Below are positions 1 to 64,000 of a DNA stretch of 64,000 nt, piece by piece. Origin of the DNA: Terriglobia bacterium (GTDB lineage Bacteria; Acidobacteriota; Terriglobia; Terriglobales; Acidobacteriaceae); the NCBI GenBank assembly GCA_020072815.1, contig JAIQGE010000006.1:124001-188000 (forward strand), read 5' to 3'. Both the position numbers and the translations under genes were made by a program. The notes under the pieces were generated by a model. It saw only the letters and a list, made by a program, of their open reading frames with translations. It was not told where the DNA came from and searched no databases. How positions within the stretch are numbered: position 1 is the first letter of the stretch; each line of letters begins with the position of its first letter.

Positions 1-656
1 TGGGCAGGGCCACCAAAGTGATCACCGGCGTCGAAAACGATCTGGGCATGCCGGCCAGCATCCATCCCAGCTTCCAGGGGACGGCCGCGGCCTTCCAGAA
101 CTCGCTGGCTTCGGAACCCTGGCTGATTCTGGCCGCGCTGATTACCGTGTACATCGTGCTGGGCGTTTTGTACGAAAGCTACATTCACCCGGTGACCATT
201 CTTTCCACCCTGCCTTCCGCCGGCGTGGGCGCGATCCTGGCGCTGATGATCACCCGCAGCGATCTCACGGTAGTCGCGCTGATAGGCGTGATCCTGTTGA
301 TCGGCATCGTGAAGAAAAACGCCATCATGATGATTGACTTTGCCTTGGAAGCCGAACGCAAAGAAAACAAGCCTGCGGCGGAAGCCATCTACCAGGCCAG
401 CCTGCTGCGCTTCCGCCCCATCATGATGACCACCATGGCCGCTCTGCTGGGCGCGGTGCCGCTGGCCTTTGGCCGCGGCACGGGCTCCGAGTTGCGGCAT
501 CCCCTGGGCATAACGATTATCGGCGGCTTGCTGCTCAGCCAGTTGTTCACCCTGTACACCACGCCGGTGATTTACATATGGTTTGACAAGCTGGCGCAAA
601 AGTTCTCGCGCTTCTCCATCGGCAACGCCATTCCCACGGAGGCGAGTGGAGACTGA
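1..656 (+). CDS. RND efflux permease, C-terminal part (5' truncated by window)
   Basis: The reading frame is open from the window edge (frame starting at base 3) to a TGA at 654-656. It gives the last ~215 residues of an inner-membrane RND (AcrB/MdtB-type) proton-driven exporter. Visible are the late transmembrane block, the family motif [12 protein letters not shown] and the conserved [15 protein letters not shown] stretch, which matches the corresponding part of the complete permease downstream almost residue for residue. Two RND subunits in tandem suggest an MdtB/MdtC-type heteromultimeric pump. The substrate cannot be told. The expected direct junction to the second permease is interrupted by the GIY-YIG cassette. 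Confidence 0.93.
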
Positions 657-660
657 TTGT

Positions 661-698
661 TCCGGAGTCCCGAACGCCGTAGGCGGAGGGACCCCTAT
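661..698. repeat. REP-like element, left arm of GIY-YIG cassette
   Basis: The segment ends in ggagggacccctat (685-698), whose exact reverse complement lies at 1043-1056. It starts four bases after the upstream permease stop codon. The outer part carries a tcccgaacg core that resembles the outer part of the right arm. Related ata-ggg-(g/a)tccct motifs recur at 14641-14655, 14740-14754, 22499-22511 and about 35617-35632. Confidence 0.8.
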
Positions 699-718
699 AA
701 GAAGACGAAGGTTACGGT

Positions 719-1096
719 ATGACGATCAAAGCCAAACAGACATCACGGAGGTCGCAACGCTGTTACTTTGTCTACTTGCTCGCGAGTCTAAGTGGCACAT
801 TGTACGTTGGCCTTACCGACAATCTCTGGAAACGAATGACACAGCACAAAGCCGGCATGTTTGATGGTTTCACCAGGAAGTACAAAGTCAATCGCTTAAT
901 GTACTTTGAAACCTTCAGCGACGCCACAATAGCTGGTCACCGCGAACAGCAGATCAAAAAATGGCGAAGGGAAAAGAAGGTCGCATTATTTGCAAAGAGT
1001 AATGCACAGTGGAGAGATCTAACACCTGAGCTTTCTCAGGTCATAGGGGTCCCTCCCCTTCGGCAAGCTCAGGGTCGGGATTGCAGAACATTATGA
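719..1096 (+). CDS. GIY-YIG domain nuclease (small UvrC-N/YhbQ-like)
   Basis: This 125-residue protein has the single-domain GIY-YIG fold: YFVYLL near residues 17-22, then GTLYVGLT, then a KRMTQHKAG stretch with the typical Arg and His, and a HREQQIKKW helix. Small proteins of this family are putative nucleases, and some cleave branched or single-stranded DNA; the cellular role is unknown. The gene sits alone between two RND permease genes inside a 14-bp inverted repeat. Its last ~15 residues, including LRQAQGR, are encoded by the right repeat arm, so the domain proper ends near residue 105. The reading frame overlaps the start of the downstream permease by 4 bp. No good ribosome-binding site is visible. 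Confidence 0.85.
   Translation: MTIKAKQTSRRSQRCYFVYLLASLSGTLYVGLTDNLWKRMTQHKAGMFDGFTRKYKVNRLMYFETFSDATIAGHREQQIKKWRREKKVALFAKSNAQWRDLTPELSQVIGVPPLRQAQGRDCRTL
1043..1080. repeat. REP-like element, right arm of GIY-YIG cassette
   Basis: The arm begins with ataggggtccctcc (1043-1056), the exact reverse complement of 685-698, followed by cttcggcaagctcaggg and tcggga. The same cttcggcaagctcaggg core recurs at about 14757-14773. It overlaps the 3' end of the GIY-YIG gene and ends just before the next permease gene. Confidence 0.8.
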
Positions 1097-4000
1097 ACAT
1101 CGCCGCTCCATTCATCCGCCGTCCGGTCGCTACTTCATTGCTGGCGCTGGGCGTGCTGATTGCGGGAATCCTGGCGTACACGCGATTGCCCGTCGCGCCC
1201 ATTCCCCAGGTGGAATATCCGGTCATCAGCGTGAACGCCGGTCTGCCCGGCGCCAGCCCGGAGACCATGGCTTCGTCGGTGGCCACGCCGCTGGAGCGCC
1301 AGTTCGGACGCATTGCCGGCGTGAACCAGATGACCTCCAGCAGCCAACTGGGGTCCACCAGCATTACGATGCAGTTTGATCTCAGCCGCAACATTGACGC
1401 CGCCGCGCGCGACGTGCAAGCGGCCATCAACGCTTCTCTGGGCCAGTTGCCCGCCAACCTGCCGGTGCGTCCTAATTGGCGCAAAGTCAATCCCGCGGAC
1501 GCGCCCATCATGATCCTGGCGCTGACCTCAGACTCCGTCACCAAGCCGCGCATGTATGACATTGCCGATTCCGTGCTGGCGCAAAAGCTCTCGCAGGTGC
1601 CGGGCATCGGACAGGTGTTTGTCGGCGGCGGCGCCAAACCCGCCGTTCGCGCGGAAGTGAATCCCATGCTGCTGAGCAAGATGGGCGTGGGCGTGGAGCA
1701 GGTCAGCCGGGCTCTATCTGCGGCCAACGCCAATCGCCCCAAGGGCGAAGTGGCCAACGAGACGAACGCCTGGCAGGTTTCCGCCAACGACCAACTGTTC
1801 AAAGCCGAGGAGTACAGAAAGATCATCGTGGCCCGCAGCGCCAACGGCATCGTCCGCCTGGAAGACGTGGCTGACGTCCAGGATTCGGTGGAAGACATCC
1901 GCAACACCGGCCTGGCCAATGGAAAGCCCGCGGTGCTGATGATTGTTTTCCGCCAGCCCGGCGCCAACATTATTGAAGCGGTGGACCGCGTCAAGGCCCT
2001 GGTGCCGCAGCTCCAGGCGTCTATTCCCGCCGGAATTAAATTGGAAGTGGTCCTGGACCGCACCGGCACCATTCGCGCTTCCGTGCACGATATTCAGATC
2101 ACCTTGATCATCTCCATTGTTCTGGTGGTGCTGGTGGTCTTTCTCTTTCTGCGCAATTTGCGCGCCACGTTTATCCCCAGCGTGGCGGTGCCGCTTTCGC
2201 TCATCGGCACGTTCGGCGTGATGTACCTGCTGGATTACAGCGTGGACAACCTTTCCCTGATGGCCCTGGCCATCTCCACCGGCTTTGTGGTGGACGACGC
2301 CATTGTGGTCATCGAAGACATCACCCGCTACCTGGAACAAGGCATGGACCCGGTGGCAGCGGCGTTCCGCGGCGCCCGCGAAATCGGCTTTACCGTGATT
2401 TCCATGAGCACTTCGCTGGTGGCCGTCTTTATCCCGATTCTCTTCATGCAGGGCATCATCGGGAGGCTGTTCCGCGAGTTCGCCGTGGTGCTGAGCACGG
2501 CCATCGGCATGTCCTTGCTGGTGTCTCTCACGGTTACGCCCATGCTGTGCGCAAAATTTCTGCGCCCCGTCAACGAAGCGAAGCACGGCCGGCTGTACCG
2601 CTGGAGCGAGAGCGGCTTCGACTTTATTCTGAAGATGTATCGCTACAGCCTGGGCTGGGTGTTGCGCCACCAAGTTGTCACGTTGCTGGTGACCATTCTC
2701 ACGGCTGTCCTCAGCGTAGCGCTCTACTATTTTGCGCCCAAGGGCTTCTTCCCGCAGCAGGACACCGGACGCATGGGCGGCGCCATCCAGGCCGAACAGG
2801 ACATTGCTTTCCCCGCGCTGCGCGACAAGATGCAGCAATTCGTGAGCGTTGTGCAGAAAGACCCCGCGGTCAACACCGTGATGGGCTTCGCCGGCGGACA
2901 GGGGACATCGAACACCGGACGCATGTTCGCCACGCTGAAGCCGCCCGCCGAACGCGACAAGATCGGCCGCCGTCCGGTGACCGTGGACCAGGTCATCAAC
3001 CGCTTGCGCGGCAAATTGTCCGTGGTCCCCGGCGCAACCCTGTTCCTGACGGCAACGCAGGACCTCAACATTGGCGGGCGCTTTTCCAACGCCCAGTTCC
3101 AATACACCTTGCAGTCGGAAGAACTGGGCGAGCTGAATACCTGGGCGCCGCTGGTGCTGGCCAAGCTGCGCAGCTTGCCGGAGTTGCGTGACGTGAATAC
3201 CGATCAGCAGGACAAAGGCCTTTCCGCCGAAGTGATCGTGGACCGCGACACGGCGTCGCGCCTGGGGATCAGCCCCGCGCAAGTGGACGCCGCTTTGTAC
3301 CAGTCTTTTGGGCAGGCGCAGGTTTCCGTGATGTACAAGCAGCTCAACCAGTACCACGTGGTGATGGAGGTTGACCCCAAGCTTCTTCCCGGACCGGACG
3401 CGCTTAGAAACACCTACGTGAAGTCTTCCAACGGGACGGAAGTGCCCCTGGCCGCCTTCACCCAGTACCGGCCTTCCAACACCGCGCTGGGCGTGAGCCA
3501 CCAGGGAATTTATCCGGCGGCGACCATCTCCTTCAACCTGGCCCTGGGCGTGCCGCTGGGGAACGCCGCATCGGTGGTGGAGAAAGCCATGCGCGACATC
3601 CATGTTCCTTCCGCGGTGCACGGCAGTTTCCAGGGGACGGCGGCGGCCTTCAAAGACACGGCGCAGAGCCAGCCGCTGCTGATTCTGGCGGCCATCGTCA
3701 CCGTGTACATTGTGTTGGGCATGCTGTATGAGAGCACCGTGCATCCCATCACCATTCTCTCCACGCTGCCTTCAGCCGGAGTCGGGGCGATTCTGGCCAT
3801 CATGATCACTGGGAACGATCTCAACGTGATAGCCATGATCGGAATTATTCTGCTGATCGGCATTGTGAAGAAGAATGCCATCATGATGATCGATTTTGCC
3901 TTGCAGACCGAGCGCAGCGGCGACAACAAGTCCCCGGAAGACGCCATCTTTGAAGCGTGCATGCTGCGCTTCAGGCCCATCATGATGACCACCATGGCCG

Positions 4001-4230
4001 CGCTGCTGGGCGGGTTGCCGCTGGCCATCGGCACCGGCGTGGGCTCTGAGCTGCGGCGGCCCCTGGGGATTGCGATTGTTGGCGGACTGATCGTGAGCCA
4101 GGCACTGACTCTGTTCACGACTCCCGTGATCTATCTCTACCTGGACCGCATGCGCTTGCGCATCTCGCGCTGGCGCGGGGCCGGTAAGACGCGGCGAACG
4201 GAGCCGTTGCCGGGAACTAGCCTGGATTAG
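1093..4230 (+). CDS. RND efflux permease (MdtC/AcrB-type)
   Basis: This is a complete inner-membrane RND exporter subunit of 1045 residues, the usual length for the family. The N-terminus MNIAAPFIRRPVATS is typical of MdtB/MdtC-type subunits. The paired Asp residues of transmembrane helix 4 are present in STGFVVDDAIVV (near residue 400), and [12 protein letters not shown] and [15 protein letters not shown] lie near the C-terminus. I chose ATG 1093; an in-frame TTG at 1081 lies inside the repeat arm and would add four residues. No clear Shine-Dalgarno is present, perhaps because the cassette separated it from its partner gene. It probably forms a heteromer with the upstream permease and needs a periplasmic adaptor encoded outside the window. 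Confidence 0.95.
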   Translation: MNIAAPFIRRPVATSLLALGVLIAGILAYTRLPVAPIPQVEYPVISVNAGLPGASPETMASSVATPLERQFGRIAGVNQMTSSSQLGSTSITMQFDLSRNIDAAARDVQAAINASLGQLPANLPVRPNWRKVNPADAPIMILALTSDSVTKPRMYDIADSVLAQKLSQVPGIGQVFVGGGAKPAVRAEVNPMLLSKMGVGVEQVSRALSAANANRPKGEVANETNAWQVSANDQLFKAEEYRKIIVARSANGIVRLEDVADVQDSVEDIRNTGLANGKPAVLMIVFRQPGANIIEAVDRVKALVPQLQASIPAGIKLEVVLDRTGTIRASVHDIQITLIISIVLVVLVVFLFLRNLRATFIPSVAVPLSLIGTFGVMYLLDYSVDNLSLMALAISTGFVVDDAIVVIEDITRYLEQGMDPVAAAFRGAREIGFTVISMSTSLVAVFIPILFMQGIIGRLFREFAVVLSTAIGMSLLVSLTVTPMLCAKFLRPVNEAKHGRLYRWSESGFDFILKMYRYSLGWVLRHQVVTLLVTILTAVLSVALYYFAPKGFFPQQDTGRMGGAIQAEQDIAFPALRDKMQQFVSVVQKDPAVNTVMGFAGGQGTSNTGRMFATLKPPAERDKIGRRPVTVDQVINRLRGKLSVVPGATLFLTATQDLNIGGRFSNAQFQYTLQSEELGELNTWAPLVLAKLRSLPELRDVNTDQQDKGLSAEVIVDRDTASRLGISPAQVDAALYQSFGQAQVSVMYKQLNQYHVVMEVDPKLLPGPDALRNTYVKSSNGTEVPLAAFTQYRPSNTALGVSHQGIYPAATISFNLALGVPLGNAASVVEKAMRDIHVPSAVHGSFQGTAAAFKDTAQSQPLLILAAIVTVYIVLGMLYESTVHPITILSTLPSAGVGAILAIMITGNDLNVIAMIGIILLIGIVKKNAIMMIDFALQTERSGDNKSPEDAIFEACMLRFRPIMMTTMAALLGGLPLAIGTGVGSELRRPLGIAIVGGLIVSQALTLFTTPVIYLYLDRMRLRISRWRGAGKTRRTEPLPGTSLD

Positions 4231-4233
4231 GAT

Positions 4234-4370
4234 TTACCGCAAAGGTCGCGAAGGACGCAAAGGAATGGTTGGGCGTTATCAAAAACGTAGGGTAGGTCGA
4301 GCCGGGGAATCCGTTCGGGACAAAGCTCCAACAAAATTCCCTTTGCGATCTTTGCGTCCTTTGCGGTGAA
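4234..4370. repeat. Inverted repeat of the cgcaaaggacgcaaagg family
   Basis: The left arm (4234-4265, ttaccgcaaaggtcgcg then aaggacgcaaagg) is nearly the reverse complement of the right arm (4338-4370, ctttgcgtcctttgcggt). About 72 bp of non-repeated sequence lies between. It occupies the gap between two convergent genes, so it could also act as a transcription-ending or RNA-stabilising structure. Similar sequence occurs at 20621-20745 and 59795-59827. Confidence 0.7.
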
Positions 4371-4381
4371 CTTCTTAAAGG

Positions 4382-5062
4382 TCAGTGAGCTTTGACCGGA
4401 TTCTCCGCTTCCGCGGCTTGCAGGGCTTTCTTCTTGCGGCGGCTCAGAATAAAGGGACGGCGGCGGTGGCGCTCCACTCGTTTATCAATCTTCTTCCAAA
4501 AGCCCACAAAGTAATCAATCGCCGAGATCACGGACACCGCCACCATGAACCAAATGGCCATGATGGCCACCAGCCGCACCGGCAACACGATTCGTCCGAA
4601 GAACACCCACTCGTTCCATCGCATGGCCAGAATGGCCGCGACCACCGAGACAATCTGCACCACCATCTTCAGTTTGCCCAGTTCGCTGGCTTCAATGGTG
4701 AAGCCCTCCGACGCGGCGATGGAGCGCAGTCCGGAGATCAGAAATTCGCGGCCCACAATGATCACGGCCACCCAGACGCTCACCACGTCGGGGATCAAGC
4801 GCACCAGCGTAATGTACGCGGCGGCGATCATGAGCTTATCGGCCAGCGGGTCCAGCAGCATGCCCATGGTGGTGATCTGTCCGCGGCGGCGCGCCAGATA
4901 GCCATCAATGCCGTCGGTGATAGAGGCCAGAATGAAAATGCCGGAAGCCAGCACCACGCGAAGAGTATTGTCCCTGGAATTGAAGCGGGAGGAGGTAAGG
5001 ATCCAGATGATCAGCGGAATCGCCGCGATCCGTGACAGCGTAATGTAATTCGGCAGGTTCAC
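4382..5062 (-). CDS. pgsA: CDP-diacylglycerol--glycerol-3-phosphate 3-phosphatidyltransferase
   Basis: This 226-residue integral membrane enzyme makes phosphatidylglycerophosphate from CDP-diacylglycerol and glycerol 3-phosphate, the committed step to phosphatidylglycerol and cardiolipin. The CDP-alcohol phosphotransferase signature is complete: DGYLARRRGQ followed by G and DPLADK, giving the D-G-x2-A-R-x8-G-x3-D-x3-D pattern (residues about 50-75). N-terminus NLPNYITLSRIAAIP is typical. The start is GTG at 5060-5062. The C-terminus is extended by a basic tail (RRRPFILSRRKKK), a little longer than in the Escherichia coli enzyme. It is converged upon by the RND gene across the repeat at 4234-4370. 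Confidence 0.93.
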   Translation of the reverse strand: MNLPNYITLSRIAAIPLIIWILTSSRFNSRDNTLRVVLASGIFILASITDGIDGYLARRRGQITTMGMLLDPLADKLMIAAAYITLVRLIPDVVSVWVAVIIVGREFLISGLRSIAASEGFTIEASELGKLKMVVQIVSVVAAILAMRWNEWVFFGRIVLPVRLVAIMAIWFMVAVSVISAIDYFVGFWKKIDKRVERHRRRPFILSRRKKKALQAAEAENPVKAH

Positions 5063-5166
5063 TTGGGGACGCAGACGCCGACAATGGCTCCTATTATCTT
5101 ACTCCTAGAAAGAAATCCGTCCCGGAGAAAGAATCCTCTCCCGCCGGGCGAACTGGCCTTGGGCCG

Positions 5167-5379
5167 CTATCTCTTGCCATTCACGGTGTTTAGGCAGCGA
5201 GTATACAGCTCCATCAGGTGGCTGGCATAGTCTTCAGACTTGCTATCGGCGCCAGCTTGAAAGCCCGCGCCCGGGACCTGGGTTTTGCCGTAACCGGTGG
5301 TGGCGGCGATGAACTTCATCATGTCCAGCGCAATATCTTCATTGCGCCGTGAGGCCAAGAGTCCAGTAAGTTGGTCCAT
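5167..5379 (-). CDS. Small hypothetical protein (70 aa)
   Basis: This short gene is supported by a strong ribosome-binding site (GGAGGG, about 5 bases before ATG 5379). The product is hydrophilic, with no signal peptide, no membrane segment and a helical look (LASRRNEDIALDMMKFIAATT at the N-terminus). I do not recognise a family. It is co-directional with pgsA and about 100 bp upstream of it, so the two may share a transcript. Confidence 0.7.
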   Translation of the reverse strand: MDQLTGLLASRRNEDIALDMMKFIAATTGYGKTQVPGAGFQAGADSKSEDYASHLMELYTRCLNTVNGKR

Positions 5380-5420
5380 TTTCCCTCCGGGAAGTGTTGA
5401 TGCGGATATTGTAGCGAAAG

Positions 5421-5450
5421 GCAGTCAGCAATCAGCAATCAGCAATCAGG
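5421..5450. repeat. Heptad repeat, (tcagcaa)n type
   Basis: Four tandem 7-bp units (gtcagca, atcagca, atcagca, atcagg). The same low-complexity heptad in variants (tagcaat, ccaacag) recurs in many intergenic gaps of the window: 7833-7860, 19163-19256, 21775-21890, 22405-22437, 32980-33008, 37240-37275, 41515-41640, 53825-53855, 57515-57543 and 58790-58825. Confidence 0.7.
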
Positions 5451-5667
5451 CGATTCATGAGACGCGGCGAGGCCGGCTTGCGCGCCGAGCCGCCTGCTTC
5501 AGTCGCCAAAGGCTGACTGGTGGAAGAAAAAATCTGGAGCGGTGTGGAGCGTAGCGACAGAATTGAAGATCACCCGATGATCCGATCTCCCGATCCCACA
5601 GCGGCCTGCCAGCTTCTCGTCGCCCCGATACTGTATTCTGGATAGCGAAACGTCGAACAGTTCCACC

Positions 5668-6126
5668 ATGGATATCTCCTGGCTCACAGAACGCATCGCC
5701 CTGGGCGGCGGCATTTGGAATGAAGACAATATGGACGAGCTCGTCCAGCTGGGTGTGACTCACATCATCAACATGCAGATTGAGTTTGATGACCGTCCTC
5801 TGGCCGAAGGGTTTGACGTGAGCGTGCTGCACAACCCCACGGACGACGACTTCCAGCCCAAGCCACCGCTACTCTTCCAGCAGGGCGTGGATTTTGCGCT
5901 GGAAGCGCTGGAGGAAGCAGAGAGCAAGATTTACATCCATTGCGCCGCCGGCGTGCATCGCGCTCCCATGATGGCCCTGGCCCTTCTGCGTGTGATGGGA
6001 TGGCCGCTCACTGACGCCAAGGAGCTTATCCAGAAACGGCGTTGGGTGGTGGACTGGGCCAACGTGTACGTGGAAAGCGTGGAAACTTTCATGGAGACTT
6101 ATTCGGCGTCCAAGTCGCGCCCATAG
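5668..6126 (+). CDS. Dual-specificity/tyrosine protein phosphatase
   Basis: The product (152 aa) is a cytoplasmic cysteine-based phosphatase. The P-loop HCAAGVHRAP (residues about 90-99) matches H-C-x5-R-(S/A), with catalytic Cys and Arg. The general-acid region DEN-type loop is likely the NPTDDDFQPK stretch. The family removes phosphate from Tyr, Ser/Thr or non-protein substrates; here the substrate is unknown. It lies 27 bp upstream of a HipA-like kinase gene on the same strand, so an opposing kinase/phosphatase pair is possible. No strong Shine-Dalgarno precedes ATG 5668. Confidence 0.88.
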   Translation: MDISWLTERIALGGGIWNEDNMDELVQLGVTHIINMQIEFDDRPLAEGFDVSVLHNPTDDDFQPKPPLLFQQGVDFALEALEEAESKIYIHCAAGVHRAPMMALALLRVMGWPLTDAKELIQKRRWVVDWANVYVESVETFMETYSASKSRP

Positions 6127-6153
6127 CAACCCGCCTGTAAAATAAGCGCTGCT

Positions 6154-6975
6154 ATGCCCATTGCCGCCGTCCAGCACGTCCGCCGCATGCGCGGAGGGGC
6201 CCAAGCGCAACTCATGCGCGCCGATGACGGCCATTTCTACGTGGTCAAATTCCAGAACAATCCCCAGCACGTCCGCGTGCTGGCCAACGAATTTCTGGCG
6301 ACGCGCCTGGCCGAGCGCATCGGCCTTCCTGTGCCGGCGACTGAGATCATTGCCGTGGACCGCTGGCTGATTGAAAACACCCGCGAGCTGACCATGGAAC
6401 TGGCCGGCAGCGTGGAGCCGTGCCATACCGGACTGCAGTTCGGCGCGCGCTACGTGCTCGATCCCGCGAATGGCCAGGTCTTTGATTACCTGCCGGAAAC
6501 CATGCTGGAAAAACTCAAGAACCGCGCGGCCTTCGCCGGCATGCTGGCCCTGGACAAATGGCTGGGCAACGCCAACGGCCGCCAGGCGGTATTTTCCAAG
6601 AAAACGCAGGAACGCAAATACTCCGCCACGTTCATTGACCAGGGCTATTGTTTCAACGCCGGCGCGTGGGACTTTCCTGATTCCGCTCTACGCGGCGTGT
6701 ACGCCCGCAACTGCGTGTATCGCGACGTCGCCGGCTGGGAGCAATTTGAGCCGTGGCTTTCGCGCATAGAGAACTTTGATCCGGCGCTGATTCGCGATAT
6801 CGCAGGGGAAATCCCTCCGCCCTGGACGGGCGACGATTGGCAGGCGCTCGAAGGCTTGGTGGAAACGATCATTGCGCGGCGAAGCAAGGTGCGTGAGCTG
6901 ATTGCCGCGTTTCGCGATTCGTCGCGGCAACCGTTTCCGTCGTGGGCGGAAGAGAAGAAGAAGGTGGTGCAATGA
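6154..6975 (+). CDS. HipA-like protein kinase
   Basis: This 273-residue protein belongs to the small HipA-related kinases that lack the N-terminal HipA N1 domain. Kinase-like features are the phosphate-binding/Lys segment HFYVVKFQNNPQ (residues 29-40, Lys in VVKF), the catalytic-loop equivalent LDKWLGNANGRQAVF (about 131-145) and the Mg-binding FIDQGYCF (about 159-166, replacing DFG). The gene overlaps the next one by ATGA, which implies translational coupling. No HipB-type antitoxin is next to it, so a classical toxin role is not indicated. The partner DUF3037 protein and upstream phosphatase suggest a regulatory phosphorylation unit of unknown target. Confidence 0.85.
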   Translation: MPIAAVQHVRRMRGGAQAQLMRADDGHFYVVKFQNNPQHVRVLANEFLATRLAERIGLPVPATEIIAVDRWLIENTRELTMELAGSVEPCHTGLQFGARYVLDPANGQVFDYLPETMLEKLKNRAAFAGMLALDKWLGNANGRQAVFSKKTQERKYSATFIDQGYCFNAGAWDFPDSALRGVYARNCVYRDVAGWEQFEPWLSRIENFDPALIRDIAGEIPPPWTGDDWQALEGLVETIIARRSKVRELIAAFRDSSRQPFPSWAEEKKKVVQ

Positions 6976-7829
6976 TGGAAAAACATCAGTGTACGTTTTC
7001 ACTGTTGCGTTATGTTCCTGACGCGGTGAAGAACGAGTTCGTGAACGTGGGCCTGGTGCTGTTGCCAGCCGGCGGACAGCCGGAGCTGCGCTTCACTCGC
7101 GACTGGTCGCGCGTGCGCTGCCTTGATGCGCAGGCTGACGTGGAACTGCTCGAGTCGCTCGAAGCCGACTTGCGGGCCAAGCTGCATGACCTCAACGGCG
7201 ACCGTGACTTCATTCTCCGCCGCATGCAGGATTCGTTTTCCAACGCCCTGCAGCCCACGGAGTTCAAGGCCTGCCTGGCGGATTCTCCCGCGGCGGAAGC
7301 CGACGAACTGGCGCGGCTTTACCTGGAGCGTCCGCGCCGCGCTGGGTTGCGAGAAACAGGCACGCGCGAAGCCGGCAGCCGGCAGATCATTTATCGCCAG
7401 ATGCGGGACCAGTTTGAGCGCGCTGGCGTTTGGCCGCTCATGAACCGCGATATCAGAGCCTCTGATTACACTCGTCCCGGCGACCCGCTGAAGATTGATT
7501 GCGGTTACGCGCCGAACGGTTCCGCCGGCCCTGTAGGCGGCGTCGGTTCTAGCGGCGCCATCAAGATGTTCCACGCTCTGTCCTTGCAAACTGACGTGAA
7601 CGCGGCCAAGGTGCTGGCCTTTAGCTTCCCCCGCCTGGCCGACGGCATTGCCGCGCGCGAAGGCAAGCGCGCGCTGCTGACCGCCGTGGTTGAAGATGAC
7701 TTGCCCCACGACGATGAAAGCGTGGGCTTTGCCCTGGAAACACTGGAACAACAGCAGATCACCGTCGCGCCCTTGGCCCGAATCGCGTCGCTGGCGGAAA
7801 CGGCAGCGCGGGAGATGGGGTTGCGATAA
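6972..7829 (+). CDS. DUF3037 family protein
   Basis: The 285-residue product begins MMEKHQCTFSLLRYVPD, followed by KNEFVNVGLVLL, a hallmark of DUF3037 proteins (N-terminal ~120 residues). The rest is a less conserved helical region. I know of no function for the family, but it is repeatedly seen beside HipA-like kinases. The start ATG 6972 overlaps the kinase stop codon (ATGA). An alternative ATG is at 6975. Confidence 0.85.
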   Translation: MMEKHQCTFSLLRYVPDAVKNEFVNVGLVLLPAGGQPELRFTRDWSRVRCLDAQADVELLESLEADLRAKLHDLNGDRDFILRRMQDSFSNALQPTEFKACLADSPAAEADELARLYLERPRRAGLRETGTREAGSRQIIYRQMRDQFERAGVWPLMNRDIRASDYTRPGDPLKIDCGYAPNGSAGPVGGVGSSGAIKMFHALSLQTDVNAAKVLAFSFPRLADGIAAREGKRALLTAVVEDDLPHDDESVGFALETLEQQQITVAPLARIASLAETAAREMGLR

Positions 7830-8436
7830 GCAGCTAGCATCTGGCAACTAGCAACTAGCAAAACCAAGCTTCACCACTGATCAACACAGATGACACGGAT
7901 TCTAAAGAATTCTTACCGCGGATTTACGCGGATACCCGCGGATAGACCGATGTCCGCGGCAAGGTCAAACCGCGCCACGTGAGCTTCGCTCTGCAACAAC
8001 ACTTCAGAGCGGACCAAACTACCCCTAGTCTGTCATCTTGGAGCGCCTCGAAAGGCCCATCTTGCCGATAGCCATCGGCGCGAAGTCGAAAGATCCCGGC
8101 CATGTTTCAGTTCACCATGCCGTGCCGGGGAGTTTTTCCGAGGTACGTCGTGAGAACGCCTTGAAACTGTATTTATGTCTGCCAGCATCTTCGGGATTCT
8201 TCGACTGCGCGCCCGGCAACGCTTTTGACGCCAGTCTGTCAGCGGCGCTTCGCTCAGAATGACAGACCTTAGCGGTATCGATTCGAAGAGAAGCGATTTC
8301 TAAACCTGAGCGTACCGTAGCAGTTCGCTTCCCTGATCCGTGTTATCAGTGTGGATCAGTGGTGAGATTTCCGCCTCAGCAGGAGCAGCCTGAATCGCGG
8401 CCACTGTCCAGGCGCGCCGGCGGTTTGGAGCGAAGC
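7830..8436. repeat. 667-bp gene-free gap made of interspersed repeats
   Basis: I see no convincing gene. From left to right there are heptad repeats (7833-7860) and a ccactgatcaacacagat unit with adjoining cgcggat units (7872-7945). Next comes a block of the TGTCATCctgagcgaagcg family (8031-8068 and, inverted, about 8240-8272). Last is an inverted copy of the first unit (8333-8369, gtgtggatcagtggtgaga). The two ccactgat copies form an inverted pair enclosing about 400 bp. A 74-codon frame at 8038-8262 consists of repeat sequence and lacks a ribosome-binding site. Confidence 0.65.
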
Positions 8437-8441
8437 GACAG

Positions 8442-8474
8442 AAAAAAGGCAACCCCGGCGTTTCCGCCGGGGCT
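8442..8474 (-). terminator. Intrinsic terminator of the protease-like lipoprotein gene
   Basis: On the minus strand the sequence reads AGCCCCGGCG-GAAA-CGCCGGGGTT, an almost perfect GC-rich stem with a GAAA tetraloop, followed by gccTTTTTT. It lies 22 bp after the stop codon of the gene ending at 8497. Confidence 0.85.
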
Positions 8475-8496
8475 GATTAATCGAACTTAGATTGAT

Positions 8497-10269
8497 CTAT
8501 TTCTTGGAGCTAGCGGTCTGCGGTTTGGCGCAACTGGCTGGCTTCGATTCAAGACGCTCATTCCAGCCGGACGAACGGAAGCGCTCGCCGTCAACCACCT
8601 TGGTCCGCACTCCGTCCAGGACCGCCGGAACGGGCGCGTGGGTTTCACCGGTAATGGTGTAGATCACAATTGTGGTCTCGCCCGGAGCGTCATCGCTGCG
8701 GCCCACGCCGATTCCCTGGAACCCAGGCTGGAAGAACTCGCTGCGATGGGCATCTTTGGCGGCCAGCCCGCGGTTAAACTCCGGTTCGGTAAAGGCCGGC
8801 GCATTCACGCCGTCGGCATAGACCAGCTTGGTGCGAACGCCTTCAATCACCGCCGGGATGCGGACCTGAGGAACAGCCGAGAGTTCGATCACCAGAGCGG
8901 CTTCGCCTGGCGCATCAAAACTTCCGCCGACTGTGACTGACCGGATGGAAGAATCGGACGCCATCAACGACCCAACATGGCGGTCGCGTACACCGGCTGC
9001 GATTTGTTGCTGATGCGCGGAAACCGGCGCGGATTGCGCGCCCACCTGCGCGGAGTTGGCTGAGGCCGTGGGCTTGCAGCTCACGGCATGGTCCGCGCCG
9101 CCCACGAAGGTAGGCACGGTTGGACCCGCGGTGGTAAATGCGGTGATCACGTCCTGAATGGGGTTGGCTACCGTGCTGGTGGCGTTGCCGGCGTAGAGAA
9201 GCCCAACCGGGCGCGCTGTATCGGCGGCCACAATCAGTGATCCTGAATCACCCCCCGCGCTGAAGGTGCCACTGTTAACGATCATCTGCCCGTTGAAGAC
9301 GGCATTAAACGCCGTCGCGCCGCCACAGGACGAGTCGTAAGCCACGGTAATGCCATCCGTGGATGCAGATAACAAGTTCGCGCAAGTCAATCCACTGGTG
9401 CGCCCGCTCTTGGCTACTTGCACATTTGCCAGCAATACGGCCGCTGGAGTCGTCGTCGTGGCGGAAGGCGGAGCCGGGGCAATGCTGGTGGGGCCGGCCG
9501 TGCCCAGCTCAAGAATATTTCCTGTCGGAACTCCAGCGACATTGTCCACGGCAGTAGTTGAGGAAATCGTGGCGATGGCCGCATCCACATTGCTAGGCGC
9601 ATTGCCGGTGCAAACCCCTGTGCATGGACTTGGTTTCAGCGCTGCCTGCTGGGTCAGAGCGGCCACCTGCGTCGCGGGGAAGCAGAGCGAAGCGCCGGCC
9701 TGCATGATGGCCTCGTTGGCGGCAGCAAAGCTGGATCTGGCAAGCACGTGGTTGTTGCTCAAGATAAAGAACGTGCCGCCGCGCTGCAGCAGGGAGCCCA
9801 GCGTGCCAATACAGCACCCTGTGGCGTTGGTGTCAAGATTGTTGCCACCGGAACTGCCTAAGAAGATGGGGCCGACTTCCTGGTTCTTGTTGCTGTTGGG
9901 ATAGACCACCGTGGTTGGCGCGTTGGCTGACAAGGAGAGGTTCGCCTGCGAAATCGCCGTAACGTTGAACTGGTTGGGCGTGGGGAACGTGGCCGGGGCG
10001 GTGTAAAGTCCGCTGGTAGTGATGGTCCCCACAATGGCATTGCCACCGGGGACGCCGTTCACTGACCAGTTGACCGGCGCGCCCGTGCCCGTGGCCGAAA
10101 ACTGCTGGAAGGCGCTCAACTGGACCGTCGCCGAAGCCGGCGTAACCGTCAGAGCAGCCGGTGTGGGCGTGGGCGTGGGAGTTGGCACTACCGTGCTACC
10201 GCCACCGCCGCAGGCTACCATGGCTAACAGTGCGCAAGATAACGCAATAAGAGAAAAGATTCTGGACAT
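8497..10269 (-). CDS. Exported lipoprotein with trypsin-like serine protease domain
   Basis: This 590-residue protein starts with a lipoprotein signal peptide ending in MVAC (Cys20), followed by Gly-rich and (TP)n spacer sequence and an Ig-like (Big-type) domain. The middle region has a chymotrypsin-fold look: FILSNNHVLA (His near residue 172), NVDAAIATI (Asp near 230) and SAGGDSGSLIV (nucleophile Ser near 340), in the right order and spacing for a triad. Paired cysteines (CCIG, CTGVC) suggest disulfides. The C-terminal ~170 residues contain two similar segments (FDAPGEAALVIELS and DDAPGETTIVIYTI), each followed by VP(A)VxxGVRTK. Proteolytic activity and substrate are inferred only. A strong terminator follows it. 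Confidence 0.75.
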   Translation of the reverse strand: MSRIFSLIALSCALLAMVACGGGGSTVVPTPTPTPTPAALTVTPASATVQLSAFQQFSATGTGAPVNWSVNGVPGGNAIVGTITTSGLYTAPATFPTPNQFNVTAISQANLSLSANAPTTVVYPNSNKNQEVGPIFLGSSGGNNLDTNATGCCIGTLGSLLQRGGTFFILSNNHVLARSSFAAANEAIMQAGASLCFPATQVAALTQQAALKPSPCTGVCTGNAPSNVDAAIATISSTTAVDNVAGVPTGNILELGTAGPTSIAPAPPSATTTTPAAVLLANVQVAKSGRTSGLTCANLLSASTDGITVAYDSSCGGATAFNAVFNGQMIVNSGTFSAGGDSGSLIVAADTARPVGLLYAGNATSTVANPIQDVITAFTTAGPTVPTFVGGADHAVSCKPTASANSAQVGAQSAPVSAHQQQIAAGVRDRHVGSLMASDSSIRSVTVGGSFDAPGEAALVIELSAVPQVRIPAVIEGVRTKLVYADGVNAPAFTEPEFNRGLAAKDAHRSEFFQPGFQGIGVGRSDDAPGETTIVIYTITGETHAPVPAVLDGVRTKVVDGERFRSSGWNERLESKPASCAKPQTASSKK

Positions 10270-10566
10270 AAACCGGCCCTCCGCAGAAGAAAGCAGTTCG
10301 CCTCACCAGGATAGCGGGCGACGCAATGTAAAGATTCTAACCTTGATGCCGTACCGTTATCCAGGGTTGTAGTACCAGCGTAACGGAGTCCGACTTTACA
10401 AGGGTTTTACAGCGGTCAGCGGCACTACGGTCACCAAAGTAATGAGAGTTCCTAATAATTTGAGCCGTCTTGGCGGCCCATTCGGTTCGCTGCGCTCGCT
10501 TAGGGCAGGCTTACAACGAGCCGCCAGGCGAAATCCTGAGCGCGGCGCGCGAAGGATCTCAAACCA

Positions 10567-12321
10567 TCACCCAATGTCGTCATCAAAGTTTTCCAAATAA
10601 TCCCGCACCGCAACCAGGAATTGGTCGGCGTCGGCGCCGTCCACAACCCGGTGATCGTAGCCCAGCACCAGGCGGATGATGTGCCGGATGGCGATGGAGT
10701 CATTGCCCTGGTCGTCGGTCACCACCACCGGTTCTTTGAAAATGCCGCCCATACCCAGAATGGCCACCTGGGGCTGCAGGATGATGGGCGTCCCGAACTG
10801 CGGCCCGTAGATTCCCGGGTTGGTGATGGTGATGGTGCCGCCCTGGACGTCGTCAGGCAGCAGCTTCTTGCTGCGGGCGCGCTCGCCCAGATCCACGATG
10901 GCCCGCTGCAGGCCGACGAAACTCAGGTTCTCCGCGCCTTTGACCACCGGCACGATCAGGCCCCACTCCAGGGCCACGGCAATGCCGATGTTGATGTTCT
11001 TGTGATATTGAATGCCGTCGCCGATCACCGATGCATTGATGATGGGCTTGAGCCGGATACCGTGCATCATCGCCTTGGCGATGAACGGCATATACGTCAG
11101 CTTCACGCCGTGGCGCGCTTCCCACTGCTTGCGTATTTTTTCGCGCAGCTTGACCACGCGCGTCATGTCCACTTTGAAAATGCTGTGGACGTGCGCGCTG
11201 GTGCGGCGCGATTCCACCATGCGCTCGGCAATCTTCTTGCGCATGGGCGTCATGGGGACCAGTTCGCCGCTGAGCTCCTGATAGACCGGCGCCGGCGCGG
11301 CGGCCCGTTGTGCGGGCTGCATCGGCGCGGCTTGCGGCGCGGGTACGGCAACGGCGGCGCGCGCTGGAGCGGCGCTCCCTGGGCCATGCTGCTGGATGAA
11401 GTTCAGGATGTCCGTCTTGCTGATGCGTCCGCCCAGGCCGGTTCCCGCGACGCCGCCCAGGTCAACGTTGTTCTCACGCGCGATGCGGCGGACCAGCGGT
11501 GAAGATCGAACGTGTTCGCCCTCGCGATGGACTGCCGGTGCGGGTGCCGCAGCAACCCGTTGAGGTGGAGCTTGCGCGGCCACGGCCTGAGGCTGGGCGA
11601 CGGGCTGCTGCACGACTGGCGCAGGGGCTGCAGCCGGAGCGCCTGCCAGCGCGCCTGCTCCGCCGACCGTTGTTCCTGCTCCGCCAATCACTGTTCCTGC
11701 TCCGCCGATCACTGCCACCACCGTGTTCACCTGGACGGTGGAACCCTCTTTGACTTTGATTTCGCGCAGGACACCGGTACTGGGCGCGGGGATCTCGGCG
11801 TCCACTTTGTCAGTGGATATTTCAAACAGCGGCTCGTCGCGCTGCACTTTGTCGCCGATTTTCTTGAGCCACTTGGTAATCGTGCCTTCAAAAATGGATT
11901 CGCCCATCTGCGGCATGACCACATCGATGCCCGGCCCGCCGTTCCCGCTGGGGGCTGCCGCCTGCGGCGCTGGCGCTTGTGCGGCTGGAGCTTGCGGCGC
12001 GGGAGCTTTGGCCGCCGGAGGCGCAGCCGCTGCCTTGGCAGGCGCTGGAGCTGGCACTGCCGGAGCGGCAACGGCCGCCGCGCCTTCAGCGTCAATCACG
12101 CCGACCACGGTGTTCACCTGCACGGTGGCGCCTTCTTTGATCTTGATTTCCTTGAGCACGCCGCTGGCCGGCGCGGGGATCTCCGCGTCCACTTTGTCGG
12201 TGGAGATTTCAAACAGCGGCTCGTCGCGCTGGACTTTGTCACCGGGCTTTTTGAGCCACTTGGTGATGGTTCCTTCAAAAATTGACTCGCCCATCTGGGG
12301 CATAACTACGTCAGTTGGCAT
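10567..12321 (-). CDS. 2-oxoacid dehydrogenase E2, dihydrolipoamide acyltransferase
   Basis: The 584-residue E2 core enzyme transfers the acyl group from lipoate to CoA. It has two N-terminal lipoyl domains (residues about 1-77 and 133-210), each with the lipoylated Lys in FEISTDKVDAEI. Long Ala/Pro linkers follow. The peripheral subunit-binding domain (SSPLVRRIARENNVDL onwards, about 272-312) and the catalytic domain come last, with the active-site motif DHRVVDGA near residue 555. SD GGAAGGAACC precedes ATG 12321. Whether it acts on pyruvate, branched-chain oxoacids or oxoglutarate cannot be fixed; two-subunit E1 genes in the window favour a pyruvate or branched-chain complex. Confidence 0.93.
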   Translation of the reverse strand: MPTDVVMPQMGESIFEGTITKWLKKPGDKVQRDEPLFEISTDKVDAEIPAPASGVLKEIKIKEGATVQVNTVVGVIDAEGAAAVAAPAVPAPAPAKAAAAPPAAKAPAPQAPAAQAPAPQAAAPSGNGGPGIDVVMPQMGESIFEGTITKWLKKIGDKVQRDEPLFEISTDKVDAEIPAPSTGVLREIKVKEGSTVQVNTVVAVIGGAGTVIGGAGTTVGGAGALAGAPAAAPAPVVQQPVAQPQAVAAQAPPQRVAAAPAPAVHREGEHVRSSPLVRRIARENNVDLGGVAGTGLGGRISKTDILNFIQQHGPGSAAPARAAVAVPAPQAAPMQPAQRAAAPAPVYQELSGELVPMTPMRKKIAERMVESRRTSAHVHSIFKVDMTRVVKLREKIRKQWEARHGVKLTYMPFIAKAMMHGIRLKPIINASVIGDGIQYHKNINIGIAVALEWGLIVPVVKGAENLSFVGLQRAIVDLGERARSKKLLPDDVQGGTITITNPGIYGPQFGTPIILQPQVAILGMGGIFKEPVVVTDDQGNDSIAIRHIIRLVLGYDHRVVDGADADQFLVAVRDYLENFDDDIG

Positions 12322-12437
12322 TGGTTCCTTCCACAGATGTCAATCGGCTGGGGCTTGAGCAACCAAGAATTATAAATCAGCCGGCGGCATGCGGGGTTCG
12401 CCTTGCGTTTGTAGGATCGCCGCAGCGCGATGACGAC

Positions 12438-14171
12438 TTACGGCTGTGTCGCGGCCGACGCCTTGCTGGCCCGCGCGAACCGCGGCACCAGCACCCAGAC
12501 CATGCCGTAGCAGAAGAGCGAAAACGCGATCGTTCCGGCAGAGCCCGCGCGCAGGTCTTCAAACAGCAGCTTGGCCGTGCAGAGAGCCAACGAGGTGTAG
12601 GACAGCCATATCAGCTCGGTCCGTTTCCAGCGCGCGCCGCTCGCGCCCAGCAGCAACGCGAGCAGGCAAATCACGAACGTGCGCACGGCGGCAACCCGCG
12701 CCGCGTTGGTCCCCGAGTTGGACAACGACACCGCCATCAGCCCGGCGGTCATGGCCAGGGCCAGCGTTGAGCAGGCAGCCAGCGCGGCGAAGGAAAGATG
12801 CAGGATCCTTTGTGGCTGCTGCGGTTCCGCTGCTTTAAGGTTGTTCCACGCCAAGGTATAACCGACCACCGTAAACAAGCACGCTGCCCAGACGGGCCAG
12901 CCGCCGGGCGGCGGTGGTGCGCCGATCAGCAGGGCGACCAAATACTGCATGAGTCCGGAGACCAGAGCCATGGCCGCAAGGTAAAGCGCGCCGTGAAAAG
13001 CCAAGGAGAAACGTCTCGCGCGCACGCCGGCCCAGGTTGCTGCGATTGCCGCTACCCCGAGCCAGACTGTATTCGCACTCGCCGGAAAACAGAGCGTGCT
13101 TCCGGTCAGCGCCAGGGCAATGGCCCACGAGGAGAACACATGGTAGTTGCGCTCGAGGTCGGCAACGCCAAACTTGGCGGCGGAGAGCCAATAAAACGCC
13201 GCGGCTGCCAGCAGGCAAAATGACCCCACGCCGATTGCCGCTGCGTCGTGAGTGGTCCTGAGCGCGGCCAGAGCGGCCAGAACAAAAGCCGCCGTCGCCT
13301 GCCCGGTTTCAAAGACGCTGATTTTCCGGCGGAGCGCCACAGTGCGGAAAAGGACGGACGCGGCATAGATCACAAACAGTCCGGCAAACAGGCCGAGGAG
13401 TTTTCCCGTAGCCAGCAGTTGGTACTCATGGGGTACGCCGTCGACGCTGGTGTAGATGACGAACACCGCCACCATGACCACGTCCACGGGAACGGCCACC
13501 AAGGGACGCAAGCCCATCCAGCGGTCACTGCAGGCTGCCGCCTCGGTCATGATGGCCATCAGCAGCAGCGCTGCGGCAAAAGGAAACGGATCGCGCGTGC
13601 CGACCAGCAGCACGCCACCGGCCACCGCCCCCAACGCCGCGGGGACCCACACGACGGAACTCGCCCTGCGTTTCCAGGCCAGCGCGAAAGCCGCGGCCAC
13701 AAAGCCCGCCAGCAGCGTTGCGGTGACTGTTGCCGGCATCACCTTGAAGCGCAGCGTGAGTTCCCCAAGCATGGGAAGAAGAATGGCCGCGGCGGTGGTG
13801 GCGTAAGCCGTGCTGGCGAAGACCTGCTCGGCGGGCGTACGCGCCGCCCAAACCAGCCACGTCACTGCATACAGCACGGCCACGCCGGCAACCGCCGCCA
13901 TGGGCAACGAACCGGCCTCTGCCAGCGCTCGCAACCCGTACGCGCCGGCCATACCCAGAAAAACTTTGCCGATCACCGGCATCACATTGCCCGAACGCGA
14001 GAGCTGCGCCAAAGGATGGTCTTGCGGTATGACCGGGGCCGTCGACGCGACGGGGGCCGGCGCCTGCGCCACAGAAGAACGCTCCAGCGCAGCCACGCGG
14101 CGTTCCAATTCTTCCAGTCGCGCCGCCAGCCGGTCCGCCTCGGAGACGAATTCGTCACCAAAATTTTTCAT
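12438..14171 (-). CDS. Polytopic membrane protein, DUF2339-like
   Basis: This 577-residue protein has an N-terminal coiled-coil segment (ADRLAARLEELERRVAALE, residues about 12-30). An Ala/Pro-rich linker follows, and then around 14 or more closely spaced hydrophobic segments to the C-terminus. The architecture (short coiled coil, then many helices without large loops) is that of DUF2339 membrane proteins, whose function is unknown. Motifs are too weak for certainty, so the family name is a suggestion. It lies between the EVE-domain gene (39 bp away) and the E2 gene (116 bp), all on the minus strand. Confidence 0.65.
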   Translation of the reverse strand: MKNFGDEFVSEADRLAARLEELERRVAALERSSVAQAPAPVASTAPVIPQDHPLAQLSRSGNVMPVIGKVFLGMAGAYGLRALAEAGSLPMAAVAGVAVLYAVTWLVWAARTPAEQVFASTAYATTAAAILLPMLGELTLRFKVMPATVTATLLAGFVAAAFALAWKRRASSVVWVPAALGAVAGGVLLVGTRDPFPFAAALLLMAIMTEAAACSDRWMGLRPLVAVPVDVVMVAVFVIYTSVDGVPHEYQLLATGKLLGLFAGLFVIYAASVLFRTVALRRKISVFETGQATAAFVLAALAALRTTHDAAAIGVGSFCLLAAAAFYWLSAAKFGVADLERNYHVFSSWAIALALTGSTLCFPASANTVWLGVAAIAATWAGVRARRFSLAFHGALYLAAMALVSGLMQYLVALLIGAPPPPGGWPVWAACLFTVVGYTLAWNNLKAAEPQQPQRILHLSFAALAACSTLALAMTAGLMAVSLSNSGTNAARVAAVRTFVICLLALLLGASGARWKRTELIWLSYTSLALCTAKLLFEDLRAGSAGTIAFSLFCYGMVWVLVPRFARASKASAATQP

Positions 14172-14210
14172 GATGCAGGCGGCGATGCCATCCGCCGCGG
14201 GTCGTTTGCG

Positions 14211-14591
14211 TTATCTTCCTGTCAGCCACGCATACTGCTCGCTGGTCAGGGGGACCACGGACAACCGTCCTTGGCGGACCAGCGGTGAATCAGCAAATAG
14301 CTTTACGGCCTTGATCTCCGCCAGCGTGCGCGGCGTGGCGATGGCCTTGCCCGCCTTGATCTTGACCCGCGGGTTCTTGGGATCAGACGGGTCCACCGAC
14401 TCGACCGTCGCCGTGCCCACAGCCTGGCGCTCCTCGCCCGTGTGGTAGATCACCAGCTTGTCGCCTTTTTCCATCGCGCGCAGGTTCTTCAGCGCAACCG
14501 GGTTGCTCACGCCGTCCCAGATGGTGGTGTCGCTCTTTTGCAGGTCGGCGAAGCTGTATTCCGAGGGTTCGGTTTTGAGGAGGTAGTGCAT
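14211..14591 (-). CDS. EVE domain protein (YTH/PUA-like fold)
   Basis: The 126-residue product is a single EVE domain: MHYLLKTEPSEYSF at the start, then WDGVSNPVALKNLR, the aromatic and Asn positions expected around the ligand pocket, and KGDKLVIYHTGEE. EVE proteins are thought to bind modified bases in DNA or RNA. I chose ATG 14591; an upstream in-frame extension to 14666 would read through the repeat arm at 14641-14655 and is unlikely. The stop lies 39 bp before the DUF2339-like gene, suggesting cotranscription. Confidence 0.9.
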   Translation of the reverse strand: MHYLLKTEPSEYSFADLQKSDTTIWDGVSNPVALKNLRAMEKGDKLVIYHTGEERQAVGTATVESVDPSDPKNPRVKIKAGKAIATPRTLAEIKAVKLFADSPLVRQGRLSVVPLTSEQYAWLTGR

Positions 14592-14598
14592 TTTTCTT

Positions 14599-14779
14599 TG
14601 TCCCGAGCGTGAGCTTTTTGTGAAACCCCGAAGCGTAAGCGAGAGATCCCTATCGCCTCTTCGCAATCAAGGTATAGATCAATACAGATTTTAGCTTAAA
14701 TCAGCAAGCGGATTTCGCGTGCTCTCTAATGTCAGCGACCGATAGGGATCTCTCACCTTCGGCAAGCTCAGGGTCGAGA
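14599..14779. repeat. REP-like inverted pair without a gene inside
   Basis: gagagatccctatcg (14641-14655) and its exact reverse complement (14740-14754) form a 15-bp inverted repeat around 84 bp of AT-richer sequence. Outside the arms lie tcccgagcgtgagc (left) and ccttcggcaagctcaggg (right). The latter is the same core found in the right arm of the GIY-YIG cassette at 1058-1074. No reading frame of note lies between the arms. Confidence 0.75.
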
Positions 14780-14793
14780 TAAGGAAAACCGTC

Positions 14794-14799
14794 TATAAT
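14794..14799 (+). promoter_or_regulatory. Possible -10 box for the CocE-type gene
   Basis: A perfect TATAAT lies 8 bases before ATG 14808. Transcription would start at or next to the start codon, giving a leaderless message, in keeping with the absence of a Shine-Dalgarno. No recognisable -35 box is at the right distance (that position falls in the REP-like arm), so this is only suggestive. Confidence 0.3.
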
Positions 14800-14807
14800 C
14801 GCGGGCC

Positions 14808-16811
14808 ATGACATTGATGAACCGCGTAAGGACGTCAACCTTGCTCGTTGTCGCGCTCCTGACACTTATCTGCCTGCCGTTGCCGGCGCAGACGAAGGAG
14901 CCAAGCGCACCGCCGCAGTATCCCAACTTTCCCAGCGAGACCCCCGACGATCTGAAGCCGGCCACCGCCAGCTTTGATCATGAGCGTCGTGAGGTGATGG
15001 TCCCCATGCGCGACGGCGTGAAGCTGCACACGGTGGTGCTGGTGCCACGCAGCGCCACCAAGGCAAAACCGGCCGCCATCCTGCTCACGCGCACGCCGTA
15101 CAGCGCTGACGAGCTCACCACGCATGCGCACAGCTCCCATCTGGGCCCGGCGCTCTGGGGCTATGACAACGCCACCGAAGTGATCGTGGAAGGGGGATAT
15201 ATTCGCGTGGTTCAGGACGTGCGCGGCAAATACGGGTCTGAAGGCGACTACGTGATGAACCGTCCGCTGCACGGGCCGCAGAACCCCACGCCGGTGGACC
15301 ATGCCACCGACACCTACGACACCATTGACTGGCTGGTGAAGAACGTGCCCGAATGCAACGGCAAGGTGGGCATCCTGGGGATTTCGTATGACGGATTTCT
15401 GCCGCTGATGGCGCTGGTGAATCCGCATCCGGCGCTCAAGGTGGCCGTCCCCATGAACCCCATGGTGGATGGCTGGCGCGGCGACGACTGGTTCCACAAT
15501 GGCGCGTTTCGACAGCAGAACATGCCCTACATCTACGAACAGGTGGGGACGCGCAAGAACGACGCCAGGTGGTGGAGCGGCAACTTTGATGACTACGATC
15601 TCTACATGCAATCCGGTTCAGCAGGCGAACTGGGAAAGCTTCACGGACTGGAGCAGATCGGGTTCTGGCGCAAGGTGCTTGAGCATCCCAGCTATGACGC
15701 TTTCTGGCGCGACCAGGCGGTGGACAAGATTCTTGCCGCCCAGCCGCTGAAAGTCCCGGTCATGCTGGTGGACAGCCTGTGGGACCAGGAAGATATCTAC
15801 GGCGCCATCGCCGTGTACAAAGCCATCAAGCCGAAAGACGCGAGCAACGACAAAGTTTTTCTGGTGATCGGCCCGTGGCACCACGGTCAGGAAATCGGGG
15901 ACGGCAGCAAGCTGGGCGCGTTGCGCTTCGGCACCGATACCGGGCTGTATTTCCGCCGGCAGATCCTGCGTCCGTTTCTCGACCAATATCTGAAAGATGA
16001 CGCACCCAAGGCCGACGTGCCTCCCGTGTCAGCCTTTGAAACCGGCACCAACACGTGGCGACGGCTTCCGGCATGGCCCGCCGGCTGCGCCAGCGGCTGC
16101 ACCGTAAAGCCCACGCCATTCTATTTGCGCGAGGGTTTCAAGCTCGGGGTGAATGCTCCGACAGAGATGAGTTTTCCAGCGTTTGACCAATACATTTCTG
16201 ATCCGGCCAAGCCGGTGCCGTTCCGCGCGCGGCCGACAAGGCCGGTGGGTTATGACATTGAGAAAGGTCTGACCTGGCCGCTGTGGCTGGTTGACGACCA
16301 GCGCGAGGCGTCAGGGCGCCCCGATGTACTGTCCTTTACCTCAGACGTGCTGACCGCGCCAATCAAGATCAGCGGGCAGCCCGTCGCCAATTTGGTGGCC
16401 TCCACCAGCGGCACGGATGCTGACTGGGTGGTGAAGGTGATTGACGTGTATCCCGACGAAGTGGCCGGTCAGCCGGAGATGGGCGGCTACCAACTGGCGG
16501 TGTCCATGGACATTTTCCGCGGACGCTATCGTGAGAGCCTGGAAACGCCCAAGGCCATTACTCCCGATACGCCGCTGCTCTACCGCTTTGAACTTCCCAC
16601 GGTCAACCACGTCTTCCTGCCCGGCCACCGCATCATGGTGCAGGTGCAGTCCAGCTGGTTCCCGCTCTATGACCGCAATCCGCAGACGTTTGTCCCCAAT
16701 ATCTTCTGGGCCAAGCCGGGAGATTACAAAATGGCCACACAGCATATCTGGCATTCGCACCAGCCCGGCATGGCCAGCTATGTGGAGTTGCCGGTAGTGA
16801 GCGGGCCGTAG
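14808..16811 (+). CDS. Exported CocE/NonD-type alpha/beta hydrolase (X-Pro dipeptidyl-peptidase family)
   Basis: The 667-residue protein begins with a signal peptide (RTSTLLVVALLTLICLPLPAQ, cleaved after AQ). The alpha/beta-hydrolase domain starts at VMVPMRDGVKLHTVVLVP and includes RTPYS and VVQDVRGKYGSEG. The nucleophile elbow is GILGISYDGF (Ser near residue 192), Asp is probably in MLVDSLWDQED, and His in GPWHHGQ. The C-terminal jelly-roll domain of the family follows (PGHRIMVQVQSSWFPLYDRNPQ). Members hydrolyse peptides with penultimate Pro, cocaine-like esters or acylated beta-lactams; the substrate here is unknown. Periplasmic location is expected. Confidence 0.92.
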   Translation: MTLMNRVRTSTLLVVALLTLICLPLPAQTKEPSAPPQYPNFPSETPDDLKPATASFDHERREVMVPMRDGVKLHTVVLVPRSATKAKPAAILLTRTPYSADELTTHAHSSHLGPALWGYDNATEVIVEGGYIRVVQDVRGKYGSEGDYVMNRPLHGPQNPTPVDHATDTYDTIDWLVKNVPECNGKVGILGISYDGFLPLMALVNPHPALKVAVPMNPMVDGWRGDDWFHNGAFRQQNMPYIYEQVGTRKNDARWWSGNFDDYDLYMQSGSAGELGKLHGLEQIGFWRKVLEHPSYDAFWRDQAVDKILAAQPLKVPVMLVDSLWDQEDIYGAIAVYKAIKPKDASNDKVFLVIGPWHHGQEIGDGSKLGALRFGTDTGLYFRRQILRPFLDQYLKDDAPKADVPPVSAFETGTNTWRRLPAWPAGCASGCTVKPTPFYLREGFKLGVNAPTEMSFPAFDQYISDPAKPVPFRARPTRPVGYDIEKGLTWPLWLVDDQREASGRPDVLSFTSDVLTAPIKISGQPVANLVASTSGTDADWVVKVIDVYPDEVAGQPEMGGYQLAVSMDIFRGRYRESLETPKAITPDTPLLYRFELPTVNHVFLPGHRIMVQVQSSWFPLYDRNPQTFVPNIFWAKPGDYKMATQHIWHSHQPGMASYVELPVVSGP

Positions 16812-16890
16812 GGCGAACCCGCCGAGGCTGACTCAAAAACCAAATTACTTTGCGCCGCGCATATAATAGCGCGCGGAGGGAACCCTTACC

Positions 16891-17304
16891 TTGGCCGATA
16901 CACCTGCCTCTGCTCCCGCTATTTCTCCGCGTCGCAGCAAAAAATGGATCCTGATTGTCCTTGTGGCGATCTTGATTCTGCCCATTCTGGGATTTGCGGC
17001 CTGGACGGCGATCACCCTGCACGTGAGCTATTCCAGCGGCGAACGCGTGGGCTACGTCCAGAAAATTTCCAAGAAGGGCTGGACCTGCAAGACGTGGGAA
17101 GGCGAGCTGGCCATGGTGAGCATGCCGGGGACCCTGCCACAGATCTTCGCATTCTCCGTCCGCGATGATGCCGTAGCCCGCAAGATCATGGATGCCGGAG
17201 GTCAGCGCGTGGCGCTGGTTTATGAGCAGCATCGCGGCGTGCCTACACAGTGCTTTGGCGAGACCGAGTACTTCATTGTGGATGTAAAGCAAGTCAAGCA
17301 ATGA
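16891..17304 (+). CDS. Conserved membrane-anchored hypothetical protein
   Basis: The 137-residue product has a Pro/Ala-rich N-terminus with RRSKKW, one transmembrane helix (ILIVLVAILILPILGFAAW, residues about 19-37), and a soluble domain with SYSSGERVGYVQKIS and two cysteines (GWTCKTWEG and PTQCFGET). This protein type is conserved in several phyla, but I know no established function. The start is TTG 16891, chosen because GGAGGG (16875-16880) sits 10 bases upstream. It overlaps the next gene by ATGA, so the two are probably cotranslated. Confidence 0.75.
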   Translation: MADTPASAPAISPRRSKKWILIVLVAILILPILGFAAWTAITLHVSYSSGERVGYVQKISKKGWTCKTWEGELAMVSMPGTLPQIFAFSVRDDAVARKIMDAGGQRVALVYEQHRGVPTQCFGETEYFIVDVKQVKQ

Positions 17305-18098
17305 TGAAGAGCCGGCGGCGGTTGGCGATGGTGTCGTTGTTTGGCGCCGCGCTCTTCGGATGCGGTGGCGGAACAGGTCCGCAACCATGCTTGCGCAATT
17401 GCCCGGTGATCCCCTTCACCGCCGGGGCCTACCTGATCAAGGGAACGTCGGCCAGCAACCCTGCCCTCAATTTCACGCTGGCCGGCGCGCAAACCCAGGT
17501 CGGCGACTCAACCAACGGCGCCATGCACTTCATCAACTCGTCTTGTTTTCCATTCAGCACTGATATTGAAGTGCTTGGCAGCCTTGGCCAGACAATCTTT
17601 CGGTTGCTGTCAATCATGCCAAACAACCAACTCTTGACCGCCGATGATTTGACGCATCCCGGAGGCGATCCGCAGTTGTTCTTCGGCCATTACGCCATCA
17701 CCAACGCCGGCTGCCTTGCCAGCGACACGGGAACACTCAGTGTGCAGCTGATCAACTTCTCCGGTTCCTGGGCAGGATCGCTGGCTCCGGCGACAGGCAC
17801 CCCTTCCACCATCTCTTTAGCTCTCACGCAGTCCGCGCCGGACATTCACGGATTTTTCTCGGGAACAGGCACCGCCAGCATCGCGGGCGGCACATGCTTC
17901 TCGGCGGCTACCGTGGATCCATCCACGGCCCTGGCGCCCATACGCGCCTCACTGGTCCTCGCAGATTCATCCCCGGGCTCAACCGGCAAAACGGTGATCG
18001 TCGGCGACTTTTCCGCGGCGGGAACTTTTTCCGGGACATACACTTCCATCAAGGGCGCGTGTTCGGAAACAGGCACAGTGAGTCTTACGCGGTTGTAG
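17301..18098 (+). CDS. Putative lipoprotein of unknown function
   Basis: The 265-residue product has a lipoprotein signal peptide (MVSLFGAALFGC, Cys near residue 20 followed by GGGTG). Its body is rich in Gly, Ser, Thr and beta-strand patterns, with scattered cysteines that may form disulfides. The start ATG 17301 overlaps the TGA of the preceding gene, implying coupled expression. No known domain is recognised. Similar Thr/Ser-rich lipoproteins are numerous in acidobacterial genomes. Confidence 0.7.
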   Translation: MMKSRRRLAMVSLFGAALFGCGGGTGPQPCLRNCPVIPFTAGAYLIKGTSASNPALNFTLAGAQTQVGDSTNGAMHFINSSCFPFSTDIEVLGSLGQTIFRLLSIMPNNQLLTADDLTHPGGDPQLFFGHYAITNAGCLASDTGTLSVQLINFSGSWAGSLAPATGTPSTISLALTQSAPDIHGFFSGTGTASIAGGTCFSAATVDPSTALAPIRASLVLADSSPGSTGKTVIVGDFSAAGTFSGTYTSIKGACSETGTVSLTRL

Positions 18099-18183
18099 AT
18101 TGGACGAGCTGGTAGTGTGCTATTGCCCTGATCCTTTTGGAGGCATCAGTCATTTGCACGAAGCTCAATCGCGATTGAAATGT

Positions 18184-19158
18184 TTAGTACGCGTGCAGTT
18201 TCCTCGCCTCCCGCACCACGTCTTCCACTTTCGGCAAAAAGAAATGTTCCAGCGGCGGCGAGAACGGCACCGGCGTGTCGAGCGCGGTGATGCGCACGAT
18301 GGGGCCGTCCAGGTCGTCAAAGGCTTCTTCATTGATGATGGCGGCAATTTCGCCGGCCAGTCCGCCGGTGCGCGTGTCTTCGTGCAGCAGGATGACCTTG
18401 TTGGTCTTCTTCACCGTCTCGGCGATGGCCGGGCGGTCGAGCGGAGAGAGAGTCCGCAGATCGAGAATCTCGACTTCGATTCCTTCCTTGGCCAGGATGT
18501 CCGCGGCTTCCTGCGCGGTGTGGACCATCGCTGCATAGGTAATGATGCTCAGGTCGCGGCCCTCGCGATGCAAACGCGCTCTGCCGATGGGCACGGTGTA
18601 GTCGCCGTCGGGGACTTCATCCTTAATGCGGCGATAGAGGAACTTGTGTTCCAGGAAAAGCACGGGGTTGTTGTCGCGAATGGCGGACTTGATCAGCCCT
18701 TTGGCGTCGGCGGGCGTGGCCGGCGCGACCACCTTCATCCCCGGCGTGTGTACGAAATACATTTCCGGATTTTGCGAATGAAACGGCCCGCCGTGCACGC
18801 CGCCTCCACAGGGTCCGCGCAGCACCAGCGGAGCAGGAGCGCCCCAGCGGTAATGCGACTTGGCCACCATGTTCACGATCTGGTTGAAAGCGCAGCCGAT
18901 GAAATCCATGAACTGGAATTCGCACACCGGGCGCAGGCCGGTTAGGCAGGCGCCAAACGCTGCGCCGACGATGGCTGATTCAGCAATGGGCGTATCAATC
19001 ACCCGCGCGGGGCCAAAGTGGTGGACGAAGCCGTCCGTCACTTTGAACGCACCGCCGTAGATGCCGATGTCTTCGCCGATGCAGAAGACCGTGGGGTCAG
19101 ACTCCATCTCTTCCCAGAGTCCCTGCCGGATTGCTTCGAGATAAGTGGCTTGGGCCAT
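18184..19158 (-). CDS. 2-oxoacid dehydrogenase E1 component, beta subunit
   Basis: The 324-residue protein is the E1beta subunit that pairs with E1alpha to form the thiamine-diphosphate active site. Diagnostic segments are YLEAIRQGLWEEM, FCIGEDIGIYGGAFKVTDG, the ThDP-contacting RVIDTPIAESAIVGAAFGA, and the C-terminal domain RTLSPLDRPAI with KTNKVILLHED. Length is as usual for the family. ATG 19158 gives the typical start MAQATYLEAI. It lies 93 bp downstream of the E1alpha stop; the gap holds heptad repeats. Confidence 0.95.
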   Translation of the reverse strand: MAQATYLEAIRQGLWEEMESDPTVFCIGEDIGIYGGAFKVTDGFVHHFGPARVIDTPIAESAIVGAAFGACLTGLRPVCEFQFMDFIGCAFNQIVNMVAKSHYRWGAPAPLVLRGPCGGGVHGGPFHSQNPEMYFVHTPGMKVVAPATPADAKGLIKSAIRDNNPVLFLEHKFLYRRIKDEVPDGDYTVPIGRARLHREGRDLSIITYAAMVHTAQEAADILAKEGIEVEILDLRTLSPLDRPAIAETVKKTNKVILLHEDTRTGGLAGEIAAIINEEAFDDLDGPIVRITALDTPVPFSPPLEHFFLPKVEDVVREARKLHAY

Positions 19159-19162
19159 ATAT

Positions 19163-19256
19163 GAGCAATTAGCAAATAGCAATTGGCAGTTAGCAAAAAA
19201 CCCGGGTTCAGACTTTGTGTGCCTAACTGCTAATTGCTAGCTGCTAATTGCTTATT
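19163..19256. repeat. Heptad repeat pair between E1alpha and E1beta
   Basis: gcaattagcaaatagcaatt (19163-19184 region) and an inverted set ctgctaattgctagctgcta (about 19226-19250) face each other around 40 bp. The right set ends at the E1alpha stop codon. These are further copies of the tagcaat heptad family seen through the window. Confidence 0.65.
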
Positions 19257-20553
19257 TGAAATGTATCGCCGCCTCGCTCTCTTTCAACTTGCCCTCACTC
19301 CTCCGCACTTTCTTCGGCGCACCGTACTTCGGCTTGATGGCGTGGCAGACACCGTCGCAGTACACGCCTTCGGCGGCGGTGTGGCCTTCCGGCATGGGCG
19401 AGTTCTCAGCGAACTCGCGTTCGGCGTCGAGTTCTTTTTCCACTCCGGCGATCAGCTCGGCGTCTTGCGCGGGCGTCAGCCACTTCTTTTCAAGGAGATA
19501 TTTCCGGAAGCGGTCAATGCAGTCGCGCTTGCGCCAGAACTCGTGCATTTCCTTGGGGACGTAGGCCGCGGCGTCGTGAATGGCGTGGCCTTTCATGCGC
19601 ATCAGTTTGGCTTCGATCAGAGTCGGCCCTTCACCGCGATGCGCGCGCTCAACGGCTTCATGGGTCGCGTCGTAAACCTGGCAGGCGTCCGTGCCGTCAA
19701 TGATCACGCCGGGCATGCCGTAGCCGATGGCGCGGTTGGCCAGGTCTTTTACGTTCACCTGATATTCCGTGGGCGTGGAGTAGGCCCAGAGATTGCTCTC
19801 GATGATCAGCACCAGGCCCAGCTTGCGCACGGCAGCAAAGTTGATGCCTTCATAGCTCACGCCGGTGGATTGGCCGCCATCGCCGATCCAGGTGAGGCAG
19901 GCCAGTTCTTTTCCCTGCAGGCGCGCGCCCAAAGAAACGCCGGCCATCACCGGCAGCAGATCGCCAAGCATCGAAATGGGCGCCACCATGTGCCGCTTCT
20001 CGATGTCGCCGTAATGCGACGTGCCGTCTTTGCCGTGCGTGGGCGAGCCGGCCTTGGCCATGTACTGCATCATGATGTCGCGGGCATGAAAGCCGCGGAC
20101 GAGCTGCGCGCCCTGGTTGCGGATCATCGGTGCGAACCAGTCGTCAGCACCCAGCGCGAAGGCGGAAGCGCAGGAGCAGGCTTCCTGTCCCAGGCCAAAG
20201 TACACGCCGCCCACCACCTTGCTCTGTTTGTAGAGATTTTCCAGCGCCACTTCCATGCGCCGGTTCATGAGCATCCAGCGGTAGAGTTCCAGGTGCTGAT
20301 CTCTATTCAGGTACTTCGATTCGCGGATGGGCGGCACCGGCGTGTTGAGCTTGCCGCTGATTTCGTAATGGACTTCCTCGCCGCTGGCCACTTCGCGAAC
20401 TTCGAATTCCGGCTGCTCCAGCCGCCAGTCAGGGATGCCGTACTGGTTCACGCGGACGGCGGGAGATTTGGCGCGCGGACGACCGTTCGACGATGCGGTC
20501 TTCACAACTGGTTTCAGGCGCGAAGTCTTGGCGGCTTTGGATTTGGTGGCCAT
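19252..20553 (-). CDS. 2-oxoacid dehydrogenase E1 component, alpha subunit
   Basis: The 433-residue E1alpha subunit decarboxylates the 2-oxoacid with thiamine diphosphate and transfers the acyl group to lipoyl-E2. The ThDP motif is WIGDGGQSTGVSYEGINFAA (GDG through N), the substrate channel has GKDGTSHYGD, and the phosphorylation-loop equivalent is MKGHAIHDAAAY. The first ~35 residues form a Lys/Ser-rich extension (MATKSKAAKTSRLKPVVK) not usual for the family. ATG 20553 was chosen because the upstream extension runs into a repeat region. Together with E1beta, E2, LipB and Lpd in this window it forms a near-complete complex. Confidence 0.94.
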   Translation of the reverse strand: MATKSKAAKTSRLKPVVKTASSNGRPRAKSPAVRVNQYGIPDWRLEQPEFEVREVASGEEVHYEISGKLNTPVPPIRESKYLNRDQHLELYRWMLMNRRMEVALENLYKQSKVVGGVYFGLGQEACSCASAFALGADDWFAPMIRNQGAQLVRGFHARDIMMQYMAKAGSPTHGKDGTSHYGDIEKRHMVAPISMLGDLLPVMAGVSLGARLQGKELACLTWIGDGGQSTGVSYEGINFAAVRKLGLVLIIESNLWAYSTPTEYQVNVKDLANRAIGYGMPGVIIDGTDACQVYDATHEAVERAHRGEGPTLIEAKLMRMKGHAIHDAAAYVPKEMHEFWRKRDCIDRFRKYLLEKKWLTPAQDAELIAGVEKELDAEREFAENSPMPEGHTAAEGVYCDGVCHAIKPKYGAPKKVRRSEGKLKESEAAIHFK

Positions 20554-20620
20554 GCGACTTAACAGTTTATACCGAGGATAAGTAGTTGGCACTTGGCCGT
20601 CAGCACTCAGTCAAGAGCCA

Positions 20621-20745
20621 ACCACAAAGGACACGAAGGAGCACAAAGGAGCACGAAGGCAAAACTGAACAACCTCAGGGCCATCGCGTCCAGTTGTTTT
20701 TCTCTGTGTCTCCGTGCCTCCGTGGTGAGATTTCTCTTATTCGGC
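20621..20745. repeat. Inverted repeat, cacaaaggacacgaagg family
   Basis: The left part is accacaaaggacacgaagg followed by agcacaaaggagcacgaagg (20621-20661). The right part is the inverted type ctctgtgtctccgtgcctcc then gtggtgaga (20702-20732). Same family as 4234-4370 and 59795-59827. It fills the gap between convergently read E1alpha and the end of lipB. Confidence 0.65.
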
Positions 20746-20770
20746 GCTTGTGGAATTCAAAGGTTTTAGA

Positions 20771-21640
20771 TTATGCCAAGAAAATATCTTCTTCGCCGGC
20801 CAGCTTGCGAATGGGCTCGGGCGCTTTGGTCGGCGTGTCCTGGTTTGATGGGAGGGCTTCTTCGGCGCCGTGGTGATCGGCAAGTGGCGCCCCAGCCAGC
20901 AGGGCGTCCAATGATTCCAGCCACAGCGTCTGCGCTTCAAACACGCGTCCGAAATTGCGCGCTGCCATTTGCGCTGTGTCTTCCAGCGCGGGAACTTGCC
21001 TCGGCGGCTGCAAACGCGCAAGCTCCAGCGCCAATGAAGTCACCGGCTTATCGGTGATGCCGCAGGGGACGATCAGCTTGAAGTAATCGAGGTCCGTATT
21101 CACATTGAGCGCGAAACCGTGCGAGGTGACGGCGCGCGAGATGTGCACGCCGATGGCGGCAATCTTTGCCTGTCGGGCCGCAGGCGCTCCTTGTGGGGCA
21201 GGCGCTGCCGGCGTCTGGTCTTGCGTCCACACCCCGGTGAGGCCGGGAATGCGTTCGGTGACAACCCCCAGGTCGCCGCAGGTGCGGATGAGCGCTTCTT
21301 CCAGCTTGCGCACAAAATCCACCGCGCCCACGCGGGGCTCGAAACCCCGCAGATTGAAGATGGGGTAGCCGACGAGCTGTCCGGGGCCGTGGAAGGTGAC
21401 GTCGCCGCCGCGGTCGGTCTCGAAGCGCTCCACGCCTTTGGCGGCAAGAAACTCTCGCGAAGCCACGATGTTGTTCTCGCTGGCGTTGCGCCCCAGAGTA
21501 ATGACCGGCGGATGTTCCAGCAGCAGCAGCGTATGGCCGATGCGGCCTTGTTTGACCAGGTTGACGAGCGTCTGCTGCAGATCGAGCGCGGTGGAATAAT
21601 CCACGCGGCCCAGCCATACGACGTTGATCACGCTTATCAT
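20771..21640 (-). CDS. lipB: Lipoyl(octanoyl) transferase
   Basis: The 289-residue enzyme moves octanoate from acyl-carrier protein to the lipoyl domains of E2-type proteins. Visible are HTLLLLEHPPVITLGRNA, the RGGDVTFHGPGQLVGYPI signature (near residues 75-92) and the catalytic IVPCGITDK with Cys near 190 and Lys four residues on. Two departures from the usual ~220 residues are an Ala/Pro/Gln insert (TPAAPAPQGAPAARQ, near 150) and a C-terminal extension of ~40 residues beyond the domain. ATG 21640 follows GGAGCG. Clustering with E1, E2 and Lpd fits its role in modifying E2. Confidence 0.93.
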   Translation of the reverse strand: MISVINVVWLGRVDYSTALDLQQTLVNLVKQGRIGHTLLLLEHPPVITLGRNASENNIVASREFLAAKGVERFETDRGGDVTFHGPGQLVGYPIFNLRGFEPRVGAVDFVRKLEEALIRTCGDLGVVTERIPGLTGVWTQDQTPAAPAPQGAPAARQAKIAAIGVHISRAVTSHGFALNVNTDLDYFKLIVPCGITDKPVTSLALELARLQPPRQVPALEDTAQMAARNFGRVFEAQTLWLESLDALLAGAPLADHHGAEEALPSNQDTPTKAPEPIRKLAGEEDIFLA

Positions 21641-21739
21641 TGTCGCTCCGCTCCAAACCGCCGACGGCCCAGGCTTTCCCCGGCCTTGATCAGCGCTTGT
21701 GGCAGCGTGGCTCGGCACGCTAGTCGGCCTCGCCACTCT

Positions 21740-21890
21740 TCAGTCTATCAGTGTCATCAGTGAGAATCAGTGGTAAGCAATTAGCTCAGCTCAAGCAGAG
21801 GGAAGCAGCGCGGGCATAGTATCCGCTACGCATGAGCGATCAGTTCGCAAGCTGCTTTAGCTGGGCCAATTGCTAATGGCTAATGGCCCA
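21740..21890. repeat. Mixed intergenic repeats
   Basis: Contains an inverted-type ccactgat unit (21744-21774, atcagtgtcatcagtgagaa then tcagtggtaag) and heptad-like units (about 21775-21890) on either side of a catgagcgat segment. No gene is seen between lipB (starting at 21640) and the PilZ gene (ending at 21956). Confidence 0.55.
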
Positions 21891-21955
21891 CGCGTTGATC
21901 ACTTGGTTGTGCGCGGTTTTGGAAAGGGGGCAGCGGATTCCATGCGGTCGGCAGA

Positions 21956-22318
21956 TCAGTAGACGCTTTCGCTGTCGAGGTAGTTTTCTGCCAGCCAGGC
22001 GGAAAAATCTTCGTCAGACGCGCGTGGCAAGGCGACGCTCCAGATGCCGTTTTCCGCTGCCCGCAGGCCCACTTGGCCTTCGCGTGAGCTGCCTTTCTCG
22101 CCCACCCACACCACCATGAATCGCGCTCTCATGTTCCCACATTGCAGGCCGACGATGAAGCCGCGATCCAGCTTGGCCGTCACGCCATAGAGCCGCGCTC
22201 CGCTGGTGGCGATGTTGAGCGTTTTAGCGTTTTGGGAAAACACCTTGCCCTCCCGGTCCAGGCCCCACAGCCTCACCGAGATAGGTACTGTGACGCGTAC
22301 TTCGCGCCGCTTGGGCAT
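21956..22318 (-). CDS. PilZ domain protein
   Basis: The 120-residue protein has the PilZ pattern: the basic N-terminal RREVRVTVP (R-x3-R), NIATSGARLYG in the place of (D/N)-x-S-x2-G, and a beta-barrel sequence ending with FMVVWVGEKGS and GQVGLR. PilZ domains bind cyclic di-GMP; the basic motif is present here, so binding is plausible. It lies between lpdA and lipB on the same strand but 300 bp from each, and a link to the dehydrogenase complex is not shown. Confidence 0.75.
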   Translation of the reverse strand: MPKRREVRVTVPISVRLWGLDREGKVFSQNAKTLNIATSGARLYGVTAKLDRGFIVGLQCGNMRARFMVVWVGEKGSSREGQVGLRAAENGIWSVALPRASDEDFSAWLAENYLDSESVY

Positions 22319-22404
22319 GCCTGTAGGATAGGCCGGTCCGCGGGCGGTCGGCCTCAGAATTGTTACCTAGGAACGTCACCTTGGTAATAAGTAAGTTCTA
22401 AAAA

Positions 22405-22545
22405 TCAGCAGTTAGCAACTAGCAGTTGGCAATTGGCCCAGCTAAAGCAGAGGCAGGCAGCATTCGCGACCCACGCTCGGGACTTGGAACTCCAGTAACG
22501 ATAGGGATCCCTTCCCGTTCGCTTCGCTCCGAGTCGGGACTTCGG
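22405..22545. repeat. Heptad repeat followed by REP-like element
   Basis: cagttagcaactagcagttg (22408-22427) is a heptad block. It is followed by acgctcgggact (22473-22484), the REP-like arm cgatagggatccc (22499-22511) and an outer part ttcgcttcgctccgagtcgg (22518-22537). It is a solitary copy of the family found around the GIY-YIG gene. The 352 bp between the PilZ and lpdA genes hold no other feature that I can see. Confidence 0.6.
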
Positions 22546-22670
22546 AAAAAGATCCTAAGAATTCCGTTCGCTGCGAGGCCGACTCGCGCGCCGAGCAGCG
22601 TGTTGAATGCGCTGAAGGAACGCCGCGCGTACCATGATGATGAGCGGTTTGGAGCGCAGCGACATGAATG

Positions 22671-24095
22671 CTAAGCGTTGATGGCTTTGCCTTCCACCGC
22701 GCTGAAGGCGTCCAGCATGCCTTCGGAAACGGTGGGATGCGCGTGGACGGTAAACATCAGGTCATCCACGGTGCCTTCCAGTTCCATCACGGCCACGGCT
22801 TCGGCGATCAGCTCGGTCGCCAGCGGGCCGATGATGTGCACGCCCAGAATCTCGCCATACTTGGCGTCGGCGATCACCTTGATGAAGCCTTCATGCTGGT
22901 CCAGGATGGTGGCCTTGGAGTTGGCGGTAAACGGAAACTTGCCGACCTTGATTTGCAAGCCAAGTTCCTTGGCTTTGGCTTCCGTCAGGCCCACGCTGCC
23001 GATCTGTGGCTCACAATACGTGGCGCCGGGGATGCGAAGTTTGTTCATCGGCTTGGCGGGCTTGCCGGCGATGCGTGTGACGGCCACAATCCCGGACATC
23101 ATGCCGGAATGCGCCAGTTGCGGGAACCCGGCCACGATGTCGCCGATGGCGTAGATGCTTTTTTCGCCGGTCTCCATCCACTCGTTTACGTGGACGTAAC
23201 CGCGCTCGGTCTTGATGTTGGGCAGCTTCTCCAGCCCGATCTTCTCCGTGTTTGGCCCGCGGCCTACGGCGATGAGAACTTTTTCGGCTTCGAGTTTCTG
23301 CGGGGCTTCGCCCTGCGGCGTGAAGCTGACGGAAACGCCGTCTTTGGTCTTTTCGACCTTCTCCACCTTGGTATTGACGAAGCAGTTGATGCCTTTCTTC
23401 TTGAAGCTGCGCAGCAGCTCTTTGCTCACGTCTTCATCTTCCACGGGGACCAGCCGGGGCAGCATTTCGATGACCGTGACTTCCGCGCCAAATGAACGGT
23501 AGACGGAAGCAAACTCCACGCCCACTGCGCCGGAGCCGATGATGATCATGGACTTGGGGACGGCCGGCAGGCTCAGCACTTCAATGTTGGTGAGGATGCG
23601 GTCGTCCGCCTGAAGCCCGGGCAGCAAGCGCGCGAAGGAACCGGTGGCCAGGACCAGGTTCTTGGCCTGGATTTGCGACTTGGCGCCGCCATCCGCGGTG
23701 ACTTCCACGGTGTGCACGCCAGCTTTCGCCGGGCCGGTCAGACAGGCGAAGCCGAGCACGCGGTCCACTTTGTTCTTGCGGACAAGAAAGTCCAGCCCCT
23801 TGGTGTGCTTGGCCACGATCTGGTTCTTGCGGTCCTGGATGGTTTTCCAGTTCACTTTGCCCGCGCCCAGGCCGTCAATGCCGTACTTCTCCGCCGACTT
23901 GATGTGGTCGTAAACTTCGGCGTGAAACAGCAGAGCCTTGGTGGGAATGCAGCCCACGTGCAGGCAGGTGCCGCCCAGCTTGTCCGCTTTTTCAATCAGA
24001 CAGGTTTTCAGTCCAAGCTGGCCGGCGCGGAAGGCGGCGGTGTATCCGCCGGGACCTCCGCCGATGATGGCAACGTCATAAATGGTGTCTGGCAA
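22671..24095 (-). CDS. lpdA: Dihydrolipoyl dehydrogenase (E3)
   Basis: E3 reoxidises dihydrolipoate on E2 using FAD and NAD. The product has the FAD-binding IIGGGPGGYTAA near the N-terminus, the redox disulfide GGTCLHVGCIPTK (C-x4-C), an NAD-binding IIGSGAVGVEFASVY, the second FAD motif YAIGDIVAGFPQLAH and the C-terminal active-site HAHPTVSEGMLDA (His-Glu). I chose TTG 24095 because GCAGGAG lies 9 bases before it; an in-frame TTG at 24113 would add six residues. The length of 474 residues is normal. It serves the E1/E2 encoded downstream and possibly other complexes. Confidence 0.94.
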   Translation of the reverse strand: MPDTIYDVAIIGGGPGGYTAAFRAGQLGLKTCLIEKADKLGGTCLHVGCIPTKALLFHAEVYDHIKSAEKYGIDGLGAGKVNWKTIQDRKNQIVAKHTKGLDFLVRKNKVDRVLGFACLTGPAKAGVHTVEVTADGGAKSQIQAKNLVLATGSFARLLPGLQADDRILTNIEVLSLPAVPKSMIIIGSGAVGVEFASVYRSFGAEVTVIEMLPRLVPVEDEDVSKELLRSFKKKGINCFVNTKVEKVEKTKDGVSVSFTPQGEAPQKLEAEKVLIAVGRGPNTEKIGLEKLPNIKTERGYVHVNEWMETGEKSIYAIGDIVAGFPQLAHSGMMSGIVAVTRIAGKPAKPMNKLRIPGATYCEPQIGSVGLTEAKAKELGLQIKVGKFPFTANSKATILDQHEGFIKVIADAKYGEILGVHIIGPLATELIAEAVAVMELEGTVDDLMFTVHAHPTVSEGMLDAFSAVEGKAINA

Positions 24096-24351
24096 GGCAA
24101 CGCTCTCCTGCAATGAAAATCACGCGAAGACAAACAACTGATTGTAAAGCAGCCACTTGTCCATTGGCCATGCGCCGTTGGCCCGGAACTGCTCACGGTC
24201 TCGCTTCGTGTTCCTGCTGCATTAGATCATGCTGGGAACTAGAAAGATTCGTACGCGACAATGTTGCGGGAAACGAGTTAGGATGGCGCTCGCAATTCCA
24301 GCGCAAGGTTGGCTTTGGGCCAGCACGGCGCTGCCTTTGCAAGGAGGGCGT

Positions 24352-24597
24352 ATGACGAATCTCATTTGGTGGATTCTGGTGGGTTTGATTGCCGGTTGGG
24401 CTGCAGGCAAGATCATGAAAGGCTCAGGCTATGGCGTCATTGGTGACATTGTCATAGGTATCATTGGCGCCGTGGTTGGCGGCTGGCTCATGAGCATGTT
24501 GGGGTTCGCCGGAAGAGGCGGTCTCATCTACACCATCCTGGTAGGCATTCTGGGCGCGGTGCTCCTGATATGGATCGTCAGGAAGCTCAAAAGATGA
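24352..24597 (+). CDS. GlsB/YeaQ/YmgE family small membrane protein
   Basis: The 81-residue protein consists of three hydrophobic segments with glycine-rich turns: LIWWILVGLIAGWAAGKIMKG, GVIGDIVIGIIGAVVGGWL and IYTILVGILGAVLLIWIVRK. This is the layout of the transglycosylase-associated (GlsB/YeaQ/YmgE) family, small inner-membrane proteins often linked to stress; their biochemical role is unclear. ATG 24352 is set by AAGGAGGG four bases upstream. A longer in-frame reading from 24229 has no ribosome-binding site. Confidence 0.9.
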   Translation: MTNLIWWILVGLIAGWAAGKIMKGSGYGVIGDIVIGIIGAVVGGWLMSMLGFAGRGGLIYTILVGILGAVLLIWIVRKLKR

Positions 24598-24655
24598 TTG
24601 GCGGCGCGCGCGTAAAGCCCGGCGCACTTGCCGTGCAGCGGCGCCGACGTAATCG

Positions 24656-25219
24656 ATGAATGTGGCCAAGTTTCAGTTCCATCCGCTCACCCCGGACCGC
24701 TGGCTGGACCTGGAGGCTCTGTTCGGCGCCAAAGGCGCTTGCGGAGGCTGCTGGTGCATGACCTGGCGGCTTTCACGCGCGCAATTTGACGCGCAAAAAG
24801 GCGCAGGCAACAAGCGCGCGTTCAAGAAGCTGGTGACGCAGGGCCGCGCGCCCGGCGTGATCGCATACGCCGGCAAGATGCCTGTCGGCTGGTGCGCGGT
24901 GGCGCCGCGCGAGGATTATCCAGCGCTGGAGCGTTCGCGCGTCCTCGCTCCCGTGGACGACAAAGCAGTGTGGTCCGTCTCCTGCTTTTTCATCGCGCGC
25001 GACTTTCGCAGCCAAGGCGTGAGCGTGCCGCTGCTGCAGGCCGCGGTGAAGTTCGCCAAAAGTCACGGTGCAAAGATTGTGGAAGGCTATCCGCAGGATT
25101 TAGGCAAAGCCACGCTTCCCGCGCCATTCGTCTGGACTGGATTGCTGCCGACTTTTACCGCTGCGGGCTTCAAGGAAGTGGCTAGACGGTCGGCCAAGCG
25201 GCCGATCATGCGTGCTTGA
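24656..25219 (+). CDS. GNAT family N-acetyltransferase
   Basis: The 187-residue protein has the GNAT layout: N-terminal FQFHPLTPDRWLDLEALFG, a Cys-rich GACGGCWCMTWRL segment, the central strand PVGWCAVAPREDYP, and the acetyl-CoA-binding part VSCFFIARDFRSQGVSVPLLQAAVKFAKSHGA, where RSQGV replaces the more usual RGKG. The C-terminus FTAAGFKEVARR is typical. The CGGCWCMTWR subgroup is widespread and uncharacterised. Substrate unknown. Confidence 0.88.
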   Translation: MNVAKFQFHPLTPDRWLDLEALFGAKGACGGCWCMTWRLSRAQFDAQKGAGNKRAFKKLVTQGRAPGVIAYAGKMPVGWCAVAPREDYPALERSRVLAPVDDKAVWSVSCFFIARDFRSQGVSVPLLQAAVKFAKSHGAKIVEGYPQDLGKATLPAPFVWTGLLPTFTAAGFKEVARRSAKRPIMRA

Positions 25220-25252
25220 CGTACCGGCGACCTGTGCTAGCCTTCTTGCGCC

Positions 25253-25990
25253 ATGACTCCGTCAGACCTTGTGGTTACCACGCCGGCCCGCCGTCCCGCG
25301 GTGATGGCCCGCCTGTTCGCGTTCGTCCTGCTCTTGCTCAGCCTGCTTGCCGCGGTAGGTCTGGGTTGGACTGCTTATCATCTCCACCAGTTGGACAGCG
25401 CCATCAGCAACCACGCCGCCGCGCTGCGCCAGTACCAGAACCGGCAAGAAGCCATCTTCGCCCTGGACAGCATGGACACGGCGCTGCACCGCTTCCTGCT
25501 GGACGGCAACAGCGCCAACGCCGACCTCATTCGCCTCAATAAAGACCTGATCGAACGCCTGGCGCAGCAGGACGCCGCGGCGCAGAGCGACAAGCTTCTG
25601 CAGGACATGGTGGCGCGCGAGCAGCAATGGTATTCGCAGTTCGCCCAGCCCATCATCGAACAGCGCCGGCAGACGCCGGTCGGGCAGGGACTGCCGGAGG
25701 ACTTGCTCAATCGCTACCGCACCAGCAAAAAAGACCTGGGCGCTTTTGATTCTGAGATGGCAGCCAGAGACGCATATCAGAAGGACGTGCAGGGCTTGCT
25801 GGAATCACAGAAACAAATTGGCCCGGGCGTGTGGCTGCGCTACGGCGCCGCGGGACTAGTGGTGATCGCCATCCTGGCAGTGGCGCTGGGAACCTTCAAG
25901 AACATTGGACGACTGCACCGCGTGGCCCGGGGCGATGACGAAGAAGATGATGATGACGACGACGAAGATGAGGCCGAGCCGCACAAATGA
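25253..25990 (+). CDS. Membrane protein with chemoreceptor-like sensor region and acidic tail
   Basis: The 245-residue product has two transmembrane helices (residues about 21-42 and 198-217) that flank a ~150-residue all-helical periplasmic region (HLHQLDSAISNHAAALRQYQ onwards). This layout resembles CHASE3 or four-helix-bundle chemoreceptor sensor domains. After the second helix there is only a short cytoplasmic tail (GTFKNIGRLHRVARG) ending in a run of about 14 Asp/Glu residues and EAEPHK. No HAMP, kinase or methyl-accepting domain follows, so output is unclear. The assignment rests on architecture, not on motifs. Confidence 0.65.
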   Translation: MTPSDLVVTTPARRPAVMARLFAFVLLLLSLLAAVGLGWTAYHLHQLDSAISNHAAALRQYQNRQEAIFALDSMDTALHRFLLDGNSANADLIRLNKDLIERLAQQDAAAQSDKLLQDMVAREQQWYSQFAQPIIEQRRQTPVGQGLPEDLLNRYRTSKKDLGAFDSEMAARDAYQKDVQGLLESQKQIGPGVWLRYGAAGLVVIAILAVALGTFKNIGRLHRVARGDDEEDDDDDDEDEAEPHK

Positions 25991-26035
25991 AAACTTTGTG
26001 CCGGCGGATGCACGCGAAAGAAGGGAATGAAGATT

Positions 26036-26117
26036 GAACCAATTCAGATTCGTGTTCATTCGCGCTGGTTCGCGGCTGATTTGCTTCTTGATCCGCGCTA
26101 ATCTGCGAAATCCGCAG
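26036..26117. repeat. Intergenic repeat, cgcggat/tgatccgcgctaatctgcg type
   Basis: A run of related units (attcgtgttcattcgcgctgg, ttcgcggctgatt, gatccgcgctaatctgcgaaa) fills the gap between convergent genes. It belongs to the same loose family as 7912-7945, 37160-37195, 37278-37312 and 41645-41670. Confidence 0.5.
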
Positions 26118-27191
26118 CTAGCTTAAAAGCTTCGCTGCGTCCTTGGCGAAATAAGTCAAAATCAAACTCGCTCCCGCGCGCTTGATGGCCTGCAATGACT
26201 CCATCATCACGCGGTCTCTGTCCAGCCAGCCTTTGGCGAACGCTGCTTGCAGCATGGAATACTCGCCCGACACCTGATACGCGGCCACAGGCACATCAAA
26301 TCGGCGACGCGCTTCATGGATCACGTCCAGGTAAGGCATGGCCGGTTTCACCATAATCATGTCCGCGCCTTCCTTGATGTCCAACGCGATCTCGCGCATG
26401 GCTTCGCGCACATTGGCGCCATCCATCTGGTAAGACCGGCGGTCGCCGAACTGCGGCGCGGAGTCGGCGGCTTCGCGAAAAGGTCCGTAAAAGCCCGAAG
26501 CAAATTTCGCCGCATAAGAAAGGATGGGTGTGTTCGCGAAGCCCGCGTCGTCGAGTCCTTTGCGGATGGCGGCCACCCGGCCGTCCATCATGTCTGAAGG
26601 CGCGATGATGTCCATGCCCGCTTCGGCCTGTGACACGGCGGTCTTGGCCAGGATATCGAGCGTGGCGTCGTTCTCAATTTCGTATTCGGCGGCCACGGCG
26701 GCTTCGGCGACTTTGGTCATGGCGCTGGACAGATCTTTCCTTGACGCCACTACCACGCGTCCCGGCATGTTCCCGCCCGCCTTCTTATGGCGCATGATCC
26801 CGCAGTGCCCGTGCGACATGTACTCGCACAAGCAAACGTCGCCGATCACCACCAGGTCGCGCACTTCGCTCTTGATGGCCCGCGTGGCCCGCTGGACGAT
26901 GCCGTCGTCGGCCCAGGCGCCGGTGGCGACTTCATCTTTCTTCTCCGGCAGGCCGAACAAAATGATGCCGCCCAGCCCCAGCGACTTGGCTTCGCGCGCT
27001 TCTTTCACCGCTTCGTCCACCGAGAGGTTGCAGACGCCGGGCATGGAGCTGATCTCTTTGCGCACGCGCTCGCCCGGACAGACAAACAGCGGATAAATAA
27101 AGTTGCCGGGTTCCAGGTGGGTTTCACGCACCAGCGAGCGCAGGGGCTCGGACTGGCGCATGCGGCGAAGGCGGGTGACAGGAAAGGCCAT
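26118..27191 (-). CDS. hemB: Porphobilinogen synthase (delta-aminolevulinic acid dehydratase)
   Basis: This 357-residue enzyme condenses two 5-aminolevulinate molecules to porphobilinogen in tetrapyrrole synthesis. Active-site lysines are in [19 protein letters not shown] and [14 protein letters not shown]. The metal region [14 protein letters not shown] has Cys residues in a C-x-C...H-x-C arrangement, consistent with zinc binding, although the third classical Cys position differs. [13 protein letters not shown] is diagnostic. It is ~30 residues longer than most members. The first 55 bases of the gene plus its upstream region are duplicated at 27981-28056, beyond the toxin-antitoxin pair. Confidence 0.95.
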
Positions 27192-27212
27192 AACAGGGAA
27201 AGTTTAGCAGAG
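27137..27212. repeat. 76-bp direct repeat, copy 1 (hemB 5' end)
   Basis: Identical to 27981-28056 at 73 of 76 positions. It covers the first 55 bases of hemB, its start codon and 21 bases upstream. The pair brackets the toxin-antitoxin genes. Confidence 0.93.
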
Positions 27213-27241
27213 GCGGGAACTAGAGTTTAGGTCTTGCTGGA

Positions 27242-27640
27242 TCAGCTCTCGGGGATCAGAAACGCGCCTGCGATTTTTCTATCCAGCGTAGCCAAAACGG
27301 CGCTGTTGGCTCTTGCCAGTTGCGCCAGGTGGCCGTCTGTGATCTGCCGCGCGGTCTTGACCCAGGCAGGGAGATGTGACACGTCATGGCCGTCAGGAAT
27401 GAACGTGAAACGAAGGGCGGCGGATTCCTTCAGCCGAAGCAGCAAAGTGCGGGCCTGGGCCAACGTGAGACCGTAAGCCGGTGTTTGGGCCAGGACCCTC
27501 ACGAATCCGAGTTCCGTGATTGAACACGTTGCCAGATGCAGAGATTGTTTAGCTCGCAGCCACAAAGCAACCCGCTCGTGGAACTCGTGTTGCTGGAAGC
27601 CCAGCGCGACAAGAGCGTTCACGTCGAGCAAATAAATCAT
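27242..27640 (-). CDS. PIN domain ribonuclease toxin (VapC-like)
   Basis: The 132-residue protein is a PIN-domain RNase. The N-terminus IYLLDVNALVALGF gives the first acidic residue (Asp6), EFHERVALWL the next helix, SITELGFVRVL the conserved Glu, and FIPDGHDVSH with the C-terminal TLDRKIAGAF the remaining acidic positions. PIN toxins cleave RNA and are neutralised by the partner antitoxin. ATG 27640 overlaps the antitoxin stop codon (ATGA). The pair lies between the two copies of the hemB 5' repeat, so it looks like an acquired module. Confidence 0.9.
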   Translation of the reverse strand: MIYLLDVNALVALGFQQHEFHERVALWLRAKQSLHLATCSITELGFVRVLAQTPAYGLTLAQARTLLLRLKESAALRFTFIPDGHDVSHLPAWVKTARQITDGHLAQLARANSAVLATLDRKIAGAFLIPES

Positions 27641-27894
27641 GGAAAATCCGCCAGTATTTCGCGTACTTCCTTGCTGCTCAACACTGGAGCGCGGGCGCCT
27701 GCACTTAAGACGGGAAGGCCTGTAATGGGGTCGGTCACTATCTTGGTTCTATGCGGCCGCTTCCTCAACGGTGTCAGGACGATGCGGCCAGCTTCGATCC
27801 TTGCCCGAAGCGGATCACCCGCAAGGATGCCGAGCTTTCTGCGCAGCGCGCCCGGCAGCACTACCTGCCCTTTGGTGGAAACCTTGGTAGTCAT
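27637..27894 (-). CDS. AbrB/MazE-type antitoxin (VapB-like)
   Basis: The 85-residue product starts with a swapped-hairpin AbrB DNA-binding domain: TTKVSTKGQVVLPGALRRKLGI and GDPLRARIEAGRIVLTPL. The C-terminal tail (PITGLPVLSAGARAPVLSSKEVREIL) is the likely toxin-binding arm. Being first in the operon and overlapping the toxin gene by 4 bp fits autoregulation by the antitoxin. ATG 27894 is preceded by GAGGTAAG. Confidence 0.9.
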   Translation of the reverse strand: MTTKVSTKGQVVLPGALRRKLGILAGDPLRARIEAGRIVLTPLRKRPHRTKIVTDPITGLPVLSAGARAPVLSSKEVREILADFP

Positions 27895-27980
27895 GGTAAG
27901 ACAATCTTACCTCCTATGTGCATTTAGGGGCAAGCCGAACCATCCCGTTGCTGTTAGAAAATTGCGGTTTTAATAGCGCC

Positions 27981-28056
27981 AGCGCAGGGGCTCAGACTGG
28001 CGCATGCGGCGAAGGCGGGTGACGGGAAAGGCCACAACAGGGAAAGTTTAGCAGAG
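27981..28056. repeat. 76-bp direct repeat, copy 2 (orphan hemB 5' fragment)
   Basis: Same sequence as 27137-27212 with three substitutions. One of them changes the hemB start ATG to GTG, and the frame ends at TAA after 21 codons (27973-27971 on the minus strand), so it is a relic without function. Confidence 0.93.
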
Positions 28057-28115
28057 CTTGTTCGCCCAACAATGGTACCGTGGTTTTTCAGCGCGGTAGC
28101 CATAGATCTTTGGAG

Positions 28116-28745
28116 TTACTTTATCGTTTTGTCATATCCAAGAGTAAGGCCATAGGCAACGTTTTCCAGGGCTTTCTGGACGGCCAGTATCTTCGTCGCC
28201 TCCCGTTGAATGTCCTCAAGTCTTTCCAGGGGGACCTTGGTCAAATCACGATTCAGCACTCGCATCGCAGCTGACAAGTCGCCCACCGGCGAGAACGCCT
28301 GGCTCTGTAGAGTGATGAAGTCCTGCTGCAGATCGTACACGTCAGTGTAATCTTTGAGTTCTTCGTAATCCATGTGGGTGACCGCCCCGCTGACTGAAGC
28401 GGTTTTCCACGCCGTGGAATAAAGCTCGTAGCTGGCAAAGTTGTATCCCAGCGCGTGCACGGATAGTTTCCGGGTTTTTTCGGCGTCGTCGATGGTCGAG
28501 ATGATCTGCTGCAACTGTTCTTGTCTCTTTTGGATTTCCGGCACAGCCTTCCGAATGGTTTCTTTGTTTTGACGCAATTCAGTTGCAATATTGGCCCGCG
28601 CCTCGCGCACCAGGGCGCGATGGTGCATCCAGGTGACAATGCCGTCCAATCCCAGGGCAATCAGAATGCCCAGGACGACGGTGAGCATGTGGACGACAAA
28701 AGCCTTCTTCGAGTGTATGGGACCATCCGGGTGGTGGATTTCCAT
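28116..28745 (-). CDS. Membrane-anchored hypothetical protein (209 aa)
   Basis: One N-terminal transmembrane helix (MLTVVLGILIALGLDGIVTW, about residues 20-39) is followed by a mostly helical extracytoplasmic domain with coiled-coil-like stretches (EIQKRQEQLQQIISTIDDAE). AAAGGAAAGG lies just before ATG 28745. I recognise the general type (short cytoplasmic tail with HSKKAF, one helix, ~160-residue helical domain) from other bacteria but no function. It points away from mutS2, so the 159-bp gap probably holds divergent promoters. Confidence 0.7.
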   Translation of the reverse strand: MEIHHPDGPIHSKKAFVVHMLTVVLGILIALGLDGIVTWMHHRALVREARANIATELRQNKETIRKAVPEIQKRQEQLQQIISTIDDAEKTRKLSVHALGYNFASYELYSTAWKTASVSGAVTHMDYEELKDYTDVYDLQQDFITLQSQAFSPVGDLSAAMRVLNRDLTKVPLERLEDIQREATKILAVQKALENVAYGLTLGYDKTIK

Positions 28746-28904
28746 CGCCTTTCCTTTCGTAGCGGATGCGGGTTCGTGCGGCTGCGGCGTCCGTAACTGG
28801 TTTTTCGTCCGTCATGATTTTCAGGATGATAGCGTACCCCGCTGCCATCACGTGAGCCAGTATCGCAGCGAATCAATATTGCGGTGAGCTAATATCTTAG
28901 TTGC

Positions 28905-31406
28905 ATGGTGCCCTCGCCTCTCCAGCATTCTTCCGCGCGCGTTCTGGAATTTGACCAGTTTCGCGACCTGCTTGCGGCCTACGTCTCCTCGCCGCTGGGC
29001 AAGGCACGCGTAGCGGAACTTGTTCCCTCGGCCGACCGCGCATGGATCGCCCAGCAGCAGCAGCTTGCCGCCGAAACGCGAAAGTTTCTTTCCGCCGGCG
29101 GACGGCTGGAATTCTCCGGGCTGTTCGACGGCCGGCAGCTTCTGGCCAAGTCGAAGATCAGCGGCGCAGTGCTGGAGCTGGAGGAAATTCGCGACATCCT
29201 CCTTCTCGCCGACAAAGCCGCCGAGTGGCGTGAAATGGCGCTGCATCCTCCTGACGCCGTCCTCAAAGACAATGGCTGGCAAAGCATGTCAGCTTTGGCG
29301 TTGCAAATCGCCGACTTCACCGACCTGCTGCGCTACTTCCGCAACAAGATCCTGCCCGACGGCACGCTCGACGACCGCGCGTCGCCGGAGCTGAACCGCA
29401 TCCGCCGCGAAGTCGAGAAGCAGAAGCGCATGATCCAGGAGTCGCTGCGCGGCTACCTGCGCCGGCTGGCCGAAGGCGGCGCGGTGCAGGACGAACTGGT
29501 CACCATCCGCGGCGAGCGCTTTGTCATCCCGGTAAAAACCGAGCAGCGCAAGCGCGTGAGCGGCGTGGTGCACGGCGCGTCGTCGAGCGGGCAGACGGTG
29601 TTCATCGAACCGCTGGAGACTATCGAGCAGAACAACGACCTCGTCCGCCTGCTGGAAGAGGAGATGGCGGAAATCCGCCGCATCCTGCAGGAGATGACTT
29701 CGAAGATCGGCGAGCAGGCCGCCGCCATCGCCGTGGCCGTTGATGTGATGGCCGAAGTGGAACTCCAATTCGGCAAAGCGCGCTTCGGACTCGACTACGA
29801 CTGCGTTCGTCCGGAGCTGACGGAAGATTTTCTGGAACTGCGCGACGCAAGGCATCCTTTATTAGAGAGAAACTTTCGTGGCGTGGCTTCGCCGCACCCG
29901 GCGGGTGCGGGGGCGGCAGGCGGCTTGAAGCAAAGCCGCAAGGTCGTTCCCCTCACGCTGGAAATGGACTCCGCGCACCGGCAACTGATCATCAGCGGCC
30001 CCAACACCGGCGGCAAAACCGTGGCCCTGAAGACCGTTGGCCTGCTGGCGCTGATGGCCCAGGCCGGTGTGCCCGTCCCGGCGACCACCGCGCGCCTTCC
30101 GGTGTTTGACGCCGCGCTGGCCGACATTGGCGATTACCAGTCCATTGAGCAGAACCTGTCAACCTTTTCCGCGCACGTAACCAACATTGATTTCATTTCG
30201 CGCACCGCCACCACGCATTCGCTGGTGCTGCTGGATGAGCTGGGCTCGGCCACTGACCCGGAAGAAGGCGCGGCGCTGGCCGTGGCTATTGCCGAACATT
30301 TCCGCGGGATCGGCGCGGTCACCGTGATCTCCACCCACCATACGTCGCTCAAGGTGTACGCGGCGAATACCACGGGCGTGCTGAATGCCGCCGTCGGCTT
30401 CGACGAGAAGACGCTGCAGCCCACGTATGAGCTGCAAGTCGGCGTGCCGGGCGCGTCCGCCGGCATCAACATTGCCGGACGCCTCGGCCTGAACCCGCAG
30501 ATCATTGAAGCCGCGCGCTTGAAGCTGGGTACGCAAACGCAAGACGTCAGCAAGTTCCTGGACAAGCTGCATTCCGAGCTGCGCGATCTGGAGCGTGAAC
30601 GCCGCGTTGCCCAGGAGCGCGACGCGGCGCTGCAAAAAGAACTCAAGCGTTTGGAGGCCGAAGGCGCCAAAGAGCAGCGGCAGAAGACGCGCGAATTTGA
30701 AAGCAAGATGGAATCGCTCCTGCGCGACTTTGAATACCAGACGCGCGAAGCCGTCAACGCCGTGCAGGACCGCGCCGCGCAGCAGAAGCTGACCAAGCAG
30801 GCGGAGCAGCGCATGGCCAAGCTGCGCCGCGAATTCAAGGAGCAGTTTGACGCCGGCGTGGTCGCCCACAAGACCGGCGCCGACCGCGGCGACGTCAACG
30901 CGCGTCCGCATGAGGTGAAGCACGTCTCCGAAGGCGACACCGTCAAGCTGAAGTCGCTCGGCCGCACGGCCCTGGTCAAACGCAAAGTCGACGACAACAC
31001 GTTTGAAGTCGAGATGGGCGCCATGAAGATGAAGGTCCCGCGCAGTGACATCGCGGAAGTGTTCACGTCTTCGTCCGCGTCGCTTCCCCGCGGCGCAACT
31101 CCGGTGGCCGCCGCCCGCTCGCGGGGCATCTCCGTGCATCTCAATCGCGAAGACGACAACGCCCCTACGGAGATCAACGTGATCGGCCAGACCGTGGACC
31201 AGGCCACGCAGGAAGTGGAGAAGTTTGTGGACCGGGCGTTTCTCGCCGGCTTGGCGCGAGTAAGGATCGTCCACGGCAGCGGCATGGGAATTCTGCGCAA
31301 GGCCTTGCGGCAGTATCTGCAAAAGCATCCCCACGTGGCGACCGTGGCTGAGCCTCCGCAGAACGAAGGCGGTGCGGGCGCGACGGTGGTGGAGCTGAGG
31401 GAGTAA
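28905..31406 (+). CDS. mutS2: Endonuclease MutS2
   Basis: The 833-residue protein has the MutS2 order: an N-terminal clamp/lever region (LEFDQFRDLLAAYVSSPLGK onward), the ABC-type ATPase with Walker A GPNTGGKTVALKT (near residue 364) and Walker B LVLLDELGSATDPEEGAAL, a long coiled coil (about 525-660), a KOW-like segment, and a C-terminal Smr nuclease domain with VHGSGMGILRKAL (near residue 788). MutS2 resolves branched DNA and suppresses recombination, and in some species rescues stalled ribosomes. An Ala/Gly-rich insert (ASPHPAGAGAAGG) lies just before the ATPase domain. Confidence 0.95.
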   Translation: MVPSPLQHSSARVLEFDQFRDLLAAYVSSPLGKARVAELVPSADRAWIAQQQQLAAETRKFLSAGGRLEFSGLFDGRQLLAKSKISGAVLELEEIRDILLLADKAAEWREMALHPPDAVLKDNGWQSMSALALQIADFTDLLRYFRNKILPDGTLDDRASPELNRIRREVEKQKRMIQESLRGYLRRLAEGGAVQDELVTIRGERFVIPVKTEQRKRVSGVVHGASSSGQTVFIEPLETIEQNNDLVRLLEEEMAEIRRILQEMTSKIGEQAAAIAVAVDVMAEVELQFGKARFGLDYDCVRPELTEDFLELRDARHPLLERNFRGVASPHPAGAGAAGGLKQSRKVVPLTLEMDSAHRQLIISGPNTGGKTVALKTVGLLALMAQAGVPVPATTARLPVFDAALADIGDYQSIEQNLSTFSAHVTNIDFISRTATTHSLVLLDELGSATDPEEGAALAVAIAEHFRGIGAVTVISTHHTSLKVYAANTTGVLNAAVGFDEKTLQPTYELQVGVPGASAGINIAGRLGLNPQIIEAARLKLGTQTQDVSKFLDKLHSELRDLERERRVAQERDAALQKELKRLEAEGAKEQRQKTREFESKMESLLRDFEYQTREAVNAVQDRAAQQKLTKQAEQRMAKLRREFKEQFDAGVVAHKTGADRGDVNARPHEVKHVSEGDTVKLKSLGRTALVKRKVDDNTFEVEMGAMKMKVPRSDIAEVFTSSSASLPRGATPVAAARSRGISVHLNREDDNAPTEINVIGQTVDQATQEVEKFVDRAFLAGLARVRIVHGSGMGILRKALRQYLQKHPHVATVAEPPQNEGGAGATVVELRE

Positions 31407-31478
31407 ATCGCCAAGCGAGACAAGCGATGCGGATATTAACCGTGGAAAAACAAAATTCCTGGTCGTAAAATAACGCCC

Positions 31479-32711
31479 GTGCGATTTGCTAGATTGACGC
31501 CGCTTTCCTTGTTGTTTCTGGTTGCGACCTCCTGGTCTCAGTCCGCGGATGAATGGGTCAAGAAGGGCAATGCCCAGTTTGCCAAAGCGGATTATGATCA
31601 AGCTATTCAGTCTTACACTGAGGCGGTCCGTCTGAAGCCGGAAGATGCTGAAACATTCAACCTCCGCGCAATGGCCCATGTAACAAAAGGGGACCTTGAC
31701 CGGGCGATCCAGGATTGGAATGAGGCTGTCCGGCTAAATCCAAAATTAGCCTCTGCATTTAACAACCTGGGCGCCGCCTATCACCAAAAAGAGGACTATG
31801 ACCGCGCCATCCAGAGCTATGCGGCGGCCATTCGGCTGGAGCCAAAGCTGGCGGAGACCTTCAATAACCGGGGACGCGCCTATGCTCTCAAAGGCGACAA
31901 TGATCGTGCCATCCAAGATCTTGCTGAGGCCATTCGCCTCAAGCCAGACTATGCCGATGCGCTCACGTATCGAGGCCTGCTCGAATATTCGGCCAAAGGC
32001 AACTACGACCAGGCGATGCGGGACTTCAATGACGCTATTCGCGTGAATCCCAACGACGCTGGAGCTCATAGCTACCGCGCCATCCTGTATAACGACAAGG
32101 GCGACTATGATCACGCCATCGCCGACGCCGACCATAGTGTTCGCCTGGATCCTAATTTTGCCAAAGCATATGCCGCCCGCGGAACGGCATACTATGGAAA
32201 AGGCAACCTAGGTCAAGCCATTCAGGATTCAACCAAGGCCATCCAACTGGATCCGAAATTGTTTGAAGCGTTCAATACCAGAGGCCGCGCCTACCAAGCA
32301 AGGGGCGAGTATGACCGTGCCCTTGCAGATTTCCGTGACGCCCTTCGCTTGAAGCCGGACCTTACTGAGGCAGTGAACAATGTGGGAGTCATTTATCTCA
32401 ACAAAGGGGACATTGGTGGAGCGATCGAGCAGTTTACGGAAGCGATCCGCATGCGGCCAAACTATGCAAGGGCCTTCAACAACCGCGGGATTGCCTATGC
32501 CAACAAAGGCGATTATGATCGCGCCCTCCAGGATTACAGCGAAGCCCTTCGTCTGCAACCTGAGTATGCCAATGCGCTCTATAACCGGGCCCTAGTTTAT
32601 CGCGCGAAAGGCGACCAAGTCCGAGCCATGCAGGACTTAAAAGCAGTCCTTCAGTTGAACCCAAATCATGCTCAAGCGGCAACCGCTATAAAGGACTTGG
32701 AGGAGAAGTGA
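31479..32711 (+). CDS. Exported tetratricopeptide-repeat protein
   Basis: The 410-residue product begins with a short signal peptide (LTPLSLLFLVATSWSQ). It is then almost entirely TPR units of 34 residues: about eleven copies of the pattern (A)-x-N-N-R-G-x-A-Y-x-x-K-G-D-Y-D-R-A-I-Q-D. Such proteins are scaffolds for protein contacts; partners are unknown. The start is GTG 31479. No membrane segment or enzymatic domain is present. Confidence 0.88.
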   Translation: MRFARLTPLSLLFLVATSWSQSADEWVKKGNAQFAKADYDQAIQSYTEAVRLKPEDAETFNLRAMAHVTKGDLDRAIQDWNEAVRLNPKLASAFNNLGAAYHQKEDYDRAIQSYAAAIRLEPKLAETFNNRGRAYALKGDNDRAIQDLAEAIRLKPDYADALTYRGLLEYSAKGNYDQAMRDFNDAIRVNPNDAGAHSYRAILYNDKGDYDHAIADADHSVRLDPNFAKAYAARGTAYYGKGNLGQAIQDSTKAIQLDPKLFEAFNTRGRAYQARGEYDRALADFRDALRLKPDLTEAVNNVGVIYLNKGDIGGAIEQFTEAIRMRPNYARAFNNRGIAYANKGDYDRALQDYSEALRLQPEYANALYNRALVYRAKGDQVRAMQDLKAVLQLNPNHAQAATAIKDLEEK

Positions 32712-33098
32712 AGCGCGCTGAAAGGATTGCGCCTTTCAATCCCTGTGGCCCATACGGCGCAACTGAAGTTGGTGACCCTGATATTGAATCCGTTATAAAA
32801 GCACATATTGCCGGCGCTTCGCCCAGGGTGACAGACTGAAGACGAGTGGGCGAAAATGAACACCTCCGCAACTTCGACTTGTCAAGATGTACAACTTCGT
32901 GCTGTATTCGCTAATAGAAATGCGCTATGATGAAGTGCGCCTCAGGGTGTGAAAGAACATAGATCATTGAAAAAATAAGCGCTTAGCAATCAGCAGTCAG
33001 CAATCAGCCACGGCAAGGAGCCTGTGCCCCGCAGCCGATTCGAATGGGACCCCATTGGGATGGCTCGCCGCTAAGTCCTTTGTTTATTGGGACCATTG
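32712..33098. other. Gene-free gap with repeats before the transposon
   Basis: Contains a gccggcgcttcgcccagggtgacagac unit of the TGTCATCCTGAGC family (about 32811-32838), a heptad block (32980-33008) and a 39-bp unit (33054-33092) that recurs at 35566-35602 on the far side of the transposon. No gene is evident. Confidence 0.5.
33054..33092. repeat. 39-bp unit, copy 1 (interrupted by the transposon)
   Basis: attgggatggctcgccgcta followed by agtcctttgtttattggga. It resembles 35566-35602 (gttgggatgcgtcgcgtaag, then ttctttagatattggga). The similarity resumes across the transposon after the target duplication (gggatgaataggaagggg vs gggatgaacagggagggg). Confidence 0.6.
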
Positions 33099-33176
33099 GG
33101 TAACAACATACTTGACTCATGTGTTGGATTCGCGCACACTGGGGCTGCCGTGACAGGGCTATTGGTTTTGCTTGCT

Positions 33177-34151
33177 TTACTTTATTTCATTGTATCTGGC
33201 GCACGTAGCAGTCGCTCCCGAAGCGAGATGTATGCCACAAAAAGTGCTGCTGTACTCATTCCCAAAAGTGTCACGGTAAGCTACGCGGCCCGTTACGAGC
33301 AGCGTGGCATCTCTATCTCTGGCTGTCTTGAGAGAATCACCAGAGAATGTATCAGTCGTCAAAACGGTTACGAACATGTCATTTCCCGGCAATACGGGTG
33401 CCGTGGAATGGTGGGTCAGCTTGGAGCATTGAGCGTCAATACGTTCCTCAGTCACTTCTTCCTCTTTGATGGGTTCTTTCGCCCACCAAATAGTGATGCA
33501 GTTTCTTACATTGATAGCGGGCGTTCGACCGGAGTTGACGATATGCACGTTCCAGGAAACGGGCTTTCCATCCTCAAACTTCGGGGAGTCCGGCTTGAAC
33601 CAAAGATAAGGTCGCTGATCGCGGGCAAAGTTTTCGCGGGCCAGAGTTACAGAAGCATGAGCAGTGTCCGCAGATCGCTTGGCTTCTTTGGCAAGGTCAC
33701 TTGTAGCTCCAATGAGTTTGTCCGTCTTCGCCAGCGACTCCCCCATTTTCTTAGTCTGCTCGATGGCTTGCTTGGATTGAGTATCAGCAGCGACCGCCAA
33801 GGTGTGAGTATCGGCACTTCCCTGGCGAATTTCTTTCAAGGTGGCATCGGCGGCATTCGCGCTTTTTGTCGCGGCTTCGGTGGCAGTGCGCATTTGGTTG
33901 AGTTGGCCGTTGTAAATGCAGGCAATGACGATGGTAGTTATCAGCAGAGCACCATTAATGCCTATAAGCCATATCTCGCCCTTTTTTATGTCCCGCTCAA
34001 GCTTTACGGTTGCATTCTCTTTCTCGTTGGTTCCGCACTTGGAATCTTCTCTCATTTCGTTTTGTTGTATAGCGGGTTGAAGTGGAGGCTTAGAAAAAGA
34101 ATCTTGGTGGGCATCCCCGGCTGGTGTGTCGCCGCTGTTTTGATCTGGCAT
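33177..34151 (-). CDS. Transposon passenger: membrane protein with coiled coil
   Basis: The 324-residue protein has a hydrophilic N-terminus of ~65 residues, one transmembrane helix (IWLIGINGALLITTIVIACIY, about 67-87) and a coiled coil of ~100 residues rich in Ala, Thr and Lys (TEAATKSANAADATLKEI onward). A beta-rich C-terminal domain starting at RDQRPYLWFKPDS completes it. Proteins with this QLNQMRTATEAA plus QRPYLW layout occur in many bacteria and have no known function. The opposite strand has a frame of similar length (33087-34178), but it lacks such a domain structure. Confidence 0.75.
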   Translation of the reverse strand: MPDQNSGDTPAGDAHQDSFSKPPLQPAIQQNEMREDSKCGTNEKENATVKLERDIKKGEIWLIGINGALLITTIVIACIYNGQLNQMRTATEAATKSANAADATLKEIRQGSADTHTLAVAADTQSKQAIEQTKKMGESLAKTDKLIGATSDLAKEAKRSADTAHASVTLARENFARDQRPYLWFKPDSPKFEDGKPVSWNVHIVNSGRTPAINVRNCITIWWAKEPIKEEEVTEERIDAQCSKLTHHSTAPVLPGNDMFVTVLTTDTFSGDSLKTARDRDATLLVTGRVAYRDTFGNEYSSTFCGIHLASGATATCARYNEIK

Positions 34152-34207
34152 GGAACTAGCCTTTTACTTGGGATATAGACGCGCAATTTTAACAAGAGAG
34201 GTTTATT

Positions 34208-34423
34208 ATGCAAGTAGTACCTGCAATGAAAGTCCCCGAAAAATACGAGCCGAAAAACGCTGATGAATTCGGCACGTTTGACCGCGCCATGACGCGACTC
34301 CTAGCTGTTCCCGCTAAGGAACTACAGCGCAAAATCGCCAAAGACAAAAAGCAAAAGGCCAGGAAGAAACGCGCTAAAACCAGCGAACGCGGCCCTTCCC
34401 GCGATTCTGGCGGCGAGGTTTAA
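34208..34423 (+). CDS. Transposon passenger: small basic protein (71 aa)
   Basis: ATG 34208 is preceded by AGAGAGG. The product has an acidic/neutral N-terminal half (EKYEPKNADEFGTFDRAMTRLLAVPAKEL) and a strongly basic C-terminal half (KIAKDKKQKARKKRAKTS). The N-terminal part, DEFGTFDRAMTRLLAVPAKE, resembles short proteins found with toxin-antitoxin or plasmid loci. I do not assign a function. It is divergent from the membrane protein (57-bp gap). Confidence 0.65.
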   Translation: MQVVPAMKVPEKYEPKNADEFGTFDRAMTRLLAVPAKELQRKIAKDKKQKARKKRAKTSERGPSRDSGGEV

Positions 34424-34434
34424 AGCGTTTCCGC

Positions 34435-35409
34435 TCAGGGTTGCTCCGCTCTGCGACCCGTCAACTGATCGTAGGTTAGGCGTTTGTCGCAAATCTGCGA
34501 GACTGCCATGCGGAAACGGTCACCGTCGCCAATGAACTGCTTTTTGGTCGCACGATTATTGAAACGGAACATCTGTTCGTCAAGGTATCTGTAAAGATGA
34601 AAAGGTTCGACGCTAACGTAAGTCCCCTTAATCCCGCGCTTAAAGAGACTCCAAAAGTTCTCCATGCCATTCGTGTGCACCTGTCCGCTCACGTAGGTTT
34701 CAGCGTGGTCAACGATCTGGTGGATGTAGTCGGCATGGAGTCCCCAATAGCTCTTGCAATCATCCGTGGACAGATAAGAGCCGGGTTGGACGTGCTGCCT
34801 GACAAGAGCTTGCAGCGTGTTGCGTTCGCGGTCAGGCGTAACTTCCGTTCGCACTTCGCCGCCACGCTCAAGGATTCCGACTACAACGGTCTTGCCGCCG
34901 AACCCGCGCCTGTTAATTCTTTCCCTCTTGTCCTTGTGCATGAACCGGGCCTTACCGCCGATGAAGGTTTCATCTGCCTCGACGTGCCCGGAGAGTTTTC
35001 CCAAGGGTTCTTTGTGCAACGAAAGCCGGATTCTGTGGGCCATGAACCAAGCGGATTTTTGCGTGACTCCCAAGCAACGGTGAAGTTCGTAAGAGCTAAT
35101 CCCGTTCTTGTCATTGCAGATCATCCACATTGCCGCCAGCCATTTGTCGAGGCCGATTGCGCTGTCCTCCATGATTGTTCCGACCTTGATGCTGAATTGC
35201 CGCCGTTTGTGTTCGTTGACACACTGCCAAAGACGGCGCGTCGAGAGATAGTGGACTTGCTTACCGCCGCAAGTGGGGCAGATCACCACGCCATCGGGCC
35301 AGCGTTTCTTCGCCAGATACGCAAGGCAGTTGTCCAGATCGCTGAAATAGGTGATCGCTTCTTGGAGCGTTTTCGGTTCTTTCACATAGCCTGTCATGTC
35401 AAAAAGCAT
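34435..35409 (-). CDS. IS1595-family transposase (ISXO2-like DDNK)
   Basis: The ~324-residue transposase has an N-terminal zinc-ribbon (CPTCGGKQVHYLS and WQCVNEH) and the catalytic ISXO2-like domain: GHVEADETFIGG (first Asp), YLSTDDCKSYWG (second Asp) and VHTNGMENFWSLFKRGIKGT (Asn and Lys of DDNK). Two in-frame ATG codons are inside the element (35409 and 35397); a longer frame would cross the terminal repeat. All catalytic positions are intact. Confidence 0.93.
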   Translation of the reverse strand: MLFDMTGYVKEPKTLQEAITYFSDLDNCLAYLAKKRWPDGVVICPTCGGKQVHYLSTRRLWQCVNEHKRRQFSIKVGTIMEDSAIGLDKWLAAMWMICNDKNGISSYELHRCLGVTQKSAWFMAHRIRLSLHKEPLGKLSGHVEADETFIGGKARFMHKDKRERINRRGFGGKTVVVGILERGGEVRTEVTPDRERNTLQALVRQHVQPGSYLSTDDCKSYWGLHADYIHQIVDHAETYVSGQVHTNGMENFWSLFKRGIKGTYVSVEPFHLYRYLDEQMFRFNNRATKKQFIGDGDRFRMAVSQICDKRLTYDQLTGRRAEQP

Positions 35410-35486
35410 AGCACTTTTGTTCGCATGAGTCAAGTATGTTGTAACCGACCATTGGGATGAATAGGAAGGGGTGGGGGGATCCCAAT

Positions 35487-35513
35487 GAGATTGCCAAAAT
35501 CGCCGAAATTGCC
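35487..35513. repeat. gattgccaaaatcgcc repeat, copy 1
   Basis: gagattgccaaaatcgccg followed by aaattgcc; matches 39303-39328 almost exactly over 24 bases. Both copies are intergenic. Confidence 0.6.
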
Positions 35514-35565
35514 AAGAGTGACGATTGAGAACCGGCACTCCTGGAGTGCTTCTGAAAGGCACGCC

Positions 35566-35660
35566 GTTGGGATGCGTCGCGTAAGTTCTTTAGATATTGG
35601 GATGAACAGGGAGGGGTAGGGCTCCCTCACCCGCTGACGCGGGATTCGGGATTTCAGAAA
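35566..35660. repeat. 39-bp unit copy 2 with adjoining REP-like element
   Basis: 35566-35602 matches 33054-33092. It is followed by gggaggggtagggctccctc (35609-35628), a variant of the ataggg-tccct REP-like arm, and cgctgacgcgggattcggga (35632-35651). Confidence 0.55.
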
Positions 35661-35663
35661 AAA

Positions 35664-36668
35664 CTACCTCAACTGCCTGATCTCCCCAATCGCCTTCTCA
35701 TCCAGCCCCTTGAAATGCAACTTCTGTTGCAGCCAGCGGTCGCGGTCTAGGCGGGCGGCGGCGTTGAGGGCGTGGCCGGAGTCGTAGAACTCCATCTTCT
35801 TATCTTTGGCGCTGTAGGCGTTCAGGTATTTCGTCGCCTGCTCGCGGGTGACATTGTCCTTCACCGCGAACTGAAGAAAGATGCTCTTGCCGTCGGTGTG
35901 GCCGAGAAAGTTGGCGGGGTCATCCCAGGCGTAGTCGTGGAAGTATTGTTCCACTTTGTCCGCGCCCATGCGTTCGCGCCACTGGAAAAGGCCGCTGTCT
36001 TTGTCCTTGGCGTTGCGGACGTCTTCTTCGTCGCTGTACGTGCCGGCCATGAGGACAAACGTGCCGATGCGCTTCTCCACCGCCGCCAGGATGGCCCCCA
36101 GGTGCGCGCTGTAGCTGTGGCCCACGTAGGCGATGCGGTGCGGATCAACATAGCGGCGGGTCAGCAGCACCTCCACCCCGCGGCGGAGATCAATGATCTG
36201 CTGCCGGTCAGTCTCACTGTACTGCACCGCCCAGCGCCAGGCATCTTCCTTGGCTGATTCTTCCGTCCATCCCGGCCGGACCATGGGCGCGTCAATCAGC
36301 AGGGACATCACGCCGGAGTGCGCCAGGGCCACCGCTTCATCCAGGAATTCTTCGCGATTGCTCAGGCGCGATCCCGGCTGCATCCAGTGGCCCCAGATGA
36401 TCGCCGGGAAGGGGCCGCTGCCGTGCGGGATCACCAGATACGCCGGGACGTGGTCTTCACCCGTGCCGGAATATACGATGTCCGTGATCAGGATTTTGTC
36501 GCGCATCTCCACGTTGAACTCGCGGATGTTGAGTTGCCCGCCGGTGAAATAGGAATAATGGGCAGCCATTTCGTCATAGTCCGGCGCGCTGGACTGCGCC
36601 CGGCCGCCGGCGCATACGCTCAGCAGCAGGGCCAGGACGCCCGGGAAGCAGCACAAAAACTTTCGCAT
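35664..36668 (-). CDS. Exported alpha/beta hydrolase
   Basis: The 334-residue protein has a signal peptide (FLCCFPGVLALLLSVCAGGRAQ) and an alpha/beta-hydrolase domain: VPAYLVIPHGSGPFPAIIWGHWM, the nucleophile elbow IAYVGHSYSAHLGAIL (Ser near residue 190) and GHALN near the C-terminus for the catalytic His. The acidic residue is probably Asp in QFAVKDNVTREQ. It resembles dienelactone-hydrolase/acetyl-xylan-esterase type enzymes; substrate unknown. Confidence 0.85.
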   Translation of the reverse strand: MRKFLCCFPGVLALLLSVCAGGRAQSSAPDYDEMAAHYSYFTGGQLNIREFNVEMRDKILITDIVYSGTGEDHVPAYLVIPHGSGPFPAIIWGHWMQPGSRLSNREEFLDEAVALAHSGVMSLLIDAPMVRPGWTEESAKEDAWRWAVQYSETDRQQIIDLRRGVEVLLTRRYVDPHRIAYVGHSYSAHLGAILAAVEKRIGTFVLMAGTYSDEEDVRNAKDKDSGLFQWRERMGADKVEQYFHDYAWDDPANFLGHTDGKSIFLQFAVKDNVTREQATKYLNAYSAKDKKMEFYDSGHALNAAARLDRDRWLQQKLHFKGLDEKAIGEIRQLR

Positions 36669-36773
36669 AGAGATGTCAGATGCCTTATCGCCACGTCTTA
36701 TAGAGAATTAAGATGCAAGAAATGCCAGACCGAACCGCACCGTAACCCGAGCGATTCTAACAAAGGAGCGCCC

Positions 36774-37145
36774 ATGGCCATCATCTTTACCCGGACGATT
36801 CCCACGCTGCGCATGTTCAGCGTGGAAAAAGCCAAGGAGTTTTATCTGGGCTATCTTGGCTTCAACCTGGACTTTGAACATACCTTTGAACCGAACACGC
36901 CGGTGTACATGGGGGTCTCGCGCGGAGATCTGGTGTTTCATCTGAGCGAACACTATGGCGACGGCACACCGGGATCGTGCGTGTACGTGCTCATGCAGGG
37001 CGTCCGCGAGTTCCACGCCGAACTGGCCGCCAAGAACTATAGATATTACCGTCCCCACGTGGAGGAGACACCGTGGGACACGCTGGGCATGGACCTGCTG
37101 GACCCGTTCGGTAACAAGCTCCGGTTTAATGAGCCGGTAAAGTGA
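36774..37145 (+). CDS. VOC (glyoxalase/bleomycin-resistance fold) protein
   Basis: The 123-residue protein resembles bleomycin-binding members of the vicinal-oxygen-chelate superfamily: TIPTLRMFSVEKAKEFYLGYLGF at the start, FHLSEHYGDGTPG in the middle and MDLLDPFGNKLRF at the end. Bleomycin-resistance homologues have this same FxLSEHxGDxxPG stretch. Ligand and activity are not known. ATG 36774 follows AAAGGAGCG. Confidence 0.9.
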   Translation: MAIIFTRTIPTLRMFSVEKAKEFYLGYLGFNLDFEHTFEPNTPVYMGVSRGDLVFHLSEHYGDGTPGSCVYVLMQGVREFHAELAAKNYRYYRPHVEETPWDTLGMDLLDPFGNKLRFNEPVK

Positions 37146-37159
37146 GTGTGCGGGGAAAC

Positions 37160-37315
37160 TTACCGCGGATTTTCGCGGATGCTCGCGGATGAATCAGGTT
37201 GGAAAGCGAAAGCCAAAGCGCGTTGGAGTGAACAGTGCAGTTTTTGCTAGTTGCCAATTGCTATTTGCTAGTTCTTTATCTGCGTTATCCGCGAAAATCT
37301 GCGGCAAAATCTTGC
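37160..37315. repeat. cgcggat inverted pair with heptads between
   Basis: taccgcggattttcgcggat plus gctcgcggatgaa (37161-37193) and the inverted tgcgttatccgcgaaaatct with gcggcaaa (37281-37308) enclose heptad units ttgccaattgctatttgcta (37250-37269). The arms could pair in RNA. It fills the gap before the M48-like gene. Confidence 0.6.
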
Positions 37316-37361
37316 GGCTTCGCTTGTCCATGGTTAACGCAAATGCTAATCTCGTCGCCAC

Positions 37362-39296
37362 ATGAGTGCCCCAGTCGTCCAATCATTTGCTCCCCGCGAT
37401 CCGGAAGCGTTTTTCAAGGCGCAGAAGCGCAATCGCCGCGCCACATGGCGCATGTCCGCGTTGTGCGTGTTTGCTGCGTTCGTCATGGGTATTCCCCTCA
37501 CCCTGGTGCTTACCCCGCTGCTCTATGCGGTGACGCTGCTGGCGGCGGAGATCATCAACCGCTTTTCGCCCTTGCCGCCGGAGTTCTGGCAGACGTTGAA
37601 CGGGCTGGCCCAGCTCTTCGTTCGCGTTGCCGACTACCTCATCAACCAGCGCGGCTCGGTGGACCCGCAGGAAATCGCCATTGGCCTGGCGCTTACCCTG
37701 CTGCCGGGAATGGTGTTGGCGTTTGTTTTGTGGATGGGAATGCAGATGCTCTTCCGCCACGGCGGCGTAGGCGGCACGCTGGCCAGCCTGGGCGCGCGCG
37801 AACCCAATCAGAACGATTTGAAAGAGCTGCAACTGGCTGACGTGGTGCAGGAGATGGCCATTGCCGCCGGTCTGCCCGCGCCCAAGGTCATGCTGATTGA
37901 TTCCGCCGGGGCCAACGCGGCGGCCATCGGCACTTCAGCCCAGGACGCGCGCATCGTCATCTCGCGCCGCCTGCTCGACGACCTGGACCGCGACCAGTTG
38001 CAGGCTGTGCTGGCCGCGCAGGTGGCGTCCATCGGCAACGGCGACTTGCGTATCGCCTTTACGGTGACCAGCGTATTTGAAACCTGCGGGATGATCGTTA
38101 CGCTGATCAACGCGCCTTTTGGCAGCCAGTCGCGCAGCGTGTTGTGGCGGATCATCGGCTACGCCTTCAGCCGCCGCTCCGGTACGGACCGCGCCGCCGA
38201 CGCCGCCGAAGTCGCCGCCATGCTCTCTGACACGCTCGACGTGGACTCCACCGACATCAACCGCTTCTTCAGCAAAGAGAATCCTGGGATTATCCGCAAA
38301 TTCTTCCGCCTGCTCTTTTTCCCCATGCAGTTCACCAACGTGGCGGTGGAGATCACGCTGTGGTTCTTCCTGAACGTCTGCCTTGGCCCGTGCATGGCTT
38401 TGCTGTGGCGGACGCGCCGCTACCTGGGCGACGCCGGCGCGGTGGAGCTTACCCGCAACCCGGACGCGCTGGCCCGCGCGCTGCAGCGCCTGAGTGAAGA
38501 CAACAACGTGATGGAGGGCGGCGAGTGGGCGTCGCATCTTTTTGCCGTGAATCCTTCCGGCGATTCCAGCCTGCGCGGTCTGCAGCCTTCGCAGGAAAAA
38601 ATGGCCAAGGCCATTGCGGCATGGAAAGCTACTGGTTCAGCAGCGGGCAGCGCTGCTGTCACGGGAGAGAACGCTGCTGTGGCGTCGCCTGCGGCGTTCC
38701 CCGGCGAGTGGCCCTCGGTGCGCCAGGAAATGTTGTCCGTGGGCATGGCCGCAGCCACCGGCAACGCGCAAGCCGCGGTCCGCATGGCAGCGTTTGCGCA
38801 GATCATGGGCGGCGATCCGGGCATGGGGCTACCCAACATGCCCAACCCCAATGACATTCTTCTGGCGCAACAAGGCGACCGCGCGGCCATCGCCCGCATC
38901 CGCGCACTGCGCGACGTCCGCGAACAGAGAGGCCCGCGTCACGGCAAGTCCGGTTTGCAGACGCACAGTTTTCTCTCGTTTCATCCCCCGCTCAGCAAGC
39001 GCGCCAAGCGGCTGCAAAAGATGGGCGCAACCATGGTCGCTCCCGTGCGCGGCTACGGCTGGGGACTGAGGATCTTTCTCTTCATCATGTATCTGGTCCT
39101 GGCCCCACTGATGGCCGCCGCCGGCGCCATGATGCTGGTAGCCATCGCCCTGATGATCATGTTGAACCTGTTGTTCCTGACCTTGTGGCTGACGGTGATC
39201 CATTGGGCCTTTGCCCAGGATTGGGTGGCGATCGCGCAAGGGTTCGCGAAGTTTGTGGGCGACTTGATCACCGCGATCAATAAAGCGAGAAGGTGA
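37362..39296 (+). CDS. M48-peptidase-like membrane protein lacking the zinc site
   Basis: The 644-residue protein has paired N-terminal membrane helices (about 29-57 and 107-131), an HtpX/Ste24-like core (LQLADVVQEMAIAAGLPAP, VMLIDSAGANAAAIG, RIVISRRLLDDLDRDQLQAVLAAQV), further helices and a hydrophobic C-terminus. In active M48 enzymes the equivalent helix is AHE-x2-H-x3-D; here it reads AAQVASIGNGD (near 216-226), so both His and the Glu are absent. The third ligand (Glu in E-x3-D) is also changed, in RRYLGDAGAVELTRNP (near 350). It is therefore probably a non-catalytic scaffold. The next gene encodes LemA, a common neighbour of M48 genes. Confidence 0.85.
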   Translation: MSAPVVQSFAPRDPEAFFKAQKRNRRATWRMSALCVFAAFVMGIPLTLVLTPLLYAVTLLAAEIINRFSPLPPEFWQTLNGLAQLFVRVADYLINQRGSVDPQEIAIGLALTLLPGMVLAFVLWMGMQMLFRHGGVGGTLASLGAREPNQNDLKELQLADVVQEMAIAAGLPAPKVMLIDSAGANAAAIGTSAQDARIVISRRLLDDLDRDQLQAVLAAQVASIGNGDLRIAFTVTSVFETCGMIVTLINAPFGSQSRSVLWRIIGYAFSRRSGTDRAADAAEVAAMLSDTLDVDSTDINRFFSKENPGIIRKFFRLLFFPMQFTNVAVEITLWFFLNVCLGPCMALLWRTRRYLGDAGAVELTRNPDALARALQRLSEDNNVMEGGEWASHLFAVNPSGDSSLRGLQPSQEKMAKAIAAWKATGSAAGSAAVTGENAAVASPAAFPGEWPSVRQEMLSVGMAAATGNAQAAVRMAAFAQIMGGDPGMGLPNMPNPNDILLAQQGDRAAIARIRALRDVREQRGPRHGKSGLQTHSFLSFHPPLSKRAKRLQKMGATMVAPVRGYGWGLRIFLFIMYLVLAPLMAAAGAMMLVAIALMIMLNLLFLTLWLTVIHWAFAQDWVAIAQGFAKFVGDLITAINKARR

Positions 39297-39302
39297 GTCG
39301 GG

Positions 39303-39328
39303 GAGATTGCCAAAATCGCCGGAATTGA
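39303..39328. repeat. gattgccaaaatcgcc repeat, copy 2
   Basis: gagattgccaaaatcgccgg then aattga; second copy of the unit at 35487-35513, in the 95-bp gap between the M48-like gene and lemA. Confidence 0.6.
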
Positions 39329-39391
39329 AAAGCGAAAGTTAAATAGTCCTGGTCTGAACGTTCAGAGTGAGAGTTGGAGGTCTAGAAACTC

Positions 39392-39955
39392 TTGGATATC
39401 TCGGTTGGTTTGATTGCGATTGTTGCTGTGGCTGTTCTTCTGTTGTTCGTCCTGCTGCGGACCTACAACCGTCTGGTCTCCATGCGCAACAACGCGCGCA
39501 GTGCCTGGAGCGATATTGACGTCCAGTTCACCCGCCGCCATGACCTGGTGCCTAACCTGGTGGAGTCAGTGAAAGGCTACATGGGTCATGAGCGGCAGGC
39601 GCTGGAAGCGGTGACCCAGGCGCGCAGCGCCGCCATGCAAGCTGGCGCTGACATCGCTACGCGCGCGGTGGCGGAGATGGCGCTCGGCGGCGCCATCGGC
39701 AACCTGTTCGCCGTCGTCGAGCGATCCCCGCAGCTGAAAGCCTCACAGAATTTCCTCTTGCTGCAGGAGCAGCTGACGTCCACCGAGAACCGCATCGCCT
39801 TCGCCCGCCAGCATTACAACGAGACCGTGCGGCAGTTGAACACGGCGATCGCGGAATTTCCCCGCAACTTGGTGGCGGGCGCATTCGGGTTTAATCCGCA
39901 GAGTCTGTTCGCCGCGGAGGCGGGTGACCGGGCCAATGTGCAGGTGAAGGTGTAG
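39392..39955 (+). CDS. lemA: LemA family protein
   Basis: The 187-residue protein has an N-terminal transmembrane helix (VGLIAIVAVAVLLLFVLL) and the LemA helical domain: YNRLVSMRNNARSAWSDIDV, QFTRRHDLVPNLVESVKGYM, LQEQLTSTENRIAFARQHYN and the C-terminal AEFPRNLVAGAFGF. LemA proteins are membrane-anchored helical proteins of uncertain function, frequently next to M48-type proteins, as here (95-bp gap). The start is TTG 39392, supported by TTGGAGG 11 bases upstream. Confidence 0.92.
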   Translation: MDISVGLIAIVAVAVLLLFVLLRTYNRLVSMRNNARSAWSDIDVQFTRRHDLVPNLVESVKGYMGHERQALEAVTQARSAAMQAGADIATRAVAEMALGGAIGNLFAVVERSPQLKASQNFLLLQEQLTSTENRIAFARQHYNETVRQLNTAIAEFPRNLVAGAFGFNPQSLFAAEAGDRANVQVKV

Positions 39956-39984
39956 CGATTTCCCAGGGCATATCTCACTCGTTA

Positions 39985-40000
39985 TGTGATCAAGCTCACA
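39985..40000. promoter_or_regulatory. CRP/FNR-type operator palindrome
   Basis: TGTGATCAAGCTCACA is a perfect TGTGA-N6-TCACA palindrome, identical to the half-site consensus of cAMP-receptor proteins. It lies 57 bp before the start codon of the nitronate-monooxygenase-like gene. If it were a class II site (centred at -41.5), transcription would start near 40034, and GACAAT (40021-40026) would be at a suitable -10 position. Confidence 0.6.
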
Positions 40001-40057
40001 CTTTTCTATTACCCAACTCTGACAATCACGCGCAGCCAAGACTGCCAGAATAGAAGC

Positions 40058-41599
40058 ATGAGCAATGATCCAATCATCATTCAAGGCGGCATGGGCGCCG
40101 GAGTTTCTGACTGGCGGCTGGCGCGCGCGGTTTCGCGGCTTGGCCAGCTGGGCGTTGTTTCCGGGACCGCGCTGGACCAGATCATGGCGCGGCGTCTGCA
40201 AGATGGCGACCCCGGCGGGAACATTCGCTACGCGCTCGACCATTTTCCTTTTCGTGCCATGGCGGAGCGCATTTGGCAAACGTATTACGTTGCCGGCGGC
40301 AAACCTGAGCTCGCGTCGTACAGAACTTTGGCCATGCACTCCAAGGACAGTTCTCGCGAACTGCGGGAGTTGTGCATCGTCGCCAACTTTGTGGAAGTGT
40401 TTCTGGCGCGCGTGGGGCACTCGAATCCCGTGGGCATCAACTATCTGGAGAAAGTCCAGATGCCGCACTTGCCTTCGCTCTATGGCGCCATGCTCGCCGG
40501 AGTGGAATACGTGCTGATGGGCGCGGGCATACCGCTCAAGATTCCCGGCGTGCTTGACCAGCTTGCCCGCCACCAGCCTGCCAACTACGAGCTTTACGTG
40601 ACCGGTGCGCAGGCCGACGACGATACCACCATGACGTTTGTGCCTCGCGACTTCATGGAACGCGAATTGCCTCCGCTGGTGCGTCCCAGGTTTCTGGCGA
40701 TCATCGCTTCCAACACGCTGGCCACCACCATGGTCAAGAAAGCCAACGGCCGCGTGGATGGATTTGTGATTGAAGGTCCCACCGCGGGCGGGCACAACGC
40801 GCCACCGCGCGGCAAGCTGCAGCTGAATGATGCTGGCGAGCCGGTGTACGGAGAACGCGACTCCGTTGACTTGGACAAAATCCGCGAGCTGGGCCTGCCT
40901 TTCTGGCTGGCCGGAGAATATGGATCGCCGCAGAAAGTGCGCGCAGCACTGGACGCCGGCGCGGCAGGCGTGCAAGTGGGTACGGCGTTTGCATTCTGCG
41001 ACGAATCAGGACTGCGCAGCGACTACAAGCAGGCCTTGCTGAAAAAAGCCATCCGCGGAGAGGCGAAGGTATTCACCGATCCTCTGGCGTCACCCACCGG
41101 CTTTCCCTTCAAGATTGCCCAACTGGAAAGCACGCTGTCAGACGCGGAGGTTTACTCCGCCCGGCCGCGTATCTGTGACCTGGGATTTCTGCGTGAAGCT
41201 TTCCGCGCCGCCGACGGCAAGATTGATTACCGCTGTCCGGGTGAGCCGGTCACGCTGTACCTGTCCAAGGGCGGCAAACCGGATAACACGGCAGGGAGAA
41301 AATGCCTGTGCAACGCTCTGGTGGCCAACATCGGACACGCGCAGATCCGAAACGGCAGGTACGTGGAGCAGGGCCTGATTACGTCTGGCGATGACTTGAA
41401 GCATATTGCGCGGTTCCTGCCCGCTGGAAAATCTTCATACCACGCGGAAGACGTTATCGGGAAGCTCCTGGAAAACGTGCCGCAGATTCTCGCAGATGAA
41501 CGCTTGATGAGCACTCAGCAGTTGCAATTAGCAATTAGCCCAGCTCAAGCTGACCCTAACAGCCGCGATTCGAATGTTTCTCTCGCGGTTTTGCTTTAG
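40058..41599 (+). CDS. Nitronate monooxygenase-like flavoprotein
   Basis: The 513-residue protein is a TIM-barrel flavoenzyme of the nitronate monooxygenase / 2-nitropropane dioxygenase group: IIIQGGMGAGVSDWRLARAV at the start, GFVIEGPTAGGHNAPP for FMN binding and catalysis, and LDAGAAGVQVGTAFAFCDES for phosphate binding. It is longer than typical members (320-380 aa) because of inserts and a C-terminal region with CXC (RKCLCNALVANIGHAQ). The last ~25 residues (QQLQLAISPAQADPNS) come from heptad-repeat DNA and are probably not ancestral. ATG 40058 was chosen; an upstream in-frame ATG at 39986 lies inside the operator palindrome. The substrate is unknown. Confidence 0.88.
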   Translation: MSNDPIIIQGGMGAGVSDWRLARAVSRLGQLGVVSGTALDQIMARRLQDGDPGGNIRYALDHFPFRAMAERIWQTYYVAGGKPELASYRTLAMHSKDSSRELRELCIVANFVEVFLARVGHSNPVGINYLEKVQMPHLPSLYGAMLAGVEYVLMGAGIPLKIPGVLDQLARHQPANYELYVTGAQADDDTTMTFVPRDFMERELPPLVRPRFLAIIASNTLATTMVKKANGRVDGFVIEGPTAGGHNAPPRGKLQLNDAGEPVYGERDSVDLDKIRELGLPFWLAGEYGSPQKVRAALDAGAAGVQVGTAFAFCDESGLRSDYKQALLKKAIRGEAKVFTDPLASPTGFPFKIAQLESTLSDAEVYSARPRICDLGFLREAFRAADGKIDYRCPGEPVTLYLSKGGKPDNTAGRKCLCNALVANIGHAQIRNGRYVEQGLITSGDDLKHIARFLPAGKSSYHAEDVIGKLLENVPQILADERLMSTQQLQLAISPAQADPNSRDSNVSLAVLL

Positions 41600-41670
41600 C
41601 TGTGCCATTTGCTAATTTCCATTTGCCAATTGTTGTGTTAGCAGCGCCTATCTGCGTTGATCTGCGGCTA
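41515..41670. repeat. Heptad repeats overlapping a gene end, plus a ctgcggat unit
   Basis: cagttgcaattagcaattag (41519-41538) lies inside the 3' end of the monooxygenase-like gene. An inverted set (tttgctaatttccatttgcc, 41608-41627) follows the stop, and tatctgcgttgatctgcggc (41648-41667) abuts the stop codon of the convergent gene. Confidence 0.65.
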
Positions 41671-42804
41671 AAGCTTCGTCAGTCCCTGCTCCAGGTCTTC
41701 CATCAGGTCGTCCGGATGCTCCAGGCCAATTGAAAGCCTTAACAGGTTTTTCGGGCTGCGCGTGTACTCGCCTTCTGCTGACGCGCGATGTTCCACCAGG
41801 CTATGCGTCCCGCCCAGGCTGGTGGCGTGGCTGAACAGCTTCAACCCGGCGGCGAGCTTGAACGCCTCGGTCTGCCCGCCTTTGACTTGAATGGACATCA
41901 TCCCGCCGAAAGCCGACATCTGGCGGGCGGCAATCTTGTGTCCAGCATGACTCGGCAGTCCGGGATAGTGCACCGCCTCAATCTTCGGTTGTTTTTCAAG
42001 AAACTCGGCAATCCGTTGCGCGCTTTCCGACTGCGCGCGCACGCGATAGGGAAACGTCTGCAACCCGCGCAACGTGAGCCAGCATTCAAACGGCGACGGC
42101 ACCGCTCCGCCCTCGTGCTGTATGTGCCGCGCGCGCTGGTAGAGATCGCCGGCTTCGCGAAACACTAACGCTCCGCACAGCACGTCACTGTGGCCGGAAA
42201 GATACTTGGTGACCGAATGCATCACCACGTCGGCGCCCAACTCCAGCGGACGCGTCAGCAGCGGCGTGGCCCATGTGTTGTCCACGGCGAACAGCGCGTT
42301 GGCCTTCTTCGTGATGGCCGCCACCGCGCTCAGGTCGGTGATGTTGAGCAGCGGATTGGAGGGCGTTTCGGCCCAGATCAGCTTCGTCGCCGGCGTGACG
42401 GCGCGCTCCACGGCGTTCAAGTCCTGCATGTTGACCAGCGAAAACTTGAGCCCCCACGGCGCCATGACCGTCTTGAGCAGGATCGGTGTGCCGTAGTAAG
42501 CATCTTCCGGGGCGATGACGTGGTCGCCCGGCGCCAGCGACTGCAGCACGGTCATGGTGGCCGCGCTGCCGGAGGAAAACACCAACGCCGCCGGACTTTC
42601 TTTGAGCGAGCCCTGCTCCAGCGCAGCCAGCGCGCGTTCCAGAGCTTCGCGGTTGGGGTTGCTCACGCGCGCATAAAGATGGCCGCCTGGGAGCGAGCCG
42701 TCGTCTGCCTTGTGGAACGTAGTAGAAAGATGGATGGCGGAGGTCACGTCGTGGGTCTGCTCGGCGATGTCGCCGGCGTGGATGGCCTTGGTTTCAATTC
42801 TCAT
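41668..42804 (-). CDS. Cystathionine gamma-synthase/lyase-type PLP enzyme
   Basis: The 378-residue protein is a Cys/Met-metabolism PLP enzyme. PLP-related segments are FSSGSAATMTVLQSL, the ETPSNPLLNITDL motif, Asp in ALFAVDNTWATP, and the Schiff-base Lys in HSVTKYLSGHSDVLCGAL (near residue 199). The C-terminal SLGGTHSLVEHRAS is typical. Members make or cleave cystathionine (MetB, MetC, CGL) or act as O-acylhomoserine sulfhydrylases; the sequence alone does not separate these. The frame is full length and begins MRIETKAIHAGD. Confidence 0.93.
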   Translation of the reverse strand: MRIETKAIHAGDIAEQTHDVTSAIHLSTTFHKADDGSLPGGHLYARVSNPNREALERALAALEQGSLKESPAALVFSSGSAATMTVLQSLAPGDHVIAPEDAYYGTPILLKTVMAPWGLKFSLVNMQDLNAVERAVTPATKLIWAETPSNPLLNITDLSAVAAITKKANALFAVDNTWATPLLTRPLELGADVVMHSVTKYLSGHSDVLCGALVFREAGDLYQRARHIQHEGGAVPSPFECWLTLRGLQTFPYRVRAQSESAQRIAEFLEKQPKIEAVHYPGLPSHAGHKIAARQMSAFGGMMSIQVKGGQTEAFKLAAGLKLFSHATSLGGTHSLVEHRASAEGEYTRSPKNLLRLSIGLEHPDDLMEDLEQGLTKL

Positions 42805-42885
42805 CGCCCTACAGATTACACAAAAAGGCCCAGGCTATGTCGGTCGGGAACAGGCAAGCACTGTGAGTTTCGATCAACTCATTGG

Positions 42886-43449
42886 TTAGTGCTTCTGCCG
42901 TTTGAAGAATCCCACCCACTCTGGTGTGCCATTGTGCTCATGCAGGACCACGCTGACCAGTTCCCAAGATTGCGTTCCCAGGCTGCCGGCCATGTCTTCC
43001 AACTCCTGCTGGGTTCGCGTGACTTCAACGCGGTACTCCCATTGCACCACGGGCATCGGCTTCACGTTGAGCACAAAGCTCTGGGTCTGCGCGACGTTGC
43101 CGGCCCGGGCTGGCGACAACCCGCCAGCCAGGGCGGTCAAATCAACCGTAAAGGAACCCGTGGCCGCGCTGGGCAGGGCGTTTAGGACAATGGTGGTGGC
43201 GCCGGCGCGCCCGGCGGGGACCTGGGCAATCACCCCGGAGGGCAGTCCGGAAAGATTAAGTTCAAATGTTGGCCGCTCGTTGACCGCAATATTCACGGTA
43301 AACGACGTCATGCCGCCCTGCGTGATGGTCACAATGGAGGGACTGATGCTAACGACAAACTCAGGACCTGTCTGGGCCGGCAGTTGAAGAGCAAGCCCGG
43401 TGATCAGGAAAAACAGTGCAATCGTGGTGCGGATGGTGGTTCGCGTCAT
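42886..43449 (-). CDS. Exported hypothetical protein with Ig-like region and DUF4177-type end
   Basis: The 187-residue product begins with a signal peptide (TTIALFFLITGLALQLPAQ). A beta-rich region with FVVSISPSIVTITQGGMTSF follows, as in bacterial Ig-like domains. The C-terminal ~55 residues start QWEYRVEVTR and contain MAGSLGTQSWELVSVVLHE with FFKRQ, resembling the small DUF4177 domain. GGGAGGGG lies just before ATG 43449. Function unknown. Confidence 0.78.
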   Translation of the reverse strand: MTRTTIRTTIALFFLITGLALQLPAQTGPEFVVSISPSIVTITQGGMTSFTVNIAVNERPTFELNLSGLPSGVIAQVPAGRAGATTIVLNALPSAATGSFTVDLTALAGGLSPARAGNVAQTQSFVLNVKPMPVVQWEYRVEVTRTQQELEDMAGSLGTQSWELVSVVLHEHNGTPEWVGFFKRQKH

Positions 43450-43658
43450 AAATCCCCTCCCGGCGGGCGCCATATCTACTATGTAAGATGCCGCTGGAAT
43501 GGCTTCTGTTATAGCTTTGTGGGCGAAAGCGCGGTTGCGGCGAGGCTGATGAGCGTCTACGCGACAGGCGGAGCACCGGCGGCGTTCAAGTTGCACCAAG
43601 TTCTGGCATTCCCCTCCGTGAAGTTTTCAAGCACAATGATCTTTGATCTTGAGCGCCC

Positions 43659-45443
43659 ATGACTACCTCCAACGATCTCAAAGAAATGGTGCGGCAACAG
43701 GCGGACATCGTTCGCGTGGTGGGCGAGTACATCAAGCTCAAGAAGAGCGGCGCGCAGAACTATACCGGCATCTGTCCCTTTCACCAGGAAAAGACGGGCT
43801 CATTTTCCGTGCACGCGACGCGGCAGTTCTATCACTGTTTTGGCTGCGGCGTATCGGGGGACGTGTTCAGCTTCGTGCAGAAGATCGAAAACATTTCTTT
43901 CCCTGAAGCTATTCGGGTCGTCGCCGAGAAGTGCGGCATCAAGCTGCCCAAGTTTGAGTATTCGTCACCGCAGGAAGCCGAGCAGGCCCGGCATCGCGGA
44001 CAACTCATGGAGATGCATGAGCGCGCTTGCGCATTCTTTGAAGAGCAGTTGCGGAAACCCGAAGGAGCGCATGCCCGCCAGTATCTGAGCACGCGCGGGC
44101 TGAGCGAAGAGACCATCCGCGAATTCCGCATCGGCTTTGCGCCCGACTCAGGTTTCCTGCTGCGCGACCGCCTCAAAGCCGACTACAGCGAGCCGCTGCT
44201 TCGCGAATCTGGGTTGTTTTCCTGGAAAGAAGGCTCGGACGCGGGAAACATTTACTCCAAGTTTCGCAACCGCATCATGTTTCCTATCGCCCAAGAAAAT
44301 GGCCGGGTCATCGCCTTCACCGGGCGCACGCTGGCCACCGACGAAAAGGCCGGGCCCAAGTATCTGAACTCGCCGGAAACCGCCATCTATTCCAAGTCGC
44401 GCGTGCTGTTCAACCTGGACAAAGCCAAAGAGGCCATCCGCAAACTGACCTACGCCATCATCGTGGAAGGCCAGATGGACTGCATCTCCGTATACGCCGC
44501 CGGCTTTCACAACGTGGTCGCCAGTTCGGGGACGGCGTTTTCTGAGGCCCAGGTCCGCCTCCTGGCGCGTTTCAGCAAAGATATTGTCGTCAACTTTGAT
44601 CCGGACACCGCCGGGGCCACCGCCACTGACCGTTCGCTCGGCATGCTGCTGGCCGAAGAGTTCCATATCAAGGTCCTGCGCCTCGAAGCCGGCTTTGATC
44701 CTGATCTTTTCATCCGCAAGCACGGCGCCGCCGCGTACGCCAAGGCTCTCAAGGAAAAGTCGCTCGACTACTTTGACTACCTGGTGGACCGCGCCATGCA
44801 CATGTTCCCGGTGCGCACGCCGGAAGGCAAAAAGAACGCGGTGAACTATCTGTTGCCGCACATCCATCGCGTGAGCAGCCGCATTGTCCGCGAGAGCTTG
44901 GCCAGCGACATCGCGCAAAAACTGGGAATTGATTCCGGAGTGATGCGGCAGGAGTTCAAGACCGCCGCCACCCAGCGAGCAAACCGGGAAATGCCGGCGA
45001 GCACCGCTCCGCACCTCACCTCGTCGGAGAAAGTACTGATTCGCGCGGCGTCGGCCACCGCGGCAGATGAGCGTTCCATGCGTAGCGCGGTCCTGCGCGC
45101 TCTGGCGGAAGAGCGGCTGCATGAAGGACTGAGTAGTGAAGTCCTGCTGCAACATCTGCTGGAAGCCGGCGAAGAAGTGGACGATCCTATGCAATTGCCG
45201 CTGGAAGAGCCGGAGCGCAAGCTGCTCGCCGCCGTGGTGATGACCGAGCACGAGCCTCTCACCACTGAATTGCTGGAAGGCGCGTTGGACGGTTTGCGCC
45301 ACCGCATCCAGATCTTCCGCCGTGAACGCGAGATCAAATGGGGAATCGTGGACGCCGAGAAACGCAATGACGCTGCTACGCTGGTCCGTCTAAAGCAGGA
45401 GAAGCTGGAACTGGACCGTAAGCTGGCGGCCGCCCAGAACTAG
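43659..45443 (+). CDS. dnaG: DNA primase
   Basis: The 594-residue primase makes RNA primers for replication. It has the N-terminal zinc finger (CPFHQEKTGSFSV with HCFGC, residues about 39-65), the catalytic core (FRIGFAPDSG, GRVIAFTGRTL, the Toprim motif YAIIVEGQMDCISVY near 269 and VVNFDPDTAGATATDRSL) and a C-terminal helicase-interacting domain. The second position of the zinc motif follows the standard C-x2-H. It is transcribed toward rpoD with one small gene between, as in macromolecular-synthesis operons, but rpsU is missing. Confidence 0.96.
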   Translation: MTTSNDLKEMVRQQADIVRVVGEYIKLKKSGAQNYTGICPFHQEKTGSFSVHATRQFYHCFGCGVSGDVFSFVQKIENISFPEAIRVVAEKCGIKLPKFEYSSPQEAEQARHRGQLMEMHERACAFFEEQLRKPEGAHARQYLSTRGLSEETIREFRIGFAPDSGFLLRDRLKADYSEPLLRESGLFSWKEGSDAGNIYSKFRNRIMFPIAQENGRVIAFTGRTLATDEKAGPKYLNSPETAIYSKSRVLFNLDKAKEAIRKLTYAIIVEGQMDCISVYAAGFHNVVASSGTAFSEAQVRLLARFSKDIVVNFDPDTAGATATDRSLGMLLAEEFHIKVLRLEAGFDPDLFIRKHGAAAYAKALKEKSLDYFDYLVDRAMHMFPVRTPEGKKNAVNYLLPHIHRVSSRIVRESLASDIAQKLGIDSGVMRQEFKTAATQRANREMPASTAPHLTSSEKVLIRAASATAADERSMRSAVLRALAEERLHEGLSSEVLLQHLLEAGEEVDDPMQLPLEEPERKLLAAVVMTEHEPLTTELLEGALDGLRHRIQIFRREREIKWGIVDAEKRNDAATLVRLKQEKLELDRKLAAAQN

Positions 45444-45534
45444 ACGGTTTCCCAGTTGCTGCATCCTGCCAAGACACGTAACAGGACCCGCCTGCTGGGC
45501 ACGAGCATGCATCATAACCATCTGAGGTCTTCAC

Positions 45535-45795
45535 ATGACCGCCGATCAATCCCCTCTTCGCTGGCTTTGGCACTTTTGCGGAGCTCTAGCCGCGCTGTAT
45601 GTTGTTGATTTCTGGGCGTCAGTGTTGGCGCCCCAAGTTGCCTGGTTGAAGACCCACGAAGCTGTCCTCATCTGCGGCGTGGTGGCCTTTGGTCTTTCAC
45701 TTCTGGCCGGCTGGCGAGCGTCACGGACCTGGTTTTTCGCCACGGCCGCAGCGGGTCTTACGGTAATCTTCGCCATGTATGCCGCATCGGTTTAG
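45535..45795 (+). CDS. Small membrane protein (86 aa)
   Basis: The product has three hydrophobic segments (LWHFCGALAALYVVDFWASV, VLICGVVAFGLSLLAGW and FFATAAAGLTVIFAMYAASV) joined by short loops. I recognise no family. It lies between dnaG and rpoD on the same strand. No strong Shine-Dalgarno is seen before ATG 45535; expression is inferred from the coherent hydrophobic pattern. Confidence 0.6.
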   Translation: MTADQSPLRWLWHFCGALAALYVVDFWASVLAPQVAWLKTHEAVLICGVVAFGLSLLAGWRASRTWFFATAAAGLTVIFAMYAASV

Positions 45796-46022
45796 GGTAT
45801 GCCGCCATCTAATAAATAGGTAATATATCCCCTTTGTTTTGAGCAGGGTTGGCTGGCCGCCTATCTTTTTTTCTTGACGCACCGTGTGCTAAAATTTTTA
45901 GCCTCGGGTTTTGCGCGCTTTCCAGCCTACATCCCGCACGCTTACACGCTTTGGGGATACGAGCGGACAACCCGGTATTGCCTTGAAAACTTGGCTGTGA
46001 CACTTACAAAGAGGATTGTGGT

Positions 46023-47711
46023 TTGGCTCTAGACGACAAATTCGAAGACATAAAAAAACTGATTGATGCAGGCAAAGAAAAGGGATATCTCACCTATGAC
46101 CAGGTCAATGACCTCATTCCCGGTGATGTCCACTCTCCAGACGATCTGGACGACCTGCTTACCACCATTGGCACGCAAGGCATAGATGTACTCGATTCGA
46201 CCAAGGGCCTTCCTTCCGAACAGAAGTTTGAAGATCTGGAAGAAGGCGAAGACGTAGAACTTGACCTGACCCCGGGCACGATGGAGAAAACCAACGACCC
46301 GGTGCGCATGTACCTGCGCGAGATGGGCACCGTCCCGTTGCTCACCCGCGAAGGCGAAGTGGAAATTGCCAAGCGCATTGAGCGCGGGCAACTGCGCGTG
46401 CTGAAAGCGCTGTCACGCTCTCCCATTGTGATCAAAGAAATCCTGGCCCTGGGCGAGGACCTCAAACGCGGCGTCCGCTCCATCAAGGAGCTGGTGGCCT
46501 TCGACGAAGAGGAGATCACGGAAGAGATAGTGCAGGCGCGCCTGAAGAACTTCGTCGGCAAGATTGACGACGTCTCCAAGCACTACAAAAAAGTCCAGCA
46601 GGTGGAAGAAAAGCTGGCCAACCTGGCGCAGAAAAAGAAGCCGCGCGAACACCGCCGCGCGCGCTGGGCGCTGGGCCGGGCCCAGGTGCAGGTTTCCACC
46701 GGTATCCGCAACCTCAAGTTCACCACGCCGGAGCGCAAGCGGCTCATTGACCGGGTGAACAAGACGGTTGAGTCCATGCGCGCGCTGGAACGCCAGATCA
46801 ACAATCTGGAAAAGAAGATTGAAGCCACGCGCGTGGAAGAAACCCGGCGCGAGTACCGCCGCATCCAGCGTTCCCACCGCATTGACCTGGAAAAGCAGGA
46901 ACGCGATACCGGCGTCACCTACCAGGAGCTGCGGCGCACGCAGCGGGAAATCATCCAGGGCGACGTAGACGCGGAAGCCGCCAAGCGTGAGCTGATTGAA
47001 GCCAACCTGCGCCTGGTGGTCTCCATCGCCAAGAAGTACACCAACCGCGGACTGCAGTTCCTGGACCTGATCCAGGAAGGGAACATCGGCCTGATGAAAG
47101 CCGTGGACAAGTTCGAGTACCGCCGCGGCTACAAGTTCTCCACCTACGCCACGTGGTGGATCCGCCAAGCCATCACTCGCGCCATCGCCGACCAGGCCCG
47201 CACCATTCGCATTCCGGTGCACATGATTGAGACCATCAACAAGCTGATCCGCACCTCACGTCAACTGGTGCAGGAACTGGGGCGCGAGCCCACGTCGGAA
47301 GAGATAGCCAAGCGCATGGATATTCCCGTGGCCAAGGTCCGCAAGGTCTTGAAGATTGCACAGGAGCCCATCTCGCTGGAGACGCCCATTGGCGAGGAAG
47401 AAGATTCGCATCTGGGCGACTTCATTGAAGACCGCAGCATGGTCTCGCCCGCCGAAGCGGTGATCAACGTGAACCTGAAAGACCAGACCTCGCAGGTGCT
47501 GCGCACGCTCACGCCGCGCGAAGAAAAAGTCATCAAGATGCGTTTTGGTCTGGAAGACGGCTCCGAGCACACGCTGGAAGAAGTCGGTCAGTCGTTTGCG
47601 GTCACCCGCGAACGCATCCGCCAGATAGAAGCCAAGGCGTTGCGCAAACTGCGGCACCCTTCGCGCTCGCGCAAGTTGAAGGCGTTCATGGATGGGATTC
47701 GCGAAGCGTAA
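46023..47711 (+). CDS. rpoD: Primary RNA polymerase sigma factor (sigma70)
   Basis: The 562-residue protein is the housekeeping sigma factor. Region 1.1 is at residues about 1-60 ([20 protein letters not shown]), region 1.2 at [20 protein letters not shown], and a long helical non-conserved region follows (about 130-315). Region 2 is [20 protein letters not shown] through [15 protein letters not shown], region 3 is [15 protein letters not shown], and region 4 carries the -35 recognition helix [20 protein letters not shown]. The start is TTG 46023, set by AAGAGGA 8-10 bases upstream. It follows dnaG, the usual partner in this conserved cluster, and is followed by a terminator. Confidence 0.96.
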
Positions 47712-47767
47712 AGGCGATTTGAACCACTGATCTACACAGATCAAACGCAGATCTGAAGGCGCTACTG

Positions 47768-47785
47768 AAAGGCGGCGCCTTTTTT
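47768..47785 (+). terminator. Intrinsic terminator after rpoD
   Basis: AAAGGC-GGC-GCCTTT followed by TTT. A 6-bp stem with a 3-base loop and a U tract, 57 bp after the rpoD stop codon. A ccactgatctacacagat repeat unit lies between (47723-47741). Confidence 0.75.
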
Positions 47786-47846
47786 GTATCAATCAGTGCT
47801 ATCAATGAAAATCAGTCGTAACAACTTCAAAGGGTGCACCACTCTC

Positions 47847-48182
47847 ATGAAACCAACTGCGCTTCTGGGCGCCTTTGTCGCCCTGGTGTCGTTCGCGCTC
47901 CTGCTGGTGGCGCGTGTCCAACTGGGGAAGGCCTTCTCCGTGACTCCGCAGGCCAAAGGGCTGGTCACCACCGGCCTTTATTCGCGCATCCGTAATCCGA
48001 TGTACGTGTTTCTTGACCTTACTCTCATGGGCGTGGCGTTGGCCACGGGTTGGTGGTATCCGCTTGTGCCCCTGGTCATTCTGGTTCCCCTCCAGATCAT
48101 GAATGCCGGACGGGAAGCCAAAGTGCTGTCTGAAAAATTCGGCGCAAAGTACGCGGAATACCGGCGAGGGACCTGGTTCTGA
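47847..48182 (+). CDS. ICMT/PEMT-type membrane methyltransferase
   Basis: The 111-residue membrane protein has three helices and the C-terminal signature of isoprenylcysteine/phospholipid methyltransferases: GLYSRIRNPMYVFLDLTLMG, then EAKVLSEKFGAKYAEYRRGTW. This signature binds S-adenosylmethionine. It is shorter than typical members, lacking N-terminal helices. ATG 47847 was chosen because the upstream part of the frame is repeat DNA. Substrate unknown. Confidence 0.85.
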   Translation: MKPTALLGAFVALVSFALLLVARVQLGKAFSVTPQAKGLVTTGLYSRIRNPMYVFLDLTLMGVALATGWWYPLVPLVILVPLQIMNAGREAKVLSEKFGAKYAEYRRGTWF

Positions 48183-48201
48183 TGGCAGACCTGACAATTG
48201 G

Positions 48202-48627
48202 TCAGGCCATTGTTGTCCGCAGCTCTTTTGCGGCGCTGGCGCTTTCCGCTGTGCTGCTTTCTCTGATCTCGGTCAGCTTGGCCAGCACAAAAGCGGCGAC
48301 CGCCAGTTCCAGATCGCGGACGGCAACGTCAAAGAACTGACCCGTGGTGACCAGCGCCACGGCAATGCAAACCAGCCAGGCTGCGGCCACGTAAGCTCCC
48401 AGCCGGGTTGCTTTGGTCAAGATGGCCAGGCCCACAATGATTTCAATCACGCCCACAATGTGCATGAAGGTGGTCGCGCTGAAGGGAAGCACTCTCTGCA
48501 CCAGCGGACTCACGTATTGCTCCCAGTTGGTAAGCAGGTTAAGAAACTTGTCCAGCCCGGCAAGAAACGCCATCAAGCCAAGGGCAAATCTGGAAATGGT
48601 TTGCACAGTTTGTAATTTGTTCTGCAT
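48202..48627 (-). CDS. DoxX-like small membrane protein
   Basis: The 141-residue protein has four hydrophobic helices in the DoxX-like order: ISRFALGLMAFLAGLDKFLN, FMHIVGVIEIIVGLAIL, LGAYVAAAWLVCIAVALV and VRDLELAVAAFVLAKL. ATG 48627 is supported by AGAGGTGAT upstream; the frame extends further but the extension is unlikely. Function unknown. It converges with the methyltransferase gene across 19 bp. Confidence 0.8.
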   Translation of the reverse strand: MQNKLQTVQTISRFALGLMAFLAGLDKFLNLLTNWEQYVSPLVQRVLPFSATTFMHIVGVIEIIVGLAILTKATRLGAYVAAAWLVCIAVALVTTGQFFDVAVRDLELAVAAFVLAKLTEIRESSTAESASAAKELRTTMA

Positions 48628-49179
48628 CGCCGATATCACCTCTCTTGCAGGCATAGAGTGTGCAGGGCGGACGGAGGTTACAAGCTGCTGCGCCGGGCAG
48701 GAAGTCGGTTTGTAACAAGGCATTCCCTCCTAGGCGGTGGCCACAGCCTGACTCGATCCATTTAACAAATTGTCATTCCGAACCGAAGGTGAGGAATCTG
48801 CTTTCGTTGCTCGAAGCATAAACGCACTCGCTGGCATCGGCGCCGCGACTGTCACGAAGGCTGTCGCGTTACACGTAGTCCTCTCTCTCTACGTGTCGTG
48901 TCGAGCGAAGTTCCGATGCCGGATGGTGAATGAATGATGAATGATGAATGATGAGTGGCGAACGATGAATCACCATGAATACGAAATCCCCCGTCCCTGT
49001 CATGTCGAGCGAAGTTCCGAGTCCTGGCTTGCCGGGATGAGGACGGAGTCGAGACATCCCGGGAATGTTTCCGATAACCATGCAGCTTCAGGGCGTTTTC
49101 ACGAGACGGCGCCTCTAAAATGATTGTGGACCGCAGGTGCCCTCGCCTGCGCTGATGCGGTGAATTGGGTCTGCTGCCG
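48628..49179. repeat. 552-bp gap with TGTCAT/GTCGAGCGAAG repeats
   Basis: Contains attgtcattccgaaccgaag (48771-48790), gtcgtgtcgagcgaagttcc (48895-48914), a related tgtcatgtcgagcgaagttc (48999-49018) with the inverted-type ggacggagtcgagacatccc (49041-49060), a gaatgatgaat tandem (about 48930-48950), and a tgtggaccgcaggtgccctc unit (49125-49144). No gene is convincing here. Confidence 0.55.
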
Positions 49180-51072
49180 CTAGTTGCCTATCTTCCCTTC
49201 CAGCTCCGCCCACCTGGCGTACAGCTCATCCACAATTTTCTGTGCTTTTTCCAATTCCTGATGCGTCATCATCAGCTTCGCCGCGTCCGTAGCGATGGCG
49301 GAATCTTCCGCCGCGGCCTTTGCCTGCTGCAAAACACCTTCTGCATTGGCGATGCGCTGCTCCAACGTCGAGTATTCGCGTTGTTCGATGTAGGAGAGTT
49401 TTTTCTTGCCTTGCTCCGAGGGTCGCGGAGTCTCGGGCTGGCCCAGGCCCTTCTGGTTCTGTCCGCCTGGGACTACGGGATGGAGCAGGCCTTCAGGCCT
49501 GCGGCCACTGCCAGCCTTTTCCTGGGCTTTAACCCCTGAGGGCCGCTCCTCCATCCACGCTTCCCACTGCGGGTAGTCGGCAAACACCTCCGCGGCGCCG
49601 TCGCCGCTCAACCCCAGCACCACCGTGGACACGCGGTCCAGCATGTAGCGGTCATGCGTCACCAGCACCAGGGCGCCAGTAAACTCCAGCAGGCTTTCTT
49701 CCAGAATCTCCAGCGTGGGGATGTCCAGGTCGTTGGTCGGCTCATCCAGCAGCAACACGTCAGCGGGTTGCAGCATGAGCTGGGCGATCAGCACGCGCGC
49801 CCGCTCGCCGCCCGAGAGGTTCCCCACCGGCTGGTTCAACTGCTCGCTGGTAAACAGAAAGCGCGCCGCCCAACTGGCCACGTGGGTGACGCGGTCCTGG
49901 TAGACAACGCTATCACTCTCCGGCGCCAGTGCGCGGCGCAAAGTTGCGTTGGGATCAAGCTGGCGGTTCTGGTCAAAGTACACCACGCGCAGAAAATCAG
50001 CTTTCTTGATTTCGCCGGCCGTAGGTTCGATTTCACCGCGCAGCAATCGCAGCAGAGTCGTCTTGCCGCTGCCGTTCGGGCCAACCAATCCCACGCGCTT
50101 GCCGGCGGTGATCAGGAAGTTGAGGTCTTTGAACAACACGCGCCCGCCGGCTTCGACGCCGTGGCTGATTTCATAGCTGAGGTCTTTCATCTCGATCAGC
50201 CGTTTGGTCTTGCGGTCAGTGGCGGAAAAATCAATGTCCGCGGTGGCGCTGCGGGTGCGCGTGTTGAGGTCGCCCAGCTCGGCCATCAGTTCGTGGGCCT
50301 TGCCGATTCTGGCTTTCGACTTGCGCGTGCGCGCCTTGGCCCCGCGCCGCAGCCACTCAATCTCGCGATGGACCAGGTTTTCCAGAGCTTCCTGGTGCTT
50401 GGCCTGAGCGTGCAAGAACTCTTCTTTCTTTTCCAAAAACGCCGTGTAGCTTCCGGCCACGCGCAGTAGCCCGTCGGGATAAAGGCGGTTCAGTTCCACA
50501 GTCGCGGTCGCCACGTTCTCCAAAAAATAGCGATCATGGCTGACCACCACGCAGGCAAACGCCGCCGACTGCAACAACTCCTCCAGCCACTCAATGCCTT
50601 CCAGGTCCAGATGGTTGGTGGGCTCGTCCAGCAGCAGGACGTCGGGGTTCTGCACCAGCGCTTCCACAATCGCCAGCCGTTTGCGCCATCCGCCGGAAAG
50701 GGACGAGGCTAAGGCGGAAAAATCCTCAAACCCCGCGCGCCCCAGCCATTCGACTAATCGCCCTTCGCGCTCGTCGTCGGGAACGTGAGCGCGTTGCAGC
50801 GCCTTGGCGACAACCGACCGCACGCTCTCGCCCGCCGCAAACTCTGACTGTTGCTCCACGTACACCAGGCGGGTGCGCTTGCGCGTGGCCACGTCGCCGG
50901 AGTCGGGCTCTAGTTCGCCGGACAAAATCCGCAGCAGAGTGGATTTACCAGATCCGTTCGGGCCGATGACGCCGATGCGGTCCCCTTCCGCAACGGTGAA
51001 AGAGATTTCCTGGAACAACGGCAGCGCGCCAAAGCGTTTGCTGATGCGTTGTGCGTTGATGATCGGCGGCAA
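49180..51072 (-). CDS. uup: ABC-F family ATPase (Uup-like)
   Basis: The 630-residue cytoplasmic protein has two ABC ATPase domains without membrane parts. Domain 1 has GPNGSGKSTLLRIL (Walker A), the signature SSLSGGWRKRLAI and VLLLDEPTNHLD. Domain 2 has GPNGSGKTTLLRLL, NLSGGERARVLIAQL and VLLLDEPTNDLD. The C-terminal coiled coil (YSTLEQRIANAEGVLQQAKA) identifies the Uup type, which acts on ribosomes or DNA structures. A low-complexity linker (SGRRPEGLLHPVVPGG, about 530-560) precedes it and is encoded by palindromic repeat DNA. The start is TTG 51072, with GAAGGAAC upstream. Confidence 0.92.
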   Translation of the reverse strand: MPPIINAQRISKRFGALPLFQEISFTVAEGDRIGVIGPNGSGKSTLLRILSGELEPDSGDVATRKRTRLVYVEQQSEFAAGESVRSVVAKALQRAHVPDDEREGRLVEWLGRAGFEDFSALASSLSGGWRKRLAIVEALVQNPDVLLLDEPTNHLDLEGIEWLEELLQSAAFACVVVSHDRYFLENVATATVELNRLYPDGLLRVAGSYTAFLEKKEEFLHAQAKHQEALENLVHREIEWLRRGAKARTRKSKARIGKAHELMAELGDLNTRTRSATADIDFSATDRKTKRLIEMKDLSYEISHGVEAGGRVLFKDLNFLITAGKRVGLVGPNGSGKTTLLRLLRGEIEPTAGEIKKADFLRVVYFDQNRQLDPNATLRRALAPESDSVVYQDRVTHVASWAARFLFTSEQLNQPVGNLSGGERARVLIAQLMLQPADVLLLDEPTNDLDIPTLEILEESLLEFTGALVLVTHDRYMLDRVSTVVLGLSGDGAAEVFADYPQWEAWMEERPSGVKAQEKAGSGRRPEGLLHPVVPGGQNQKGLGQPETPRPSEQGKKKLSYIEQREYSTLEQRIANAEGVLQQAKAAAEDSAIATDAAKLMMTHQELEKAQKIVDELYARWAELEGKIGN

Positions 51073-51242
51073 GAGTCGGCTGGTTCCTTCAAAAATGGGC
51101 TAATTTCAGGATAGCAGACGCCGCGCTCGCGGCAGGTCGGCGCACAAATCCTGGGAAAGCGATTGAGCCTTCCGTGTCCGCCCCGCCGCTTTTTGCTCTG
51201 CTAGAATGTCGTGCTTCAATCTCACGGCCATCTGGAGGGACC

Positions 51243-52358
51243 TTGAACGACGTGTCGAAGTTTCTTTCCCGCAGGAGTTTTCTTGCCCATACTTCATGCT
51301 TTGGAGCGTATTACGCGCTGGCGCAACTGGTTCCGCTGCCCGCCCTGGCGAAGAGCCTGGGCGCCCTGAGCGCCGATTCGCGAGTCTCGCAAACGCCCAT
51401 CGTCGACAAAGGATTTGCCGCGGTGCGCAAGATCGGCAACGGTCTTTACGCCACCATCTCGGACCCATCCAAGGGCCCGACTACGATCAGCAACGGCGGA
51501 TTTCTGGTGGGCAAAGACGCGGCCCTGCTGATTGAAGGGTTCACCACCGCGGGCGGCGCGGCTTTCCAGATGGACGCTCTGCGCATGGTCAGCCAGGTCC
51601 CGGTCAAAGGCGCGCTGGATACGCACTATCACTTTGATCACTCCATGGGAAACGCGTATTACGGCGCCAACGGGGTGCCGCTGTGGGCGCACGCCACGGC
51701 CGCCAAGCGGATAGTGGAGAATTACTCGCCGCTCCAGGGCGCGGACAAGAACGCGGTGCTCGCGCCGTTTGAAAAAGCGGTGAAAGACGCCAAGAACGAT
51801 ACGGAAAGGGCCCACGCGCAGAGCGACCTGAACGCCATCACCACGGTGTTCCAGATTTCGAACGCCACCGTGCTGGCGCTGCCCAACCATCCCCTTGATC
51901 CCACCAAGCCAACCACCGTGGACCTGGGCGGGCTCACCGCGGTGATCGAGCACTATCCAGGACACTCCGGCACGGACATGATCGTCCGCGTGCCCGAGCA
52001 GAACGTGGTCTACACCGGCGACCTGCTGTTCAGCGGATGGTACCCGGTGTGCTTTGATGAGAAGGCCACCATCTCCGGATGGCGCGCCACGCTGGCCAAA
52101 TTCGCCGCCATGGACAAAGAAACGCTCTTCGTCCCCGGCCACGGGCAGCTTTGCGGACAGGAGGGCATCGCCAGCCTGCGCGAAGTCTTCGACGATATCT
52201 CCGCGCAAGCCGAGAAGATGTTCAAAGCCGGCGTCCCGGTGGCGGAAGCGCAGCAGCGCTATGTGGTGCCGGACAAGTTCAAAAACTTCCCGGTATTTGC
52301 CTGGGGCTTCACCATCGCGCCGGCCATCGCCAAGTTGTACGGAGAGTGGGGAAAGTAA
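51243..52358 (+). CDS. Exported metallo-beta-lactamase-fold hydrolase
   Basis: The protein (about 371 aa) has a twin-arginine signal (SRRSFLAHTSCFGAYYALAQ). The MBL domain has the metal motif DTHYHFDHSMGN (H-x-H-x-D-H, near residue 126), PGHSGTDMI and GDLLFSGW for the next ligands, and VPGHG for the last His. It looks like the SoxH/quinohemoprotein-amine-type clade of MBL proteins, whose substrates are mostly unknown. TTG 51243 follows GGAGGGA closely; GTG 51252 is an alternative. An upstream in-frame extension to 51174 lacks a ribosome-binding site. Confidence 0.9.
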   Translation: MNDVSKFLSRRSFLAHTSCFGAYYALAQLVPLPALAKSLGALSADSRVSQTPIVDKGFAAVRKIGNGLYATISDPSKGPTTISNGGFLVGKDAALLIEGFTTAGGAAFQMDALRMVSQVPVKGALDTHYHFDHSMGNAYYGANGVPLWAHATAAKRIVENYSPLQGADKNAVLAPFEKAVKDAKNDTERAHAQSDLNAITTVFQISNATVLALPNHPLDPTKPTTVDLGGLTAVIEHYPGHSGTDMIVRVPEQNVVYTGDLLFSGWYPVCFDEKATISGWRATLAKFAAMDKETLFVPGHGQLCGQEGIASLREVFDDISAQAEKMFKAGVPVAEAQQRYVVPDKFKNFPVFAWGFTIAPAIAKLYGEWGK

Positions 52359-52679
52359 AGGTGCGTCGTCCGGCTGGTCTCACGCGCCGGTTTTGATATT
52401 CGGGCGGTTGCTTTTCATCCCGCCCGGAGCGTCAACTCCGGCGCTGTTTCTTTTTGCCGGGCGAACGCCTGCAGCGCGAGCGCTTCGTCGTCGAAGACGT
52501 CGCACACGGTCATCAGAGCGTTCGGAAGAATCGCTCGGAAGAAAGAAGAACCATCCCCGCCCACCGCCGGCCCTCTCCCGCCTGTGCGCCAGCATGCACA
52601 ACCCCAAATGCTATAGAATCCCCGCGAATCTTTCGTCCTGGCCCGCATGGCTGGTTGACATGAAGGAAGTGGAGGCATC
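52359..52679. other. 321-bp gap
   Basis: No gene, terminator or clear repeat is evident. A 75-codon minus-strand frame (52380-52607) is low-complexity (DSSERSDDRVRRLRRRSA) and has no ribosome-binding site, so I do not call it. Confidence 0.4.
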
Positions 52680-53762
52680 ATGAGCATTTTGCGCAAGACA
52701 CAAAGGTTGATCGCGTTGCTGAGCGCGCTGGCATGTCTGCTGGTTGCTTCGGCCGCCATGGCCCAGCAAGGACCGTCAAGCCAAAACCAGAACCGCAACG
52801 CCGCTCAACTCTTCGCCGTATTGCCGGACGGCGCCACCGGTCCGGAAGGCCTGGCGGTTGGCCCGGACGGCAACGTCTACGTGGCCACTTTTGGCTTCAA
52901 CCAGAATGGCGGCGTCACCGGGCTTGGCCAGTTGTACGTGTTCAATCGTGAAGGCCGGTTTCTGCGGCAGGTAAGCATCGCCGGCTCCAGCCCGCATCCG
53001 CTGGGGATCGCCTTTCATCCCCAGACCGGCGCCTTGCTGGTGGCCGACTTCGGCGGAGGCCAGGTCCTCAGCGTTGACCCGCGCACCGGAGCGTCAAAAG
53101 TTTTTATGACCGTCACCGGAAGCTCCGGGCTGAACGCAATCACCTTTGATCAGGCTGGCAACGTTTATGTTTCCGATTCCTTCCAGGGGATCATCTGGAA
53201 GACCGGTTCCGCCGGAGGTCCCGGCACGGCGTGGGTGACCGATGCTTTGCTTACCACCTCGGGTATCCCGCCCTTCGGCGCCAACGGCATGGAGTTCAAC
53301 CACGCAGGCAACACGCTGTTTGTGGCCAACACCGGCAATGACACCGTGGTACAGATTCCGGTCACCAACGGCGCCCCCGGCAAACCTGCGGTGTTTGTGA
53401 ACAGCATCAACGGAGCGGACGGCCTGGCCATTGATGCCCATGACAATCTCTGGGTCGCCGCCAACCAGGGCGACGAAATTGACGTGGTCAGCCCCAGCGG
53501 AAAACTCCTGGCCAAACTCGGCGACTTTGAAGGCGTGGACGGCAACGGCCTGCCCCATGGACTGCTGTTTCCGGCTAGCTTGTCGTTCAGCAACGACGGC
53601 AAGTTTTTGTACATCACCAACCTGGCGCTGGATTTGCGCGTGTTCGGCCTGACGCAGGCGGTTGATTCGCAGTGGTGCGCCCAGGTCCGGCACTTCACCG
53701 TGTCGCGCATGCGCGCGCGCTTCAACGCGCTGGGACAAGGAGATAACGACGGCCACAAGTAA
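52680..53762 (+). CDS. Exported NHL/SMP-30-type beta-propeller protein
   Basis: The 360-residue protein has a signal peptide (RLIALLSALACLLVASAAMA) and a six-bladed propeller-type repeat pattern: GPEGLAVGPDGNVYVATFGF, GIAFHPQTGALLVADFGGG, AITFDQAGNVYVSDSFQG, GMEFNHAGNTLFVANTGND and GLAIDAHDNLWVAANQGD. NHL-type propellers act in binding or as lactonases. GGAGG lies before ATG 52680. The function is unknown. It is co-directional with the MBL gene but 321 bp away. Confidence 0.88.
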   Translation: MSILRKTQRLIALLSALACLLVASAAMAQQGPSSQNQNRNAAQLFAVLPDGATGPEGLAVGPDGNVYVATFGFNQNGGVTGLGQLYVFNREGRFLRQVSIAGSSPHPLGIAFHPQTGALLVADFGGGQVLSVDPRTGASKVFMTVTGSSGLNAITFDQAGNVYVSDSFQGIIWKTGSAGGPGTAWVTDALLTTSGIPPFGANGMEFNHAGNTLFVANTGNDTVVQIPVTNGAPGKPAVFVNSINGADGLAIDAHDNLWVAANQGDEIDVVSPSGKLLAKLGDFEGVDGNGLPHGLLFPASLSFSNDGKFLYITNLALDLRVFGLTQAVDSQWCAQVRHFTVSRMRARFNALGQGDNDGHK

Positions 53763-53780
53763 GCTGAAAGGATCGGAATA

Positions 53781-53898
53781 TCTCACCACAGATCAGCACT
53801 GATGGCACTGATTGTTGAACGTTCTTGCTAACGGCTAATTGCGATTTGCCAATTGCTTTCTTGATCAGTGTCATCCGTGTTCATCAGTGGTAAGTTCG
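53781..53898. repeat. ccactgat inverted pair enclosing heptads
   Basis: caccacagatcagcactgat (53784-53803) and the inverted set gatcagtgtcatccgtgttc followed by atcagtggtaag (53862-53893) flank ctaattgcgatttgccaatt (53826-53845). Same architecture as 7872-8369 and 37161-37308. Confidence 0.65.
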
Positions 53899-54034
53899 AG
53901 CCTTGATCTTCCCCTGAAGGTCATGCCCCCTGATCGGTTGGTAACTGCCCTCCGGTGCTGCGGGCGTGAACAACCGTAACCCTGTGGATGGCGGCGTCCG
54001 GCGTTATTCTTAGCTGCATACAGGAGTTTCCCAC

Positions 54035-55003
54035 ATGACCACACCACTTCATCTGTGGCGCAATTTTGGCGCCGACCGGGATTCTCATCGCCGGTTTCCG
54101 CTGATCATCAGTCTCTTGGCCTTTCTCTTCAGCATGTTTACCATGGGCCTGCTGGGGCAGAGCCGGCAACCACGCAGCCCGCAGACGGCTGCGGCAGCCG
54201 TTCCAGCGGCGTCGTCGGTTGGAATTCGTCATGATCTCAGCGCGTCCCTGGCCGACCTGGAACGCGTTTCGCAGGCTGCGGACACTGACATCGCCGGCCT
54301 GCAAGTGGACAAGTGGGGAGCCGGTTGGACCAAGAGCATCCTCCGCTCCAAGGACCAGCACCAGCAGCAGGCACAGCAGGTGGCCGCGTCACTGCAGCGC
54401 AATCTGCGCGGCGCCATGCCCGGACTCATCCATGATGTCCAGATCGCGCGCGGCAGTCTCTCCTCCACGTTCAAGCTGTATGACAACCTGAGCGTGGTTT
54501 GCGAAGCCCTGGACTCTCTGCTCACCACCGCCGAGTCGCGCGGCAAGAAAGAAGAACTTGCTCCACTCAACGAAGACTACAACGCGCTGATTCGCCTGCG
54601 TCGCGAATTCTCTTCCTATATCCAGACCGCCGCGGTCTCCATGGAAACCAAAGGGCGCATGCCCGCTTACACCGCGACCTCCACGGGCAGCAAGTCCGGT
54701 TCCGGTTCCCATGTGATAACCGGCTCCGATGGCGTGAAGAGGATCGTGGTGGATGACACCGTCCCAGAAAAGAAGCAAAAGTCTGTGCAGCCGGCGAAAC
54801 CTGCCACCAAGTCGGCCGCTGCTCCCGCAGCAGCGCCAGTAGCGCATGCGGCCGCACCTGCGCCGGCCCCGGCAAACGCGCCAGCTCCGGCGCTGGCCGC
54901 TTCATCAGCGCCCGCGCCACAGGCAGCCGCCGCCCCGCGCGCAGCGCCTGCCCCCGAGGCCACACCCAAGAAAAAAGCTACGGTGTACTACACCAATAAC
55001 TAA
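54035..55003 (+). CDS. Exported helical protein with Ala/Pro-rich tail
   Basis: The 322-residue product has an N-terminal hydrophobic segment (FPLIISLLAFLFSMFTMGLL), a four-helix-like domain of ~160 residues (SLADLERVSQAADTDIAG to SSYIQTAAVSM), and a long low-complexity tail of Ala and Pro ending KKKATVYYTNN. I recognise no family. CAGGAG lies 11-14 bases before ATG 54035. Similar proteins occur in acidobacterial genomes, but this is from memory and untested. Confidence 0.65.
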   Translation: MTTPLHLWRNFGADRDSHRRFPLIISLLAFLFSMFTMGLLGQSRQPRSPQTAAAAVPAASSVGIRHDLSASLADLERVSQAADTDIAGLQVDKWGAGWTKSILRSKDQHQQQAQQVAASLQRNLRGAMPGLIHDVQIARGSLSSTFKLYDNLSVVCEALDSLLTTAESRGKKEELAPLNEDYNALIRLRREFSSYIQTAAVSMETKGRMPAYTATSTGSKSGSGSHVITGSDGVKRIVVDDTVPEKKQKSVQPAKPATKSAAAPAAAPVAHAAAPAPAPANAPAPALAASSAPAPQAAAAPRAAPAPEATPKKKATVYYTNN

Positions 55004-55147
55004 GCCCGCCGGGCCAAACCAAGATCCAAGTTGCGTCTTCCGCCAAGATAAGGCCTGAACCCCTGTTTCCGCCTTCCAGCGGAAGCTGATTGGGTTAATT
55101 TTCACCGCCGCGCGCAATCCTGCTATTCTGTTCGGCGCTTCACTCTC

Positions 55148-55924
55148 ATGCTCAGAAACAAATACTTGCCGGCGACCGTGCTGTTGCTGGCTTTGCTGCT
55201 CATCAGCTGCAGCCGGCCGCCGCAGGACTCTGCGTCCGGCGACGCGAAGCAAGCGCCATCTCCGGCCGGAGCCAAATCGCCGGGCGGGCAGAGCGGGAAA
55301 TCGTCGCCGAAAGCCGCCGCATCGCCTGCACCCTCACCGGCAGCCGACGCCACGGAGTGGAGTTTAACCACCGCGGTGGTCAACATCCTGGACAAGGCGC
55401 ACCACACCGGTTCCATCGTCGAGCGCGGGCAGTGCGGCTCGCGCAACATTGTGCAGGTGTACAGCTTCCGTACGCCGGTGACGCTGGAGCCCATGGCCGC
55501 GGCTCTGAACGAAATCAGCCAGCGTTATCCTGACCTGCAATGGCGCGAAGCCGGCGAAGGCCGCGTACGCGTTACCGACGGTTCCGCGCGCGCCGGCTTG
55601 CTGAAAGTTCGCGTGAAAGAGTTTCTGGTGATTGAAGACCGCCCCCCGCAGGCGGCCCTGGCCGCGCTGTGGAAGACCGAAGAAGTTGCCGCGTACATGG
55701 CCAAGCGCCACGTGCGCTTCGCGCGCCAGACCTCCTCGCGTAGCGTGGCTCCGCGCAAGCAGCGTCCCACGGTGGTCCACATGAAGAACGCCACCGTGCA
55801 GGAGATCATGGACCGCATCGTGGATAGTTATCGCGCACCCGCCGGGTCCGGCCTGCACAAAGTGTGGGTGTATCGCGAATGCCAAAGCGGCGCGGAGACC
55901 GTGGTTGAAGTCAGGGTGCAGTGA
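55148..55924 (+). CDS. Putative lipoprotein with STN-like C-terminal part
   Basis: The 258-residue product has a lipoprotein signal peptide (LLLALLLISC, Cys21). A Ser/Ala/Pro-rich linker of ~55 residues precedes a folded part with EWSLTTAVVNILDKAHHTG and a C-terminal segment VVHMKNATVQEIMDRIVDSY. The last segment resembles the short N-terminal (STN) domains of secretins and TonB receptors. The similarity is weak, and no secretin gene is next to it. Confidence 0.65.
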   Translation: MLRNKYLPATVLLLALLLISCSRPPQDSASGDAKQAPSPAGAKSPGGQSGKSSPKAAASPAPSPAADATEWSLTTAVVNILDKAHHTGSIVERGQCGSRNIVQVYSFRTPVTLEPMAAALNEISQRYPDLQWREAGEGRVRVTDGSARAGLLKVRVKEFLVIEDRPPQAALAALWKTEEVAAYMAKRHVRFARQTSSRSVAPRKQRPTVVHMKNATVQEIMDRIVDSYRAPAGSGLHKVWVYRECQSGAETVVEVRVQ

Positions 55925-56037
55925 AGTAAACGCCCAGTGAAGTAAAAGCGCAGTGGAGTAAGTGTGCGGCGCTGGGTTCTGCTGCCGTTTTTTCTTCCCT
56001 ACAGCATCGAATCCCGATATCCTTCCCCATAGTGCCG

Positions 56038-56841
56038 GTGCGAATGACAGTTTTGGCGAGCGGGAGCCGGGGGAACTGCACAGTTCTCTCCAGCGACAAC
56101 GCCAGTATCCTGGTGGACGCCGGTATCTCCTGCCGCGAGACCTTGAAGCGCATGCGGGCCGCCGGCGAAGACCCGGAGCGCCTGCAGGCGATCGTGGTCT
56201 CGCACGAGCACCAGGACCACGTGGCCGGACTGGACGTGCTGGCGCGCAAGCTGAAAGTTCCGGTGTACATCACCGAGTCCACGTACCAGCGGTGGCGTCG
56301 CGAGACCAAAGGCCGCGACGGCAAGCCGGTAACGCTGGAGCGTCGCGAACATTTCCAGGCGGGCCGCAGCTTCACCGTCGCCGACATCAGCGTGACTCCG
56401 TTTACCATTCCCCATGACGCCGCCGATCCCTGCGGCTTTACCTTCAGGACCGCGGGCATCAAGCTGGGTCTGGTGACCGACCTCGGCTACCTGGCTGCCA
56501 ACGTAAAAGAGCACCTGCGCGGCTGCGACGGGCTGATGATTGAGTCCAACCACGACCTGGAGATGCTGCGCAACGGGCCTTATCCGTGGATGGTCAAGCA
56601 GCGCGTCATGTCCCGTGTGGGCCATCTTTCCAATACCGCGCTGGCGGAATTTTTTGCCAAAGACTATGACGGCCAGGCATCGTTCCTGGTGCTGGCGCAT
56701 CTATCTGAACATAACAACCACCCCGAGCTGGCGCGGGAGTCGGCGTATCAGGCCTTAGGCGGCAAGATGAGCCTGTTCCGGTCGGCCTCCATTCATCTGG
56801 CCCACCAGGACAAGCCATTGCATCCCCTCTGCCTCGGGTGA
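56038..56841 (+). CDS. MBL-fold metallohydrolase (WalJ/YycJ-like)
   Basis: The ~267-residue cytoplasmic protein has the MBL motif VVSHEHQDHVAG (near residue 58; the first H-x-H-x-D-H with Glu and Gln in the variable places), ILVDAGISCRET, LGLVTDLGYL and the C-terminal LVLAHLSEHNNHPELA. The last is diagnostic for the YycJ/WalJ group, associated with DNA repair or cell-wall regulation. GTG 56038 gives the family-like start VRMTVLASGSRGN; GTG 56032 and ATG 56044 are alternatives. Confidence 0.88.
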   Translation: MRMTVLASGSRGNCTVLSSDNASILVDAGISCRETLKRMRAAGEDPERLQAIVVSHEHQDHVAGLDVLARKLKVPVYITESTYQRWRRETKGRDGKPVTLERREHFQAGRSFTVADISVTPFTIPHDAADPCGFTFRTAGIKLGLVTDLGYLAANVKEHLRGCDGLMIESNHDLEMLRNGPYPWMVKQRVMSRVGHLSNTALAEFFAKDYDGQASFLVLAHLSEHNNHPELARESAYQALGGKMSLFRSASIHLAHQDKPLHPLCLG

Positions 56842-56901
56842 GAACATAGAGGCAATCTTCCCCAGGGTATTGTGATATAGGGCTTGGATCTAGGGTAGTT
56901 C

Positions 56902-57333
56902 ATGAGCAGCGTTTGTATTGACAGGGTCGTGGGTGAAATCCTTGCTGGCTGGCGGTACGACATTTCAGGCTTGGCGCCTGAAATGCGTGTTGACTACGAG
57001 CAGCATCTGGAGGAGTGTGCCCACTGCCGCGGACGCCAGGTCTTGCACCGCACCATTGATATCGGCCTGATGATTGTCGCCTCGGTTTCCGCCATCATGT
57101 TCCTGGTGGCGTTCGGCGCCGTCCGCCATTTTTCTCCCAAACACGCCATGATCCTGGAGTTGATCGCGCTCGCCGGGTTCCTGTTCTTCAGCATTGTGTG
57201 GCTGATTGTTGCCGTGGCCACCCCCGCCCCGGTGGTGGTGGCTGACGTGGCCCGCATCCAGGCGCGCCGCATCCATGAACGCTTGCCCAACAATATCAAG
57301 GACAAGCTGCCCAAATTACCCAAGAGTCTTTAG
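56902..57333 (+). CDS. Membrane protein with zinc-finger-like H-x3-C-x2-C motif
   Basis: The 143-residue product has an N-terminal cytosolic part with HLEECAHCRG (near residues 35-44), as in anti-sigma-factor zinc fingers. Two hydrophobic helices follow (LMIVASVSAIMFLVAFGAV and LELIALAGFLFFSIVWLIVAVA), then a basic C-terminus (QARRIHERLPNNIKDKL). An anti-sigma role is conceivable, but no ECF sigma gene lies nearby. AGGGTAG precedes ATG 56902. Confidence 0.72.
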   Translation: MSSVCIDRVVGEILAGWRYDISGLAPEMRVDYEQHLEECAHCRGRQVLHRTIDIGLMIVASVSAIMFLVAFGAVRHFSPKHAMILELIALAGFLFFSIVWLIVAVATPAPVVVADVARIQARRIHERLPNNIKDKLPKLPKSL

Positions 57334-57543
57334 AAGAAGGTTTTTCTTTTTGGGGAATTTGTGGGAAGCGGGTTTTCTGAGTAAGGGTTGTGGGGCGAAG
57401 TCTGAAGTAATTCTCAAAGACGGCTAGACGCCAGCTTGCCAGCTTTCTGATTTTGCTCTTGTTTGTTTGGGCGAAACCACGATGGTAGTCGCCTACCAGA
57501 CTCCGCTTTTGCTGAGTACTAAATACTAACTACTAAATACTTG

Positions 57544-58533
57544 CTAGATTTGTAAAGCTCCAATCAAGTCCGTAATCTTCTGCGCCCGATGTTCCACGCA
57601 CCAGCGCTGTAGTCCATCCACAATTTTTTCTGTCGCGCATGGGTCCCAGAAGTTGGCGGTGCCGACTTGGACCGCCGCGGCCCCGGCCAGCATGAACTCC
57701 ACCGCGTCGGTGGCCGTGCTGATTCCGCCCATGCCGATCACCGGTATCTCCACCGTATGCGCCGCTTCATACACCATGCGCAGCGCGATGGGTTTGATGG
57801 CCGGGCCGCTCAGCCCGGCGGTCACGTTGGAGATGCGCGGCTTGCGCGTGTCCGCGTCAATCGCCATGCCCACGAAGGTGTTGACCAGCGAGATGGCGTC
57901 CGCGCCGGCGTTTTCCGCGGCTTTGGCCATGGCCGGAATGCTGGTCACGTTAGGCGACAGCTTCACGATCAGCGGCCGCCGTGACGCCGACTTGCAGTTG
58001 GCCACCAGCTCTTCCAGCATGGTGCGGTTGGTGCCAAACACCATGCCGCCTTCCTGGGTGTTCGGGCATGAGACATTCAGTTCGTAAGCGGTGATGCCCT
58101 CGGCGTCATTGAGAATGTGGATGGTGTCTAGGTAATCTTCGCGCGTGTAGCCGAACACGTTGCAGATCACCACCACGTTGTTCTTGGCCGCCAGCTTGGG
58201 CAGCTTTTCTTCGATGAACGCGCGCGCGCCGATGTTCTGCAGCCCGATGGAATTCAGCATGCCCGCGGCGGTCTCAAACAGGCGGGGCGGCGGGTTGCCG
58301 ACCATGGGCTCCCGCGACAGGCCCTTGGTGACAAAGCCGCCCAGCTTTTCCAGCGTGACAATGTCTTCAAACTCGATGCCGTAGCCGAACGTTCCGGCGG
58401 CGGCGATGATCGGGTTCTTGAAGGTGATCCCGGCAAAGCGCACGCTCAGGTCCGGCTTGCGGCGGCCAGTGTCTTTCGTCTCCGGCTTTTCCGGTTTCTC
58501 CGGTGTCGGCGATGTAGTCGTCGGGGTAGCCAT
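57544..58533 (-). CDS. pyrD: Dihydroorotate dehydrogenase, class 1B catalytic subunit
   Basis: The 329-residue flavoenzyme oxidises dihydroorotate in pyrimidine synthesis. Class 1 features are FKNPIIAAAGTFGYGIEFED, GLSREPMVGNPPPRLFET, and the catalytic base in YELNVSCPNTQEGG (Cys near 155, as in class 1 enzymes). FMN-binding parts are PVIGMGGISTATDAVEFMLA and AAAVQVGTANF. The first ~35 residues are a Pro/Glu/Lys-rich extension (TPTTTSPTPEKPEKPETK). The electron-transfer partner PyrK is not in the window. ATG 58533 was chosen; the upstream extension is unlikely. Confidence 0.94.
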   Translation of the reverse strand: MATPTTTSPTPEKPEKPETKDTGRRKPDLSVRFAGITFKNPIIAAAGTFGYGIEFEDIVTLEKLGGFVTKGLSREPMVGNPPPRLFETAAGMLNSIGLQNIGARAFIEEKLPKLAAKNNVVVICNVFGYTREDYLDTIHILNDAEGITAYELNVSCPNTQEGGMVFGTNRTMLEELVANCKSASRRPLIVKLSPNVTSIPAMAKAAENAGADAISLVNTFVGMAIDADTRKPRISNVTAGLSGPAIKPIALRMVYEAAHTVEIPVIGMGGISTATDAVEFMLAGAAAVQVGTANFWDPCATEKIVDGLQRWCVEHRAQKITDLIGALQI

Positions 58534-58950
58534 CTTGTCTTTTTCTAGTTCAGGCCTTTTGGTTGAGCGCTGATTTAGTTCAAGTCTTAGTCTAAACCGT
58601 TTGCACCCCGGCGACGAACTTTGCCCGGTTCCAGAAGTGCTTGGACTGACAAGCATCGTGTGGCACAGCCGCCCCCGGCTGTGCGCCCACTACCGCTGGT
58701 GAGCTCAGAAGGATTATGTGGCAGGCCCTCTTGCCTGTGCCGGATTTCTGAAGATTGTGGACCGCAGCCGCCCCCAGCTGCGACGCGTCTCAGCCAACAG
58801 CCAAGAGCCAACAGCCAAAAGCCAAGACCCGAATGCATCTTTCTGTCAAAATTTGTAAACACTGCTCTTCGCAGGTGTCCTGGCGGAGATTCCCAGGCAT
58901 CATAGTTCTGTGCCGCACCGACTCCCCTGCGAGGACCGTCAACCACAGTG
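58534..58950. repeat. 417-bp gap with GTGGCACAGCC palindromes
   Basis: Contains gtggcacagccgcccccggc (58661-58680; ends tgtgcg), tgtggcaggccctcttgcct (58720-58739), tgtggaccgcagccgccccc (58757-58776) and a heptad-like block gccaacagccaagagccaac (58793-58812). The palindromes repeat downstream of the DedA-like gene at about 59649-59680. No gene is seen. Confidence 0.6.
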
Positions 58951-59619
58951 ATGCGGAATCTGAATCTCTGGCGCCCGGTCTTATCTGCCGTGTTGGCGGC
59001 CAAGCCGCGGGTCACGCCCTCGACGTCGGTCACATTTTTGCGCCACGTCGGCGGCATTGGCCTGGTTCCCCTGGCTATCCTCGACAGCTCCATCATTCCC
59101 ACCTTTGGCAGCCTTGACTTGCTTACCGCCTGGCTGGCCGCGCTCACGCCCACCCTGTGGCTTTACTACGCTGCCATGAGCACCGTCGGCGCGCTGATCG
59201 GCGCGGTGATTACCTACCGCATGGGCAAAAAAGTGGGCACCGAGTGGATGGAGAAGAAAGTCGGGGCCAAGCGCGTACGCCAGGTGGACGCGTCCATCAA
59301 GCGCTGGGGCTTTGGCGCCATCTTTGTGCCTTGCATCGCGCCGCCGCCGTTTCCCACCTCGTGGTTTTTCCTGGGCGCCGGCGCATTCTCGTTCCCGATG
59401 AAGAAATTCATTATCGCTGTGCTGCTCGGCCGGTCGTTGCGTTACGGACTGCTCACCCTGGTTGCCGAGCATTACGGAAGCCACTTCCTGCGCTATCTTC
59501 GCCACCCCTCGCGCTACATCGTGATTTCGCTGATCGTCAGCGCGTCTCTGATCTTCGCGGCGTATCTGTTTTCAGGAAAAAGGAAGACTTCGTGGCGGGC
59601 GGCGACGACCGGAAGTTGA
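58951..59619 (+). CDS. DedA/VTT-type membrane protein
   Basis: The 222-residue protein has the VTT (SNARE-associated/DedA) layout: HVGGIGLVPLAILDSSIIPT, STVGALIGAVITYRMGKKVG, then a re-entrant region RWGFGAIFVPCIAPPPFPTS and SFPMKKFIIAVLLGRSLRYG, and a final transmembrane helix. DedA-type proteins are lipid scramblases or transporters in the inner membrane. ATG 58951 (or GTG 58948) is preceded by GAGGACC. Confidence 0.88.
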   Translation: MRNLNLWRPVLSAVLAAKPRVTPSTSVTFLRHVGGIGLVPLAILDSSIIPTFGSLDLLTAWLAALTPTLWLYYAAMSTVGALIGAVITYRMGKKVGTEWMEKKVGAKRVRQVDASIKRWGFGAIFVPCIAPPPFPTSWFFLGAGAFSFPMKKFIIAVLLGRSLRYGLLTLVAEHYGSHFLRYLRHPSRYIVISLIVSASLIFAAYLFSGKRKTSWRAATTGS

Positions 59620-59647
59620 CCATGAAACCTAACGCCTGGAGGACACG

Positions 59648-59827
59648 CGTGGCACAGGCACTCCTGCCTGCGCAGGTTTCTGAAGATCGTGCGCCTGGCC
59701 ACCACGCCGGGGCTTTTTATCTCAGCCAATAGCTGATTAGCTTGTCGTTCGATTGCGCGCTTAGCACCAGCAATGATTTTGCCTTCTGCCGTTCCTTTGT
59801 GTTCCTTCGTGTCTTTTGTGGTTAAGC
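59648..59827. repeat. GTGGCACAGGC palindrome and cgaaggacac-type repeat
   Basis: gtggcacaggcactcctgcc (59650-59669) with a ttctgaagatcgtg continuation matches the copy at 58720-58757 in order and content. Further on, tcctttgtgttccttcgtgt then cttttgtggtt (59798-59824) belongs to the family at 4234-4370 and 20621-20745. Confidence 0.55.
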
Positions 59828-59834
59828 TCTTAGG

Positions 59835-59981
59835 TTACTCAAACCACCCGCTGCGATACGCCACCCACCAGCAGAGCACCACCAGGGGTATGGTCAGCGC
59901 CAGGCTCCAGTAGATGGACAAGGTGAAATCGAGCACCAGGCCGAGCGTGATGAACAGCAGCCAGAAAATCTTTCTCTGCAT
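59835..59981 (-). CDS. Small membrane protein (48 aa)
   Basis: Reading the minus strand from ATG 59981 gives a 48-residue protein with a basic start (MQRKIFW), two hydrophobic stretches (LLFITLGLVLDFTLSIYW and LALTIPLVVLCWWVAY) and the end RSGWFE. It starts 7 bases after the stop codon of the next gene upstream (59989), with a purine-rich stretch GCGGAAA before the ATG, so it looks like the second gene of that operon. No known family. Confidence 0.6.
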   Translation of the reverse strand: MQRKIFWLLFITLGLVLDFTLSIYWSLALTIPLVVLCWWVAYRSGWFE

Positions 59982-59988
59982 TTTCCGC

Positions 59989-60393
59989 TCAGCGGTTAGC
60001 TTCCGCGCCGGCGCTTTCTTGCGACGCCGATGTGTCTGCTTCGTCCCGAACGCTGGCCCGCGCCGCCGCGTATTGCCGCTTCAGGTAGGTGTCCACGGCC
60101 GCGGGCTGGTCGGCCAAGTCCTGAGGGAAGGAGATGCTGATGCGGTAGGAGAAGCCGTTGGATTTCTCCATGCCGTACAGCACGATGTTTCCGTCGCGGG
60201 TTTCATATCCGCTGAACTCGTAGCCGGCAGCCGCCACTTCCGGCGTCCAATGCTCGGTGAAGAGATGGTCCTGGCGATGGACAAACGCCAGCCGGCGATG
60301 CTTCTTGAAGATCTTGGCGAAGCGCGCGTTGAGCTCCGCTTCCGCGGCTTGCTGCAAGGCCAGCAGCTTCGACGTCCGGGCAGGCAGGTTCAT
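59989..60393 (-). CDS. Hypothetical protein (134 aa)
   Basis: The product is soluble, with an N-terminal helix (SKLLALQQAAEAELNARFAKIF) and a later mixed region with GYEFSGYETRDGNIVLYGMEKS and FSYRISISFPQ. ATG 60393 follows GAGGTACCC. It has a hydrophilic Glu/Ala/Ser tail. I recognise no family. It probably shares a transcript with the 48-residue membrane protein downstream. Confidence 0.68.
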   Translation of the reverse strand: MNLPARTSKLLALQQAAEAELNARFAKIFKKHRRLAFVHRQDHLFTEHWTPEVAAAGYEFSGYETRDGNIVLYGMEKSNGFSYRISISFPQDLADQPAAVDTYLKRQYAAARASVRDEADTSASQESAGAEANR

Positions 60394-60666
60394 GGGTACC
60401 TCAAAGAGGTAATCATAATAACCCGGAATAGCCAAGAAGGCAGGCCACTGCCACTTTGACCCCGACGATGTTTGTCTTGTTTTTGAGCGGAACTGACTGC
60501 GTGAGCCAACAAGGTAATTCAAACGCCCGCGAGCGGCCCGGAATTCTGAATGGGGCCCTGCAAACAATGCAAGGGACTGGACACTCGATCCGGGCCGCTG
60601 CTTACCGCCGGCCTAACGCTGCGTGAGCGAACTTTGTCGTGCCGAGCGGCGCGGGGAGATTGGAGC

Positions 60667-61080
60667 CTACGACTTGCTGGCCACCATCGGAGAAAAATGC
60701 TGCACGTAGTTCCACCCAGAGTGAAGCTTCTTCTCGTTCGGATGGCGATTCAGGATATGGTCAACGTCCTCCTGCACCTGGGGAATGAGCCCTGGATAGT
60801 CCAAGGGCCCGTACACCAGAGTGCTGAGGTCGATGGGCGTGGGCTGCCACTCGTCAGTGGCCGCGAGCGAGTAGATCTCGCGCACTGTTTCCAGCGCGCG
60901 TTGCGAAGTCCTGGCTTGTGAAATCAAGAAACGCAGGAAAAACGACCTGGCGGGATGGGGCAAATCCAACCCGAGTGCAAAGAGAATGAATTGTTTCGCG
61001 GTTTCGCGTGCCGGGTTCATATGTCGATCAACCTTTCCTGGCGTTTTGGAATCGCCAAAATTCGTGCTGAAAGCGTCCAT
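60667..61080 (-). CDS. Hypothetical protein (137 aa), second gene of a coupled pair
   Basis: The product has no membrane segment; it contains RETAKQFILFALGLDLPHPA, a Leu-rich helical middle and LHSGWNYVQHFSPMVASKS at the end. Its ATG (61080-61078) overlaps the stop codon of the preceding gene (TGATG), so translation is probably coupled. No known domain. Confidence 0.62.
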   Translation of the reverse strand: MDAFSTNFGDSKTPGKVDRHMNPARETAKQFILFALGLDLPHPARSFFLRFLISQARTSQRALETVREIYSLAATDEWQPTPIDLSTLVYGPLDYPGLIPQVQEDVDHILNRHPNEKKLHSGWNYVQHFSPMVASKS

Positions 61081-61349
61081 CAGGAAAGCCCAAGCAACCA
61101 GATTTCATCGGCGCTCTCGCTGGGCATTTCGTCTGGCGGAATGCTGGCTTGCATCAGCAGCCTGGTGCGCAGCAAATCCGTGGTGGTCACGCCTGCGTTT
61201 TGCGCGAGATGAAGGGCCGTGGTCCGTTCCGAGGCGGGCGCGGAGCCGTTTATCAGGCTGACGCCGGCAAGTCGCCGGGCGGCATCTGCGCGCCGAGGAA
61301 GCGCGTTGTGCAGGGTCTGGGGGAGCGTATGTTGTTGTGCGCTAATCAT
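61080..61349 (-). CDS. Hypothetical protein (89 aa), first gene of a coupled pair
   Basis: The small protein has QQHTLPQTLHNALPRRADAA at the N-terminus and DLLRTRLLMQASIPPDEMPS near the C-terminus. AGGATGGA lies about 6-13 bases before ATG 61349. Longer in-frame starts have no ribosome-binding site. It and the following gene form a two-gene unit of unknown role. Confidence 0.55.
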   Translation of the reverse strand: MISAQQHTLPQTLHNALPRRADAARRLAGVSLINGSAPASERTTALHLAQNAGVTTTDLLRTRLLMQASIPPDEMPSESADEIWLLGLS

Positions 61350-61774
61350 GGGGTTCCATCCTAATTTTTTGGAGTCAAGAGTCCGGGGCTTGCTGTTTTT
61401 CCGAATGTCTCTCGCTGGGTGGGGATTGTGGACTGAACCCACCGTGCGTGCCATGTTGCCGCGCAGTTCGTCATGGATCTTGACCTGTTTCCAAATTGGC
61501 CAGCACAAATTGCAACCAGGAGGGATCGCGCTGCACCATCAACCGGCAGCGGTTCATGTTTGGCCATTCTGTCCGGAATATGCGTGGCGACCGAATCGGA
61601 CCAGTGGCCCTTCGTAACGCTTGACAGAAACTATTAGTAGTCCGAGAGTACAGATCATATAACGACCGGACAGCACGACTCCGGTCTGCCGCAAGCTTTG
61701 TCCAGCCTGTAACAGACACGGTCAGGCCCCCTTGTTGACGTCCGTGCCGAACATCATCAAAAAGGAGCATCATT
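61350..61774. other. 425-bp gap between divergent genes
   Basis: It must hold promoters for the minus-strand pair and for the plus-strand helical-repeat protein. I see no repeat of the families found elsewhere. A TTGACA at 61621-61626 is not followed by a -10 box at the proper distance (TATAAC at 61658 is 31 bp away). Confidence 0.4.
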
Positions 61775-63550
61775 ATGATCCCCCAAGATCTCGAGGCGAC
61801 GCTGTTTCAAGCTCTGGTTGACCGCAACATCGAGGGTGGAAAGGCTCTCATCAACAGCAATGCCGCCTTGCTGCATGCTGTAGATCCCGGCCATCCGGCT
61901 GCACCGTTCTTGTTTCACGTGATGGCGGGCTGGGCCGAGTACTCCCCGACAGCCTGTAAAGTCGCTCAGCGACTGAATTCGGCTTACGGCGAGAAAGGTT
62001 GGCCTGCCCTCACTGGCTACGACTGGTGCTATATTGAGACTGCCAAAGCCTCACTCGCGTTGTACGAGGGGCGCGAAGAGGACCTTCTAGCGTCATTCAA
62101 GTGGATCACGGACAATGCCTCGCGCCTCGATCCCTGCCATGAGGTGCGGGGTACGGCGGCTTTTGTCTACGCACGCTTACACAAGAAGCGGGCCAACTAC
62201 CTGGAAGGCTACAACTTGATCCATTCGGCGATTTCTCACTACCAGCAGGCCGGACTGCCGGGCATGGTGGCTGCCGCCAAGGTTACCCAGAGCTGGCTCC
62301 TCATGCAACTTGGCCGGCAGCAGGAAGCAAACCAGGGTTGGGAAGAGTCGGCTGAATACTTAGCTGAAAAGGCGGACTATACACTTCGGGCCAACATACT
62401 TTTTGCCAAGGGACGCCGTCTTTGTCGCATCGACCAGGAAGTGGAGGCGCGCAAGTTCTTCGAGCAAGCCGCCGCTTTGTACATCCAATGCAAACCTCCG
62501 CACCGTAATATCCGCCGCGTCTTCATTGAGCTGGCGAACCTGCTGCATCGACAAGTCCGTCGGGAGAACGATCCTAAGACCCTCTCAGAGTTGCGGCGTC
62601 AAGCGGCTTACTATGTTCAATCCGCTGCGGAATGCTTGAAGGAGGAGGTCATTGATGCCCGCAACCAGGTCCGGCTGCTGCACGCGCAAACCAATCTGGC
62701 GCTCTATGGCCAGCCCGCCAGTATCTTCAATGCCCGCACCCTGGCCCGCGAGGCCTATGAGCTGGCGCTGCAGCGCGATGACCGGCTGATGATGGCCCGG
62801 GCGCGCTATAAGCAGGCGGCGATCGAGTACCGAGACGCAAACTCGAGATTCTGCAAGAAGCCGCCGGAAACTCGCTTGCTGGCTTGCCGCTATGCAATGG
62901 TGGCCCTGGAGCTTGCTCGCGACCTCCGCAACGACCGGCTGACAGCCCGGATCCATACGCTTCTGGGGAATCTGCTCCTCGAATTCCCGTTTGCCTCCCG
63001 TGCCCGGGCCACGCAAGAGTGGGAGGATGCAGTGGAGTGCATGAAGGAGCACGAAGACTTTGATTATGTGGCCAAGCGGATCGAGGAGCTGGAAAGAAAG
63101 CTCGGTTCCTCAAGATGCAACCGGGAGATACCGCCGATTTTCGAGGTGACGGAGCGGGCTTTCGAGCAGCCTTTGGAAAAAACCATCCAGCAGGTGGAGC
63201 ATGCGATTGTGCTGGCGTTGGTCGATTTGCTCGGACCCAACGCCAACGCCATCAAGGACCGGCTCCAGACGGGGCGCAGTCGAATCGAGAAGCATCTCGA
63301 CAAGCCCCAGCGGCACACCAAAACCACCGTGCAACCGCCTCAGGGACAAGAGGTGATTTACCGGGTGACGAACACCGAAGCCTTCACCCAGCCTCTGGAG
63401 GAGACCATCAAGGCCGTGGAGCGGGCTATCGTCCTCACGGCATTCATTCGTCTGGGCGATAAAGCGGCGGTGCGGGAGCTGTTGGGCGTGCACCCCAGGC
63501 GCATTGACCGCCACGTCCCTGATCCGGAGGTCCTGCTGCGCAAGAAGTGA
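61775..63550 (+). CDS. Helical-repeat (TPR-like) protein with two C-terminal Fis-like units
   Basis: The 591-residue protein is almost entirely helical. Residues ~1-445 look like degenerate TPR/superhelical units (for example TQSWLLMQLGRQQEANQGWE and RANILFAKGRRLCRIDQEVE). The C-terminus has two tandem ~55-residue repeats (about 454-509 and 527-581). The first has LEKTIQQVEHAIVLALVDL and DRLQTGRSRIEKHL, the second LEETIKAVERAIVLTAFIRL and ELLGVHPRRIDRHV. Each resembles the Fis-type helix-turn-helix of transcription factors. GGAG lies before ATG 61775. A regulator with a protein-binding N-terminus is the simplest reading, but no such family is known to me. Confidence 0.72.
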   Translation: MIPQDLEATLFQALVDRNIEGGKALINSNAALLHAVDPGHPAAPFLFHVMAGWAEYSPTACKVAQRLNSAYGEKGWPALTGYDWCYIETAKASLALYEGREEDLLASFKWITDNASRLDPCHEVRGTAAFVYARLHKKRANYLEGYNLIHSAISHYQQAGLPGMVAAAKVTQSWLLMQLGRQQEANQGWEESAEYLAEKADYTLRANILFAKGRRLCRIDQEVEARKFFEQAAALYIQCKPPHRNIRRVFIELANLLHRQVRRENDPKTLSELRRQAAYYVQSAAECLKEEVIDARNQVRLLHAQTNLALYGQPASIFNARTLAREAYELALQRDDRLMMARARYKQAAIEYRDANSRFCKKPPETRLLACRYAMVALELARDLRNDRLTARIHTLLGNLLLEFPFASRARATQEWEDAVECMKEHEDFDYVAKRIEELERKLGSSRCNREIPPIFEVTERAFEQPLEKTIQQVEHAIVLALVDLLGPNANAIKDRLQTGRSRIEKHLDKPQRHTKTTVQPPQGQEVIYRVTNTEAFTQPLEETIKAVERAIVLTAFIRLGDKAAVRELLGVHPRRIDRHVPDPEVLLRKK

Positions 63551-63667
63551 CTCTGGCAGCTGGCCTGGGCACTGGACAATTCGGCGCGTTACGTCGCAAA
63601 GCCTGATGGTTCGGGTTCAAACTGCACCTGTTGCAGCCCGCAACCTGCACAAGGAGGTAACGCGCCG

Positions 63668-63820
63668 ATGGAAAACTTTAGAAGACTTATTCAGTTCCTG
63701 CCCCTGACGCTGGTGTCAGTGGTTATCACTTACTTTCTTTTCTCTGCGGTCATCAGCCTGTTAGCGCCGCAGGTGAAGCGCACGGCTCAATCGGCCGTTT
63801 CATCAGTCACAAGTCAATAA
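63668..63820 (+). CDS. Small single-pass membrane protein (50 aa)
   Basis: A very strong ribosome-binding site (AAGGAGGT, 63652-63659) lies 8 bases before ATG 63668. The 50-residue product has a basic N-terminus (MENFRRLIQF), one transmembrane helix (LTLVSVVITYFLFSAVISLL) and a polar tail rich in Ser and Thr. No family is recognised. It lies 117 bp after the Fis-like protein gene and may be its partner. Confidence 0.75.
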   Translation: MENFRRLIQFLPLTLVSVVITYFLFSAVISLLAPQVKRTAQSAVSSVTSQ

Positions 63821-63836
63821 GCTACAGAAACAAATG

Positions 63837-63862
63837 CCGGAGCGGCCCCGGTGCCGCTCCGG
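63837..63862. terminator. GC-rich hairpin after the small membrane gene
   Basis: CCGGAGCGGC-CCCGGT-GCCGCTCCGG is a perfect 10-bp stem 16 bp after the stop codon, but no U tract follows, so it is not a canonical intrinsic terminator. It may work with Rho or as an RNA-stabilising structure. Confidence 0.45.
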
Positions 63863-63915
63863 GCCGAAGCAGGCTCAATGGAGGGATATGCGGTTAACTG
63901 GTAGGCTGTACATCT

Positions 63916-64000
63916 ATGCTTGACCTTGCTTTTGTTCGCGACCAGCTGCCCCAGGTCGAGGAGATGCTGCGCCGTCGCGGCCAGGACCCGGCGGTGCTGG
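63916..64000 (+). CDS. serS: Seryl-tRNA synthetase, N-terminal fragment (3' truncated by window)
   Basis: The first 28 residues are MLDLAFVRDQLPQVEEMLRR then RGQDPAVL, which match the start of the N-terminal tRNA-binding arm of SerRS (typical MLDLKxIRENPExVExxLxxRG). The enzyme charges tRNA-Ser. The rest lies outside the window. Confidence 0.85.
   Translation, partial: MLDLAFVRDQLPQVEEMLRRRGQDPAVL

Follow-up and report, generated by a model that had tools for sequence, protein, structure and literature searches.

A small IS1595-type transposon from an acidobacterium, with relatives that share a conserved small gene and carry exchangeable cargo

The window, a 64,000-nucleotide stretch of a Terriglobia bacterium genome (contig JAIQGE010000006.1, positions 124,001 to 188,000), contains a 2,348-bp transposon at 33099-35446, in which an intact transposase lies inside paired terminal repeats and an exact target duplication. 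We think it probable that this element belongs to a clade of IS1595-based transposons in which one end, the transposase, and a small gene, here called sm, stay constant and the cargo, a single gene or a few that mostly lie between sm and the far end, is swapped as a block during evolution and retained because it pays its way. Cargo genes with a known family match are mostly of defense, nuclease, or toxin-antitoxin type. In this model, the transposase would move the entire unit, with CWWNNWWG-like target sites, and the cargo would persist either because it protects the cell, and hence the element, from phages and other mobile DNA or because it makes losing the element costly.

The terminal inverted repeats, located at 33099-33121 on the cargo side (an end type shared by relatives) and at 35424-35446 on the transposase side, are complementary at 22 of 23 positions. 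They are flanked by an exact 8-bp direct repeat, GACCATTG, whose left and right copies occupy 33091-33098 and 35447-35454; because GG follows the 8-mer on both sides, the run shared by the flanks is 10 bases. The sequence at 32847-33098 is part of a dispersed intergenic repeat that hosts the element and has 30 matches in the same genome, with the query counted and many matches partial. Pattern matching identified the uninterrupted site CATCCCAATG[G/A]TCCCAATAAACAAAGGACTTA, i.e., both flanks with a single copy of the 8-mer, in seven of eight other same-genome stretches of this repeat (one of the seven, L250, has one extra A); the eighth, L244, did not match the empty-site pattern. A related element (G000:C2) sits at the same base of another copy of the dispersed repeat, and the full window element is single copy in its own genome. 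The terminal repeats, 8-bp duplication, and empty sites show that the window element moved as a unit and, together with the transposase family matches described below, bear out the sequence-only reading of a complete IS1595-type transposon; the two further open reading frames (ORFs) which that reading placed inside it, at 33177-34151 and 34208-34423, are both in the ORF list.

The transposase gene, taken from the ORF list, is on the minus strand (34435-35397), and its product matches DDE_Tnp_IS1595, Zn_ribbon_IS1595, and NF033547 with E values of 1.8e-42, 1.7e-11, and 7.8e-55, respectively. The start at 35397 was picked by likeness to relatives, with the open frame extending further upstream. 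In the 321-residue translation numbered from 35400, D143, D213, N248, and K254 are candidate residues for what we take to be the DDNK motif. A catalytic DDE_Tnp_IS1595 domain and an N-terminal zinc ribbon, both present here, are given as IS1595 family features in excerpts of PMC8101967, which also state that the terminal repeats of Merlin elements, relatives of IS1595, begin with GG; the window element likewise has repeats starting with GG, together with an 8-bp target duplication. The transposase is usually the sole gene in the IS1595 family. Two more genes lie within the ends of the window element, the very deviation by which a transporter IS (tIS) is defined, so we file it as a tIS of this family and not as a plain IS; its intact nontransposition gene, which encodes 324 amino acids (aa) at 33177-34151, has its place taken by unrelated genes in close relatives.

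Related elements were assembled in two groups: group A contains 62 delimited elements, 48 chosen mainly by sm and 14 by transposase alone, with lengths of 1,601 to 4,584 bp (median, 2,547 bp), and group B, a sister clade, contains 16. Cargo is the rule, as all 78 delimited genomic elements are 1.6 to 4.6 kb long; in two elements from IMG/VR, L236 (1,731 bp) and L237 (2,044 bp), convincing cargo is scant or absent. In the census by transposase, a terminal-repeat pair was found at 15 of 20 group-A and 18 of 20 group-B loci, of which 14 and 16 were kept, and each of these elements contains 0.9 to 3.6 kb beyond the transposase, sm included (L161 also has 1.5 kb before it). An exact 8-bp duplication flanks 59 of the 62 group-A elements, a figure that is largely a product of selection.

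The 324-aa cargo gene of the window lies on the minus strand and was characterized from the ORF list, relatives, an alignment, and a low-confidence model. A 363-aa plus-strand ORF (33087-34178) that overlaps it had no Pfam match and was rejected as a gene on account of the protein relatives found for the 324-aa frame; these occur in 27 of the 298 genomes from the order, its own genome counted. The protein appears to comprise a disordered N terminus (residues ~1 to 52), one membrane helix (~60 to 80, by eye), a helical or coiled-coil stretch to ~178, and a C-terminal beta domain (183 to 309). Searches of Pfam, NCBIfam, PADLOC, and PHROGs gave no convincing match (none above threshold in Pfam, and no PADLOC family at E values up to 1). 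Scans of plasmids, phages, IMG/VR, and the genome-contig collection also returned no match to this protein, using short exact peptide patterns that reach close relatives only. A sequence search of solved structures gave matches with E values of 0.35 and 0.97, which we took as chance. With a single-sequence model (mean pLDDT, 58) as the query, Foldseek listed mostly inward-rectifier potassium channels at TM scores of ~0.25, which at most hints at an Ig-like C-terminal fold. Judging the topology by eye from charge and cysteines, we propose that the product is an inner-membrane-anchored coiled-coil protein with a probable Ig-like domain that may face the periplasm.

At 25 of the 27 other loci encoding relatives of this protein, no terminal-repeat pair with an exact duplication was found within flanks of ~1.5 kb or less (at one of the 25, L074, a fragment of a transposase was present ~0.6 kb off, where the contig ends). 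The 324-aa protein may therefore be an ordinary envelope protein that was acquired a few times, and the view that the window copy is a neutral hitchhiker, trapped by chance and useless to the element, is a serious contender that falls only a little short of even; the absence of a family match fits it as well. On the other hand, the frame is intact, and the remaining two relatives lie in or beside such an element (G156 and G187). A relative in a congener (G187, L068) is placed in the same way, next to an sm of 78% identity; a relative in a second genus is inside a delimited element (L073) whose transposase frame is interrupted; and much weaker likenesses were noted next to the sm of L069 and within element L167. 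The cargo genes of the two other closest elements, L070 and L075, are unrelated to it, yet by eye their products are membrane proteins too, the one from L070 having a coiled coil. For the 324-aa cargo, no other single role seems quite as likely as envelope-level defense or exclusion.

To call cargo genes, plain ORFs of at least 100 aa were used in place of a poorly performing codon-usage caller trained on transposases; the cargo of L077 and L129, missed by this rule, was added by hand. Among the 130 cargo ORFs, Pfam families included DUF3800 (10 ORFs), RelA_SpoT (3), AIPR, DUF4145, and DUF6932 (2 each), as well as SocA_Panacea, AAA_15/21, DUF3226, GmrSD_N, SLFN_AlbA_2, HNH, PIN, DUF433, and DUF5615. 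PADLOC matches included AbiU (4.8e-171, two members), PDC-S33 (7.3e-115, three members), AbiLi (5.2e-43), and AriA (6.1e-23), while the PADLOC tallies alone (101 and 5 families in cargo sets A1 and A2 and 112 in control ORFs) do not separate cargo from control; control matches are numerous because the library holds many broad enzyme models. Other cargo families, namely, AzlD, DUF2513, DUF6941, DUF4258, BCD, DUF4131, PH_9, and Proteasome, have no defense meaning known to us, and with DUF3800, for which we know of no demonstrated defense function, left out, the defense-like share of the cargo matches falls to only a little more than half. No Pfam match was obtained for at least 86 of the 130 ORFs, some of them spurious frames. 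The 143 flank ORFs matched 136 Pfam families, the best 25 of which are mostly enzymes, transporters, and regulators, and a YxD[ED]S-type motif near the N terminus was present in 15 of the 130 cargo ORFs versus 0 of the 143 controls. In a count made without reference to element borders, 60 genomes contained 24 DUF3800 matches, of which 5 were 2 kb or less from one of 84 listed IS1595 transposase matches, with ~0.04 expected by our arithmetic. The family-matched cargo, a minority of the whole and the basis of the defense label, is mostly of defense, nuclease, or toxin-antitoxin type, unlike the flanking genes, and a defense role is plausible for the element group. The earlier suggestion that passengers may confer a defense trait accordingly gains ground for the group via family matches and not for the 324-aa protein, which has no convincing one.

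Some of these families would also suit selfish addiction, in which toxin-antitoxin-type cargo punishes loss of the transposon and gives no benefit against phages. L120 encodes RelA_SpoT together with SocA_Panacea, the group-A cargo includes PIN, DUF433, and DUF5615 (the last two assigned to L131 by our reading), the group-B cargo includes Zeta_toxin and PIN, and excerpts of PMC7157771 describe some Tn3-family transposons with toxin-antitoxin genes as an integral part. We nevertheless consider addiction an unlikely explanation: many cargo genes are single, with no obvious antitoxin (DUF3800, AIPR, and HNH), and the genomic copies are scattered over contigs that look chromosomal, and there such a force should be weaker than on plasmids.

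Comparisons of sister elements, which share both ends and not the middle, indicate that the cargo is swapped as a block. L163 and L164, from one genome, are 91% identical over positions 1 to 1268 and then share only the last 26 bp; L099 and L131 are 81% identical over 1 to 1201 and then share the last 27 bp; and the window element and L070 are 73% identical over 7 to 1252 and then share the last 42 bp. On the transposase tree, the 40 rows labeled for cargo (13 labels, partly assigned by eye) required 22 label changes, compared with 25.0 on average when the labels were shuffled 300 times (22 or fewer in 2 of the shuffles), and for DUF3800 versus the rest, 11 changes were counted versus 11.6 (133 of 300 shuffles at or below). 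By these counts, cargo follows the transposase hardly at all.

In the window, the 71-aa basic protein sm is encoded on the plus strand at 34208-34423, convergent with the transposase gene and separated from the divergent cargo gene by a 56-bp intergenic stretch (34152-34207) that may serve as a promoter region. An sm profile (E values up to 0.05) detected the gene in 59 of the 62 delimited group-A elements (weakly in L158 and L168), in 0 of the 16 delimited group-B elements, and nowhere in the flanks. The profile rows came from 33 of the 62 elements; sm was present in 26 of the 29 that contributed no row and in 11 of the 14 picked by transposase alone. It is a conserved core gene of this transposase clade and not a passenger, such that of the two nontransposition passengers originally proposed only the 324-aa gene still stands as one. 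The sequence-only reading would have been undone by passengers never found with the transposase elsewhere, which is not the case for the 71-aa protein; for the 324-aa protein, 2 of the 27 other loci with a relative lie in or beside an element of this kind. A search for the 71-aa protein in genome contigs and plasmids gave no confirmed match, and its structure model, two helices with a pLDDT of 74 and a pTM of 0.33, yielded no function.

Because sm stays with the transposase through changes of cargo, even though it is usually downstream on the cargo's strand, it would most likely be an element-encoded accessory or regulator. Its position would also suit an alternative in which sm is no transposition factor and instead serves every cargo as an antitoxin or immunity partner. 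By hand-entered coordinates, sm is on the same strand as and downstream of the cargo in 32 of 40 elements with a labeled cargo gene (both on the plus strand in 4 of these), and in L143 it is fused in frame to the C terminus of a DUF3800-like protein. However, sm is divergent from the cargo in 7 of the 40, including the window, where the 324-aa and 71-aa genes thus do not form the single two-gene operon of a toxin-antitoxin system. In addition, sm likeness tracks transposase likeness: although their cargo is unrelated, the nearest relatives, L075 and L070, have 71% and 69% identity in sm and 74% and 73% in the transposase. One partner for all the cargo genes that sm accompanies is unlikely because their families are mutually unrelated, and we regard the antitoxin role as improbable.

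That the delimited units are chance repeat pairs and their cargo plain neighboring DNA is so improbable that we set it aside: same-strand (direct) controls gave 3 of 66 scores of at least 26.5 in the first screen and, with an exact duplication, 13 to 14 of 20 at 10 of 41 transposase copies in the second, but with inverted arms the first screen was passed by 47 of 81 loci, the common GGxAATAATATACTTGAC-type family motif starts most arms, sister elements are alike at both ends only, and the window copy has empty sites. Among the kept elements, L162, L163, L170, and L180 have arms matching at only 14 of 20; L107 and L073, with 13/20 arms and exact duplications, were added by hand; and borders were shifted by hand for L106, L158, and L081, after which L158 and L081 do not pass the duplication check. 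L093, L179, and L189 were dropped as false terminal-repeat pairs, and L154, which seems to be a genuine element whose transposase has the cargo on its opposite side, was left out of every count.

The known systems nearest to these elements include IS1595 transporter ISs, such as ISNha5, reportedly described by Siguier, Gagnevin and Chandler in 2009. Excerpts of PMC11891212 and PMC3129680 describe the tIS concept and ISNha5 with a transcription regulator, and the elements studied here resemble these in their IS1595 transposase, short terminal repeats, 8-bp duplication, and nontransposition passengers. They differ in that cargo is the rule in the two sampled groups and is swapped as a block, that its matches are mostly of defense, nuclease, or toxin-antitoxin type, and that a second, small gene is conserved in one group. 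Tn7-like elements rely on several transposition proteins and carry larger cargo, whereas here a single transposase is accompanied by ~0.9 to 3.6 kb, sm included. Both combine a transposition core with highly variable cargo rich in defense and toxin-antitoxin genes, and 96% of Tn7-like transposons carry cargo, according to excerpts of PMC8649781. In the Tn3 family, as excerpted from PMC7157771, toxin-antitoxin genes are part of the transposition module and close relatives differ in passengers, much as toxin-antitoxin-type genes adjoin transposition genes here; however, the transposase family is another one, no resolvase was seen, and the cargo extends beyond toxin-antitoxin pairs and is itself the changing part. 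DUF3800, the commonest matched cargo family on these IS1595 elements, has a predicted RNase H-like fold and is associated with Cas12a2 CRISPR loci in excerpts of PMC10910872. A literature search, with subscription papers mostly outside its coverage, found no IS1595 elements with defense cargo and no such elements in Acidobacteria. The tIS concept is already known; block-swapped cargo, with matches mostly of defense, nuclease, or toxin-antitoxin type, and a conserved sm set these elements apart as a variant.

The element group is large in this bacterial phylum, and its copies carry differing payload genes beside the same small helper-like gene. If the pattern holds, all genes that separate sm from the far end are mobile cargo, and the borders of small transposons flag candidate defense or toxin genes without guessing at genomic islands; since most cargo has no known family match, it forms a ready list for screening. 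A bolder and distinctly tentative proposal, which we would not expect to hold in full, is that these are phylum-wide, possibly phage-traveling miniature "defense cassette" transposons, in which the transposase and sm, usually read with the cargo, accompany swappable one- or two-gene defense and toxin modules, many of an undescribed kind, and that the window cargo is a new envelope-acting defense effector.

An Rfam search near the window element gave no match at E values up to 1, and none of the 11 related loci searched had a DUF3800-linked Rfam RNA. Two Acido-Lenti-1 RNAs were found in these loci, both outside the elements; going by its name, this family fits the acidobacterial phylum.

The sequence-only reading of a complete IS1595-type transposon at 33099-35446 was confirmed by its terminal repeats, 8-bp duplication, transposase models, and empty sites. 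The terminal ends are complementary at 22 of 23 positions, GACCATTG is present on either side as a flanking 8-bp direct repeat, and the transposase (34435..35397, minus strand) matched both the IS1595 catalytic and zinc-ribbon models. The full element has one copy in its own genome (G000). The strongest proof of its reality is the target. The left flank is part of a dispersed intergenic repeat (30 genomic matches, among them the query's own place and many partial ones; core CATCCCAATGGTCCCAATAAACAAAGGACTTAGC) that occupies 32847-33098 and 35455-35621 in the window and occurs at G000 contig positions C1:577359, C5:163799, and C7:121680, among others. An uninterrupted site with a single 8-mer was found in seven of the eight other repeat stretches fetched from this genome. 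The empty-site sequence is CAATGGTC, with CAATGATC instead in L246 and one extra A further on in L250; the eighth stretch, L244, did not match the empty-site pattern. Since a related element of the same genome (L075, contig C2) sits at the identical base of another repeat copy, in the same orientation, the repeat may be a preferred landing site. No Rfam match was found near the element.

Related elements were delimited by searching for inverted arms and a target duplication around transposase copies. In a set of 81 loci (80 from the 71-aa protein search and other places, plus the window), the first pass delimited 47 of the 81 (66 transposase copies tested), and a same-strand control reached an equal score range in 3/66. 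For a second set, the transposase was the sole criterion, applied to 60 genomes of the family. Its matches split into group A, to which the window's element belongs, and group B (~49 to 100% and ~31 to 44% identity to the window's transposase, respectively). With 20 loci fetched per group, a terminal pair was found in 15 group-A and 18 group-B loci, and 14 and 16 were kept. In this screen, 10 of the 41 copies gave a same-strand control of 13 to 14 of 20 positions, so that the four retained elements scoring 14 of 20 depend on their family-type end sequences as well. In total, 62 group-A elements (1,601 to 4,584 bp, the minimum being L088 with its truncated transposase) and 16 group-B elements (1,952 to 4,173 bp) made up the final set. 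Extra DNA beyond the transposase was present in all 78, and no bare IS was seen among them. The target duplications of group-A elements show a weak palindromic consensus, C-W-W-N-N-W-W-G (59 sites).

The window's element had also been read as carrying two non-transposition passengers, which holds for the 324-aa gene (33177..34151, minus strand) only. The 71-aa gene (34208..34423, plus strand) belongs to the group-A core rather than being a passenger, since its profile (E up to 0.05) matched in 59/62 group-A elements, 0/16 group-B elements, and no flanks. Of the 62 group-A elements, 33 supplied profile rows; the gene was found in 26 of the 29 that gave none and in 11 of the 14 chosen by transposase (5 of the 14 contributed rows). 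In L156 and L167, two of the three elements without a match, a divergent but similar sequence occupies the expected position. The protein is present in 53/298 genomes of the order and, phylum-wide, in 19/297 genomes from seven families. An IS1595 transposase lies close by, mostly tail-to-tail, in 23 of 30 loci with flanks, and several of the remaining 7 are near contig ends. The 33 aligned examples are basic, 52 to 73 aa long, with the consensus F..am..lLsVpHsEikakL.aEK..Kk and two helices in a predicted structure model. Because the gene remains linked to the transposase while the cargo changes, we favour an accessory or regulatory role in transposition; the rival reading makes it a partner of the cargo. 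Of 40 elements with labelled cargo, 32 have it downstream of the cargo in the same orientation (on the plus strand in 4), 7 have it divergent from the cargo, the window's included, and L144 shows neither arrangement.

The cargo usually lies between the 71-aa gene and the far end. Between sister elements it changes abruptly. L163 and L164, from one genome, show 91% identity over bases 1-1268, beyond which just the last 26 bp are shared; the corresponding figures are 81% over 1-1201 and the last 27 bp for L099 and L131, and 73% over 7-1252 and the last 42 bp for the window's element and L070. On a quick transposase tree of 77 rows, 40 of them cargo-labelled (13 labels, partly by eye), the labels required 22 changes, compared with a mean of 25.0 in 300 label shuffles (2/300 at 22 or fewer); DUF3800 versus the rest required 11 (shuffles, 11.6). 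Cargo thus shows slight inheritance but is otherwise distributed almost at random relative to the transposase. Among sister pairs with good support, the cargo is unrelated in L128 (AIPR) and L143 (DUF3800-like), L123 (HNH-like) and L115 (DUF3800-like), and L099 (ATPase-DUF3226) and L131 (DUF433/PIN-like). In L154 (G125:C27, 5908-8641; terminal repeats 15/20, exact 8-bp duplication), the cargo is apparently on the opposite side of the transposase.

We compared 130 group-A cargo ORFs of at least 100 aa with 143 flank ORFs. Pfam matches in cargo were led by DUF3800 (10), RelA_SpoT (3), and AIPR, DUF4145, and DUF6932 (2 each), with single matches to SocA_Panacea, AAA_15/AAA_21, DUF3226, GmrSD_N, SLFN_AlbA_2, HNH, PIN, DUF433, and DUF5615 and helix-turn-helix domains found once or twice each. 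Also matched were AzlD, DUF2513, DUF6941, DUF4258, BCD, DUF4131, and PH_9, for which we know of no defence meaning; at least 86 of the 130 had no Pfam match. The 28 group-B cargo ORFs yielded PIN (2), PIN_10, Zeta_toxin, DUF433, Cas2-like, DUF3800, DUF2335, and Proteasome. The flank ORFs matched 136 Pfam families, the 25 listed being mostly ordinary enzymes, transporters, and regulators. Strong, specific PADLOC matches in cargo were AbiU (4.8e-171; two), PDC-S33 (7.3e-115; three), AbiLi (5.2e-43), and AriA (6.1e-23); the flank control matched 112 families, many through broad models. A YxD[ED]S-type motif near the N terminus occurred in 15/130 cargo ORFs versus 0/143 controls. In a border-free check of 60 genomes (84 transposase matches), 5 of 24 DUF3800 matches lay within 2 kb of an IS1595 transposase, where simple arithmetic gives a chance expectation of ~0.04. 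Given its predicted RNase H-like fold and link to Cas12a2 loci (PMC10910872), DUF3800 would be defence-like. In L143 (G167:C45, element coordinates 1023-2096), the 71-aa gene is fused in frame to a DUF3800-like protein, a natural cargo-core gene fusion. Element 3706-7205 of L120 (G192:C32), a small transposon, encodes a RelA/SpoT-domain protein and a SocA/Panacea-domain antitoxin, probably a mobile toxin-antitoxin pair.

In the window's 324-aa cargo protein, a single membrane helix can be seen by eye, together with a long helical stretch and a beta domain in which N-x-G-x-T-P-A is conserved. Relatives occur in 27/298 genomes, its own counted. Among the 27 other relative loci, one (L073, G156) lies in a delimited element with an interrupted transposase frame, and in another (L068, G187) the relative adjoins a 78%-identical 71-aa gene and is followed directly by a matching terminal repeat; the other 25 had no such borders in the flanks examined, one of them (L074) having a transposase fragment nearby. 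Far weaker likenesses lie inside element L167 and, in L069, next to the 71-aa gene. In the nearest elements, L070 and L075, the genes carried are unrelated, and they too seem to encode membrane proteins. Because the 324-aa protein matched no defence family, its mechanism can only be inferred: it might be anchored in the inner membrane and display a coiled coil and an Ig-like domain, and it most plausibly acts at the envelope.

Passenger-bearing IS1595 elements have been described as transporter IS (PMC11891212, PMC3129680), and defence-rich cargo and toxin-antitoxin genes are known from Tn7-like (PMC8649781) and Tn3-family (PMC7157771) elements, respectively. Our literature searches turned up no description of a clade combining near-obligatory, block-exchanged cargo of defence or toxin type with a conserved small gene. 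On plasmids, the best transposase match was 43%, and the 71-aa protein had no match. Group-A transposases (51 to 62% identity) are carried by 14 IMG/VR contigs classed as viral (L229 to L242), 9 of which have the 71-aa gene; terminase-like ORFs were seen by eye on two (L231 and L241). Spread of group-A transposons by phage is possible. Six of the 14 elements could be delimited, and in two of these (L236 and L237) convincing cargo is scarce or absent. Some IMG/VR group-A elements carry cargo that appears, by eye, HEPN-like or PIN-like.
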